Positions 1-36,018 of a stretch of 36,018 nucleotides of DNA are shown piece by piece. The first letter of the stretch is position 1, and each line of letters starts with the position of its first letter. The stretch is from positions 1-36,018 of the IMG/VR virus record IMGVR_UViG_3300017593_002037; one strand, written 5' to 3'. The notes under the pieces were generated by a model. That model had not been told where the DNA came from, did not search any database, and saw only the letters and a program-made list of their open reading frames with translations. Source of the DNA: a virus. Position numbers and translations under genes: made by a program.

Positions 1-394
1 AGTGGTACTCCTTTTCCATTTTTTATAGTCAAACTTTTATAGTTAAAACTGAATAACTCAATTTTATTAAAAATCAGTAAGCGCTATAAAACTTACGCCG
101 ACCTCCCTAATATTAGGAAAGGAGGATTGAGCTGTCTGTATAAAGAATGTTTATAGTAGTACTTAACTGCTATGTTAGTTACGCTAACCTTTCAATAACC
201 CTGTTTTTGTTATGAGAAAGCTTTTAACGTACATTTTTTATGTAAAAGTATTTGTCTTTAGCGCAACTCACATTAATAGGCGAAATTCTATAATAAGGAG
301 TTCTTGCACCTCATTACTATAGACTCTAAAGCTAGGCATACTCATTCGTGCCTCTAAAAAACACTTTTTTTAATAAAAATAGTCATTTAAAAAC
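1..394. other. bacterial flanking DNA, no gene seen
   Basis: AT-rich chromosomal flank left of the prophage. I see no credible coding region on either strand. It holds short palindromes, for example a perfect 12-bp one at 106-117 flanked by cctcc and ggagg, and GTTAG/CTAAC arms near 175-189, but nothing that I can name. By position it is the DNA that lay downstream of ssrA before integration. Confidence 0.5.
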
Positions 395-430
395 AAAAAA
401 AATCCGACCACATTAAGTGACCGGATTTTT
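395..430 (-). terminator. intrinsic terminator of ssrA
   Basis: An A-run at 395-402, an interrupted stem (aaaatccg pairing with cggatttt, then CAC/GTG after a small internal loop) and, on the minus strand, a run of Ts. It lies 7 nt past the tmRNA 3' end, where the native ssrA terminator should be. It now also faces leftward transcription leaving the prophage. Confidence 0.75.
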
Positions 431-436
431 AGTATT

Positions 437-463
437 TGGTGGAGATGGCGGGAGTTGAACCCG
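437..463 (-). other. attL: 3' end of tmRNA gene (ssrA)
   Basis: Read on the minus strand, this 27-nt stretch gives the T-arm, the acceptor 3' strand and the terminal CCA (complement at 437-439) typical of proteobacterial tmRNA: GGGTTCAACTCCC followed by GCCATCTCCACCA. The match stops after cccg at 463; a whole gene would continue into the rest of ssrA. Only the tail of the gene is therefore present, as expected when a tyrosine recombinase integrates into the 3' end of ssrA and phage DNA restores the gene at the far end. The ssrA body should lie beyond the right edge of the window on the minus strand. Confidence 0.85.
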
Positions 464-475
464 ATTACATCAAAT

Positions 476-551
476 ACTATCACACGCTATCGAATACGCT
501 CTTAGTAATATCAATGACTTACGATAACGCAATGTGATTAGATGTGATAGT
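476..551. repeat. candidate integrase arm-type sites
   Basis: Just inside attL the motif TGTGAT(A/T)AG occurs three times: inverted at 476-484 (ACTATCACA), direct at 533-541 and direct at 543-551 (TGTGATAGT). The last two are 10 bp apart, one helical turn. No gene lies between attL and the endolysin. Short repeats spaced by a helical turn next to a core site are what lambda-type integrases use as arm sites. The assignment is inferred from position and pattern only. Confidence 0.45.
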
Positions 552-586
552 GTTTGACGGTAGGCTGTCAAGAATCATGTCGCAGC

Positions 587-1081
587 TTAATTATCTGACG
601 CTGCGAATCGTAAATTATTAGCAATTCGTCTTGACCACCCTTTCCCAAATTTTTGCCAGATCCTGAGATTAGTATAAAACTCTAACCGCTCAGCATTAAA
701 CAATAGTACCACATCGTTTTTATCCATTGCTGCGACTGCTGACAATGTACGTGGGCCGATTAAACCATCCGCGCTTGCACCGACTGCTCGTTGTAGAAAC
801 TTAACGGCTTGTCGATTGCCATGATTATAAGCAGCGTCTGTCAATTGCCATGCAATTAAGCGATCTAGCTGATCACCTTTCACAGCTTTATAGTATGACT
901 GCTCTGTGATCTGTTTTGCAAGCGATTTGGGCAGCTTGCGCATATCTCCCCAGTAGCCGTGTGCGTTGGCAACACGCTTAGTGACACCATACATAGTCTC
1001 ACCACCGGGGTCGTCCGGATGATTGACGTAACCGCCCTCATGATCCATCAATCTATCAAAAATCATGTCGTAGATGCTCAT
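587..1081 (-). CDS. endolysin, GH108-type N-acetylmuramidase
   Basis: A 164-aa lysis enzyme expected to cut the glycan strand of peptidoglycan at the end of infection. The N-terminus carries the family hallmark HEGGY with catalytic Glu15, followed by the NHPDDPGGxTxYGVT region. The C-terminal part (from about residue 95, GASADGLIGPRT) matches the PG_binding_3 domain normally paired with GH108. There is no signal peptide, so release depends on the holin gene upstream. It is the last gene of the late operon, next to attL. An AAGG-type ribosome site precedes the ATG. A hairpin terminator lies between it and the small gene upstream, so full expression needs readthrough or antitermination. Confidence 0.9.
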   Translation of the reverse strand: MSIYDMIFDRLMDHEGGYVNHPDDPGGETMYGVTKRVANAHGYWGDMRKLPKSLAKQITEQSYYKAVKGDQLDRLIAWQLTDAAYNHGNRQAVKFLQRAVGASADGLIGPRTLSAVAAMDKNDVVLLFNAERLEFYTNLRIWQKFGKGWSRRIANNLRFAASDN

Positions 1082-1105
1082 AGCTTTTACCTTATTTTTG
1101 ACATT

Positions 1106-1128
1106 AAAAAAGCCCCAAAATTGGGGCT
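1106..1128 (-). terminator. intrinsic terminator before endolysin
   Basis: The stem is AGCCCCA (1111-1117) against TGGGGCT (1122-1128), followed on the minus strand by six Ts (1105-1110 complement). It sits inside the lysis cassette, between the 53-aa gene and the endolysin. Confidence 0.7.
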
Positions 1129-1145
1129 GTGATTAATGTTGATAG

Positions 1146-1307
1146 TTATTTATCTTTATCTGCAATACGTAGTGCGTAATACAGTGCGTTGAGTGCGAGC
1201 AAGCCGCGTCGGTAGTGACTTGATTTGACATACGGCTGGACAATTTCGCTGTTTTTGATAGCGATATTTGTCAGCTGACGTGCTGCCTTAATAAAATTAA
1301 ATTGCAT
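1146..1307 (-). CDS. small hypothetical protein in lysis cassette
   Basis: A 53-aa basic protein (MQFNFIKAARQ... ending RIADKDK) with no membrane segment and no recognised domain. A strong AGGAG site five to six bases upstream of the ATG and its tight place between holin and endolysin make it a credible gene despite its size. The sequence has an Ala/Leu-rich C-terminal helix (LLALNALYYALRIA). I do not see the features of an Rz or Rz1 spanin (no lipobox, no N-terminal TM). The function is unknown; lysis or its timing is a guess from position. Confidence 0.6.
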   Translation of the reverse strand: MQFNFIKAARQLTNIAIKNSEIVQPYVKSSHYRRGLLALNALYYALRIADKDK

Positions 1308-1369
1308 GATTTACTCCTAGTTATTTGGTGAAATTTTAGTATTCGATACCTGCGTTAACCTCAATAGAT

Positions 1370-1693
1370 TTAAGGTGTGTTAGCGACTGCCGCATCCCAA
1401 ATCTTAGAGATTCTGTCAATTGCACTGCCCCCTAAGTGTCCACTGATTGCGACCATTACAGCTGTAAGCAGCTGATCAAACCCCCAATACTCGCATAGAT
1501 AAAACGTAACAACGCCAGCGAAGCCGCTGATGACTAGCTCGCCACTCAAACGCACGAATAATTTTGTTAATGGCAATGGCTTGCGCGCTTTATTAAGCTT
1601 TCTGATAAATGCAACAAGACCACCAGTTACTGCTAATAAAAACACCCACATGTATGTGAGCAACGAATATGTTGTCGGGTCTTTGTCGAGCAT
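1370..1693 (-). CDS. phage holin, LydA/holin_3-like
   Basis: A 107-aa inner-membrane protein with three hydrophobic stretches at about residues 12-30, 48-66 and 75-92, separated by a basic loop (IRKLNKARKP). The end contains SGHLGGSAIDRI, which resembles the SGHxGxRAI motif of LydA-type holins. It should permeabilise the inner membrane and let the downstream muramidase reach the wall. An AGGAG ribosome site lies seven bases before the ATG. It follows a terminator-like hairpin and precedes the 53-aa gene and the endolysin. Confidence 0.8.
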   Translation of the reverse strand: MLDKDPTTYSLLTYMWVFLLAVTGGLVAFIRKLNKARKPLPLTKLFVRLSGELVISGFAGVVTFYLCEYWGFDQLLTAVMVAISGHLGGSAIDRISKIWDAAVANTP

Positions 1694-1715
1694 TGTCTCT
1701 CCTAATTTTTAGACA

Positions 1716-1738
1716 AAATAAAACCCTCAAATGAGGGC
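1716..1738 (-). terminator. terminator-like hairpin upstream of holin
   Basis: The stem CCCTC/GAGGG (1724-1728 and 1733-1737) has a 4-nt loop, followed on the minus strand by a T-rich tract. It separates the 218-aa gene from the lysis cassette. Confidence 0.6.
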
Positions 1739-1758
1739 GTTTATAGCTATGCACACCT

Positions 1759-2415
1759 TTATAGTGCGAGCGCGTGAGCCCACATCGTATCCAGTTGCTC
1801 GTCATTTAGCCCGAGCAGCTCAGCCATGTAAACCACGCTGTCGCTTGTACGTACAAACTCAGTCGCTTCAGTGTATTCGATTTCAATACGAGCTTTTAAT
1901 GCTGCGTCATCAATACCGGCTATCGCGCTTTCGATATCAGAAAGCAAGTCGTTTTCCATTAATACGAGCTTAAACTGCCTTCGGGTCAATGCCCGCAGGT
2001 AAACACCGTTGTCAGCAGCCAGACCAAGCAAGGCTTTTTGGTCGCGTCCCCATTGTCTGCACTCTTCGACATAATCAGCATATGCACTGAATGTCGGTGA
2101 TGATGAATTGCGGATCTCTTTTAGCTCATCAGTGATGCTATACCGCTCTGCAATTTTGTCTTTAACGCGCTCATTGATAAGCTGTACGTGCGTAGAGTTA
2201 GACTTAATAAGCTCTCGTAACTCGTTTGTCAGTACGACAGTCTCGATGCTATCTGCAATCTCTGTCGGCTGGTCGTCAGAAAGCTCTGTGTCATCATGTA
2301 TGCTGACGTATGTTGTCCCATCTATTGTGCAAAGCTCAGTCGCGTCTTCAGGCGCATCTAAGAGCTTTGTGATGTCGCGTGTGATAAATTTTTGGTAGCT
2401 GACGATATAAGCCAT
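1759..2415 (-). CDS. hypothetical phage tail-associated protein
   Basis: A 218-aa soluble acidic protein. The C-terminal 80 residues (from LTRRQFKLVL to the MWAHALAL end) match a short helical domain I recognise from many phage genes next to tail fibres or lysis cassettes; its biochemical role is not established. The N-terminus (MAYIVSYQKF) is unassigned. The gene overlaps the end of the reverse transcriptase by 68 nt in another frame and has GGAG nine bases before its ATG, so its translation may be coupled to the DGR. Tail-fibre assembly or chaperoning is an inference from position only. Confidence 0.6.
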   Translation of the reverse strand: MAYIVSYQKFITRDITKLLDAPEDATELCTIDGTTYVSIHDDTELSDDQPTEIADSIETVVLTNELRELIKSNSTHVQLINERVKDKIAERYSITDELKEIRNSSSPTFSAYADYVEECRQWGRDQKALLGLAADNGVYLRALTRRQFKLVLMENDLLSDIESAIAGIDDAALKARIEIEYTEATEFVRTSDSVVYMAELLGLNDEQLDTMWAHALAL

Positions 2416-3370
2416 GGTTTTGTTGCTCCGTATAATTTAATAAGTGTTGTAGCGAGTGAGTTTTTGAGGCGTGCGCTAAGTGCGATATTAAAGAGTCGAG
2501 CTTATTATTTCTGACTGATTTTCTGGCTTTATATAAGCTATGCTTTCTGATAAATCTTGCTGACGACCAGGTTCTATACCCGCAAAAATTAGTGCCTTTT
2601 TTTGTGTTTGCAATCGTTGATCGTGATAGCGTGAGCTTTAGCTCGTTGTTCACAAAGTGGGTTAGTTTTTCTCTGTAGTCCAGCGCTTCAGCGCGGGTTA
2701 AGCCAAATAATAAGAAGTCGTCAACATAGCGACAATACCCCGCGCGTGGCTTCAATACTCGCCTAGCATAATGGTCGAGTGGATTCATATAGATTAAGGC
2801 GTACATTTGCGATAGTAAGTTACCGATCGGTATGCCGGTTGGCTCTTGATACTCTGCAAACATCATCATTAAAGCGACGAGTTTTTTGTCTTTTATTTTT
2901 CTTTCGATTGACTTTTTGAGTATTGGCCGATCAATACTGTAAAAAAACTTTTTAATATCTAGCTGCAGTGTATAAGTGCCTGGGCCTGCTCGTCTTAGCG
3001 CCTCTTGCGCATAGTCGGCCGCTTTATGCGTGCCAAGCCCGACCCTGCAAGCAAAAGATTGACCTATAAATGTCTTTTCAAATATCGGCATGGTCTTGGC
3101 GTATATCGCGTGCTGTACTACGCAGTCTCTAAATGCCGGTGCATAAATATCTCTTTGCTTTGGCTCATGAATCGTAAACTTAAAATAGGGCTGTGGCTTA
3201 TAAATGCCGGATGTCAGCTCATTATGTAATGCTAATAACTCAGTCGCTAAGCGCTTCTCAAACTCAAAGCACCCGCGTCGGCCGCCTTTGCTTTTCTTGG
3301 CATCTAAAAAGCCTTGGTATAACGCTTCTTTTGAGACAATAGAGTCGTATAAATTACCCACTCTCTTCAT
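2348..3370 (-). CDS. DGR reverse transcriptase
   Basis: A 340-aa reverse transcriptase of the diversity-generating retroelement class. It copies the template repeat RNA into cDNA with mutations at adenines, which then replaces the variable repeat of the tail fibre gene. Visible motifs are LQLDIKKFF (catalytic Asp138), the DGR-typical IPIGNLLSQ (182-188) and the catalytic YVDD box (215-218). The open frame runs 25 codons upstream, but the ATG at 3370 is preceded by AAGGA five bases away and gives the usual DGR N-terminus MKRVGNLYDSI. The length is normal for the family. The order target-Avd-TR-RT on the minus strand matches Bordetella phage BPP-1. The last residues overlap the next gene. Confidence 0.95.
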   Translation of the reverse strand: MKRVGNLYDSIVSKEALYQGFLDAKKSKGGRRGCFEFEKRLATELLALHNELTSGIYKPQPYFKFTIHEPKQRDIYAPAFRDCVVQHAIYAKTMPIFEKTFIGQSFACRVGLGTHKAADYAQEALRRAGPGTYTLQLDIKKFFYSIDRPILKKSIERKIKDKKLVALMMMFAEYQEPTGIPIGNLLSQMYALIYMNPLDHYARRVLKPRAGYCRYVDDFLLFGLTRAEALDYREKLTHFVNNELKLTLSRSTIANTKKGTNFCGYRTWSSARFIRKHSLYKARKSVRNNKLDSLISHLAHASKTHSLQHLLNYTEQQNHGLYRQLPKIYHTRHHKALRCA

Positions 3371-3475
3371 AAATATCCTTAAAAAAATAACGCGACAGAT
3401 TTTCGATAACTCTACTAAAAAACCGCGCTTAAACCGATTTCGCATATTGCAGGAAAATGCCTCCCTTGGCGCCAG

Positions 3476-3490
3476 TCAGCAACTTGCTGA
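3476..3490. repeat. inverted repeat downstream of template repeat
   Basis: A perfect 7-1-7 inverted repeat, TCAGCAA C TTGCTGA, 18 nt past the 3' end of TR on the coding strand and inside the TR-RT spacer. The spacer from TR to the RT start is 137 nt. It could form an RNA hairpin in the template transcript. Confidence 0.55.
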
Positions 3491-3507
3491 TTGAGGTGAT
3501 GCCGAGT

Positions 3508-3610
3508 CCGCCCGGAAACCAATGTTGTTGTTACTGTTCGTCCGAGAGTTGTTCAAATTGACGCACCAGACCCCAGCGTTCGAGTTGTTGTTCCAATTAC
3601 CGCCAACGAT
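3508..3610 (-). repeat. DGR template repeat (TR)
   Basis: A non-coding 103-bp copy of the 3' end of the tail fibre gene, lying between Avd and the reverse transcriptase. Read on the minus strand in the frame of the target gene it encodes a peptide with 12 Asn codons (AAC or AAT), at every position that varies in VR. It differs from VR (4069-4171) at 12 sites, all adenines on this strand. The GC-rich 3' end (TTTCCGGGCGG) is identical in TR and VR. The base just beyond differs (A in TR, C in VR), as expected for the IMH*/IMH distinction. Confidence 0.95.
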
Positions 3611-3645
3611 AGGGCACATATTAAGGCATCTCCCCTTGAAAATTG

Positions 3646-4026
3646 CTATCTTGACGACTTAATCCAGCCGCCGATAATCTTGCCTATTTCGTCGATTTTC
3701 ATCGATATAGATAAGTACCGTTTAGTGTTAAGTTGCTCGTCGGTCATCTTGTCACTTTTTGGGTGACCAAAATAGGCCAATTCAAACGCCAATCTTACTT
3801 GCATTCTGAGCTGCTCATGCTTGATGTCTAAATTAGTTAACGTTGTTTTCTTGTGATAGCGCTTTTGCGCTTCGACAATTAGATCGTACAAGTCGTAAGC
3901 TGTTGTCCTTATCTTTAGAGCCAACCCATGGCGTTCATGGGTTGGGAAATGATTTAAATAAATATTTAATAACTTCATCGCCTGTATAAATTTACGATCA
4001 AGATTTGCCTCGCTATCTACTGCCAC
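3646..4026 (-). CDS. DGR accessory variability determinant (Avd)
   Basis: A 126-aa, mostly helical, basic protein between the tail fibre target and the template repeat, the classic position of avd. Avd proteins form a pentameric four-helix-bundle barrel that binds the reverse transcriptase and template RNA and is required for mutagenic retrohoming. The sequence has the expected helical pattern (FIQAMKLLNIYLNHFPTHER, ALKIRTTAYDLYDLIVEAQK, and a final IDEIGKIIGGWIKSS). The start is GTG at 4026 with GGAG five bases upstream. The gene begins 31 nt after the target's stop codon. Confidence 0.9.
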   Translation of the reverse strand: MAVDSEANLDRKFIQAMKLLNIYLNHFPTHERHGLALKIRTTAYDLYDLIVEAQKRYHKKTTLTNLDIKHEQLRMQVRLAFELAYFGHPKSDKMTDEQLNTKRYLSISMKIDEIGKIIGGWIKSSR

Positions 4027-4057
4027 TTAAACTCCTTCGCTATCGCTCAGTCAAACG

Positions 4058-5923
4058 CTAATACAAGGCCGCCCGGAAACCAATGTCGCTGTAACTGTAC
4101 GTCCGAGAGGTGATCAAATAGACGCACCAGACCCCAGCGTACGAGTTGGCGTACCAATGACCGCCAACGATGGGGCACGCATCTTCCATTCGGTTATCAT
4201 AAAATCTATCGCTACCAAATGCGTTGGTGCCTGTAGCGCCGCCAAGTTGCGGGATACCTGCACATGATGCGAGCCAAGCTGCGCCAGTAGTCGCGGAAGA
4301 AAAAACCTGGTTAGTAGTGGAGCCGATATAAATACTGCGATTCTCACCGCTCATCTCGCCAAAACTTGCGCCTAGCGACTCATAGTTAGCAGTCATAGAC
4401 GCTGTGCCCCATGCATCTGTTGCTAGCGTCGCGCCACTCGTGAGTGCCGATGCTTTGGCTGTGGGTTTTAGCGCGTAAAAGTTCCCGTCTTTTTGTGTAA
4501 GGCCAAGGGCGACCTCAAACATATTGCCGTTAAGATCGGCTATGCCAGAGTCCTGACCGTTGTGCGTTGTCTTAGCAAACGGCTTAGCACTGCCAGTCTT
4601 ACCCGCGTTTAAATAACCTGTGCCCGCATAAGTGACTGTCGTATCATTAACATCGCGCAACGCGTTATTGTTGTTGCCTTTCGGAAAATTATTAACGCCT
4701 GTCGCATCATACCAAGCGCACGCCGCTGAGCTTGTTGCTGCTTGCGCATGAGCCATACTCAGTAGCGATAGTGCGCGCTGGATAAAGATAGTTGTGACAA
4801 AAAAATCAGCGCCGCGTGTTTTTACCGCATCGATAGCACCCGCATTATTATTGCCTGGTGTGCCATTTAAGCCACTGTAAGGGTTATTAGCCGTGCTTGA
4901 TGACAATGGATTGCCGTTTTTGATTGAGCTTGCGATACCCCCATTATTACTTGCTTGATATTTATCAACAAAAAATCCATCTTTTACAGTGTCGTTGTCA
5001 TAAAACGCGCGGTGTAATGCATAACCCGCCTCGTTTGCGGCGTCTACATCTGCAAAGTCATAAGCCGATTTAACATCCAATGCGTTGACGCCATATTGCG
5101 CGTAGCGCGGACTATCAGCATGGCCCCAGCGATAATAAAACAGCGGCACATAAACCATGGCTGAGCCGTCGTTATATTGATAGTTGCCGTAATTTTCGTG
5201 GCCTTTGATCGCTGTGCCTTGCATTGGTGACATGCCGAGTGGCAGCTTGTTAGTGATGCCAACGCCAAAACCAATGGCGCCTGGCGTGCCAATATCGCCA
5301 AAACTAGGGGCAACTGTATCGGTAAATAGCTTTTGCGAGACCGCTGTTGTTGTTGATTGACCAAATTCGTTGGCAATGGGAACGGGAGGGCCTTGCTCTC
5401 CCTTGTCGCCGCGCGGTACGGTAAGCTCAATTGAGCGGTCTTCGGGTGCGCCGCTTAAAACGACACTGGCATCAGATCCGGCGGGGCCGGTCTTGGCAGT
5501 GACAGCAGCGAGGGTGCCGGTTGCGCCCTTGTCGCCGCGTGGGATGCCCAACGCTATCGTGCGGTCACCTGGCGTGCCGCCCATTGTCGCGGTAGCAGTC
5601 GATCCCGGCGTAAGTGTTGTTGCGCTGATTGAGCTGATAATTGCAGCGTCGCCGGTATCGCCCTTATAGGCTTGGGATGCGAGCGCATCGCTGACAGCCT
5701 GACTGATTGTTTTGCGTTCAATACCGTTTACGCTAACAGTGCCTGTTTGTTGGCTGTAAACAAGCTCTAAACCTCGTAAAAATTCAAGATAATACTCAAG
5801 CGTTCGGACGTCAGTACTAAGTCGTCGGGGTACGATAGTTTGAGCGTCGTCATTAACAAAGCTAGACACTGTAGATACATCTACCTCTCCATTTTGCATT
5901 TTTTGCACAATTGTTCCGGACAT
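4058..5923 (-). CDS. tail fibre, DGR variable protein with CLec-like end
   Basis: A 621-aa receptor-binding tail fibre and the diversified target of the DGR. The N-terminal 70 residues probably attach to the tail tip. Residues about 90-205 hold two copies of a unit ending PRGDKG with short collagen-like GDKGATG and GDKGEQGPP segments. From about residue 245 the sequence resembles the formylglycine-generating/C-type-lectin fold used by DGR proteins. The last 39 residues are encoded by VR, with diversified positions H589, Y591, A592, N593, Y595, Y602, I604, T605, Y609, Y611, S612 and D613, ending IGFRAALY. The open frame extends upstream to 6124 over the J gene end, but the ATG at 5923 has GGGAG in front and gives a sensible start (MSGTIVQKM). 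Confidence 0.93.
   Translation of the reverse strand: MSGTIVQKMQNGEVDVSTVSSFVNDDAQTIVPRRLSTDVRTLEYYLEFLRGLELVYSQQTGTVSVNGIERKTISQAVSDALASQAYKGDTGDAAIISSISATTLTPGSTATATMGGTPGDRTIALGIPRGDKGATGTLAAVTAKTGPAGSDASVVLSGAPEDRSIELTVPRGDKGEQGPPVPIANEFGQSTTTAVSQKLFTDTVAPSFGDIGTPGAIGFGVGITNKLPLGMSPMQGTAIKGHENYGNYQYNDGSAMVYVPLFYYRWGHADSPRYAQYGVNALDVKSAYDFADVDAANEAGYALHRAFYDNDTVKDGFFVDKYQASNNGGIASSIKNGNPLSSSTANNPYSGLNGTPGNNNAGAIDAVKTRGADFFVTTIFIQRALSLLSMAHAQAATSSAACAWYDATGVNNFPKGNNNNALRDVNDTTVTYAGTGYLNAGKTGSAKPFAKTTHNGQDSGIADLNGNMFEVALGLTQKDGNFYALKPTAKASALTSGATLATDAWGTASMTANYESLGASFGEMSGENRSIYIGSTTNQVFSSATTGAAWLASCAGIPQLGGATGTNAFGSDRFYDNRMEDACPIVGGHWYANSYAGVWCVYLITSRTYSYSDIGFRAALY
4069..4171 (-). repeat. 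DGR variable repeat (VR)
   Basis: The last 103 bp of the tail fibre reading frame (apart from three codons) match TR at 91 of 103 positions. All 12 differences lie at template adenines, in codon positions 1 or 2, and turn TR Asn codons into His, Tyr (5 times), Ala, Ile, Thr, Ser and Asp; one Asn is unchanged. The conserved 3' segment (TTTCCGGGCGG) is the likely initiation-of-mutagenic-homing site. Just beyond the 5' end, at 4172, a non-adenine difference marks the edge of recent copying. Confidence 0.95.
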
Positions 5924-5936
5924 ATCAAACTCCCAT

Positions 5937-5966
5937 AAAAAAGCCCACGCTATTTCTAACGTGGGT
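5937..5966 (-). terminator. intrinsic terminator between J and tail fibre
   Basis: The stem is CCCACG (5944-5949) against CGTGGG (5960-5965), followed on the minus strand by six Ts. The same 36-nt block (5934-5969) recurs identically at 25307-25342. It lies downstream of gene J and directly before the tail fibre ribosome site. Confidence 0.8.
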
Positions 5967-5984
5967 AAAAGTAGTAAAAGTAGT

Positions 5985-8969
5985 TTAGGCAATCGCGCCT
6001 CTTTTAAAGTCGTTGTCATTTGGGTAATAACGAGCACTGTAGTTAATGCATGTGAGTCTGTGTGATAGCGAGTTTTCGCCAGGCTCTTTTGCAGTAACAA
6101 TATAGCTATCACGATCAAGATCATCGTGCAAGACTAACTGATAAGTTGCCCTGACGACCGCATCCCATGCCGTACTAAGAGGCTGATTAGGTGGGCGGCT
6201 TAGTATTACCTCGTTAGACTGAGCGCTAGGCATGCAGGTAATGTTATCAACTGTTGCACTCACTGTTTGCACAAAGATAGTAGCTTGCGTCTTAGTACCA
6301 AAATCAACATCATCACTGAGTACCATGACCGTTTGACCGCTATTGTTGATTTGTAGCGACTCAACCTCGCCTTGCTGCGTGTCTGCTCGCAGCTGGTTTG
6401 CAACATTGATACGGTTTGTGGGTATTACAACGCCTGACTCATCAGCGCCAGTAAACGAGCATGTTCTGTACGCATTTTGGTTTTTATGATGCGCGCGCAT
6501 CATATGCATATGCGCCTGTACTTTGTTACGCACACCGACCAGCTCAATCTTTTGCGGATTAATCGCACTATTGTAAGGCGGATAAGAGAGTGTTGCTTTT
6601 GCATCGTTTTTAGGGTCAGTCCATGTAACTTCCACGCCATCATAGTTATTGCGGGGTCCGAACGACTCGCTGTACTCAAAAGTATCGGGCAGGATGTTGT
6701 GGCTATTAAACGTAGCAACAGGCAGTGATTCGGGGCGCTCAAAATGCAGATGGATTTTATTGTTGATGCGATAAGCAGTAAAAAATCCAGCGCTGGCAAC
6801 GGTCTGTATCATCTCCTCTGTTGATATATCGGCACTATCAAACGTACCGCAAAATTGAGCACATAAGTCAGTACCAAAATACTCAATCTGCGCGTCTACT
6901 TCGGCGGTTATCTGCACCATGTTTAAATCGTTAGGTGTTAAATTCCCGGTCGTATCGCTAGTCGCTATGTGATATATGATGTCGTCAATACGGTTTGAAT
7001 AGATACGCTCTAATCTACTCATGCCTTGTTGGCCAAGATAGTTGTAATCAAAATAAGGGGCGTTGGACGTGCTGGGGTCGCCTAAAATAAAATAATAATC
7101 ACTCCCTATCGGCGCAGATGACATGAGCGTTTGAATCTCAACAGCGGTCATCACGGGTAAGACGACATGATGTTTTGAGATTGCACCGCCGCTAAACAAG
7201 AGATATGCAGCTTTTTTTATTATCTCCGTTTTTGCTTTGATAAGTATCACTCCTTGCTCCAAGCCTTCAAAGTCAACCTCGCTGGTCAGCTGCAATACTA
7301 ATCGACTGTCGTCGTTTACATACATATCTGTAATTTTGCCCGACCAAGGAGTTAAGCCTTTCGTTTTTCTGCGCGCGAGCACTGACAGCTTGCGCTCTTT
7401 GAGGGCTGTTGCCCCCGCAGTTGCTTTGGTTTTTGTTTTGACTAACGTTGAGCGCTCATTTCGCCCTGTTGGGCCTGTTTTTTGGGTGGTTATGCTGTAC
7501 AAGTCGGCCCATTTAACGTCATCAACCATAAACTGGCTGCCCAGCGCTTGTTTAAAACTATTGCGTCTGACTCTGACTCTAAACCCGTGATCCCTATCGT
7601 TTGGCCATACGATCTTTGTCAAAGCGGCAGTTTGACGAGCTTCATCTGAGGTTGTAAATGTGTATTCCGTCCCGGCGCTGTTAAGTTTAGCAGTGCGGCC
7701 AAAAATCGGAAAAGTACTCACTGTTGTGTCGCGCGTACTTGGCTCGCCGTTGGCGTCTAGCACCTGTATCTCAGCGAGCAAGTTTATGTCAAAAGCAGCA
7801 AATTTATCGCCGTCCTGATGTGTTGTGTAAATGCCTTGAGGGGCTATAAAATTCATGAGTGGGCGAGAGGCAGTCTCTCGTATGTAATGCCAACCCTGCC
7901 ATAGCGGCCGAGATTCTACGCTTAAAACAGCGTTGCCAGCAGCTATTGATCCGCTGCTATTTGCAAGTGTTACCCACGCAGTATTAATCATCTCAGGATT
8001 GTTTAGGATTAATTCTTTGTCAGTGCGGCCTATGATTTCATAAAAGCCAGACATACTTATATATCTATCGGCTTGCCCGGCAACCACTAGCTTTTCATCG
8101 TCAGCTTCGACATTTAAAGTCTCGCCAATCGCGTATTTACTAGCGCTAAACGCGGCGGATCCGCTCACAATCCGCACTTTGTTGGGTACTTCAAAAACTA
8201 TGTTGTTGTTGCCGATGATGTAGTTTTCTGGTCGTGACAAAACTTGACCGTTTACACTTGAGTAACGGCGAGCGGTAAAATGATCAAAATCTTGTTCTTT
8301 TGGAGTCAACGGGTTGCCAAATTCGACAGAAGGCTCATCAAACAAAGTGCTGACGTTGGGGTTGTATATCCTAGCGTTGGCGCCGCTGATCAACCCAATA
8401 TTGGTGTTGTCATCCTTGGCTTGTATGACGTCATACCAACCCTCGCCCAAACACATTGAGCTGTACTCAATCTCCTCGTGATCGATATAAACGCTATAAG
8501 GAGGCTGAGTTAAGTCTGGTACAGACCAAACCTCACCAAAAATCGCAGGTACTCGGCCCCCTAGTCGCTGTCTGTTTGTACGCTGCGCTAAGGCATTGTT
8601 GGGACTGGGCGGGGCTGTGGGTGCGCCCGCAACAGTTGGGGTTGGTATCACGAAAAACGTGACAGCAACAGAGACTAAAACACTGACAGCAACAATGGCG
8701 GCAGTGACGGGATCGGCAGGATAGGTGACGACATAAATAGTGCCGCCTCGCTCGTTAAGCGCATTGATATCGTCAGCGCACTCAGGCGTTACATCACTAT
8801 CTGTGTCCCATTTTTCGTAATACCAGTATGTGTTGAGTGGCTGGCCGCTTGGGTAAACACTGCGCACCAGCTCAAACAGGTCGTCGCCTGTTAGTACCTG
8901 GCAGTCAGTATTGTCACAGCCGTAGGCCATCGCATTTTTGACGACAATCAGTTCGATATTAGATGGCAT
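5985..8969 (-). CDS. tail tip / host-specificity protein J-like
   Basis: A 994-aa central tail tip protein, placed between the NlpC-like gene and the tail fibre as in lambda-type tails (L-K-I-J order). Visible are an N-terminal alpha/beta region, a hydrophobic hairpin at about residues 86-108 (AAIVAVSVLVSVAVTFFVIP), the conserved tip sequence RLGGRVPAIFGEVWSVPDL at about 135-153, and long beta-rich domains after it. It should form the tail hub and carry the fibre. The start overlaps the end of the upstream gene by 11 nt. The DGR-diversified fibre next door suggests that receptor specificity has moved to the fibre. Confidence 0.85.
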   Translation of the reverse strand: MPSNIELIVVKNAMAYGCDNTDCQVLTGDDLFELVRSVYPSGQPLNTYWYYEKWDTDSDVTPECADDINALNERGGTIYVVTYPADPVTAAIVAVSVLVSVAVTFFVIPTPTVAGAPTAPPSPNNALAQRTNRQRLGGRVPAIFGEVWSVPDLTQPPYSVYIDHEEIEYSSMCLGEGWYDVIQAKDDNTNIGLISGANARIYNPNVSTLFDEPSVEFGNPLTPKEQDFDHFTARRYSSVNGQVLSRPENYIIGNNNIVFEVPNKVRIVSGSAAFSASKYAIGETLNVEADDEKLVVAGQADRYISMSGFYEIIGRTDKELILNNPEMINTAWVTLANSSGSIAAGNAVLSVESRPLWQGWHYIRETASRPLMNFIAPQGIYTTHQDGDKFAAFDINLLAEIQVLDANGEPSTRDTTVSTFPIFGRTAKLNSAGTEYTFTTSDEARQTAALTKIVWPNDRDHGFRVRVRRNSFKQALGSQFMVDDVKWADLYSITTQKTGPTGRNERSTLVKTKTKATAGATALKERKLSVLARRKTKGLTPWSGKITDMYVNDDSRLVLQLTSEVDFEGLEQGVILIKAKTEIIKKAAYLLFSGGAISKHHVVLPVMTAVEIQTLMSSAPIGSDYYFILGDPSTSNAPYFDYNYLGQQGMSRLERIYSNRIDDIIYHIATSDTTGNLTPNDLNMVQITAEVDAQIEYFGTDLCAQFCGTFDSADISTEEMIQTVASAGFFTAYRINNKIHLHFERPESLPVATFNSHNILPDTFEYSESFGPRNNYDGVEVTWTDPKNDAKATLSYPPYNSAINPQKIELVGVRNKVQAHMHMMRAHHKNQNAYRTCSFTGADESGVVIPTNRINVANQLRADTQQGEVESLQINNSGQTVMVLSDDVDFGTKTQATIFVQTVSATVDNITCMPSAQSNEVILSRPPNQPLSTAWDAVVRATYQLVLHDDLDRDSYIVTAKEPGENSLSHRLTCINYSARYYPNDNDFKRGAIA

Positions 8970-9309
8970 AGTATTTTATCCGTCCGTGTTTAAGCTCGGC
9001 AATATGAGGCGCCACACACTGCACGCCTGACTCTGTAATGTGTATGATTTTTCTTTGGTGATAGATGCCTGCGTGTAATTCAGCGCTGTGCATTAGCGCT
9101 AAACAGGGGTCGATGGGAGATTCTAACTGGACAAAACGCTTGAGTTTAACGATATCAATCTTACGCTTGCCCCTGCCTGTCATCAACTCAGCGACATATA
9201 CCCCCATATCATCACCCGTGATGTCTTTATAAATGTCAACGGCAAAATGTAGACAGTTGTAATCATTATCGTTATATTGTTTGTCGTCATATTTGCATAA
9301 ATTCAACAT
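8959..9309 (-). CDS. NlpC/P60-like tail protein (lambda K-like)
   Basis: A 116-aa putative papain-fold cysteine peptidase of the tail tip. The NCLHFAVDIY segment near the N-terminus supplies the candidate catalytic Cys. GIYHQRKIIHITESGVQ near the C-terminus supplies a His in the pattern seen in NlpC/P60 domains. Such proteins cleave peptidoglycan stem peptides or help assemble the tail tip. ATG at 9309 overlaps the previous stop as TGATG, a coupled start; the TTG one codon earlier is less likely. It is shorter than lambda K, which also has an N-terminal domain. Confidence 0.75.
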   Translation of the reverse strand: MLNLCKYDDKQYNDNDYNCLHFAVDIYKDITGDDMGVYVAELMTGRGKRKIDIVKLKRFVQLESPIDPCLALMHSAELHAGIYHQRKIIHITESGVQCVAPHIAELKHGRIKYYAI

Positions 9310-9815
9310 CAAAAAAGCCCTATTAAGCCCGGAAAATCTTTAATTGTGTAAACAATGCCAGTGCTTGTTTTATTAAGCTCACGCGCTTTGCACACAAATA
9401 CAGCGCCTTGTTTTTGCGGTTGATTGTCTGTAATTTCTAAGCCAAGGACGCTTGTAGACGGTGTTGTTAAGTCGCTAGTGAGAAACACACGATAATTGAG
9501 TGTGGGTCGCACGTTTGGATAGCTGCCACGTCTAAGTCTGTCAATCTCAAACGGCATGACCGTGCCGACATCGCCAATACCAATCGTAAAACTTTGCTGT
9601 AAATCGTCGGATGATTTAGCAGGTTTTATGGTGACTGGCAGATAGTCATAATCATACCAATTGCCGTTTTCATGTTTGACTCGGACGCCATCAGCATGAT
9701 TGCGCACAAACCGATAGTGACGACTAAATGATGGGTGAGTGATTTCGATGCACTCAAGACGTACATCGTCATGACGACCAGCCAGCCAAAACTCTATCTC
9801 TTTATTATTTGACAT
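9309..9815 (-). CDS. minor tail protein, DUF1833-like
   Basis: A 168-aa beta-rich protein between the duplicated minor tail gene and the NlpC-like gene. Its position corresponds to lambda gpL, and the pattern (IEFWLAGRHD at the start, VRLECIEITHPSF, an FEIDRLRRGSYPNVRPTLNYRVFL middle) fits the DUF1833 minor tail family. It probably forms part of the tail tip ring. Translation of the next gene is coupled through TGATG. I see no catalytic motif. Confidence 0.75.
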   Translation of the reverse strand: MSNNKEIEFWLAGRHDDVRLECIEITHPSFSRHYRFVRNHADGVRVKHENGNWYDYDYLPVTIKPAKSSDDLQQSFTIGIGDVGTVMPFEIDRLRRGSYPNVRPTLNYRVFLTSDLTTPSTSVLGLEITDNQPQKQGAVFVCKARELNKTSTGIVYTIKDFPGLIGLF

Positions 9816-9817
9816 GG

Positions 9818-10738
9818 TTATCTCGTTGTTTCCGGTAGATTGTTAACCAAACGCTCAAGTGATCTAAAGTAAGCATCAGACTGACCGCCGGTCATCTCGT
9901 AAACATCAGTAATTGCATTGTCTAGGCCAAAATCATAAATATGCGGGTCTACAGCCAGCGTGAGCTGCACATCAAAAACCGTATTACTAATCGTTGAGAC
10001 TGAGATCATACTGTCAATGATGCGGCACTCATACCAAGCGAGTTGCGAGTTATCTACCAATAAATACGCTAAAAACCTCTTCGACCGACTAGACTCTAGA
10101 AACGTTATCAAGTAATCATACTGCGCTTTGGTGCATCGATAGGTGGGCGTGACACTATGTATCTTGCCGACACTGTCTTTGCGCTGTCTAACTGTCTTGC
10201 TTTCTGTTTCATTGTTTAATGTCATGCGACCCAAGCTCATACCGTACCCATCGCGTAGCGGTATGAGCATGAGTTTGAGCAGTGTTTCATCGATGGACTT
10301 AGCCAAACGTTGATAGTAAGTCGCGTTTTGCGGTGCGCTCATTTGATAGACCGCGCTTAGCGTCATGCCCTCGCGCAACGGCTGCTCAGCAGGTTCGGCA
10401 ACTAGGGATAACGTCACGTTTGATGCTTGCACACCGTATGCTGAAACCGATATATCGTTATCCACAATCCGGCACTCGTACCACTTTAAGTCACTACCAT
10501 GTATGATCAACTGCGCTAAAAATGGCAATGACTCATAAACTCGCAAAAATGATAGTAAATAATCGCGTTGGTCTTTGGTGACGAGGTACGATACAGAGAG
10601 CGTATGCACATCGCTTCTGCCATTGATACGCTGCAACGGCATACCGATTGATGCATCAGTGCTAGTGACGCCGTGGCCTAAGTTAAAACGGTAGCCATCA
10701 CTAAGTGGCACGAGCATAAGCTTCGGTATTGCACTCAT
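9818..10738 (-). CDS. minor tail protein with internal duplication
   Basis: A 306-aa protein made of two copies of one domain of about 150 residues: residues 7-150 and 157-300. Anchors repeat in order: LMLVPLSDGY/LMLIPLRDGY, DYLLSFL/DYLITFL, WYECRIVDNDISVS/WYECRIIDSMISVS, and AVYQM/DVYEM. It directly follows the tape measure gene, where lambda gpM-type distal tail proteins lie, and probably helps build the tail tip. The copies are clearly diverged, so the duplication is old. I do not know whether this fusion is described in this family. Confidence 0.75.
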   Translation of the reverse strand: MSAIPKLMLVPLSDGYRFNLGHGVTSTDASIGMPLQRINGRSDVHTLSVSYLVTKDQRDYLLSFLRVYESLPFLAQLIIHGSDLKWYECRIVDNDISVSAYGVQASNVTLSLVAEPAEQPLREGMTLSAVYQMSAPQNATYYQRLAKSIDETLLKLMLIPLRDGYGMSLGRMTLNNETESKTVRQRKDSVGKIHSVTPTYRCTKAQYDYLITFLESSRSKRFLAYLLVDNSQLAWYECRIIDSMISVSTISNTVFDVQLTLAVDPHIYDFGLDNAITDVYEMTGGQSDAYFRSLERLVNNLPETTR

Positions 10739-10740
10739 AA

Positions 10741-13700
10741 CTATAGTTTCCGCTGTAGATGATAGTTTTGTTTGAGGGCCTTGTTTGTTTGGCTATACGG
10801 ATTATTAATCTCAGCCGGCACTTGCTTACGCACTTGCTCGCCAATCATCAGCTCAAGCTCGCCTTTGCTATTGCGCTGCTCTTTAACATTTGCGCCGCTA
10901 TAGTTATGGATGATTACTTTTGAGTCAGAGCTACTACTTTTACCCTCAGACATAAACTTAACGAGGTCTTTATTTTGCTTAGGCGACAATACGCGCTCGC
11001 CTTCATCGAGCAGGTATGTAGATTCCTTAGGTACATAATCTAGCCCGCCGTGAGCAACACCGCTCACAGATGGGATAGCCATACCTTGAATGCCTGCTGC
11101 GCTAGCTACCTGCATTGCTGATGCGGCTATTGCCATTGGCGCTGCTAAGTATGGACCAACCAAAGGAATGGCAGATATTGCATTAAATGTATTGGAGTAG
11201 GTTTCTTCGATATTCATCAAAGCTTTTTGTACCGCAAAGCTTTTCTCCATCACAAATGCAGCCTTGTGCATCTTTGAGTTTTCACCAAAAAACATAGAGG
11301 CGGCGGTTGTCATGCCACTAAAAACAGCTTTTTGAATAGCAACTTTCTTTTCTGCAAGCTGCTCATCAAGCGTTTTCTGCTTTAAAGCATACTCTTGATC
11401 CATCGCCCACATGTTATCCATATGCTCTTGTTTAGCCGCCTCTAGCAACTCAAAACGCTCGAGTTCCGGTAAGCTGTACTCGCCGCGTTCATCGACTGCA
11501 TTAATTTCAGCTTGACGATCTGAATACTGATTATTAACAGAATCAAAAGTTTCATCGCGGTCTTGCGCCAATCGCCAGACAGAATACTCATCATCTCCCA
11601 TTGTGCGCTGTGCCATGCGATCAAGACCTTCGCTAGCAGCAAAACCTCTATTAGACTTCATGCTATTAGCAATCGATTGATATAGCTTGTCTTGTTCACG
11701 CGATTTTGCTTGTGCTGCAAATTTGAAGTTATCTAAATCTTCCTGATAAGCAGCGTTTTGTAAGTCAATGAGCAACTGTCTTGACAGGTCATCTTCTGCA
11801 AATTCGACATTGATACGCTCAATCTTTTTGTTATGCTCGTATGTCAGCTTTTCTTCATCTTTCATATAACTTTCAAGTATAGATTTTGCGGTTGCTGTGC
11901 GCTTTTGGTCGTATTCAACCTTTGCGCGGTTCAATAAGTCTGCGCGCTCAATCGAACCCTCAGCATATAACGATTCAATCTCGGTAACACTAGCAGCATA
12001 ATCACGGTCTAGCTTTTCGCGCTCGGTTGCATACTTTGCTTGTATAGAGCCTTGGCGCTTTAATGTTTTCTCTTGCAAATCCTGAGCGTCTTTTGCTTGC
12101 TTAGTCACTGTGTCGTAAACCAGCTTGCTTGTGTCAGTGGTAGCAGACTTCATATAAGCAAGTACATTTTGAGTGTATTGCTTGGTTTGACCAATGCCTG
12201 TTTTCTTGTTTTTAGCCCATCTATCCGACAAGATTAGCGACATAGGGTTTTTATCTACATTGCCTTCGCCTGTGTTATAAGCCGCGATGGTTTTAGCCAA
12301 ATCCCCATTGAAGTGCTTGTATAGATAACTTAGATACTTGGCAGCGCCCTCTGTTGCTTGCTCCATGTTGTAAGCGTTATCAACTTGGAATCTCTTAGCT
12401 GTGGCATCTATAAGCTGAAAGCCGCCTTTTGCAGTGCCCCACTTGGTAGCTGGACCAGTTGCATTGGTTTTCCCGTGTGACTCCTGCATGTGAATGCCTG
12501 TCATCAATCCTTGTGGCAACCCGTACTGAGCCTCATAGTTTGCAAAACCGTAATTCTGAGCGTTATCTAAAGCGAGTTTGTTTGGTGTAAGTTTTACCGC
12601 ACCCGCTGTTTTCTGGGCTTTTGCGAGCGCTTTTTCTCTAGCTTCAATCGCTTTGGTATTAGCCTCAGCCTCAACCGTGTTAGTTACCAAACCATCTGTA
12701 TTACTTTGCAAAAAGGTATTAGCATCATAGTAAACTTGCCCTAAATCACTCAATCGGTTTTTCTGCCCAGCCATCAATTTATCAATGGTTGATACAGCGT
12801 CTTTATATTGATCCGTTACCGACGTTAGACCTACGGACGTAACACCAGCTACACCAACAAGACCGGCTGCAAGCGCCCTGCTCTTTGCAATCCAACCATC
12901 AGCTTCGCTAAACTCAATATAAGTTTGAGCAATCATTCGCATTTGAGCGCCGACAGTTTGAAATGATGTAGCGATTACACTAATACCAGCAGCAAGCCCT
13001 ACTACTAATGCGCTAGTGCCTCTGATAGCCTTGCCGACATTATCAACTTCGGTTCTAAATCCCTTGCCTTCCTTTTTCCCTTCTGTAAAATGAGTTATTA
13101 ACGTGCCTAGCGCTGGTATCATCTCAGACACCAATTGAGTTTTTACGCCCTCAAACTTTGTTTGAATTGCTTGTGTTTCAGCAGCCAATATTCTTGATTG
13201 GTCGATAGCGGCTTGCGACTTGATAACACCCGCATCCTCAAGCTCTTTGCCGTACTTGTTCAGCACGTCACCACCATTGGCAAACAATGGCATTAGGTTG
13301 CCCAAATCACCCGCCAAGCTCTCCATGATAAAGCGTTGCTCTTGTGATGTAGCACCCAATCTATCCATTTCATCTTTAAGATACTGAATAGCTCCTACGC
13401 CATCTTTACCTTGCAAAGTCTTGCCAAGATTTCGTATTTCCTCGTCGGTCATCTTGGTGTTATTTTGCAGCGCCTCGAAAAAATCAGCCGCGCCGCCGCC
13501 GCCGGTCGCAGAAAACTCACCCAGCTTCTCTTGCGTGTCAGCTAAGATTGCTGCCAATGCTTCTTGTTCAACACCAAATCCAGCCGCCGCATGGGTTAAA
13601 ACTTGGAAGCTCTTTAGACTGGTGTTGGCTGTACCTGCCATGATGCCTAGTTGTACATCGGCCTTTGCGGTTTCAATAGCCATTGCTGCCATTGCACTAG

Positions 13701-13914
13701 CTGCCACTGCTGCCCCACCGATAGCCATGCCAGCAAACGAGCCTGATATTTTGCTAATGTCATCAGTGATGTTATCGCGCATATTGCGCACTGAGCCGCC
13801 TATATTATCGGTGCTATCGCGCGCTTGGCGCTCAGCTTGTGTCAACCCATCGGTGAACTCACTTAGGCGCACCGCCAAGTCTAGCGTTAGTCTGCCAAGT
13901 GACGTAGTTGCCAT
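10741..13914 (-). CDS. tape measure protein with lytic transglycosylase
   Basis: A 1057-aa tape measure protein, which sets tail length and enters the cell envelope during DNA injection. It opens with the LGRLTLDLAVRLSEF type of N-terminus and long coiled-coil regions, has hydrophobic patches near residues 55-75 and 290-310, then at about 455-560 a soluble lytic transglycosylase domain (QYGLPQGLMTGIHMQESHG with candidate catalytic Glu, and AAYNTGEGNV). A second coiled-coil half and a hydrophobic Ala/Met region (about 930-970) follow. The transglycosylase presumably opens peptidoglycan locally during entry. An AGGG ribosome site precedes the ATG. About 3.2 kb of coding predicts a tail of ordinary siphophage length. 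Confidence 0.92.
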   Translation of the reverse strand: MATTSLGRLTLDLAVRLSEFTDGLTQAERQARDSTDNIGGSVRNMRDNITDDISKISGSFAGMAIGGAAVAASAMAAMAIETAKADVQLGIMAGTANTSLKSFQVLTHAAAGFGVEQEALAAILADTQEKLGEFSATGGGGAADFFEALQNNTKMTDEEIRNLGKTLQGKDGVGAIQYLKDEMDRLGATSQEQRFIMESLAGDLGNLMPLFANGGDVLNKYGKELEDAGVIKSQAAIDQSRILAAETQAIQTKFEGVKTQLVSEMIPALGTLITHFTEGKKEGKGFRTEVDNVGKAIRGTSALVVGLAAGISVIATSFQTVGAQMRMIAQTYIEFSEADGWIAKSRALAAGLVGVAGVTSVGLTSVTDQYKDAVSTIDKLMAGQKNRLSDLGQVYYDANTFLQSNTDGLVTNTVEAEANTKAIEAREKALAKAQKTAGAVKLTPNKLALDNAQNYGFANYEAQYGLPQGLMTGIHMQESHGKTNATGPATKWGTAKGGFQLIDATAKRFQVDNAYNMEQATEGAAKYLSYLYKHFNGDLAKTIAAYNTGEGNVDKNPMSLILSDRWAKNKKTGIGQTKQYTQNVLAYMKSATTDTSKLVYDTVTKQAKDAQDLQEKTLKRQGSIQAKYATEREKLDRDYAASVTEIESLYAEGSIERADLLNRAKVEYDQKRTATAKSILESYMKDEEKLTYEHNKKIERINVEFAEDDLSRQLLIDLQNAAYQEDLDNFKFAAQAKSREQDKLYQSIANSMKSNRGFAASEGLDRMAQRTMGDDEYSVWRLAQDRDETFDSVNNQYSDRQAEINAVDERGEYSLPELERFELLEAAKQEHMDNMWAMDQEYALKQKTLDEQLAEKKVAIQKAVFSGMTTAASMFFGENSKMHKAAFVMEKSFAVQKALMNIEETYSNTFNAISAIPLVGPYLAAPMAIAASAMQVASAAGIQGMAIPSVSGVAHGGLDYVPKESTYLLDEGERVLSPKQNKDLVKFMSEGKSSSSDSKVIIHNYSGANVKEQRNSKGELELMIGEQVRKQVPAEINNPYSQTNKALKQNYHLQRKL

Positions 13915-13938
13915 ACTGACCCTGCCTTATTTTGATTA

Positions 13939-13973
13939 TAAAAAAACCCCAATCATTTCTGATTAGGGTTTTT
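13939..13973 (-). terminator. intrinsic terminator after lipoprotein moron
   Basis: The stem aaccc(c)aatca/tgatt(a)gggtt around a TTTC loop has a G-U pair on the minus strand, followed there by a T-run. It ends the unit of lipoprotein plus 49-aa gene just before the tape measure. Confidence 0.75.
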
Positions 13974-13988
13974 AATTATTCGGTGGTT

Positions 13989-14138
13989 TTATTCGTCGTC
14001 TAAATATAGATACACGTAGTAGCCAACGGGTATATCTTTAATTGGCGTCCACTTATTGTGTTCAATCAAATTATTGATCCATGCTTGCGCCCAGCTTAAT
14101 TGCTGGGCAGGTGGTTTATTGCGTGGTGAGTATTTCAT
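13989..14138 (-). CDS. small hypothetical protein
   Basis: A 49-aa protein (MKYSPRNKPP... ending YVYLYLDDE) starting 3 nt after the lipoprotein stop codon and ending just before the terminator at 13939-13973. The pattern WAQAWINNLIE plus an aromatic C-terminus is not one I can assign. The ribosome site is weak (taaaag), so translation may be coupled to the lipoprotein gene. It would be part of the same moron unit. The evidence is position and coding appearance only. Confidence 0.45.
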   Translation of the reverse strand: MKYSPRNKPPAQQLSWAQAWINNLIEHNKWTPIKDIPVGYYVYLYLDDE

Positions 14139-14141
14139 CTT

Positions 14142-14819
14142 TTACTTATCAAAGCCTTTGGTGACTTTATATTTAATTTGCTTATTGTCGGCATCGATAA
14201 CGTCTATCAAAGCGCCTTTATACCCAATCTCACTTGATTGTGATAAGTCGTATTCAACATCGTTATTAAAGGCTGGTCTTGCTGTATCACTACTAAATTC
14301 ACGATAGCCAATATTTATCTTATTACCTACCTTGCCGTTGTAAAGCAATGTCTGTTGGAAGCTGTTTTTATTGGCAGTCGACCAATTAGTCTTTTCATAC
14401 GGAACGTCTGTAGTACAACTACTCACATAGTTATAAATTGTCATGACGCAAAGGGCCTGATCTTCTTTTCTAACAGCTAACAAGGCAGGTGGATCTTTTA
14501 GGAGGCCTTTTGTAACTTTACCCGCATCAACATCACCAGAAATTTTATACTGCTCATATTTTTCATCTTCACCTTGTTTCGCAAAGTAACCTGGCGATAC
14601 TTTATTACCAGACATATTGTAGTAATTATCTATATAGATGGCATCTTGTTGGACCATTATTCCCTGCGTCAGCATATGACTACCAAGGCTCGCGGTAGTC
14701 ACTTGTCCGATTGGCGGCTTGCTTATCTCTTTAAGCTCAGGTCTATAGTTGTGGCTAGGTGTCGCGCACGCAGACAAAAGACCAGCCGTTATAATTGAAG
14801 TAAACAGTATTCTTTTCAT
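14142..14819 (-). CDS. prophage-encoded lipoprotein (moron)
   Basis: A 225-aa lipoprotein. It starts with a basic MKR, a hydrophobic stretch and the lipobox LSAC (Cys18), so it should be secreted, lipidated and anchored in the envelope. No recognised domain follows; two cysteines (in ALCVM and SSCTT) could form a disulphide. It interrupts the tail genes between the tail chaperone and the tape measure, with its own promoter (14851-14879) and terminator (13939-13973), so it fits a moron expressed in the lysogen. Surface change or superinfection exclusion are reasonable guesses, but the sequence does not show either. Confidence 0.8.
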   Translation of the reverse strand: MKRILFTSIITAGLLSACATPSHNYRPELKEISKPPIGQVTTASLGSHMLTQGIMVQQDAIYIDNYYNMSGNKVSPGYFAKQGEDEKYEQYKISGDVDAGKVTKGLLKDPPALLAVRKEDQALCVMTIYNYVSSCTTDVPYEKTNWSTANKNSFQQTLLYNGKVGNKINIGYREFSSDTARPAFNNDVEYDLSQSSEIGYKGALIDVIDADNKQIKYKVTKGFDK

Positions 14820-14850
14820 AATCCATTACGCCACAGTTAAATGAAATTTA

Positions 14851-14879
14851 ACTATAACTGATTAGAAACACTCTAGCAA
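14851..14879 (-). promoter_or_regulatory. putative sigma70 promoter of lipoprotein moron
   Basis: On the minus strand the -35 box is TTGCTA (14874-14879), the spacer is 17 nt and the -10 box is TATAGT (14851-14856), about 32 nt before the lipoprotein ATG. The -10 matches 5 of 6 consensus bases and the -35 matches 4 of 6. Confidence 0.6.
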
Positions 14880-14885
14880 TATTGT

Positions 14886-15182
14886 TTAATCCTGAATCTG
14901 ATCCTCAAAACTCTCAACCACATCATCTTCGTTTGGCATAAATTCAAGCGGCTCAACCCAATTCTCATTCTTAAGCCCTTTGTTTATATTCATTGCAATG
15001 ATATTAGCAGCCGCTTGTTCGACTCGCCTGCCAATGTTAAGACTGCCGCGCTTGTATCGATACTCTGCCCACTGATTAATTTCTAACATAGTGAGATTGT
15101 TTTTAACTTGGTGTATGGTATTGCCACCGATGCCGTTTAGTGCAAGCTCATACAGCAGCTCGTTCTCACCTGCTATGAAGCC
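14886..15182 (-). CDS. tail chaperone T part, read by -1 frameshift
   Basis: This frame follows gene G-like 15173-15526. From the G frame, a -1 slip at 15182-15188 (CAAAAAG, read AAA AAG) continues as GFIAGENELL and on to 14886, giving a G-T fusion of about 213 aa. The stretch before the first ATG (15089) already looks like the family (ELALNGIGGNTI, then INQWAEYRYKRGSLNIGRR), so the frame is used upstream of that ATG. The ATG at 15089 has no good ribosome site. In lambda, gpG and gpGT coat the tape measure protein during tail assembly; the same role is likely. The first base of the slippery heptamer is C rather than A. Confidence 0.7.
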   Translation of the reverse strand, partial: GFIAGENELLYELALNGIGGNTIHQVKNNLTMLEINQWAEYRYKRGSLNIGRRVEQAAANIIAMNINKGLKNENWVEPLEFMPNEDDVVESFEDQIQD

Positions 15183-15526
15183 TTTTTGCTTTTGACCTTC
15201 TCCACTGACTTTTTTACGTTGTCAGCGTTCCATACCATATCAAAAACTGCACTTGCTAAAGTCTGCACGAAGTTATTTTCTACTTGTGCTTGTGTAAACA
15301 TAGGCTTGCCTTTGTCATCAACTAGGGCTTTACTGATCCATTCGGACACAACGTTTTCTTGATTGGCCCACCGTAAAAATAACGACTCAGTTTCGATGAA
15401 AGGTAGTTGTTTGATACGAATATCAACGCTCATTTCTTCGCCATTGTGGAAAAAAGTGACCGTTTCCTCACGCACTTGTGAGACAAGGCTACCTGACTTA
15501 ATGTCTGCTAGATACAATTTTGCCAT
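15173..15526 (-). CDS. tail assembly chaperone G-like
   Basis: A 117-aa protein directly after the tail tube gene, in the position of lambda gene G. It has a beta-rich N-terminal half, an aromatic helical middle (ESLFLRWANQENVVSEWISKAL) and a Lys-rich tail (KKSVEKVKSKKAS) encoded by A-rich codons that hold the slippery site. It presumably chaperones the tape measure protein together with the frameshifted G-T product. AGAGGA lies 8 nt before the ATG. A G-only product ends at the TAG at 15173-15175, 7 nt after the slip site. Confidence 0.8.
   Translation of the reverse strand: MAKLYLADIKSGSLVSQVREETVTFFHNGEEMSVDIRIKQLPFIETESLFLRWANQENVVSEWISKALVDDKGKPMFTQAQVENNFVQTLASAVFDMVWNADNVKKSVEKVKSKKAS
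15182..15188 (-). promoter_or_regulatory. candidate -1 frameshift slippery site
   Basis: Minus-strand CAAAAAG is read as C-AAA-AAG in the G frame. Slipping back one base joins the G frame to the open T frame and bypasses the TAG just downstream. This is the standard tail-chaperone arrangement of siphophages. Confidence 0.6.
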
Positions 15527-15551
15527 TTCAGCAATCCTCTAAAAATAGTTA

Positions 15552-15569
15552 AACCCCAATTAAGGGGCT
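15552..15569 (-). terminator. weak hairpin between tail tube and chaperone genes
   Basis: A 4-bp CCCC/GGGG stem with a 6-nt loop is followed by only three Ts on the minus strand. It could reduce readthrough and so set the ratio of tail tube to chaperone, but it is weak as a terminator. Confidence 0.35.
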
Positions 15570-15601
15570 TGTCGTTCGTTTATTTCGTTAGCGTTTCAAG
15601 C

Positions 15602-16099
15602 TTACGGCGTGACAGTCTTAAACGCAGTGACGGCTCTAGTCTGACGCTTCATAGCGACTGCATGCTTAACCAGTGAATCAGGATCAAACGTTGGCGCACC
15701 TGCTTTTAATCGCGCCGTGAAGACGGTCCAAGTGCGCGTCTCGGGCAGCGTGACCTCAGAAGTCACTAGCGAGGGTTCGACGCCCGTGCCATCCGACCAT
15801 CCCACATAGACTTCCACCAATTCTTTATCTTCTGCGAGTTGCAGCAGTGTCATATGCGTAGCGTTTTCGGGATCCGTGTTAATCGTAAGTGAGCCTTCGC
15901 CGGGTTTGTTGAGTCCGTACGTTGATGTAGCAGAATCTGGCTCATCAAGACAGGTGTCATCAATTTCAGTAGGACTGTCATCACCCAGCACAACGCCAGT
16001 GATACAGTCCATTCTAGTTAGAGTTGGCGCAGATTCTTCGCCGTGTTTAATCCAAACTTTGGTGCCTTGCGTTAAGACGCCTTTTTCTTTCTTAGCCAT
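15602..16099 (-). CDS. major tail tube protein
   Basis: A 165-aa major tail subunit that polymerises into the tail tube. The N-terminus (GVLTQGTKVWIKHG, then LTRMDCITGVVLGDDSPTEIDDTCLDEP) and the beta-strand pattern fit the lambda gpV / HK97-type tail tube family. The order tube, chaperone G, G-T, tape measure supports the call. GGGAG lies 8 nt before the ATG. It is of normal length for a tube protein without the extra Ig-like domain. Confidence 0.85.
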   Translation of the reverse strand: MAKKEKGVLTQGTKVWIKHGEESAPTLTRMDCITGVVLGDDSPTEIDDTCLDEPDSATSTYGLNKPGEGSLTINTDPENATHMTLLQLAEDKELVEVYVGWSDGTGVEPSLVTSEVTLPETRTWTVFTARLKAGAPTFDPDSLVKHAVAMKRQTRAVTAFKTVTP

Positions 16100-16130
16100 G
16101 ATATTGGCTCCCAGTGTGGTTGGTAAATAG

Positions 16131-16493
16131 TTAACGCGCTAATATCCAGTTCGCATCAAAGCCGCGGCCGTACAGCTTAGCCTTGCTATCATGCTGACTG
16201 ATTGAGGGGTTTAATATCCAAGAGTGTTGCTCAAGCACTGTACGCACTGCATCGCGTATTTCGTAAGCTGTCTTTGCATCTGTTGCGTAGACCATTAGCT
16301 GGTACTGCGTGTCGTCAAAAACTGCCGGTTCGTCCAAATGATTGTTTGCCTGACCTGATATGGCTTGCCAGACGATGTATGTTGGGGCTGTGCCATGGGG
16401 CGCTACGTCTTCAAAAACTTTTGCCTCCACGTCAATAAGCGCAGCAAGGCCAGCATCAGCTTTGAGCATACGGTATATGGGTAAAAAGCTCAT
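16131..16493 (-). CDS. tail completion protein, DUF3168-like
   Basis: A 120-aa protein whose pattern (IYRMLKADAGLAALI at the start, PTYIVWQAISG in the middle, YQLMVYATDAKTAYEIRDAV after it) matches the DUF3168 family, the tail terminator found between HK97-gp10-like and tail tube genes. It should cap the tail so that it can join the head. The ATG overlaps the stop of the upstream 57-aa gene as ATGA, so translation is coupled. Confidence 0.8.
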   Translation of the reverse strand: MSFLPIYRMLKADAGLAALIDVEAKVFEDVAPHGTAPTYIVWQAISGQANNHLDEPAVFDDTQYQLMVYATDAKTAYEIRDAVRTVLEQHSWILNPSISQHDSKAKLYGRGFDANWILAR

Positions 16494-16663
16494 AGCTTGC
16501 CCACCTTGTCTTTTAATGCCTTGTCGATAACATCAGACATAGACACCCATTCTTTAAAGCTAACTTCCACAATATCAGCGTTAGATTTACGACCAGATGG
16601 CGGCACTTGAGTGATTAAAATACGGTCTTCTAAAATTTCGGTTGTTATGTTTGAATCGCTCAT
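16490..16663 (-). CDS. small hypothetical morphogenesis-cluster protein
   Basis: A 57-aa protein (MSDSNITTEI... ending KALKDKVGKL) that fills the gap between the HK97 gp10-like and DUF3168 genes. It overlaps both neighbours by ATGA start-stop junctions, strong evidence that it is translated. No domain is recognised. It contains WVSMSDVIDKALKDKV, probably a helix. Its place among head-tail joining proteins is the only clue to function. Confidence 0.65.
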   Translation of the reverse strand: MSDSNITTEILEDRILITQVPPSGRKSNADIVEVSFKEWVSMSDVIDKALKDKVGKL

Positions 16664-17112
16664 AACTTTGCAATCTCCTTGTCGAGCTCGGCGCTGTATG
16701 CGCGAGTAAATTCAGCCAACATTGCATCATGATTGTTATTCAAAGCTGGTCGTAAAAAAGGAGTTGCTGACTGATGGGCGGTACCAAACTCTTTAAGGCG
16801 CCAATACCAAGTGTCGCCGCCAGAGTTAGGCTTACCTGATTGCGCTCGTTTTTTAGCGCCGCCTTTTACGCCTACTTTCATCACAACACTATCAACACCT
16901 TTAGTTTTACCGGGCTTAGTAACGATATTTTTCCAAATCTTTTCAGGACTGTTTTTGTCATCAAAGGCCTTAGCGTCCTGCACTGCTGCTTTTTTGACGA
17001 TATTCATTGCTTTACGTGATGCACGAGTAGCAGCATTCTTAGCTTTACGCTGATTGCCAAGCTGACGTAGTTTGGCTTGCACTTCATCAAGCCCAGTGAT
17101 TTCGTTTGCCAT
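16660..17112 (-). CDS. HK97 gp10-family head-tail protein
   Basis: A 150-aa basic protein with the gp10-family layout: GLDEVQAKLRQLG N-terminus, many Lys/Arg, then WYWRLKEFGTAHQSATPFLRPAL, a family hallmark near the C-terminus. It acts in head-tail joining or tail completion. I start it at the ATG at 17112 (MANEITG); a GTG three codons earlier (17121) is possible but sits too close to the AGGAG. The stop overlaps the next start (ATGA). Confidence 0.85.
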   Translation of the reverse strand: MANEITGLDEVQAKLRQLGNQRKAKNAATRASRKAMNIVKKAAVQDAKAFDDKNSPEKIWKNIVTKPGKTKGVDSVVMKVGVKGGAKKRAQSGKPNSGGDTWYWRLKEFGTAHQSATPFLRPALNNNHDAMLAEFTRAYSAELDKEIAKL

Positions 17113-17120
17113 GATTAGCA

Positions 17121-17585
17121 CTACTCCTCGATTGCCGGAAGGCTTTCCACCAGTCCCGCTAGCGCTTTAAGTAATGGTTCCGTGCTGCCCACCCCAAAGA
17201 CATCAATTAGCTCCTGATCCGGACTTTTAAACTGCTCAATACCACCGCTCAAATTGAACGTTGTGTATTCCACGCCCGTATCGCTATCATCAAGCCCTTG
17301 GCTATCTATAGCAAAAATACGGCCTTTCCAAATAATGCGCATGGTTGTATCAATATCCAGTCCAGTACGGTACCGGACCTTCATCCGCGCTGTGATTTCA
17401 GAGTCTGCAGCCTGTGCACTGAGCAAGTCTTTAGTAGAGAGCGGCGTTACCTTTGCATAGACTTTTTTGTAAAATATCCACTCTGACGGCAACTCATATC
17501 CATCGTCATCACGCCCGCCTTTAACGTAGCTTTGGACAGTGACTCGGTGTCGTAGCTCGCCAGCTTGCAATGCCATATCAACCAT
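17121..17585 (-). CDS. phage head-tail adaptor (head closure)
   Basis: A 154-aa protein with the pattern of the phage head-tail joining family (SPP1 gp16-like): LRHRVTVQSYVKGGRDDDGY, then WIFYKKVYAKVTPLS, and MRIIWKGRIFAIDSQGLDD. It should close the connector after packaging. The family-typical start is MALQAGELRHRV at 17576; the ATG at 17585 is three codons further out. Residues after about 115 extend beyond the usual length. The gene overlaps the coiled-coil gene upstream by 8 nt. Confidence 0.8.
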   Translation of the reverse strand: MVDMALQAGELRHRVTVQSYVKGGRDDDGYELPSEWIFYKKVYAKVTPLSTKDLLSAQAADSEITARMKVRYRTGLDIDTTMRIIWKGRIFAIDSQGLDDSDTGVEYTTFNLSGGIEQFKSPDQELIDVFGVGSTEPLLKALAGLVESLPAIEE

Positions 17586-17820
17586 CCATATCTAAAAATC
17601 TAGGCCCTGTTTCCTCATCGTCATCTTGTTGATCGATGAGCTCGCTTAATATTTCATCATTCTGTTCAATCAAACGTAATATCGTTTGTTCTTTAGCATT
17701 AGATTGCTCAATCAAAACGTTATTTTGTTCGACCAGTTTAGTCACTAGCGTTATTAAGCTTGGCAATAAGTCGCTTTGCTCGTCTTCTGGCTTCATCGGT
17801 TCGTTGTCTAATCCACTCAC
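17578..17820 (-). CDS. small coiled-coil protein
   Basis: An 80-aa very acidic protein. Residues about 22-66 form a coiled coil with repeated L-(I/V)-E-Q-(N/S) units (LVEQNN, LIEQSN, LIEQND), with acidic ends. It starts with GTG at 17820 and has GAGG six bases upstream. It lies between the gp6-like connector and the adaptor gene, an unusual extra gene in the head-tail cluster. The function is unknown; it may oligomerise as a spacer or accessory head protein. Confidence 0.6.
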   Translation of the reverse strand: MSGLDNEPMKPEDEQSDLLPSLITLVTKLVEQNNVLIEQSNAKEQTILRLIEQNDEILSELIDQQDDDEETGPRFLDMDG

Positions 17821-17852
17821 GTCGGGCCTCGCATCCTTTACATGACATAATG

Positions 17853-18161
17853 TTAAATTCCCATATTTCGATAGGGCTGTAGCAGTGAAGCCACACCCAT
17901 CGGCACCTCATTCATTGATGACTCAGACACCGCTTCGCGATGGGCATACCAGTGGCCAATCAGCATCAATGTCGCTTGATCAATAGATGGGTTATCGATC
18001 ACGCCATCAGGATCATCATCCGGTACCATTAATTCATAGATAGTCCGATCAAGATGCATCTCCACATGGTCACGAGCGGAGGCCATATAACCAGTCAATA
18101 GCGCATCTTCATCATCATGATCAATACGGCATTGATACTTGACCTGCTCAAGTGTGACCAT
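17853..18161 (-). CDS. gp6-like head-tail connector
   Basis: A 102-aa connector subunit of the HK97 gp6 type. It begins VTLEQVKYQCRIDHDDEDALL, the conserved opening of the family (a helix followed by D-D/E-D), with a second helical part containing ATLMLIGHWYAHREAV and a C-terminal LLQPYR motif. It should form the ring between portal and adaptor. It lies directly after the two small head proteins and before the adaptor gene. Confidence 0.85.
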   Translation of the reverse strand: MVTLEQVKYQCRIDHDDEDALLTGYMASARDHVEMHLDRTIYELMVPDDDPDGVIDNPSIDQATLMLIGHWYAHREAVSESSMNEVPMGVASLLQPYRNMGI

Positions 18162-18163
18162 GG

Positions 18164-18373
18164 TTAATCTGCCTTATCTTTTACTTCAGTTGGTTTTGAT
18201 ACTTTGGTTTTAGCCGCTTCCGCTTTCACAACTACAGCTTGAGGCGTTTCAATTTCGACAGCGTGACCTTTTTCAACCAGTTGCGCGCCATGGGCTTTAT
18301 CGACTTCAATAATGGTATCGCGCGGCGTCACGGTACGATCTACCATCATGAATCTAAGAGTTTTAATTCGCAT
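18164..18373 (-). CDS. small head-associated protein, paralogue 1
   Basis: A 69-aa protein with an N-terminal beta domain (LRFMMVDRTVTPRDTIIEVDKAHGAQLVEKGHAVE) and a Lys/Ala-rich tail. The domain repeats the plan of the next gene upstream (18413-18661): a short strand, then a D/E-V motif, then xQLxxKGxAxE. The pair lies between the major capsid and connector genes, where head decoration or fibre genes often lie. The role is inferred from position; the name is not established. Confidence 0.6.
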   Translation of the reverse strand: MRIKTLRFMMVDRTVTPRDTIIEVDKAHGAQLVEKGHAVEIETPQAVVVKAEAAKTKVSKPTEVKDKAD

Positions 18374-18412
18374 AATGATTACTCAGCTTATTTAGCAGGC
18401 TATCCTTCAGCC

Positions 18413-18661
18413 TTATTTCTTTGTATTGGCAGCGGCTTCTTTCGCCTTAGCCTCTTTTTCAGCTTTCGCAGCAGCTTCTTTCTCGGCTTTTTCAGCAGCC
18501 GCTTTAGCCTTAGCGTCATCATCAGCTTTTTTCTCAGCAGCCGCTTCGGCATAGCCTTTATCAATCAGTTGTTGACCTGTGATATCGGTAAACTCACCGA
18601 CTTCACCAGCGGTATATGTCTGATTGCCCATGCAAATAACATCGTTAAATTTAACTTTCAT
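18413..18661 (-). CDS. small head-associated protein, paralogue 2
   Basis: An 82-aa protein: a compact N-terminal domain (VKFNDVICMGNQTYTAGEVG, then TGQQLIDKGYAEA) followed by a 45-residue Ala/Lys/Glu tail (EKAEKEAAAKAEKEAKAKEA) that should be one long charged helix. It follows the major capsid gene after a terminator and has AGGAG six bases before the ATG. It is similar in plan to the 69-aa protein downstream, so the two look like a tandem duplication. The long helix may project from the capsid or bind DNA. Confidence 0.65.
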   Translation of the reverse strand: MKVKFNDVICMGNQTYTAGEVGEFTDITGQQLIDKGYAEAAAEKKADDDAKAKAAAEKAEKEAAAKAEKEAKAKEAAANTKK

Positions 18662-18716
18662 GACCTGCTCCTTTTAGTAAGGCAAAAACAACTTAATAAA
18701 TTGGTTTTGGCTTAAT

Positions 18717-18755
18717 AAAAAAACGAAACCCGCGATACGAGTTTCGTTTTTTGTG
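18717..18755 (-). terminator. intrinsic terminator after capsid gene
   Basis: The stem ACGAAAC(C/T)C...GAGTTTCGT is followed by about eight Ts on the minus strand, directly after the major capsid stop codon. It could hold back downstream genes relative to capsid. Confidence 0.8.
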
Positions 18756-18777
18756 TTATTAACGATAGTTTTTAAAC

Positions 18778-20001
18778 TTATGGTCCGACAGTTAGCGAGC
18801 CTTTAACGAATGCCTGCGGACGATATACGGCCAATGCCAAGCGTTCTTCAGCACGGATTGAGACCATGTTTTTCTCAAAGTCATCGGCGTTCTCAGTAGA
18901 GACGACCACGTTTGCATCTTCACGGTCGAAGATTTGCGCGGCATCTGCAAACGAGCCCGTCAAGAAGTTACCAAGCATGCCCGCCTGATTAGTCTGAGCG
19001 ACTGGCAGACCCCATAGGCGCGCTTCTAACGTACCAAACGGATTGCTGAATAAGTAGCCTTTGGTATTGGCATCTTTAATCAGCTCAATATCAGTCCAGT
19101 CGATATCATGCATGACGTGACCAGTTGCTGATAGCTCTGCTAATGTGACTTGCAGCATTGCCAAACGCATCACATCCAAGCTGTTTGAAGGCGTGGTCTT
19201 AGTACTAGGATTGGCAAAGGCAGTCGCTTGCGTATAGATACCGTGCAAGTTATTACCTACACCACTACCGAATAGCAGCTGAGTATCTTCCACACGCTTC
19301 AAGCCGTTAAGCAAACGGCCATTAATAATGCTGCGTAGCTGTGGCAAGTCATCAAGCGTCTGCTTGGCAACTTTCATCAAGTGAGCGACAGTCTTGACAC
19401 CAGAAAGCACCTCTTCAAAAGTGATATCTGAATAGGGCTTGGTGGTGTTCTCAGCAACTGGCGCAGCATTGTTAGTGAATAGCAGCTCACGCAGATAAGC
19501 CACCGCGTTTGATTCGGTATCGCCAGGGGCTAACAAGTCGCGTACGGTTAATCGCTGGTTCGGATTGGTGACAATCTGAGTGCTACCGTCTACCGGATTG
19601 ACCGCAAAAGAAGTCAGAGCGGCGCGTGGGACATCGATAGCTAAGCGGCGACCCGCAGAGACATTATTGCTAAATTCGATAATACTATCGTTAGCGATAA
19701 CCAAATCACCAGCGCGATTCTTTGCAGCGCCTTGATTGCCATTACCACTACCAATCCGCGCAAATAGCTGCTCAGCCTCGCCCAATTCACTTTGCAGCTT
19801 GTTTTGAGTATCTCGCATGGTATTTAAGTCGGTAAGTAGCTTATCGACTTCGTTTTTAGTTTTGTCTGATAACGCGCCAGCGCGCTTAGCTTCTTTCAAA
19901 GCGTTTTCAGCGGCGGGTAGTGTTTTTTCGGTCAGCTCTTTAACTTGGGCATTAACCTGTTTGAGCTGCTCGGCGGTTTGATCTTTATTTTGATCAGTCA
20001 T
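18778..20001 (-). CDS. major capsid protein, HK97 family
   Basis: A 407-aa capsid precursor. Residues 1-100 form a charged coiled-coil delta (scaffold) domain (AEQLKQVNAQVKELTEKTLPAAENAL...) that the upstream ClpP-type protease should remove. The mature part begins near residue 100 and shows HK97-fold signatures: DLVIANDSIIEFSNN, LLAPGDTESNAVAYLRE (E-loop side), FGSGVGNNLHGI and LWGLPV, ending VKGSLTVGP. Start ATG at 20001 (MTDQNKD); an in-frame TTG at 20016 is less likely. Neighbours are protease and portal upstream and terminator downstream. Confidence 0.93.
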   Translation of the reverse strand: MTDQNKDQTAEQLKQVNAQVKELTEKTLPAAENALKEAKRAGALSDKTKNEVDKLLTDLNTMRDTQNKLQSELGEAEQLFARIGSGNGNQGAAKNRAGDLVIANDSIIEFSNNVSAGRRLAIDVPRAALTSFAVNPVDGSTQIVTNPNQRLTVRDLLAPGDTESNAVAYLRELLFTNNAAPVAENTTKPYSDITFEEVLSGVKTVAHLMKVAKQTLDDLPQLRSIINGRLLNGLKRVEDTQLLFGSGVGNNLHGIYTQATAFANPSTKTTPSNSLDVMRLAMLQVTLAELSATGHVMHDIDWTDIELIKDANTKGYLFSNPFGTLEARLWGLPVAQTNQAGMLGNFLTGSFADAAQIFDREDANVVVSTENADDFEKNMVSIRAEERLALAVYRPQAFVKGSLTVGP

Positions 20002-20012
20002 AATATTTTCTC

Positions 20013-20038
20013 GCAAAAAAGGCCGCCAAAAGGCGACC
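20013..20038 (-). terminator. intrinsic terminator between protease and capsid
   Basis: A 7-bp stem, GGTCGCC/GGCGGCC with one G-U pair, has a TTTT loop and is followed on the minus strand by six Ts. It sits just upstream of the capsid ribosome site. Confidence 0.75.
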
Positions 20039-20058
20039 GTATGAATGAATAGGTTTAT

Positions 20059-20907
20059 TTAGTCTAGTTTGATTGAGTCAATCGCATTTTGCAGATCACC
20101 AATCAATCCGCTCAGGTCAATGCCAGCGTTTTGCGTAGCATCTGGTTGAGTAGCGCTAGGCGTACTCTTTAAATCTTTTACAAGGCCACGGCGCTCTTTG
20201 CGAGACATGCCCGCCTGCGCCATGATTAAATCTAGTTTGTGCGCTGCAATGCGCTCTTTAGCAGTATTATTGGTCTGTTCGGTGACGACATCAGAGTCTA
20301 AGAAGCTGTCAGCCATGCCAGTTTCGACCGCTGTTTTGCCGTTAATCCATGTTTCTTTATCCATCTGCTCGGATAATTCAGTAGCAATAATGCCGCTTTT
20401 AACATGATAAATATCAGCGATAGTGCTATCGATTTGCTCTAAGAAGTCCGAGACTTCGCGCATATCATTGCGATTGCCAAACACACCAGTCCAAGCGTTA
20501 TGAATCATAAAGAAGCCAGCGCGGGCAATCTTGACCTCATCAGCAGCCATAGCAATAAACGACGCTGCGCTTGCGGCCATACCCAAGATGCGCACAGTGA
20601 CATTACCTTCGTATTCGCGCAGTAGGTTGTAGATTGCTAAGCCTTCGAACACATCGCCGCCGGGTGAATTAATATTGACCACGATATCGGCGCTACCGAA
20701 GCGCTTAAGTTGCGCGCTGATGGTCTTGCCAGTGATACCGCCATCAGTCCACCAGTCGTAACCAATTGGCTCCAAGATGTTAATGACGTTTTCATCATCG
20801 CTATCGGCAGCTTTAATATCTGGATTCCAATTACTAAAAGCGATTGGCATCTTTACATCATGCTTTGGCTCAAAATCAGCCTTTGGCATCATCGTTCGCT
20901 TGCTCAT
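20059..20907 (-). CDS. ClpP-type head maturation protease
   Basis: A 282-aa serine protease that cleaves the capsid scaffold domain. ClpP-fold motifs: INSPGGDVFEG (oxyanion region, 79-89), GMAASAAS with candidate nucleophile Ser113, and FFMIHNAW with His136. A helical, charged C-terminal tail (about 215-282) may bind the scaffold. The open frame reaches 20946, but ATG at 20907 has AGGAG nine bases upstream. The N-terminus overlaps the portal gene end by 32 nt. This is typical of HK97-type head clusters. Confidence 0.92.
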   Translation of the reverse strand: MSKRTMMPKADFEPKHDVKMPIAFSNWNPDIKAADSDDENVINILEPIGYDWWTDGGITGKTISAQLKRFGSADIVVNINSPGGDVFEGLAIYNLLREYEGNVTVRILGMAASAASFIAMAADEVKIARAGFFMIHNAWTGVFGNRNDMREVSDFLEQIDSTIADIYHVKSGIIATELSEQMDKETWINGKTAVETGMADSFLDSDVVTEQTNNTAKERIAAHKLDLIMAQAGMSRKERRGLVKDLKSTPSATQPDATQNAGIDLSGLIGDLQNAIDSIKLD

Positions 20908-22156
20908 CGGTGGCAACTCCTTTGTAGTTCGTGCCCACTTGATCAAGCGGGATTAATGCTGATTGAATAGTATATTTATCACCACCTTCAATCGGCGGCA
21001 TATTTTCTTTAGACCGGACTTCATCGCGGTTTATCCAACCGTTATTCAGACCTGATGAATAGTATTCAGAGCGTGTTTTGCTGTCTGCTCGTAGCAAGCC
21101 TTCGACATTGAACTCAACGTAATACTTGTCGCTATCAAGTTTGCCAATAAGACAACGTAGTATCTCTTGCTCAATATTGACTAGCAGCGGTCTAAATGTG
21201 TACTTCAAAAAGTGTAAGTCTTGCGCTTCAGCAGAAGCCGCCCATGAGCTTTGTTTGTCAAAATGACCAATCATAATGGGCGATACACGGAACCAACGAC
21301 AGATCTCTTCAATCTCAAAAGAGCGTGTCTCTAGCATCTGCGCCGCTTCTGGGTTCATGGTCACGCCGTTGTACTGCATGCCATGCTCAAGCACCATTGT
21401 CTTGCCAGCATTGCTACTGCCCATAAACCGCTCAATATGCTTACTAAGTGTAGTGCGTTGCTCCTTGTTAAGCTTTTGATCAGTAGTCAAAAATCCAGAC
21501 GTCTGCAAACCGTTCTCAAAAAACTTGCCAGCTGCTTGCTCAGCGGATGCAGCAGTTGCAAAAGTCTCACGTCCCTTGTTAATCGTAAATATACCCATCA
21601 CACCATCGACACCAAATGCGCGAATATGCATGACATCTTTATGACCAATTTCACGCCGCGTACCTTCATCTGTGTAGTGATACTGCAACAGCTGATTATT
21701 TTTATTACGAGTCACACTTACGTGCTGTGGCAAAAGAGGCTCTAGAGAGATAATTCGCTTGCCTGTAATATTGCGTTTGATCTCTACATAAGCATTACCC
21801 CAAAGCAGTAGGCTTGCCACAATCATTTGCATGAATCGTGCTGGCGTCATCTCATAATTGGGCGAACGACACAATAAATCGTATAGAGGGTGCTGTTTGG
21901 CCACCACGCGACTACCGTCAGCTTTAGTTTCATAAACCTTTAGCGGCAAGGTTGATACTGTCTCAGCGACTAAGCGCACGCACGAAAAAACAGTACTAAG
22001 CTGTAATGCGCTATCAACAGTGACGTTTTTACCACTGGCTGTTCTGGTCGATATATTGTCGCTAGGCGTTAGACTCAGATGTCCATCCAAGCCTAAAAAA
22101 CTGATTGCGGCTTTTGCAGCTTTTGCAAAACGCTTGGGCTTGATTAGATTAAGCAC
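20876..22156 (-). CDS. portal protein, HK97 family
   Basis: A 426-aa portal, the dodecameric ring through which DNA enters the head. Family features: STVFSCVRLVAETVSTLPLKVYE near residues 54-76, HPLYDLLCRSPN, LLLWGNAYVEIKRN, and EICRWFRVSPIMIGHFD at about 286-302. A C-terminal NNGWINRDEVRSKENMPPIEGGD motif is typical. It lies between large terminase and protease, as expected. The stop overlaps the protease start by 32 nt, suggesting coupled translation. Confidence 0.95.
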   Translation of the reverse strand: MLNLIKPKRFAKAAKAAISFLGLDGHLSLTPSDNISTRTASGKNVTVDSALQLSTVFSCVRLVAETVSTLPLKVYETKADGSRVVAKQHPLYDLLCRSPNYEMTPARFMQMIVASLLLWGNAYVEIKRNITGKRIISLEPLLPQHVSVTRNKNNQLLQYHYTDEGTRREIGHKDVMHIRAFGVDGVMGIFTINKGRETFATAASAEQAAGKFFENGLQTSGFLTTDQKLNKEQRTTLSKHIERFMGSSNAGKTMVLEHGMQYNGVTMNPEAAQMLETRSFEIEEICRWFRVSPIMIGHFDKQSSWAASAEAQDLHFLKYTFRPLLVNIEQEILRCLIGKLDSDKYYVEFNVEGLLRADSKTRSEYYSSGLNNGWINRDEVRSKENMPPIEGGDKYTIQSALIPLDQVGTNYKGVATDEQANDDAKG

Positions 22157-22172
22157 ATTGAATCCTTAAATA

Positions 22173-23894
22173 TTAAACGCCGATCATGATTGGGTCATCG
22201 TAGAAGCCGTTGTCACCGCTACCACCATCACCTGCCAGTACCATTGCGCGACTGATCCCCATTAGCAGGGCAACAGCACCATCGATTTTTTTGTAGTTGG
22301 TTTCTTTACGAGGGAATACGTTATTGTTTGCATCCTCTCGTGATACGACATTACCAATCATCCAAGATAAGACTGGATGACCATCGTGATGGAACCGTCC
22401 ACCTTTCATAGCTGCTTCTAATTCACGCATAGCAGGAGAAAAAGACTTAACCGTCTTCGGTATCTTTACGGCGTCATACCCTGCAGCTTCAATAGTAGCG
22501 GCAACTTGGAAACCACCCCATTCATCATAAGGAACTTCAGTGAGTGGAAAGTTACCTGCATCTGAAACCAAGTCTTCAGCGATGGCATTCAGGTCGTTTT
22601 CAGCACCATCGTGCACTTCAAGCAAACCTTGATTCATCCATTTCTGGTACCGCTCAACTGCTTGCTTCTCATCTCCCTTGTAAACCGTGTCTTCAGGCAG
22701 ATAAAACCATGGTGCGATGCAGTAATAATGAAGCTTTCCATCGTCCTCATAGCGATAAAACAAATTAATCCGCGCCGCTATATCTATTTTTGACGCCAAA
22801 TCTATCGGCATCACACAAGGTGTTGTTGAAAAATCATCAATACTTAGCGTGTCATCAGCACATGCGCGCCAATGTTCCATATTGAAAAATGCAGATTTTG
22901 CTGATACCCAAACATTAAGATGCTTGGTCTTAAAAGAGTTTTGACGGCTGGCGTTGTTAATCGCCTTGGTTTGTTGGGACTCTAAGAAGTCAGCATAGAC
23001 AGACACGTCATAATTAGGATTGGCTTTGATCAGCACCTTTGGGTCGGTCCAATCATCGCCTTCGTCAATACTCCATATCCAACCAAACAATTCGTCATCT
23101 GGCACATTGCCAAGCAGCATGTCTTGCACACGACTACGAAGCTCATAACAAGGGCCTTCTATATTATGGCCGGCTGTGGTGATGACAAACATCATCGGTT
23201 GTCGGCGCGCGCCCATACCCGTTTGCATCGTGTCATAAAGCCTGCTATCAGGATGTTCATGATATTCATCGACGATGGCGCAATGTGGTGACTGACCATC
23301 TGGCGGGTCACCGATAATAGGCTCAAATAATGAGCCGTCATCAGGGCGCTCTAGACTGGCTGCATTAATCTGTATGCCGGTTGCCTGAACCAAAGCAGGC
23401 GACCGTAAGACCATCAAGCGTGCTGGCTTAAAAACTTCCCATGCTTGCTTCTCAGTTGTGGCGCCCGAATAAACCTCGCTACCAAACTCACCATCATTAG
23501 CAAACATATTAAGAGCGACACCGGCAGCAATTGCAGACTTACCATTCTTACGTGGCACTTCCCAATAGGACTCACGGAAGCGCCTGAAGCCATCTTTTTT
23601 ACGGACCCAACCGAATGTGACTGCAATACCGAATTTTTGCCATGGCTCAAGCTGAATTTTTAAGCGCTTTAAGGCCCACTCACCTTTCGTATGAGGCAGT
23701 AATTCGATGAAAAGTATCTTTTTTTCAGCAGCTTTTGGGTCAAACTTGTAAGGATAATTACGTTTTCTTGACGCCTTTAGATCATCTAAGTGACGCTTAC
23801 AAGCCAATACCACCCATTTACAAGCTGGGGTTTTGCCCTTAACGACTGATTTAGCCCATGCGGTGGCGATATCAACATTAGGATAATCGGCCAT
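22173..23894 (-). CDS. terminase large subunit
   Basis: A 573-aa packaging motor with ATPase and nuclease domains. The Walker A-like VPRKNGKS is at 113-120, Walker B CAIVDE at 205-210, with a likely coupling motif MFVITTAGHN after it. The C-terminal nuclease part has acidic residues in VMPIDLASKIDIAARI and near the end (KIDGAVALLMGIS). The form is that of the Terminase_1 / HK97 family. It follows the P27-type small subunit by 22 nt. Confidence 0.95.
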   Translation of the reverse strand: MADYPNVDIATAWAKSVVKGKTPACKWVVLACKRHLDDLKASRKRNYPYKFDPKAAEKKILFIELLPHTKGEWALKRLKIQLEPWQKFGIAVTFGWVRKKDGFRRFRESYWEVPRKNGKSAIAAGVALNMFANDGEFGSEVYSGATTEKQAWEVFKPARLMVLRSPALVQATGIQINAASLERPDDGSLFEPIIGDPPDGQSPHCAIVDEYHEHPDSRLYDTMQTGMGARRQPMMFVITTAGHNIEGPCYELRSRVQDMLLGNVPDDELFGWIWSIDEGDDWTDPKVLIKANPNYDVSVYADFLESQQTKAINNASRQNSFKTKHLNVWVSAKSAFFNMEHWRACADDTLSIDDFSTTPCVMPIDLASKIDIAARINLFYRYEDDGKLHYYCIAPWFYLPEDTVYKGDEKQAVERYQKWMNQGLLEVHDGAENDLNAIAEDLVSDAGNFPLTEVPYDEWGGFQVAATIEAAGYDAVKIPKTVKSFSPAMRELEAAMKGGRFHHDGHPVLSWMIGNVVSREDANNNVFPRKETNYKKIDGAVALLMGISRAMVLAGDGGSGDNGFYDDPIMIGV

Positions 23895-23916
23895 ATTTAT
23901 CTCGCTTGAGCATTCA

Positions 23917-24381
23917 TCACATATTCAGAACACCTGCAAATGGGTTGGTTTGATTTTTATCACCAGCACCAGTTAAGCGTTGACGAGATGAAGGGTCTAA
24001 TCCTAGTAGACTGCCAAAAGTTGCCATCTGTCTTGCTGCCTCATTTAGCGCGGTCAATGCTGGATTTTTAATTGGACTACCTGACGCACCCATAACGGTG
24101 ACGCCTTCTTTCGCAAGCTCCATTTGGCTTTTACGATAAGTGTCGTAAGCCATACAAAAAACTTCGACGTTGTGCATATCGGTGATTCGAAGCAATTCAT
24201 TTTCAAGTAACTCAGGAACTATTGAGCGCCAGATCATTGGTGCAAACTCTAAGTCACTCATATATTCAGGCGGTTCAATATCGACCACTTCGCTAAATGT
24301 TGGAACGTTGATATTTTTATTTTTCGATTTTCTAGGATCAGCCTTGCGGCCGCGACCTGGTACCGCTGCGATTCCTCCCAT
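23917..24381 (-). CDS. terminase small subunit, P27 family
   Basis: A 154-aa DNA-recognition subunit. It has the P27-type pattern: a basic N-terminus (GRGRKADPRKSKNK), PPEYMSDLEFAPMIWRSIVPEL, LRITDMHNVEVFCMAYDTYRKSQ, and a C-terminal LTALNEAARQMATFGSLLGLDPSSRQRL. It binds the packaging site and recruits the large subunit. AAGGA lies nine bases before the ATG. The GC-rich spacer upstream (24447-24498) may hold the cos site. Confidence 0.9.
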   Translation of the reverse strand: MGGIAAVPGRGRKADPRKSKNKNINVPTFSEVVDIEPPEYMSDLEFAPMIWRSIVPELLENELLRITDMHNVEVFCMAYDTYRKSQMELAKEGVTVMGASGSPIKNPALTALNEAARQMATFGSLLGLDPSSRQRLTGAGDKNQTNPFAGVLNM

Positions 24382-24446
24382 AGCAAAAAATCCTTAGTCG
24401 GTCAATAGGGCAAACTTTTAATTCAACGCTCGCAAAAATGTACTTT

Positions 24447-24498
24447 AGGGGGCGGTCATTCGGGGCTTCCGGCTGAAGTCCGAACCCACCCTCCCCCT
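24447..24498. other. candidate cos (packaging) region
   Basis: The untranslated stretch between the terminase small subunit and the TM gene (24382-24514) holds the most GC-rich patch of the area, with outer arms AGGGGG (24447-24452) and CCCCCT (24493-24498) and an inner CTTC/GAAG hairpin. An HNH gene lies 260 nt away, as in cos phages of the HK97 group. This is position and composition only; no cut site can be read. Confidence 0.35.
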
Positions 24499-24514
24499 TT
24501 CTTATTATTTTTAT

Positions 24515-24748
24515 TCAGTCTTTTTGGTTATACATGTGACAATGTTTACCACAATAGATAACTCTACTCATGTCGTATGGTTTGTTATCGTAGTGATAGC
24601 AAGTCTCACCACATTCACTGCAACTTCGTTCGTATTCGACCCACTCGCTCTCAGGTTGCTCTAATGCTTTCAGGCGCCTGTATTGCACCAGCCAGACCAT
24701 CAAAGCTAAGACAAATATCATCAAGCAAATACTTTGAATAATAGTCAT
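24515..24748 (-). CDS. single-pass membrane protein with Cys cluster
   Basis: A 77-aa protein: residues about 4-23 are a hydrophobic membrane segment (SICLMIFVLALMVWLV), followed by a basic stretch and a cytoplasmic-type domain with CSECGETCYHYD and CGKHCHMY, enough Cys/His for one zinc site. It lies between the HNH endonuclease and the terminase genes. I do not recognise the family. The small Zn domain on a membrane anchor is unusual for this position. Confidence 0.6.
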   Translation of the reverse strand: MTIIQSICLMIFVLALMVWLVQYRRLKALEQPESEWVEYERSCSECGETCYHYDNKPYDMSRVIYCGKHCHMYNQKD

Positions 24749-24758
24749 AACTAACGCC

Positions 24759-25118
24759 TTACTCGTTGGCTGTCTTAGCTTTATGATGCGGATTGCATAG
24801 CGACTGTAGGTTGCTGAGCTCGTCCGTACCGCCTTTAGACTTTGGCACTATGTGATCGACGTCGGTTGCTGGCACGAACCTGCCTGCCTGCTGACAAGCC
24901 ACGCAAAGATGACCATCACGCTCAAGTACTTGTGCGCGTAGCTTACGCCAAGCATGGCCGTAACCGCGCTTGGTTGTGCTACCGCTGCGGTCTGGCCGCT
25001 TGGTCCAGTTGCTGCGTTGGTCTGCATGGTCATCACAGTATCCTTTGTCTTTACGTTTAACTATGTTTGGGCAGCGGTATTGTCGGCATGGTGTGGATGG
25101 CATGGCTTTGGTTTCCAT
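24759..25118 (-). CDS. HNH endonuclease (terminase-associated)
   Basis: A 119-aa HNH nuclease. It has two Zn-binding pairs (CRQYRC at the N-terminus, CVACQQ in the core), then DVDHIVPKSKGGTDELSNLQSLCNPHHKAKT, the classic HNH core with catalytic His in DH and metal ligands in CNPHH. HNH proteins next to terminase genes are needed for cos cleavage in HK97-type phages, which fits its position at the head of the packaging genes. The start may be ATG 25118 or the in-frame ATG at 25103. It overlaps the 72-aa gene upstream by 58 nt. Confidence 0.9.
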   Translation of the reverse strand: METKAMPSTPCRQYRCPNIVKRKDKGYCDDHADQRSNWTKRPDRSGSTTKRGYGHAWRKLRAQVLERDGHLCVACQQAGRFVPATDVDHIVPKSKGGTDELSNLQSLCNPHHKAKTANE

Positions 25119-25279
25119 TTCTTATTGTCTGGCTCAATCAAAGCCATATGCTTCTTAGCATCGCTGTTGCCGTTGTTGGCTCTAGCAGTAAGCAGTCTTA
25201 GGTTTGAGTTTCTATACTCTAGCGTTTCGCCTGTGCGATAGTTGATATACAGCGTCTCGCTTGTGCATTCATATCTCAT
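25061..25279 (-). CDS. small hypothetical protein, first late gene
   Basis: A 72-aa protein starting MRYECTSETLYINYRTG, with a polar middle and a His/Pro-rich end (KPKPCHPHHAD). I chose ATG 25279 because AGGTG lies eight bases upstream; an ATG three codons earlier is possible. Its last 58 nt overlap the HNH gene. It has no known domain, and the C-terminus may partly reflect the overlapping frame. It is the first gene after the terminator-rich spacer 25289-25595, so it may mark the start of the late operon. Confidence 0.5.
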   Translation of the reverse strand: MRYECTSETLYINYRTGETLEYRNSNLRLLTARANNGNSDAKKHMALIEPDNKKWKPKPCHPHHADNTAAQT

Positions 25280-25309
25280 GGGTATCACACCTCACTAAAC
25301 GTTAGGCAT

Positions 25310-25342
25310 AAAAAAGCCCACGCTATTTCTAACGTGGGTAAA
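25310..25342 (-). terminator. intrinsic terminator at head of late operon
   Basis: The same hairpin as 5937-5966: CCCACG/CGTGGG with six Ts on the minus strand, within a 36-nt perfect repeat. It lies just before the first late gene. Confidence 0.8.
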
Positions 25343-25480
25343 GAGCGCCATCACATCATGATGACTACACGCCACATGCAACGTGCATCAATCAGTGAAG
25401 ACTTCGATTTGGGTTGCAGTGCCACCTGCTAGCGGGTGTCTCTATGGCATGTGCTGACTGTGGCTAAATCAATCAGGCAT

Positions 25481-25515
25481 AAAAAAAGACGAGAGCAATT
25501 AAGCTTTCGTCTTTT
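25481..25515 (-). terminator. intrinsic terminator of leftward early operon
   Basis: A 12-bp stem with one mismatch (AAAGACGAAAGC/GCTCTCGTCTTT on the minus strand), loop TTAATT, then seven Ts. It lies 80 nt after the stop of the 281-aa gene. Confidence 0.8.
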
Positions 25516-25595
25516 ATTTCTTTGGCTCTACTTACAACTGAAGCCAGTATGACAAATACTACCCCATTCGGCAGTCATGGGTCAAGCACTATAAG

Positions 25596-26441
25596 TTAAT
25601 GAGACCGTGCTAATTGTTGGCGGTAATCGCTTACGCAATGATCAGCTATGACAACCATATCAAATAGGTCGTTAGTCATATGGCGTTGGTAAGTTAACCA
25701 GGCATGGCTATATGTATTAACGTTTACCTCTATCCCTGAAAACTGTAACCTACCTTTAACTGTATAAACATCCCACAGCTCATATAACTCGAAATGTAAT
25801 ACCATGCGCGCCATCAATCGTGCCAGATCAAGCAAGCTGTGACGACATGCCTGCGGTGCTACTCGCCCATCTTTATTGCAGCGCTCAACCATATTGTCAG
25901 CTAAATACTGCACTACTTCATCGAACTGCCGTGACCAATCCCAGTTAGTATCGCTACCCCATAACAATATACTAGCCAGCGCTCTGGCTGGCTTGTCTTC
26001 AATCATTGCTATTGCAGCGCAGTGGTCCTCCCAATTTACTTCCGGTGGCAGGCCGCCAGCGCCAATATTAAACTTAACTGTCTTAGCATGCATACCGCGC
26101 TCGAGCCAGTCTTGGTTCGATAGCTGCAAGTTTGGTGACTTACCAAAGTTGCGGCGCGATTCATCAACCCATATTGCAATAAATTGGTCACCTGGCTTGG
26201 CAGTATCTTCCTTTACCGGCTCAGCCTTTGCATCAATTGATTTAACCTGACTAAGAAACTTCTGAATGCTGACAGTCCTAGTTCCGCGCTTCTTGTGATT
26301 AGGCCACTCAATTGTCACCAAGCTGTTTTCATAATCTACAGATAATACGTGGATTACATCGCCTTTCTTATCTAGCCATTCACGATTTGGTAACTCTAAG
26401 CGCGGGTTGGTACTGAATGTTTTAGCGAGTAAGTTAGTCAT
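25596..26441 (-). CDS. hypothetical protein, candidate late regulator
   Basis: A 281-aa protein, last gene of the leftward early operon and the nearest to the late-gene leader, where Q-type antiterminators sit in lambdoid phages. The N-terminal half has a repeated phrase (NPRLELPNREWLDKKG near 14-29, SPNLQLSNQDWLERG near 102-116). The C-terminal half is helical with LLDLARLMARMVLHFELYELWDVY and a conserved-looking GRLQFSGIEV. I do not recognise a named family; antitermination is inferred from place and the downstream terminators. The start is ATG 26441, coupled to the previous stop by TAATG. Confidence 0.5.
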   Translation of the reverse strand: MTNLLAKTFSTNPRLELPNREWLDKKGDVIHVLSVDYENSLVTIEWPNHKKRGTRTVSIQKFLSQVKSIDAKAEPVKEDTAKPGDQFIAIWVDESRRNFGKSPNLQLSNQDWLERGMHAKTVKFNIGAGGLPPEVNWEDHCAAIAMIEDKPARALASILLWGSDTNWDWSRQFDEVVQYLADNMVERCNKDGRVAPQACRHSLLDLARLMARMVLHFELYELWDVYTVKGRLQFSGIEVNVNTYSHAWLTYQRHMTNDLFDMVVIADHCVSDYRQQLARSH

Positions 26442-26623
26442 TAGCAATAATCCTCATCATGCCACGAAGGTTTTTTATCTTCATCGGGAGCGCAAGCAGG
26501 GCATAAGCCGTATGTAAAATAACTTTCTTTGCCGTACCAACCACATGAGCTGCAATCCTCCATACCTTCAGGCATAGTTTCACCGCCATACTTTGCCTTG
26601 CTTGCTGCGTGTTCATTAATCAT
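26441..26623 (-). CDS. small zinc-ribbon protein
   Basis: A 60-aa protein with CSSCGWYG and CPACAPDED, two CxxC pairs that form a likely zinc ribbon. The acidic end (WHDEDYC) is fused to the next gene's start by TAATG. The start at 26623 overlaps the previous stop in the same TAATG manner. These couplings favour this frame over the overlapping -1 open frame. The function is unknown; such ribbons are common in phage early operons. Confidence 0.65.
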   Translation of the reverse strand: MINEHAASKAKYGGETMPEGMEDCSSCGWYGKESYFTYGLCPACAPDEDKKPSWHDEDYC

Positions 26624-27111
26624 TACTTGCTCCCTTTCTTTTTAATTGGCAACGGCGCTGGCACGTCGACCATTCCCTTTTCAATCAATCGATGATATTT
26701 ATATATAAGCATGCCAGCATCACGGCTATGCTCAGACGTACGCCCATGCCAGCCAGTAATCATCTTAAAGTCTTTGGCGCTGCGCTTAGTATCAATGCTA
26801 GCCGGCGCAACCAATAGATGTGGAATATCGTAGCGCTCGCAAAACTCCTGCCAGATTGAGCAATCACGTATAACCGAACCCACTCCCTTCATGCGCTCTT
26901 TACCAATTCGAGGATCTACCCACGTACGCTTACGCACATCCTCAATACAAACGACGAACTTAATATCTGACGCTTGCGCTTCTTCAAACGTTTTAAAAAC
27001 CTTATCTTGGGCACTTAGAATGCTTTGAGTAGACACTTCTTGCAGCACACCATCGATGCTATGAGCAAAGCCGGTCTTAACGCCTGTATCTATACCGATT
27101 AAAATCATCAC
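26623..27111 (-). CDS. RuvC-like / RNase H-fold nuclease
   Basis: A 162-aa protein with the RuvC-type acidic triad in order: IGIDTGVKTGFA (Asp8), VVCIEDVRKR (Glu57) and SEHSRDAGML (Asp131). The fold and length fit phage Holliday-junction or branch-resolving nucleases that process replication and recombination intermediates before packaging. It sits in the replication part of the leftward early operon, overlapping neighbours at both ends (the start shares bases with the upstream stop). The family call is good, but the exact substrate is inferred. Confidence 0.8.
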   Translation of the reverse strand: MMILIGIDTGVKTGFAHSIDGVLQEVSTQSILSAQDKVFKTFEEAQASDIKFVVCIEDVRKRTWVDPRIGKERMKGVGSVIRDCSIWQEFCERYDIPHLLVAPASIDTKRSAKDFKMITGWHGRTSEHSRDAGMLIYKYHRLIEKGMVDVPAPLPIKKKGSK

Positions 27112-27305
27112 TTACCATCCTTTAAATTAATATCACCATAATCATGATCTTTAGCAGCGCCTTGCTTATCCCACTTGGCATAGTCATCATGGAACGGATC
27201 CCCTGCAACCACTCTCACTCGTCCTGACCAACCTTGATGGGAATAAGCCTTTGTATCAAACGACTTTTGCAGTCCTGAGACGTTGAGATCCTTTGTGGTC
27301 TTCAC
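27108..27305 (-). CDS. small hypothetical early protein
   Basis: A 65-aa polar protein (MKTTKDLNVSGLQKS... ending DINLKDGK), start GTG at 27305 overlapping the upstream stop as GTGA, stop overlapping the nuclease start. The centre contains WSGRVRVVAGDPFHDDYAKW, not assignable to a domain I know. Its place between replication protein and RuvC-like nuclease suggests a replication/recombination accessory, with no further evidence. Confidence 0.55.
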   Translation of the reverse strand: MKTTKDLNVSGLQKSFDTKAYSHQGWSGRVRVVAGDPFHDDYAKWDKQGAAKDHDYGDINLKDGK

Positions 27306-28717
27306 ACCGCCTCCTGCATTTGGGTTAACACTCTGTCATAAGTTTCATCGGCTGATTCGCCTGGCATCTTTTGCTGCTTGATGTATTCATAAGTTTCAGC
27401 GATATTCATATTTGGCAGTGGCTCTTTGCGTAGGCCGTTAAATATGCAGCACTTACTTGGATCGAGCTTGGACTGTACTGGTTGGCTATGGCTTGGGTGA
27501 AATACTGGCGGTAAGTCGCTGTCGTAGCTGTTGGTCGACGTGCCAGCGCCGTTGCCCCAATCCTCATTATCGATATTAAACGTGCCCTTGGCTTTTTCCT
27601 GACGTGCTTGGTTTGCTGCCTGCTTGTCAATCTCACCAGCCAGCCATTTACGTAACTTAGCCTTGCGATTTGATTCAGTGGTTATCGGCTTACCAAGTAA
27701 TGCCTGCTCAGCGTAATGGGCCTTAAAATCCCCTACGTGCAAAGCGTACTGGTCTTCAGTGAGTTGCATCATCTTGCCTGCTTTGAATAACTCACCGCGC
27801 ATCTCGTCAATGGTTGGCGCTTCCCAGTTTTCGATATCGTCAGCACGTTGGTCACGTATCTGGTCAGCTTTGGTTGCTGGCTGGTTGGCTGATAATTGAG
27901 TTGTCTGTGATAATTCAACTGGTACCGGTTGAGTCTCTGAGTATTGACTGTCAGCAAATGAGTTATCCACAGAACCATGATTGAAATTATCCACAACCGC
28001 ATCGCCAGTGTTTGTGTGCGTGTTATCACTAACTGGTTTATGGTTATTGGTTACTGGTTCATGGTTACTGGTTATAGCATCGTTTTTTGCGTTACTAGCG
28101 TTACCGTCATCGTTACTATGCGTTACAGTTTCCGTTACATCGGTTGTAACGTTACTTGCAATAGTTTCGGCGTGAGTTGCATATAACTCTCTTAGGTCAG
28201 CAGCTTTAATGCTCTTATCTACTGCTACACCTATATTAGTAAGGCTATCAATCATTAACTTACGGTCTTGGCGAGACTTACGAGTGCGTTCTGCGGGTGT
28301 CATTGGCGTGTCGTCATCGTTACACGTAACGTTACAACCATCGTTACCGAGCGTTACACCTTGCGTTACATCAAACGTTACAGCGTTACGAGTAGCGTTA
28401 CGAGTAGCGTTACCGCTTGCGTTACCTTTGTTCTTGTTGCCCCATTTATAATCTTTGAGTATCTTGTCCCAAGCGGCACGCTTATAGTATTTACCAGCCT
28501 TCTTGAATTTGTCTTTTAGTACGAATACCAGTGCTGCCTTTTCCTCTTCATCTTTGACATTTAAGCGGCGCTGCAATAGATCCATGTCGCTACCATCGAT
28601 AGGCTTTTCTGCTGATAAGTACAATGAGCGCAAATCAAAATAGATGGTTTTCTCAATGCGACTCATGTGCTTGGTTTCAAAGTCGATGTCAGTGAAGTTG
28701 TGATTAACGAAATGCAT
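27302..28717 (-). CDS. replication protein, DUF1376/DnaT-like
   Basis: A 471-aa replication initiator candidate. Residues 1-95 resemble the DUF1376 N-terminus of phage replication proteins (MHFVNHNFTDIDFETKHMSR, YFDLRSLYL). Residues 295-362 resemble the DnaT DNA-binding domain (PTIDEMRGELFKAG... RKAKLRKWLAGEI), so it probably loads host helicase. The middle (95-290) is low-complexity Asn/Thr/Val-rich, encoded by a dense repeat of GTAACG (28090-28155 and 28318-28425). The repeat falls in two reading phases, so it looks like a DNA element inside the gene. The start at 28717 is coupled to the Rha-like stop by TAATG. Confidence 0.75.
   Translation of the reverse strand: MHFVNHNFTDIDFETKHMSRIEKTIYFDLRSLYLSAEKPIDGSDMDLLQRRLNVKDEEEKAALVFVLKDKFKKAGKYYKRAAWDKILKDYKWGNKNKGNASGNATRNATRNAVTFDVTQGVTLGNDGCNVTCNDDDTPMTPAERTRKSRQDRKLMIDSLTNIGVAVDKSIKAADLRELYATHAETIASNVTTDVTETVTHSNDDGNASNAKNDAITSNHEPVTNNHKPVSDNTHTNTGDAVVDNFNHGSVDNSFADSQYSETQPVPVELSQTTQLSANQPATKADQIRDQRADDIENWEAPTIDEMRGELFKAGKMMQLTEDQYALHVGDFKAHYAEQALLGKPITTESNRKAKLRKWLAGEIDKQAANQARQEKAKGTFNIDNEDWGNGAGTSTNSYDSDLPPVFHPSHSQPVQSKLDPSKCCIFNGLRKEPLPNMNIAETYEYIKQQKMPGESADETYDRVLTQMQEAV
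28090..28425. repeat. CGTTAC iteron-like array (candidate origin)
   Basis: CGTTAC occurs 16 times: at 28090, 28099, 28111, 28121, 28133 and 28150, then at 28318, 28330, 28342, 28352, 28364, 28376, 28384, 28396, 28408 and 28420. In the second cluster most spacings are 12 nt. Two copies lie in the palindrome GTAACGTTAC (28146-28155 and 28326-28335). On the coding strand the motif is read both as GGT-AAC-G and as GTA-ACG, so codon preference alone does not explain it. Iterons inside a replication gene are well known in lambdoid phages. Confidence 0.65.
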
Positions 28718-29421
28718 TAGGCCACCTCATGAACGATGGCAAAAGTCTTAGCAAGACGCGTTAAGCCTTTTGGAGTGAATAGCGGCTGAGTGGTTGCCAC
28801 ACGCTCGTTGCTGTTGCCTTGGTACGTGACTGCGCGCTCTTCCATAAAGCCTTGCTTCATGCGAATGCTGCTCATCTTTAGCTTGTTGCGATTGTCGCGG
28901 TACATCCAATCATGGGCTATACACCAATTAACAAACTTGTTCTGTGGAATACCTAGTGTTTTGGCAGTATCGCGAACGTTTATGCTACCAATAGAGCTGT
29001 CGATAACATCCAATGCCGCGGCTTTAGGCTCAACAAGCGCTAATCGTGATTGTTGGTGCTCGATAAGCTCGGCTTGGTCAGCAGCAAGGCGTAATGCTTC
29101 AGATAAAGTGGCGGGTATTACTGGTGCGCTGGCTTGTGCTTCAAGTTCTTGCCAGCGTCTATTGATGCGTATGCGAATGTCAGCACGATAGCCAGTGATC
29201 AAATCAATCGTCTGTTCTTTATTAAGTAAGTATTGGCGATAGCTTTGACCATTATCAGCGGTATAATTTGACTGCCCAACTTTGGGCAGTGCCATTACTT
29301 CGTATGTTGCATTCAAGTCGTCAATATCGCGTAATACATGACGATGATCTTTATTGCACAAGCCAGCAATTTCACGGCTGCTCATTTTTTGATTATTTAT
29401 TTGCAAAGTTTGAATATTCAT
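28717..29421 (-). CDS. Rha/KilAC antirepressor-like protein
   Basis: A 234-aa two-domain regulator. The N-terminal part has the phage Rha pattern: MSSREIAGLCNKDHRHVLRDIDDL and QSYRQYLLNKEQTIDLITGY, then RRWQELE. The C-terminal part has the KilAC antirepressor pattern (AALDVIDSSIGSINVRDTAKTLGI, then HDWMYRD...KGLTRLAK). Rha-type proteins influence the lytic switch and replication. It sits in the leftward early operon after the CII-like gene and is coupled to the replication gene. The ATG at 29421 lies next to a plus-strand terminator and possible promoter. Confidence 0.8.
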   Translation of the reverse strand: MNIQTLQINNQKMSSREIAGLCNKDHRHVLRDIDDLNATYEVMALPKVGQSNYTADNGQSYRQYLLNKEQTIDLITGYRADIRIRINRRWQELEAQASAPVIPATLSEALRLAADQAELIEHQQSRLALVEPKAAALDVIDSSIGSINVRDTAKTLGIPQNKFVNWCIAHDWMYRDNRNKLKMSSIRMKQGFMEERAVTYQGNSNERVATTQPLFTPKGLTRLAKTFAIVHEVA

Positions 29422-29429
29422 TGTAAGAT
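29401..29429 (+). promoter_or_regulatory. weak candidate plus-strand promoter
   Basis: TTGCAA (29401-29406), a 17-nt spacer and TAAGAT (29424-29429). With the plus-strand terminator at 29466-29494 this would give an RNA of about 55 nt antisense to the leader of the Rha-like gene. The boxes match consensus at only 4 of 6 positions each. Confidence 0.3.
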
Positions 29430-29461
29430 TCCCTCATTCATTGTTTGTATTTCAGAAACAC

Positions 29462-29638
29462 CTAAAGCCCATCAGTTCCCGCTGATGGGCTTTTTGTTTG
29501 CGTGTCACTTTTGTTTTTGGCCTGACTGGTGCGCTCGATGCGCTCAAACTCACGCTTGATTGCATGCTCGTCACCAGTGACTTCTACGGCAGCGACGCTT
29601 TTGCAATATGAGCAGTTATGGCAATTATTGGCTGACAT
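29462..29638 (-). CDS. small Cys-rich hypothetical protein
   Basis: A 58-aa protein beginning MSANNCHNCSYCKSV with CxxCxxC, a compact metal-binding head, followed by a charged helix (DEHAIKREFERIERTSQ) and a polar tail. ATG 29638 has GAGGGG seven bases upstream; a longer in-frame start at 29653 is less supported. The last codons lie in the stem of the terminator at 29466-29494. It follows the CII-like gene immediately. The function is unknown. Confidence 0.6.
   Translation of the reverse strand: MSANNCHNCSYCKSVAAVEVTGDEHAIKREFERIERTSQAKNKSDTQTKSPSAGTDGL
29466..29494 (+). terminator. strong hairpin, terminator on plus strand
   Basis: A perfect 9-bp stem GCCCATCAG/CTGATGGGC with a 6-nt loop is followed on the plus strand by TTTTTG; on the minus strand only three Ts follow. 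It lies inside the end of the leftward 58-aa gene, so it stops rightward, antisense transcription. Confidence 0.65.
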
Positions 29639-29639
29639 G

Positions 29640-30083
29640 CTATTTCCCCTCACAATGATTATTGATTTGGACGCTCAATGTGCGCAGCGCGACCATGGCA
29701 TCTTGAATCTTTGTCTGTAGCGCATCATGCTCTTTGCAGTCAATGCGACCATCTTCTAGCGCTTGCTGCATCTCACTCATGATGTCGCCCTGGCAGGCTG
29801 ACGTAGATAATGCGGTCATGATGATACTTGCCTGCGTCGCTTCACCATCAACCTTACAAAACACACCACCAAGACGCTGGGCCATCGCTTGAATGATGCT
29901 CGTGTCGTTGGTGTATTCCATAATTGTGATTGCTTCATCCAAACGTAAATGATGAGTATCAGTGTTTGGATTAACCTTGTTGTTTAATACGGTGCTCGAC
30001 ATACCCATGCGTGCGGCAATGGCTGTTGAACCGCCATGCTTAGGGTTATGTACTGTCTTGTGTGCTGCGTCTATTACGTCCAT
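29640..30083 (-). CDS. CII-family phage regulatory protein
   Basis: A 147-aa DNA-binding regulator of the CII/CP76 family. It starts MDVIDAAHKTVHNPKHGGSTAIAARMGMSSTVLNNKVNP, the conserved opening with helix-turn-helix, followed by HHLRLDEAITIMEYTNDTSIIQAMAQRLGGV. It should influence the choice between lysis and lysogeny. It is the second gene of the leftward early operon, after cro. The C-terminal part is helical. Confidence 0.85.
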   Translation of the reverse strand: MDVIDAAHKTVHNPKHGGSTAIAARMGMSSTVLNNKVNPNTDTHHLRLDEAITIMEYTNDTSIIQAMAQRLGGVFCKVDGEATQASIIMTALSTSACQGDIMSEMQQALEDGRIDCKEHDALQTKIQDAMVALRTLSVQINNHCEGK

Positions 30084-30137
30084 CGTGTCCCGCCTATAAT
30101 TAAAAACGTTTTGTTGATGAGTGGGTGGTTGTAGTAT

Positions 30138-30359
30138 TTAATCAGTGGTTTCGAGTTCAGCTAATGCGGGGCAAAGGTCTACGGCTTTAATCTCACCCTT
30201 GGTGATTCGCTCAGCTTTTAAAGCCAGAGGTGCCGACATATTGGCCTTACCTTGAACCCATTTCCATACACCAGGCTGACTACAGCCCAATGCTTCAGCC
30301 GTCTTATGCTGATTTCCAAAATAGCTGACTAAAGCTTCATAAGGATTGTTAGGTTTCAT
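30138..30359 (-). CDS. Cro/YdaS-like repressor
   Basis: A 73-aa helix-turn-helix protein (NPYEALVSYFGNQHKTAEALGCSQPGVWKWVQG, typical of Cro/YdaS). It is the first gene of the leftward early operon and is divergent from the CI-like repressor gene. Its promoter is covered by an operator (30395-30408). It should bind the same operators and shut off the repressor during lytic growth. AAGG precedes the ATG. Confidence 0.85.
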   Translation of the reverse strand: MKPNNPYEALVSYFGNQHKTAEALGCSQPGVWKWVQGKANMSAPLALKAERITKGEIKAVDLCPALAELETTD

Positions 30360-30389
30360 TTTTATTACCTTGGGTATATTTATGCCTTA

Positions 30390-30418
30390 ATAATATAACT
30401 TTAGTTATTATAAATCAA
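30390..30418 (-). promoter_or_regulatory. leftward early promoter (cro promoter)
   Basis: On the minus strand: -35 TTGATT (30413-30418), 17-nt spacer, -10 TATTAT (30390-30395). The operator ATAACTTTAGTTAT (30395-30408) lies in the spacer and touches the -10. Confidence 0.7.
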
Positions 30419-30454
30419 TAACTTTAAGCATTTTACATTGATAACCTAGGTTAT
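30395..30454. promoter_or_regulatory. repressor operator sites
   Basis: Two 14-bp sites of the form ATAAC-N4-GTTAT: 30395-30408 (ATAACTTTAGTTAT) and 30441-30454 (ATAACCTAGGTTAT, a perfect palindrome), plus a degenerate half-site at about 30418-30431. Each full site lies in the spacer of one of the two divergent promoters. Two further copies occur at 32236-32274. Confidence 0.75.
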
Positions 30455-30460
30455 TAGAAT
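30432..30460 (+). promoter_or_regulatory. repressor promoter (PRM-like)
   Basis: On the plus strand: -35 TTTACA (30432-30437), 17-nt spacer, -10 TAGAAT (30455-30460), five of six consensus bases each. The spacer equals the palindromic operator plus three bases, so the repressor probably controls its own gene. GGAGG lies six bases before the repressor ATG. Confidence 0.75.
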
Positions 30461-30484
30461 GATTGCAATAACTGGAGGATAGTA

Positions 30485-31246
30485 ATGAGCACATTAGCGG
30501 AAAGGGTTAAGCTGGCTAGAGATAGGCTAAATCTGTCGCAACAAGATGTAGCAGATGCCACAGGCATGTCTCAGCCAAGTTATTACAAGATAGAGAAAGG
30601 GCTTACCAAGCGAACTACTTATATAAGCGAGCTAGCCAAGGTGTTTGAGGTTAATATTGATTGGCTGGCAAATGGCATTGGAGAGATGCTTGATCAAGGC
30701 GCCATAGAAAGTGCGACTAAGTCGTCGCTGTCTAACGAGAAAGACAGGGACTACTCAAAGAATGCCAACAATTCAGATCATATTATTATTGGCGGTCGTA
30801 CAGACTATGGGTTGGTTGATATTAAATATCTGGATATCAAAGCCAGCTGTGGAAATGGATACGTCAATCTTGAACATCCCGATTCTCATACCCAAGCGTT
30901 TACCGTTGAGTTTTTAAGAGATAACGACCTGCCCATTGATGGCAATGGATTGGTGCTGATGCACGCTTGTAGTGACAGCATGGGCAATACCATACCGCAT
31001 GGCACTCTAATGCTGGTAAATACCAATGAGAGCGAATACGATAATTTTATTAATAATAAGATTTACGTGTTTAATGCTGATGGCGAAATGATGTGTAAGC
31101 GCACCATTAAAAACTTAGATGGCACGGTGATATTAAAATCAGATAATACTGACAAAGACACCTACCCAGATCAGTTAATTACTCGTGATACGTTTAATCA
31201 GTTCGCGCTATTTGGACGGGTGCGATATTCATTCTTAAAGCATTAA
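30485..31246 (+). CDS. CI/LexA-like phage repressor
   Basis: A 253-aa repressor. The helix-turn-helix is at residues 5-62 (LSQQDVADATGMSQPSYYKIEKG). The S24 peptidase domain starts near 115, with Ser165 in CSDSMGNT and Lys205 in MCKRTIKN as catalytic dyad. The usual Ala-Gly cleavage site is ASCGNG here, so the cut would be between Cys122 and Gly123, as in UmuD. It should hold the lysogenic state through the ATAAC-N4-GTTAT operators on both sides and be inactivated by RecA-stimulated self-cleavage. It is co-transcribed with the two downstream genes. Confidence 0.9.
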   Translation: MSTLAERVKLARDRLNLSQQDVADATGMSQPSYYKIEKGLTKRTTYISELAKVFEVNIDWLANGIGEMLDQGAIESATKSSLSNEKDRDYSKNANNSDHIIIGGRTDYGLVDIKYLDIKASCGNGYVNLEHPDSHTQAFTVEFLRDNDLPIDGNGLVLMHACSDSMGNTIPHGTLMLVNTNESEYDNFINNKIYVFNADGEMMCKRTIKNLDGTVILKSDNTDKDTYPDQLITRDTFNQFALFGRVRYSFLKH

Positions 31247-31262
31247 TAAAAGGATTTTACGA

Positions 31263-31760
31263 ATGACAGACTGGCACTTTGGCTATCAGTTCGACACGCC
31301 TATTGTAGGCGAATCGAACTATCAAAAAGCACTGACAAAAAGCTATAAAGACCCTAACGCTTTTAGAAAAGGTGAGTCTGCTTTTGTTGATGTGGATTTA
31401 GTTTACGAACCGAACAACCCTTACGATAAGAATGCAGTAGCAGTTGTCTCTACTCATGGAGTATTGGGTTATCTATCTAAGCAAGATGCTATTCGCTATC
31501 GACACCTATGTGAAGGCGATAAAGATACTCTGTCTGTAAGATGTAAGATATACAGAGGAGATCATCCTATGTACGGTGCCTGGGTTGATTTAAACCTAGA
31601 GGATTTGTCTGGATCGGCGCAAAGTTTAAGAAAATATAACGACGTATCGAGCCAGCCTGCACCGCCACCCCTCCCGGATAATCCTAAGCAGAAGATTTCA
31701 CCTGTAACGATGGTTGTAGGTGCGCTGATATTGTTTTTTCTTTTCTCAATAGTCTTTTAA
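31263..31760 (+). CDS. HIRAN-domain protein with C-terminal membrane anchor
   Basis: A 165-aa protein, 16 nt after the repressor gene, AAGGA eight bases before the ATG. The HIRAN hallmark is visible: VDLVYEPNNPYDKNAVAVV followed by GVLGYLSKQDA (residues 44-75); the domain spans about 5-115. HIRAN domains bind DNA ends or 3'-OH single strands. A Pro-rich linker (PAPPPLPDNP) leads to a C-terminal hydrophobic segment (146-165), so it is a tail-anchored membrane protein. Co-expression with the repressor suggests a role in the lysogen, perhaps against incoming DNA; that is a hypothesis. Confidence 0.75.
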   Translation: MTDWHFGYQFDTPIVGESNYQKALTKSYKDPNAFRKGESAFVDVDLVYEPNNPYDKNAVAVVSTHGVLGYLSKQDAIRYRHLCEGDKDTLSVRCKIYRGDHPMYGAWVDLNLEDLSGSAQSLRKYNDVSSQPAPPPLPDNPKQKISPVTMVVGALILFFLFSIVF

Positions 31761-31823
31761 GGCTAAGGATAATAAGCGTCCGTGCCAGCGCGCTTGAGAC
31801 TGGCGACAGCATGAGGTGAGAAA

Positions 31824-32093
31824 ATGGCTTTTTACTCTATAACTTATGATTTAGTTAGGAACAGAGACTATGAAAAGATAGCGCGTGGTATTAAAAATAT
31901 TTCTAATGACGCTTGGGCTAAACCAACAGCATCTCAGTGGATAATACATTCTGAAAAGACGTCTGAGCAAGTTAGAGATTTTTTGTTAAATTACATTGAT
32001 CATGATGATATTTTGTTTGTCATAAAAGTAGATGTAGATAATTGGCACTCATATAACGTCCAAAAAGGCGCTACCGACTGGCTAAAAAACTAA
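31824..32093 (+). CDS. solitary Cas2-fold-like small protein
   Basis: An 89-aa protein with the strand-helix order of a ferredoxin-like Cas2/VapD fold: MAFYSITYDL (first strand, Asp9 in the Cas2 position), WAKPTASQWII (second strand), helix SEQVRDFLLNYI, then DDILFVIKV and a final GATDWLKN. Cas2-like proteins without cas1 occur alone in phages and plasmids; some act as endoribonucleases, others have no known activity. No CRISPR array or other cas gene is nearby. AGGTGAG lies three bases before the ATG. It is the last gene of the repressor unit. Confidence 0.6.
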   Translation: MAFYSITYDLVRNRDYEKIARGIKNISNDAWAKPTASQWIIHSEKTSEQVRDFLLNYIDHDDILFVIKVDVDNWHSYNVQKGATDWLKN

Positions 32094-32126
32094 ATCATAA
32101 ACTCTCCTTCTTAGACTCTAATAATA

Positions 32127-32152
32127 ACCGTCCTATATGGGCGGTTTTTTTT
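32127..32152 (+). terminator. terminator of repressor operon
   Basis: A 7-bp stem ACCGTCC/GGGCGGT with one G-U pair, loop TATAT, then eight Ts. It closes the unit repressor-HIRAN-Cas2-like and isolates it from the early promoter downstream. Confidence 0.85.
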
Positions 32153-32235
32153 ATGCCTCATATTTCATTTTAACAATTACTTACAGTTTTATAGTGGTTA
32201 TAAAAGAGCCAAAGTAATAAATATTTATATATTTA

Positions 32236-32277
32236 ATTACTTTAGTTATTGACAGTAATTATAACTATGGTTATTAT
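32236..32277 (+). promoter_or_regulatory. rightward early promoter with two operators
   Basis: -35 TTGACA (32249-32254), 17-nt spacer, -10 TATTAT (32272-32277): a near-consensus promoter. Two operator copies overlap it, ATTACTTTAGTTAT (32236-32249) and ATAACTATGGTTAT (32261-32274), matching the sites next to the repressor gene. It should be silent in the lysogen. Confidence 0.8.
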
Positions 32278-32309
32278 TATATTCATCACAACGAAGCAGA
32301 GTAACTGTT

Positions 32310-32612
32310 ATGAACTCAATAAAAGACTTTCTAGCCAGCATCGGCGTTATCACATTGTTAGTACTTGGTATGACAGCAGCAACGGCTGGCGTGCAACAAA
32401 TTAATAAAGCTTTTGACCGTCAGCAATCAGCTCATGACGCAAAGATTGCTATCCATAAGCTAGACAATCCTGCCAGTGAAGATAGTAATTACGTCACCGA
32501 CCCGATGAATGGGTTTGATGATGAAGTTGAAGAAGCTTACGAAGCATCGACTGAAGCCAAGACGGCAAGTTATGCCAATGGCTTCATAGCCAAAGCGTAC
32601 GGGAGAGAATGA
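32310..32612 (+). CDS. small membrane protein, first early gene
   Basis: A 100-aa protein with an N-terminal hydrophobic segment (residues 9-29, ASIGVITLLVLGMTAATAGV), then a charged, acidic, probably helical domain. It could be a membrane-anchored or exported early protein. It is the first gene after the operator-covered early promoter; the ribosome site is weak. No family is recognised. The stop overlaps the next gene's start region. Confidence 0.65.
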   Translation: MNSIKDFLASIGVITLLVLGMTAATAGVQQINKAFDRQQSAHDAKIAIHKLDNPASEDSNYVTDPMNGFDDEVEEAYEASTEAKTASYANGFIAKAYGRE

Positions 32613-32758
32613 TGAGCACCCTTCACAAGCTTATAAGCAACCTTGAGCTGCAGATGAATAACATCATGTCGGACAATCCATCTAAGGATGAATTAAAAGC
32701 CATCAATGAGCAGACACGCCAGCTAACCGCGGTAAGCAAGCAAGTCGTTGATATCTAA
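32612..32758 (+). CDS. small helical hypothetical protein
   Basis: A 48-aa protein (MSTLHKLISNLELQM... ending SKQVVDI), one or two amphipathic helices. GGGAG lies in front, and the start overlaps the stop of the upstream gene (ATGATG). No known domain. Its acceptance rests on the ribosome site, overlap and helical heptad-like pattern. Confidence 0.55.
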   Translation: MSTLHKLISNLELQMNNIMSDNPSKDELKAINEQTRQLTAVSKQVVDI

Positions 32759-32767
32759 CGCTTGAGT

Positions 32768-32887
32768 TTGGACGCTGGCAAGTTTGCCCATCAAACAGGC
32801 GCAGATGTGATTGTTAGTGCTGAAATGCTGAGCGTTGGTAAGCCAAGTAAAGCACTACAAAGCAGTAATGGTGATCGTAATGAGTAG
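32768..32887 (+). CDS. possible 39-aa protein (weak)
   Basis: An open frame starting with TTG and ending in TAG at 32885-32887, with the next gene's ATG inside its end (ATGAG). It fills the only gap in the early operon between 32758 and 32880. It starts LDAGKFAHQTGADVIV. There is no clear ribosome site, so this may be an untranslated spacer. Confidence 0.25.
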   Translation: MDAGKFAHQTGADVIVSAEMLSVGKPSKALQSSNGDRNE

Positions 32888-33590
32888 CAAAAGATGGAAT
32901 GTCACGCCAGCGGAGCATGACTTCATGGTAAAGCACCAAGCTCATATCACCCGCGCCAAACTAGCAGCCATGCTAAATGCTGAGTTTGGTCTTAACTTAA
33001 CCACAGAGCAAGTTCGAAGCTACACCAAGCGCATGGGCCTAAAAAGAGTTATCCGCACCATGATAAACAATGGCGATGAGTTGCAGTGGATAGCCAAACA
33101 TCAGGCCAACACGCCACGCGGTGAGTTGACAGCAAAGTTTAACGAGCGGTTTGGCAAAGCCATCTCTGTTACTCAGATGAACGGTTACTGCAGACGCAAA
33201 GGGCTTTGGATGGACGACTTAATACGTAATCGCAAACCAATTGGCCATATAAGCCGCCATGGTAAGTTTTTGAACATAAAGATCAGTAAATCGGAATGGC
33301 AGTCGTTGCATCGGTTTGTTTGGGAACGGCATCACAGAAAAAAGGTGCCTGAAGGATTTATGATTTTGTTTGCTGATGGCAATGTCGATAACGTTGATAT
33401 CGACAACCTAGTGTGTGTACGTGAAACGATAAGCGTCACTATCAATCACAACAACCCTGCCAATACTGACAATCCTGATTTAAACAAAGCCATCATGTTG
33501 ACCGAATCACTTAATGCCCTGGTCAGAGATTACGTAAAATCTCAACAGACAAAAAGCATCAAAAAGGATTATCACTGTGAACGACTATAA
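32880..33590 (+). CDS. HNH endonuclease with two HTH-like repeats
   Basis: A 236-aa protein. Residues 1-110 hold two copies of a DNA-binding-like unit: DFMVKHQAHITRAKLAAMLNAEFG, then WIAKHQANTPRGELTAKFNERFG, each ending in a YxxRxG(L) motif. The C-terminal part has the HNH core HRFVWERHHRKKVPEGFMILFADGN, followed by DNVDIDNLV. Free-standing HNH proteins of this form are homing endonuclease-like or act in phage DNA processing. I start at ATG 32880 (MSSKRWNV) with GGTGA before it; the frame is open to 32835. Confidence 0.8.
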   Translation: MSSKRWNVTPAEHDFMVKHQAHITRAKLAAMLNAEFGLNLTTEQVRSYTKRMGLKRVIRTMINNGDELQWIAKHQANTPRGELTAKFNERFGKAISVTQMNGYCRRKGLWMDDLIRNRKPIGHISRHGKFLNIKISKSEWQSLHRFVWERHHRKKVPEGFMILFADGNVDNVDIDNLVCVRETISVTINHNNPANTDNPDLNKAIMLTESLNALVRDYVKSQQTKSIKKDYHCERL

Positions 33591-33702
33591 ATCCCCGCAA
33601 GAGATGGAAGCGCTAGAGCTTGAACTGCTAGAAATAGATCTAAGCATGGACGTGCCAGCAAAGACCTGCCCTATCTGTGGCAGCAACGTGGAGAGCAATT
33701 AA
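33577..33702 (+). CDS. small CxxC protein
   Basis: A 41-aa protein starting with GTG at 33577 (AAGGA eight bases upstream), overlapping the HNH gene end. It has an acidic helical N-terminus (EMEALELELLEIDLSM) and one CPICG knuckle near the end, so it may pair with a partner to bind Zn. It is a tiny gene with good translation signals; function unknown. Confidence 0.55.
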   Translation: MNDYKSPQEMEALELELLEIDLSMDVPAKTCPICGSNVESN

Positions 33703-33703
33703 G

Positions 33704-33877
33704 ATGGCTAACAAAACCGATGATACTGGATACTGTGATGAATGCGATTCTGAGCTTTGGTTTGGACAGAGTGAAGCACCTCACGCCAACCTCTGCGATG
33801 ACTGTTACTACTTAGAGATTATCAATGAAGAATGCGCTGCCCCAGTCGAGCGTGTAGAAACTAAGTTTGAGGAATAA
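33704..33877 (+). CDS. small zinc-ribbon protein
   Basis: A 57-aa protein with CDECDSELWFG and CDDCYYLEII, two CxxC pairs about 20 residues apart, a probable zinc ribbon. ATG 33704 has GGAGAG eight bases upstream. It is one of a run of tiny Cys-knuckle proteins here. Function unknown; such proteins often act as transcription or replication modulators in phages. Confidence 0.65.
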   Translation: MANKTDDTGYCDECDSELWFGQSEAPHANLCDDCYYLEIINEECAAPVERVETKFEE

Positions 33878-33880
33878 CTA

Positions 33881-34102
33881 ATGGCTGATGATATCGACCT
33901 CGCCCAAGAACGCATCGACGCTGAAATGCAAGCTCGCCTGCGCGTACTGCCAACGTTTGACATTGCATCGTTAATCGAGTGCCAAGAATGTGGCGAAGAA
34001 ATACCAAGTAAGCGACGTGCCATTGGTGGCGTAAGGCGTTGCTTTGATTGCCAGAAGCACCATGAAAGCTCGGTAAGATATTGGAATCATAGTCGTCGCT
34101 AG
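33881..34102 (+). CDS. TraR/DksA-like zinc-finger protein
   Basis: A 73-aa protein with the TraR/DksA C4 zinc-finger pattern: MADDIDLAQERIDAEMQA helix, then CQECGEEIPSKRRAIGGVRRCFDCQKHHE. TraR-type proteins bind the RNA polymerase secondary channel and change host transcription without the long DksA coiled coil. GAGGAA is in front of the ATG. It probably shifts host transcription early in infection. Confidence 0.85.
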   Translation: MADDIDLAQERIDAEMQARLRVLPTFDIASLIECQECGEEIPSKRRAIGGVRRCFDCQKHHESSVRYWNHSRR

Positions 34103-34117
34103 ATAATAGGATTGGAT

Positions 34118-34639
34118 ATGTTGAGACTAAATAACAGCTCACTATCGAGAACAATTACTCGAAGTGGTGTGAATAGCATTCAAATGTTTGCTGTGTTCGA
34201 TGATGTAACTAAGACTGGCAAAGTTAAAGCTAAGCATTCACAGCGGTTCACTATTCAAGACGACTCGTTAAGTCTAAACGGTAAGCAGCATCAGCTATCA
34301 GAGCAGTTAGATTTTAATGCCGACCCATTAGATTTGATGCAGTATTTTATAGAGCGCTTTAGCAGCGCTCAGCCTGATATGTTTTTGGTAGCGCCGCAAT
34401 CCAAAGACGGTATTCAAGTGCCCAAGCTAATCAGCGAGGTGCGCTGGGAGTATCCTGATATGGCATGGCGCGCAATCGATAAGAGTGGTGCTGTTGCATA
34501 CTTCGAGCGTAGACCAGTGCTAGACAAAGCAGGCTATTGGGTATCAGCAATCGATGGTGTTATCGCTAGGTATGGCAAATCACTATGTATCGCTGACAAC
34601 TATCAGTGCAGTGTGCAAAACGCAAATGAACGCAAATGA
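34118..34639 (+). CDS. hypothetical early protein
   Basis: A 173-aa soluble protein. ATG 34118 has AGGA six bases upstream; an in-frame TTG lies two codons before. Residues about 108-145 (RWEYPDMAWRAIDKSGAVAYFERRPVL) resemble a short module found in phage proteins of unknown function. Its last codons run into the 10-bp tandem repeat at 34621-34650. It lies just before the excisionase-like gene. Confidence 0.6.
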   Translation: MLRLNNSSLSRTITRSGVNSIQMFAVFDDVTKTGKVKAKHSQRFTIQDDSLSLNGKQHQLSEQLDFNADPLDLMQYFIERFSSAQPDMFLVAPQSKDGIQVPKLISEVRWEYPDMAWRAIDKSGAVAYFERRPVLDKAGYWVSAIDGVIARYGKSLCIADNYQCSVQNANERK

Positions 34640-34660
34640 ACGCAAATGAACGCAAAAAAG
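34621..34660 (+). repeat. 10-bp tandem repeat at gene junction
   Basis: Three exact copies of cgcaaatgaa (34621-34650) plus a partial fourth. Each copy carries ATGA. The stop of the 173-aa gene (34637-34639) is in copy two. The unit is not a multiple of three, so a change in copy number would shift frames. Confidence 0.8.
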
Positions 34661-34669
34661 GAACTTACC

Positions 34670-35029
34670 ATGGATAACGATACTTTAAATCTACTCCATC
34701 AGATGGGCCTAACACCCCTTGATTGGGTTGACGCTCAACAGTTCGCTGCGCTAACGGGTATTGCTGAGCAAAAACTAACTCACCGTAAGCGAGAGTGGCC
34801 AGAAAACGTTGTTTGGATGAAGCAGAGTGGTAACCTATATTACTCAATAAGAGGATATAACCAGTGGATGACAGAACAAGCAGATATACGTTGCCGGAAG
34901 GCGTCCGGATTAGATCGGGAAGCCTCCAAGTCTACTTTAAGCGCAAAAAGAAATACTACTCAATCACGCTCCCGTTCCCAGTCTCTGCGGAAGGTATCCG
35001 TGCAGCCGTTAAGGTTAGACGCGATTTAA
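34670..35029 (+). CDS. excisionase-like protein (Xis)
   Basis: A 119-aa small DNA-binding protein just before the integrase and overlapping it by 166 nt. The core has WVDAQQFAALTGIAEQKLTHRKREWPENVVWMKQSGNLYYSIRGYNQWM, a winged-helix-like pattern (LTGI...WPE.VVW....YY...Y..WM) seen in phage excisionases. ATG 34670 has AAGGA seven bases upstream; the earlier in-frame ATG (34646) lacks one. The Ser/Arg-rich end after residue 75 overlaps the integrase start and may be poorly conserved. It should bend att DNA to favour excision. Confidence 0.7.
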   Translation: MDNDTLNLLHQMGLTPLDWVDAQQFAALTGIAEQKLTHRKREWPENVVWMKQSGNLYYSIRGYNQWMTEQADIRCRKASGLDREASKSTLSAKRNTTQSRSRSQSLRKVSVQPLRLDAI

Positions 35030-36018
35030 TCACCAAAGCTGAATGGGCAATATTAACTGATAATGATATTGCGGTCGCAAGAGGTGATGCTGTCGCCGAT
35101 GATGGCGTCATCGTAACAGATGGCGCCCTGTTTCAGGAAATCGCACAAAAATACCTAAAGCACTGTGAAGCCAATAATGATTCAAAAAATGATTACATTA
35201 GCGCCCTAAACAAGCATTGGATGCCGCAGCTAGCACTTATACCAATACAAGACATCACATCCGAAATCATTCGTGACATCATTTCTGATATCGGCTTCAA
35301 GTCCGATAAGACGTTTAATAATTGCTTGGTGCCACTACGCGGTGTATTTGACAAAGCGATTGAGCTGCGACTCCTCACGCCAGCCGATAATCCCATGGCC
35401 ATGATTAAGAATAAAAAGGTGCAATCAGGGTTGCCGGATCCATTCACCCGCGCTGAAATGGATGCGCTATTAGGTTGGTTGGATAAAAACCTAACAGATA
35501 AAGACCATTTTTATTACTGGTATTTTGAAGTAGCATTCTGGACTGGATGCCGCCCTAGTGAACTTTACGCACTAAGATGGAAGGATATAGATTGGTTTAA
35601 CGAATCAGTGATCATTAATAAAAGTCGTGTACGTGGTGTTGAGAAGCAAGTCACTAAGACTCATACCGCTCGTGAAGTCTATTTGAACGACCGGTCGAAG
35701 CGCGCACTTGAGGCGCTGGACGCTATGAAGCTCAGCAATGACTACGTGATGATATGTCCAGAAACAAGCCAGCCTTTCTATAATGAAAAACCTGCCCGCA
35801 TGCGGCTGATTGAAGCAATGAAATCTACTCGTGTGCGTCACAGGCCAGCGTACAATGCTAGGCATACCTATGCCACGATGCTGCTCATGTCTGATGTTAA
35901 CCCAGTGTTTGTTGCTAACCAGCTGGGCCATAGTTTGCAGATGCTTATTAAGCGATATAGCAGATGGTTGCATGGTGATCAGAACAAGCTTGAGATATCA
36001 AAACTAGCGACTGATTAG
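34864..36018 (+). CDS. tyrosine-family phage integrase
   Basis: A 384-aa tyrosine recombinase. The N-terminal arm-binding domain starts with LPEGVRIRSGSLQVYF, then a core-binding helical domain (about 88-180) and the catalytic domain with Arg230 in TGCRPSELYALRW, Lys265, Arg333-His334 (ARHTYA; Tyr330 replaces the usual His of HxxR), His356 in LGHS and nucleophile Tyr365 in KRYSRW. The start is GTG (34864) inside the excisionase gene. The stop is the last base of the window; attR should follow. Confidence 0.95.
   Translation: MDDRTSRYTLPEGVRIRSGSLQVYFKRKKKYYSITLPFPVSAEGIRAAVKVRRDLITKAEWAILTDNDIAVARGDAVADDGVIVTDGALFQEIAQKYLKHCEANNDSKNDYISALNKHWMPQLALIPIQDITSEIIRDIISDIGFKSDKTFNNCLVPLRGVFDKAIELRLLTPADNPMAMIKNKKVQSGLPDPFTRAEMDALLGWLDKNLTDKDHFYYWYFEVAFWTGCRPSELYALRWKDIDWFNESVIINKSRVRGVEKQVTKTHTAREVYLNDRSKRALEALDAMKLSNDYVMICPETSQPFYNEKPARMRLIEAMKSTRVRHRPAYNARHTYATMLLMSDVNPVFVANQLGHSLQMLIKRYSRWLHGDQNKLEISKLATD

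Follow-up and report, generated by a model that had tools for sequence, protein, structure and literature searches.

A complete and most likely functional diversity-generating retroelement with a variant hairpin behind its variable repeat in a temperate Psychrobacter-type siphophage

Genes and RNA elements of the cassette

The analysed stretch of viral DNA (IMG/VR record IMGVR_UViG_3300017593_002037; 36,018 nucleotides, hereafter the window) contains a real diversity-generating retroelement (DGR) cassette that is complete, intact in all its parts and located on the minus strand throughout. An earlier note on this DNA had described the order target, Avd, template repeat (TR) and reverse transcriptase (RT) on one strand and likened it to the architecture of Bordetella phage BPP-1. 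Every named part was found, the interval 2348-5923 fits the end of the RT and the most likely start of the target, and the identical order was verified on the BPP-1 record. The note's assignment to a Moraxellaceae-like HK97-type siphophage also holds: the window phage is a temperate Psychrobacter/Acinetobacter-type HK97-type siphophage of the Moraxellaceae, with an HK97 portal and major head protein, siphophage tail genes including a TipJ-type tip protein, an integrase and a CI-like repressor.

The DGR RT (2348..3370, minus strand; 340 aa) matches PF00078 (E = 6.5e-14) and phrog_1423 (E = 4.9e-90). It carries the YVDD and IGNLLSQ motifs that had been claimed for it, as do the RTs of all close relatives; IGNLLSQ conforms to the DGR motif [I/V/L]GxxxSQ and stands in place of the group II QGxxxSP. 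The start of the gene is most likely at 3370, because AAGGAT precedes ATG AAG AGA at this position and the RTs of relatives begin with MKR. A 365-aa ORF starting at 3445 would extend into the spacer of the template RNA. In an RT tree, which had been proposed as a check, the window RT falls inside the DGR group, and this group is split from Moraxellaceae group II intron-like and other RTs with an SH-aLRT of 91. The Avd gene (3646..4026, minus strand) starts with GTG and encodes the expected 126 aa. The Pfam model bAvd, PF22296 (E = 3.5e-19; 69.7 bits, cut-off 40), and phrog_3206, Avd (E = 1.9e-20), each cover at least 110 aa of the protein, in line with a DGR accessory protein, and the NCBIfam model DivGenRetAVD scores 75.3 bits, slightly below its cut-off of 80. 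Between TR and RT lies a spacer RNA of 134 nt (3371..3504, minus strand), in which the blocks AAGGGAGRCRTTTTCC and GCGAAATCGG are conserved among close relatives. Two-sided changes support 12 of the 21 pairs of its consensus fold, pointing to a structured spacer.

The target (4058..5923, minus strand) encodes a tail-tip/fibre protein that contains collagen-like repeats and, at its C-terminus, a C-type lectin domain; its start is most likely at 5923, which gives 621 aa. Pfam returned no match for it. An AlphaFold2 model of residues 198-621 (pLDDT 82.5) found its best solved counterpart in TaqVP (5vf4, Z 26.4), followed by TvpA and Mtd, and on this model the target is predicted to adopt a C-type lectin fold with the variable repeat (VR) at its C-terminus. 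Two neighbouring features frame the cassette. Between tip gene J and the target, a terminator-like stem-loop (5944..5965, minus strand) consists of a 9-bp stem followed by CTTTTTTA, and an identical 35-bp copy is present at 25307-25341. On the other side, the tail-associated gene p218 (1759..2415, minus strand; 218 aa) shares an overlap of 68 nt with the RT and accompanies the target: its N-terminal 132 aa recur downstream of the RT at many DGR loci and, in the DGR-less loci L056 and L064, immediately 3' of the target. A role of p218 as DGR accessory gene was rejected, since it follows the target even in loci without a DGR. A tRNA/tmRNA scan and an Rfam search at gathering thresholds over the whole window found nothing.

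Adenine-specific differences between the repeats

The non-coding TR (3505..3617, minus strand) and the VR (4066..4178, minus strand) are 88% identical with 14 mismatches (BLASTN E = 8e-36), their similarity spanning 113 bp and not the 103 bp formerly attributed to the TR. The VR is open, without stops, and corresponds to codons 582-619 of the 621-aa target, which confirms that the tail fibre ends in VR; 12 AAY codons of the TR are in frame with it. Thirteen mismatches lie opposite a TR adenine (six A>T, four A>C and three A>G), for which chance gives P = 2.1e-8 (at least 13 of 14 at A, hypergeometric), and the remaining one is a T>C at a non-A site. The locus thus shows the DGR features of a non-coding TR near the RT and a VR within the target gene with at least 75% of the mismatches at TR adenines. 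The VR closes with an IMH-like invariant 3' end, CATTGGTTTCCGGGCGGCCT (4066..4085, minus strand), where GGACT in the TR faces GGCCT in the VR. Since almost every relative has this A>C at the end of its TR/VR pair, it is read as a fixed homing-site difference and not as a random mutation; by this comparison, one of the 13 adenine mismatches is a homing-site difference.

Variation of the VR next to a fixed TR, the second check that had been suggested, was found to be adenine-specific in the loci of related phages, from which all evidence on this point comes. In related-phage loci with identical TR and flanks, the VRs diverge at 10-19 sites, which fall, with few or no exceptions, at template A, and across 64 loci sharing the hairpin core described below, 919 of 956 TR/VR mismatches are located at A. 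As far as such sequence patterns tell, DGRs with the identical 12-nt core are active in relatives. An exact 25-base TR search yielded no other isolates of the window phage in IMG/VR. The identical Psychrobacter prophage copies L010 and L012 have identical VRs as well, and the cassette of L059 is decayed: its avd matches only in part, and no RT was detected. A repeat-pair search in locus L009 gave no pair, and neither L015 nor the top two pairs of L014 proved to be TR/VR.

A hairpin element behind the target gene

A hairpin element (4031..4051, minus strand; ACT-GA-GC-GATA-GC-GA-AGG-AGT) is located 3' of the target stop. Its 12-nt core, GAGCGATAGCGA (4048-4037, minus strand), starts 17 nt past the VR end and combines a GATA loop of the GRNA type with two Watson-Crick pairs and a tandem G·A mismatch, enclosed in the window by an outer stem that comprises just 3 bp and has a bulge of 3 nt. 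The earlier note did not mention a hairpin downstream of VR. A scan for perfect inverted repeats 3' of VR found none in the window or its close relatives, and a mismatch-tolerant inspection was therefore employed. Homing hairpins of phage DGRs have been described as a 4-nt GRNA loop, 4-34 bp after VR, on a paired GC-rich stem of 7-10 bp (Guo et al., 2011). The window hairpin shares the loop and the distance but has, in place of the GC-rich stem, the two Watson-Crick pairs, the tandem G·A and the 3-bp outer stem. Long GRNA hairpins follow VR in 11 of 14 named phages surveyed, and if G-T is counted, all of these hairpins have 6 or more uninterrupted pairs.

The core occurs once, right behind the target stop, at 33 unique related DGR sites, and it is absent from six targets without a detected DGR. 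At the 33 sites, the outer-stem pairing score amounts to 74, compared with 27 ± 7 if 3' arms are swapped between loci (0/2000 shuffles reach 74). A further 51 sites, a set that includes a few of the first 33, score 173.5 versus 124 ± 7.4 shuffled, with 0/2000 as high. In relative L099, GCCGC/GCGGC forms the outer stem surrounding the G·A core. Folded alone as DNA in ViennaRNA, the window hairpin reaches -0.8 kcal/mol, a value that does not improve on shuffles and hence lends no support; thermodynamic support is weak for the hairpins of the Psychrobacter clade, and most relatives have a stronger hairpin than the window. Sister loci present an ordinary stem at the same position after VR. A kink-turn was considered and rejected on its geometry as judged by eye, since in a kink-turn the bulge would have to be on the other side of the GA pairs. 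The core string was not encountered in the DGR literature searched. By comparison with relatives, the window hairpin is probably a variant of the homing hairpin, whose outer stem covaries in relatives and is weak in the window.

Functional interpretation and comparison with known systems

In the preferred reading, which is given a probability of about 0.95, the window belongs to a temperate Psychrobacter-type siphophage and carries a complete DGR that is most likely functional. The adenine bias between TR and VR, the RT tree, the fold of the target and the VR-only variation of relatives all argue for an ordinary DGR. Its biochemical steps are modelled here on BPP-1 work. A transcript would cover the avd-TR-spacer region, Avd and RT would work on the spacer RNA in its folded form, and the TR would be reverse-transcribed with misincorporation opposite adenines, such that only A positions are randomised. 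The cDNA would then be substituted for the 3'-terminal VR of the tail-tip gene, steered by the IMH that closes VR and by the hairpin just past the target stop. Here this hairpin would be a variant in which the GRNA loop is followed by two Watson-Crick pairs, these by the invariant tandem G·A block and this in turn by a short outer stem that covaries. Twelve AAY codons in the lectin domain would be free to change, which would allow the phage population to sample many receptor-binding surfaces. Activity of the window copy and receptor binding by its target are likewise inferred.

Other explanations carry far less weight. That the RT belongs to a group II intron or defence system, with a repeat pair due to chance or unrelated duplication, has a negligible probability: an NCBIfam group II model matches at E = 2e-34, yet with 119 bits against a cut-off of 300, and the DGR-type motif, the placement in the tree, the adjoining Avd and the adenine-specific mismatches in window and relatives disagree with it, the TR/VR statistics having already contradicted it. 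Very improbable, too, is a VR that was diversified formerly and is now frozen in a decayed or silent cassette. The comparatively weak hairpin, the single T>C and the existence of decayed cassettes such as L059 would fit, but all reading frames of the cassette are intact, RT motifs and spacer are conserved, the VR is free of stops and relatives sharing the core appear active. Because the 12-mer sits just upstream of the avd start, it could also serve avd, as a regulatory RNA or as a site for protein binding, and not be a homing DNA hairpin, which we regard as unlikely. A distance of 10 nt separates its end from the avd GTG and it lies next to the ribosome-binding site, DGR-less loci are devoid of avd as well as of the motif, and the weak thermodynamic support in the Psychrobacter clade agrees with this reading; however, position and GRNA loop match the hairpin of BPP-1, whose role in homing is proven (PMC3240598), sister loci hold an ordinary stem at the same spot and the outer arms covary.

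Taking the element as a homing hairpin, it seems somewhat more probable than otherwise that a large group of phage DGRs possesses a distinct form, in which stability is provided by a GRNA mini-loop together with a tandem block of sheared G·A pairs, and not by a GC-rich stem, while the outer stem is variable. The G·A hairpin and the ordinary stem would have been exchanged for one another during evolution, with at least six such changes along the RT tree, and therefore the shape next to the loop, not the stem length, would be recognised. The DGR itself extends the sampling of tail-tip diversifiers by a lineage from Psychrobacter, and no report naming a DGR together with this genus was found in the searchable literature. 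The hairpin matters more, as it bears on recognition of the target hairpin in homing: a natural variant that keeps the loop but has an invariant tandem G·A block where Watson-Crick pairs would stand limits the features open to recognition, and would widen hairpin detection to elements that perfect-inverted-repeat searches miss.

The sister phages Psymv2 (Psychrobacter) and AbIPP1 (Acinetobacter) are ~72-87% identical to the window phage in most matching stretches of the head, early and lysis regions, and the attachment site of Psymv2 matches the same tmRNA end. Both lack Avd, RT and target and carry other genes between tip gene J and holin/endolysin. The cassette is instead common to otherwise different Psychrobacter prophages (sp. 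72-O-c, with three such prophage copies, P. faecalis DSM 14664 and one further genome), with RTs 79-85%, Avds 79-84% and the C-terminal part of the target 67-77% identical, and with shared hairpin core and order; outside the target-Avd-TR-RT-p218 block, their DNA is mostly unrelated to the window phage. TaqVP of Thermus aquaticus aligns structurally with the target over 294 residues at 20% sequence identity and is listed as a Thermus protein, outside the phage group of the window. By RT (55%), the nearest named phage is Pseudomonas phage Bise, in which Avd, TR and an adenine-specific VR were found although its DGR is not annotated as such; it differs by its baseplate genes and by an uninterrupted stem with a GGTA loop after VR. 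BPP-1 (mtd-avd-TR-brt) shares the order, Avd, a C-terminal VR in a lectin-fold tail protein and an IMH closing the VR, with a TR-RT spacer of 144 nt compared to 134 nt in the window. However, BPP-1 is short-tailed, its RT is only 36% identical, and its hairpin after VR has an uninterrupted 8-bp GC stem and a GAAA loop, whereas the window presents the tandem G·A and a GATA loop.

Layout and proteins of the retroelement

In this virus record of 36,018 bases, all parts of the diversity-generating retroelement (DGR) lie on the minus strand: the target gene (5923-4058) for a 621-aa tail-tip/fibre protein, with the variable repeat (VR, 4178-4066 as aligned to its template) at its C-terminus, followed by the accessory gene avd (4026-3646), the template repeat (TR, 3617-3505), a spacer (3504-3371) and the reverse transcriptase (RT, 3370-2348). 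The earlier note was right: this Moraxellaceae siphophage carries a complete DGR within its tail-tip module. By itself this is one more member of a well-known kind; many phage DGRs with tail-protein targets are already catalogued in large surveys (PMC8144416).

The ungapped TR/VR alignment spans 113 bp and contains 14 mismatches (six A>T, four A>C, three A>G, one T>C); given that 29 of the 113 bases are adenines, the probability of at least 13 of 14 falling at A is 2.1e-8. The final A>C (GGACT in TR, GGCCT in VR) recurs in nearly all related TR/VR pairs and is therefore assigned to the difference between the invariant 3' end of VR, the homing site (IMH), and its TR counterpart (IMH*), so that 12 variable adenines proper differ in the window. 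Read in the VR frame, TR contains 12 AAY codons, every adenine occupies codon position 1 or 2 and no allowed adenine change creates a stop codon; the product of residue choices, about 4e17, is a theoretical ceiling.

The RT matches Pfam RVT_1 (E 6.5e-14) and phrog_1423 'Reverse transcriptase' (E 4.9e-90) and carries both motifs previously named for it, YVDD and IGNLLSQ. Its start was placed at 3370 because the RTs of relatives open with MKR; a longer ORF, from 3445, runs through part of the spacer RNA. In a tree of 60 RTs (44 from DGR-type loci and 16 others from Moraxellaceae genomes), obtained from a quick search and containing several long outgroup branches, a single branch (SH-aLRT 91) splits DGR-type from other RTs and places the window RT on the DGR side, as had been proposed, with L010 (Psychrobacter sp. 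72-O-c) and L002 as its closest rows. Avd matches PF22296 (E 3.5e-19) and scores 75.3 bits against the NCBIfam Avd model, whose cut-off is 80. Within the 134-nt spacer, the blocks AAGGGAGRCRTTTTCC and GCGAAATCGG are conserved in close relatives and 12 of the 21 pairs of the consensus fold show two-sided changes; this fits the published finding that the spacer takes part in RT-Avd binding and cDNA priming (PMC12875486).

The target protein has no match in Pfam. An AlphaFold2 model of residues 198-621, built from 25 sequences, reached a mean pLDDT of 82.5 and a pTM of 0.89, and among solved structures it comes closest to TaqVP, a DGR protein (Foldseek E 1e-12; Z 26.4 across 294 residues). The next structural matches, at Z 10-11, are TvpA and Mtd variants interspersed with folds of the formylglycine-generating-enzyme type.

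Cassette movement and VR variation

An integrase and a CI-like repressor, together with a tip protein of the TipJ type and an HK97-type portal and head protein, identify the phage as a temperate siphophage. Psychrobacter phage Psymv2 and Acinetobacter phage AbIPP1 match its head, early and lysis regions, mostly at 72-87%. A host tmRNA 3' end lies near 440-467, which is the attachment site, with a core identical to that of Psymv2; positions 1-430 are probably host DNA. Unlike the window, both phages lack target, Avd and RT between the tip gene J and the holin/endolysin genes, whereas in the Psychrobacter prophages L010, L011 and L013 the DNA-level match to the window (72-73%) runs essentially from mid-target to about the end of RT or of p218, a 218-aa tail-associated gene, with hardly any match elsewhere. 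Given these two patterns, the cassette probably travelled as one block between otherwise unlike tails. p218 follows RT in many DGR loci and overlaps it here by 68 nt in a different frame (2348-2415); several relatives have similar overlaps. In the DGR-less loci L056 and L064 it stands directly behind the target, which assigns it to the tail gene and rules it out as part of the DGR.

A 35-bp element with a terminator stem-loop occurs in two exact copies (5934-5968 and 25307-25341). Psymv2 and AbIPP1 each have one, at the equivalent of 25307; the additional copy, between J and the target, may mark a recombination joint.

Across 64 loci, 919 of 956 TR/VR mismatches fall at A. Within the groups L062/L065/L066 and L067/L071, TRs are identical and 400-bp flanks identical or almost so, and VRs differ at 2-19 positions, all at template A. 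In a further set, picked by hairpin core (described below) and IMH, seven loci with identical TRs and flanks (L118, L127, L128, L150, L176, L179 and L191) have VRs that, apart from one identical pair, differ at 10-18 sites, at most one of which per comparison is not a template A; several other groups of this set vary likewise. The predicted variation of VR at adenines under a fixed TR was thus found among relatives of the phage. An exact TR search of IMG/VR returned no second isolate of the phage itself, and VRs are identical in two identical Psychrobacter sp. 72-O-c prophage copies; we therefore infer activity of the window DGR from its relatives. Strain 72-O-c holds three DGR prophage copies (L010, L012, L013), two of them identical across 21 kb and 34.8 kb apart on the same contig, which may reflect a tandem prophage or an artefact of assembly. 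At L059:6720-8016, the cassette keeps the hairpin, matches avd in part only, has neither an RT nor a TR that could be detected, and looks like a decaying DGR.

A probable tandem G·A hairpin behind VR

In BPP-1, a hairpin/cruciform after VR has been proven; phage DGR hairpins were described as having GC-rich stems of 7-10 bp and GRNA loops, and homing drops when the stem is shortened or the loop altered (Guo et al., 2011, PMC3240598). The window has no such 7-10 bp GC-rich inverted repeat after VR. Its 12-nt core, GAGCGATAGCGA (4048-4037, minus strand), starts 17 nt past the VR end and reads as a GRNA loop closed by two Watson-Crick pairs, then G·A and A·G. The pattern GA-RC-GRTA-GY-GA lies directly behind the target stop at 33 unique sites of related DGRs, where the outer of the two pairs is G-C in 20, A-T in nine and G-T in four; outside the pattern, the L095 core, GATCGGTAGAGA, has a T-A pair and retains the G·A block. 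Over 861 kb of loci, the pattern matches 38 times on the plus strand vs once on the minus strand. Combined with IMH, it has only five sites in 349 Moraxellaceae-family genomes, all at the five DGR loci found by RT, and none in the reversed controls shown. Six loci with the same target family and no detectable Avd or RT (L056, L064, L085, L089, L092, L093), which are natural DGR-free tail genes, lack the core after the target.

The arms outside the core pair despite unlike sequences (GATGCC/GGCATC, GAGCCC/GGGCTC, GGCCAC/GTGGCC, GCCGC/GCGGC, GTCT/AGAC, AACT/AGTT). Their pairing score was 74, vs 27 +/- 7 when 3' arms were swapped among loci (0/2000 as high). In a larger set of 51 unique sites, selected by core and IMH only and sharing a few with the first, the score was 173.5 vs 124 +/- 7.4 (again 0/2000), and 37 sites had outer stems of at least 4. 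Sister loci such as L062, L060, L055, L096 and L050 carry an ordinary stem with the same loop class at this spot, and at least six switches between the two forms, labelled partly by eye, occur on the RT tree.

In DNA, C(GNA)G mini-loops are unusually stable, as is tandem G·A in a PyGAPu context. Since the core fits both in outline, the G·A variant probably folds into the same kind of hairpin, with its loop presented, and needs no long GC stem to do so. Two results for the window count against this reading: the outer stem there amounts to no more than ACT/AGT with a bulge of 3 nt, and a nearest-neighbour model of DNA folding gave -0.8 kcal/mol, no better than shuffles, a result that is weak either way because that model gave tandem G·A no credit. 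That the core is instead a regulatory element of avd appears unlikely. Among 14 named DGR phages examined, none has the G·A block, and 11 carry a GRNA hairpin after VR on an uninterrupted stem of at least six pairs (G-T counted). It is the hairpin variant that departs from the published descriptions found in the searchable literature.
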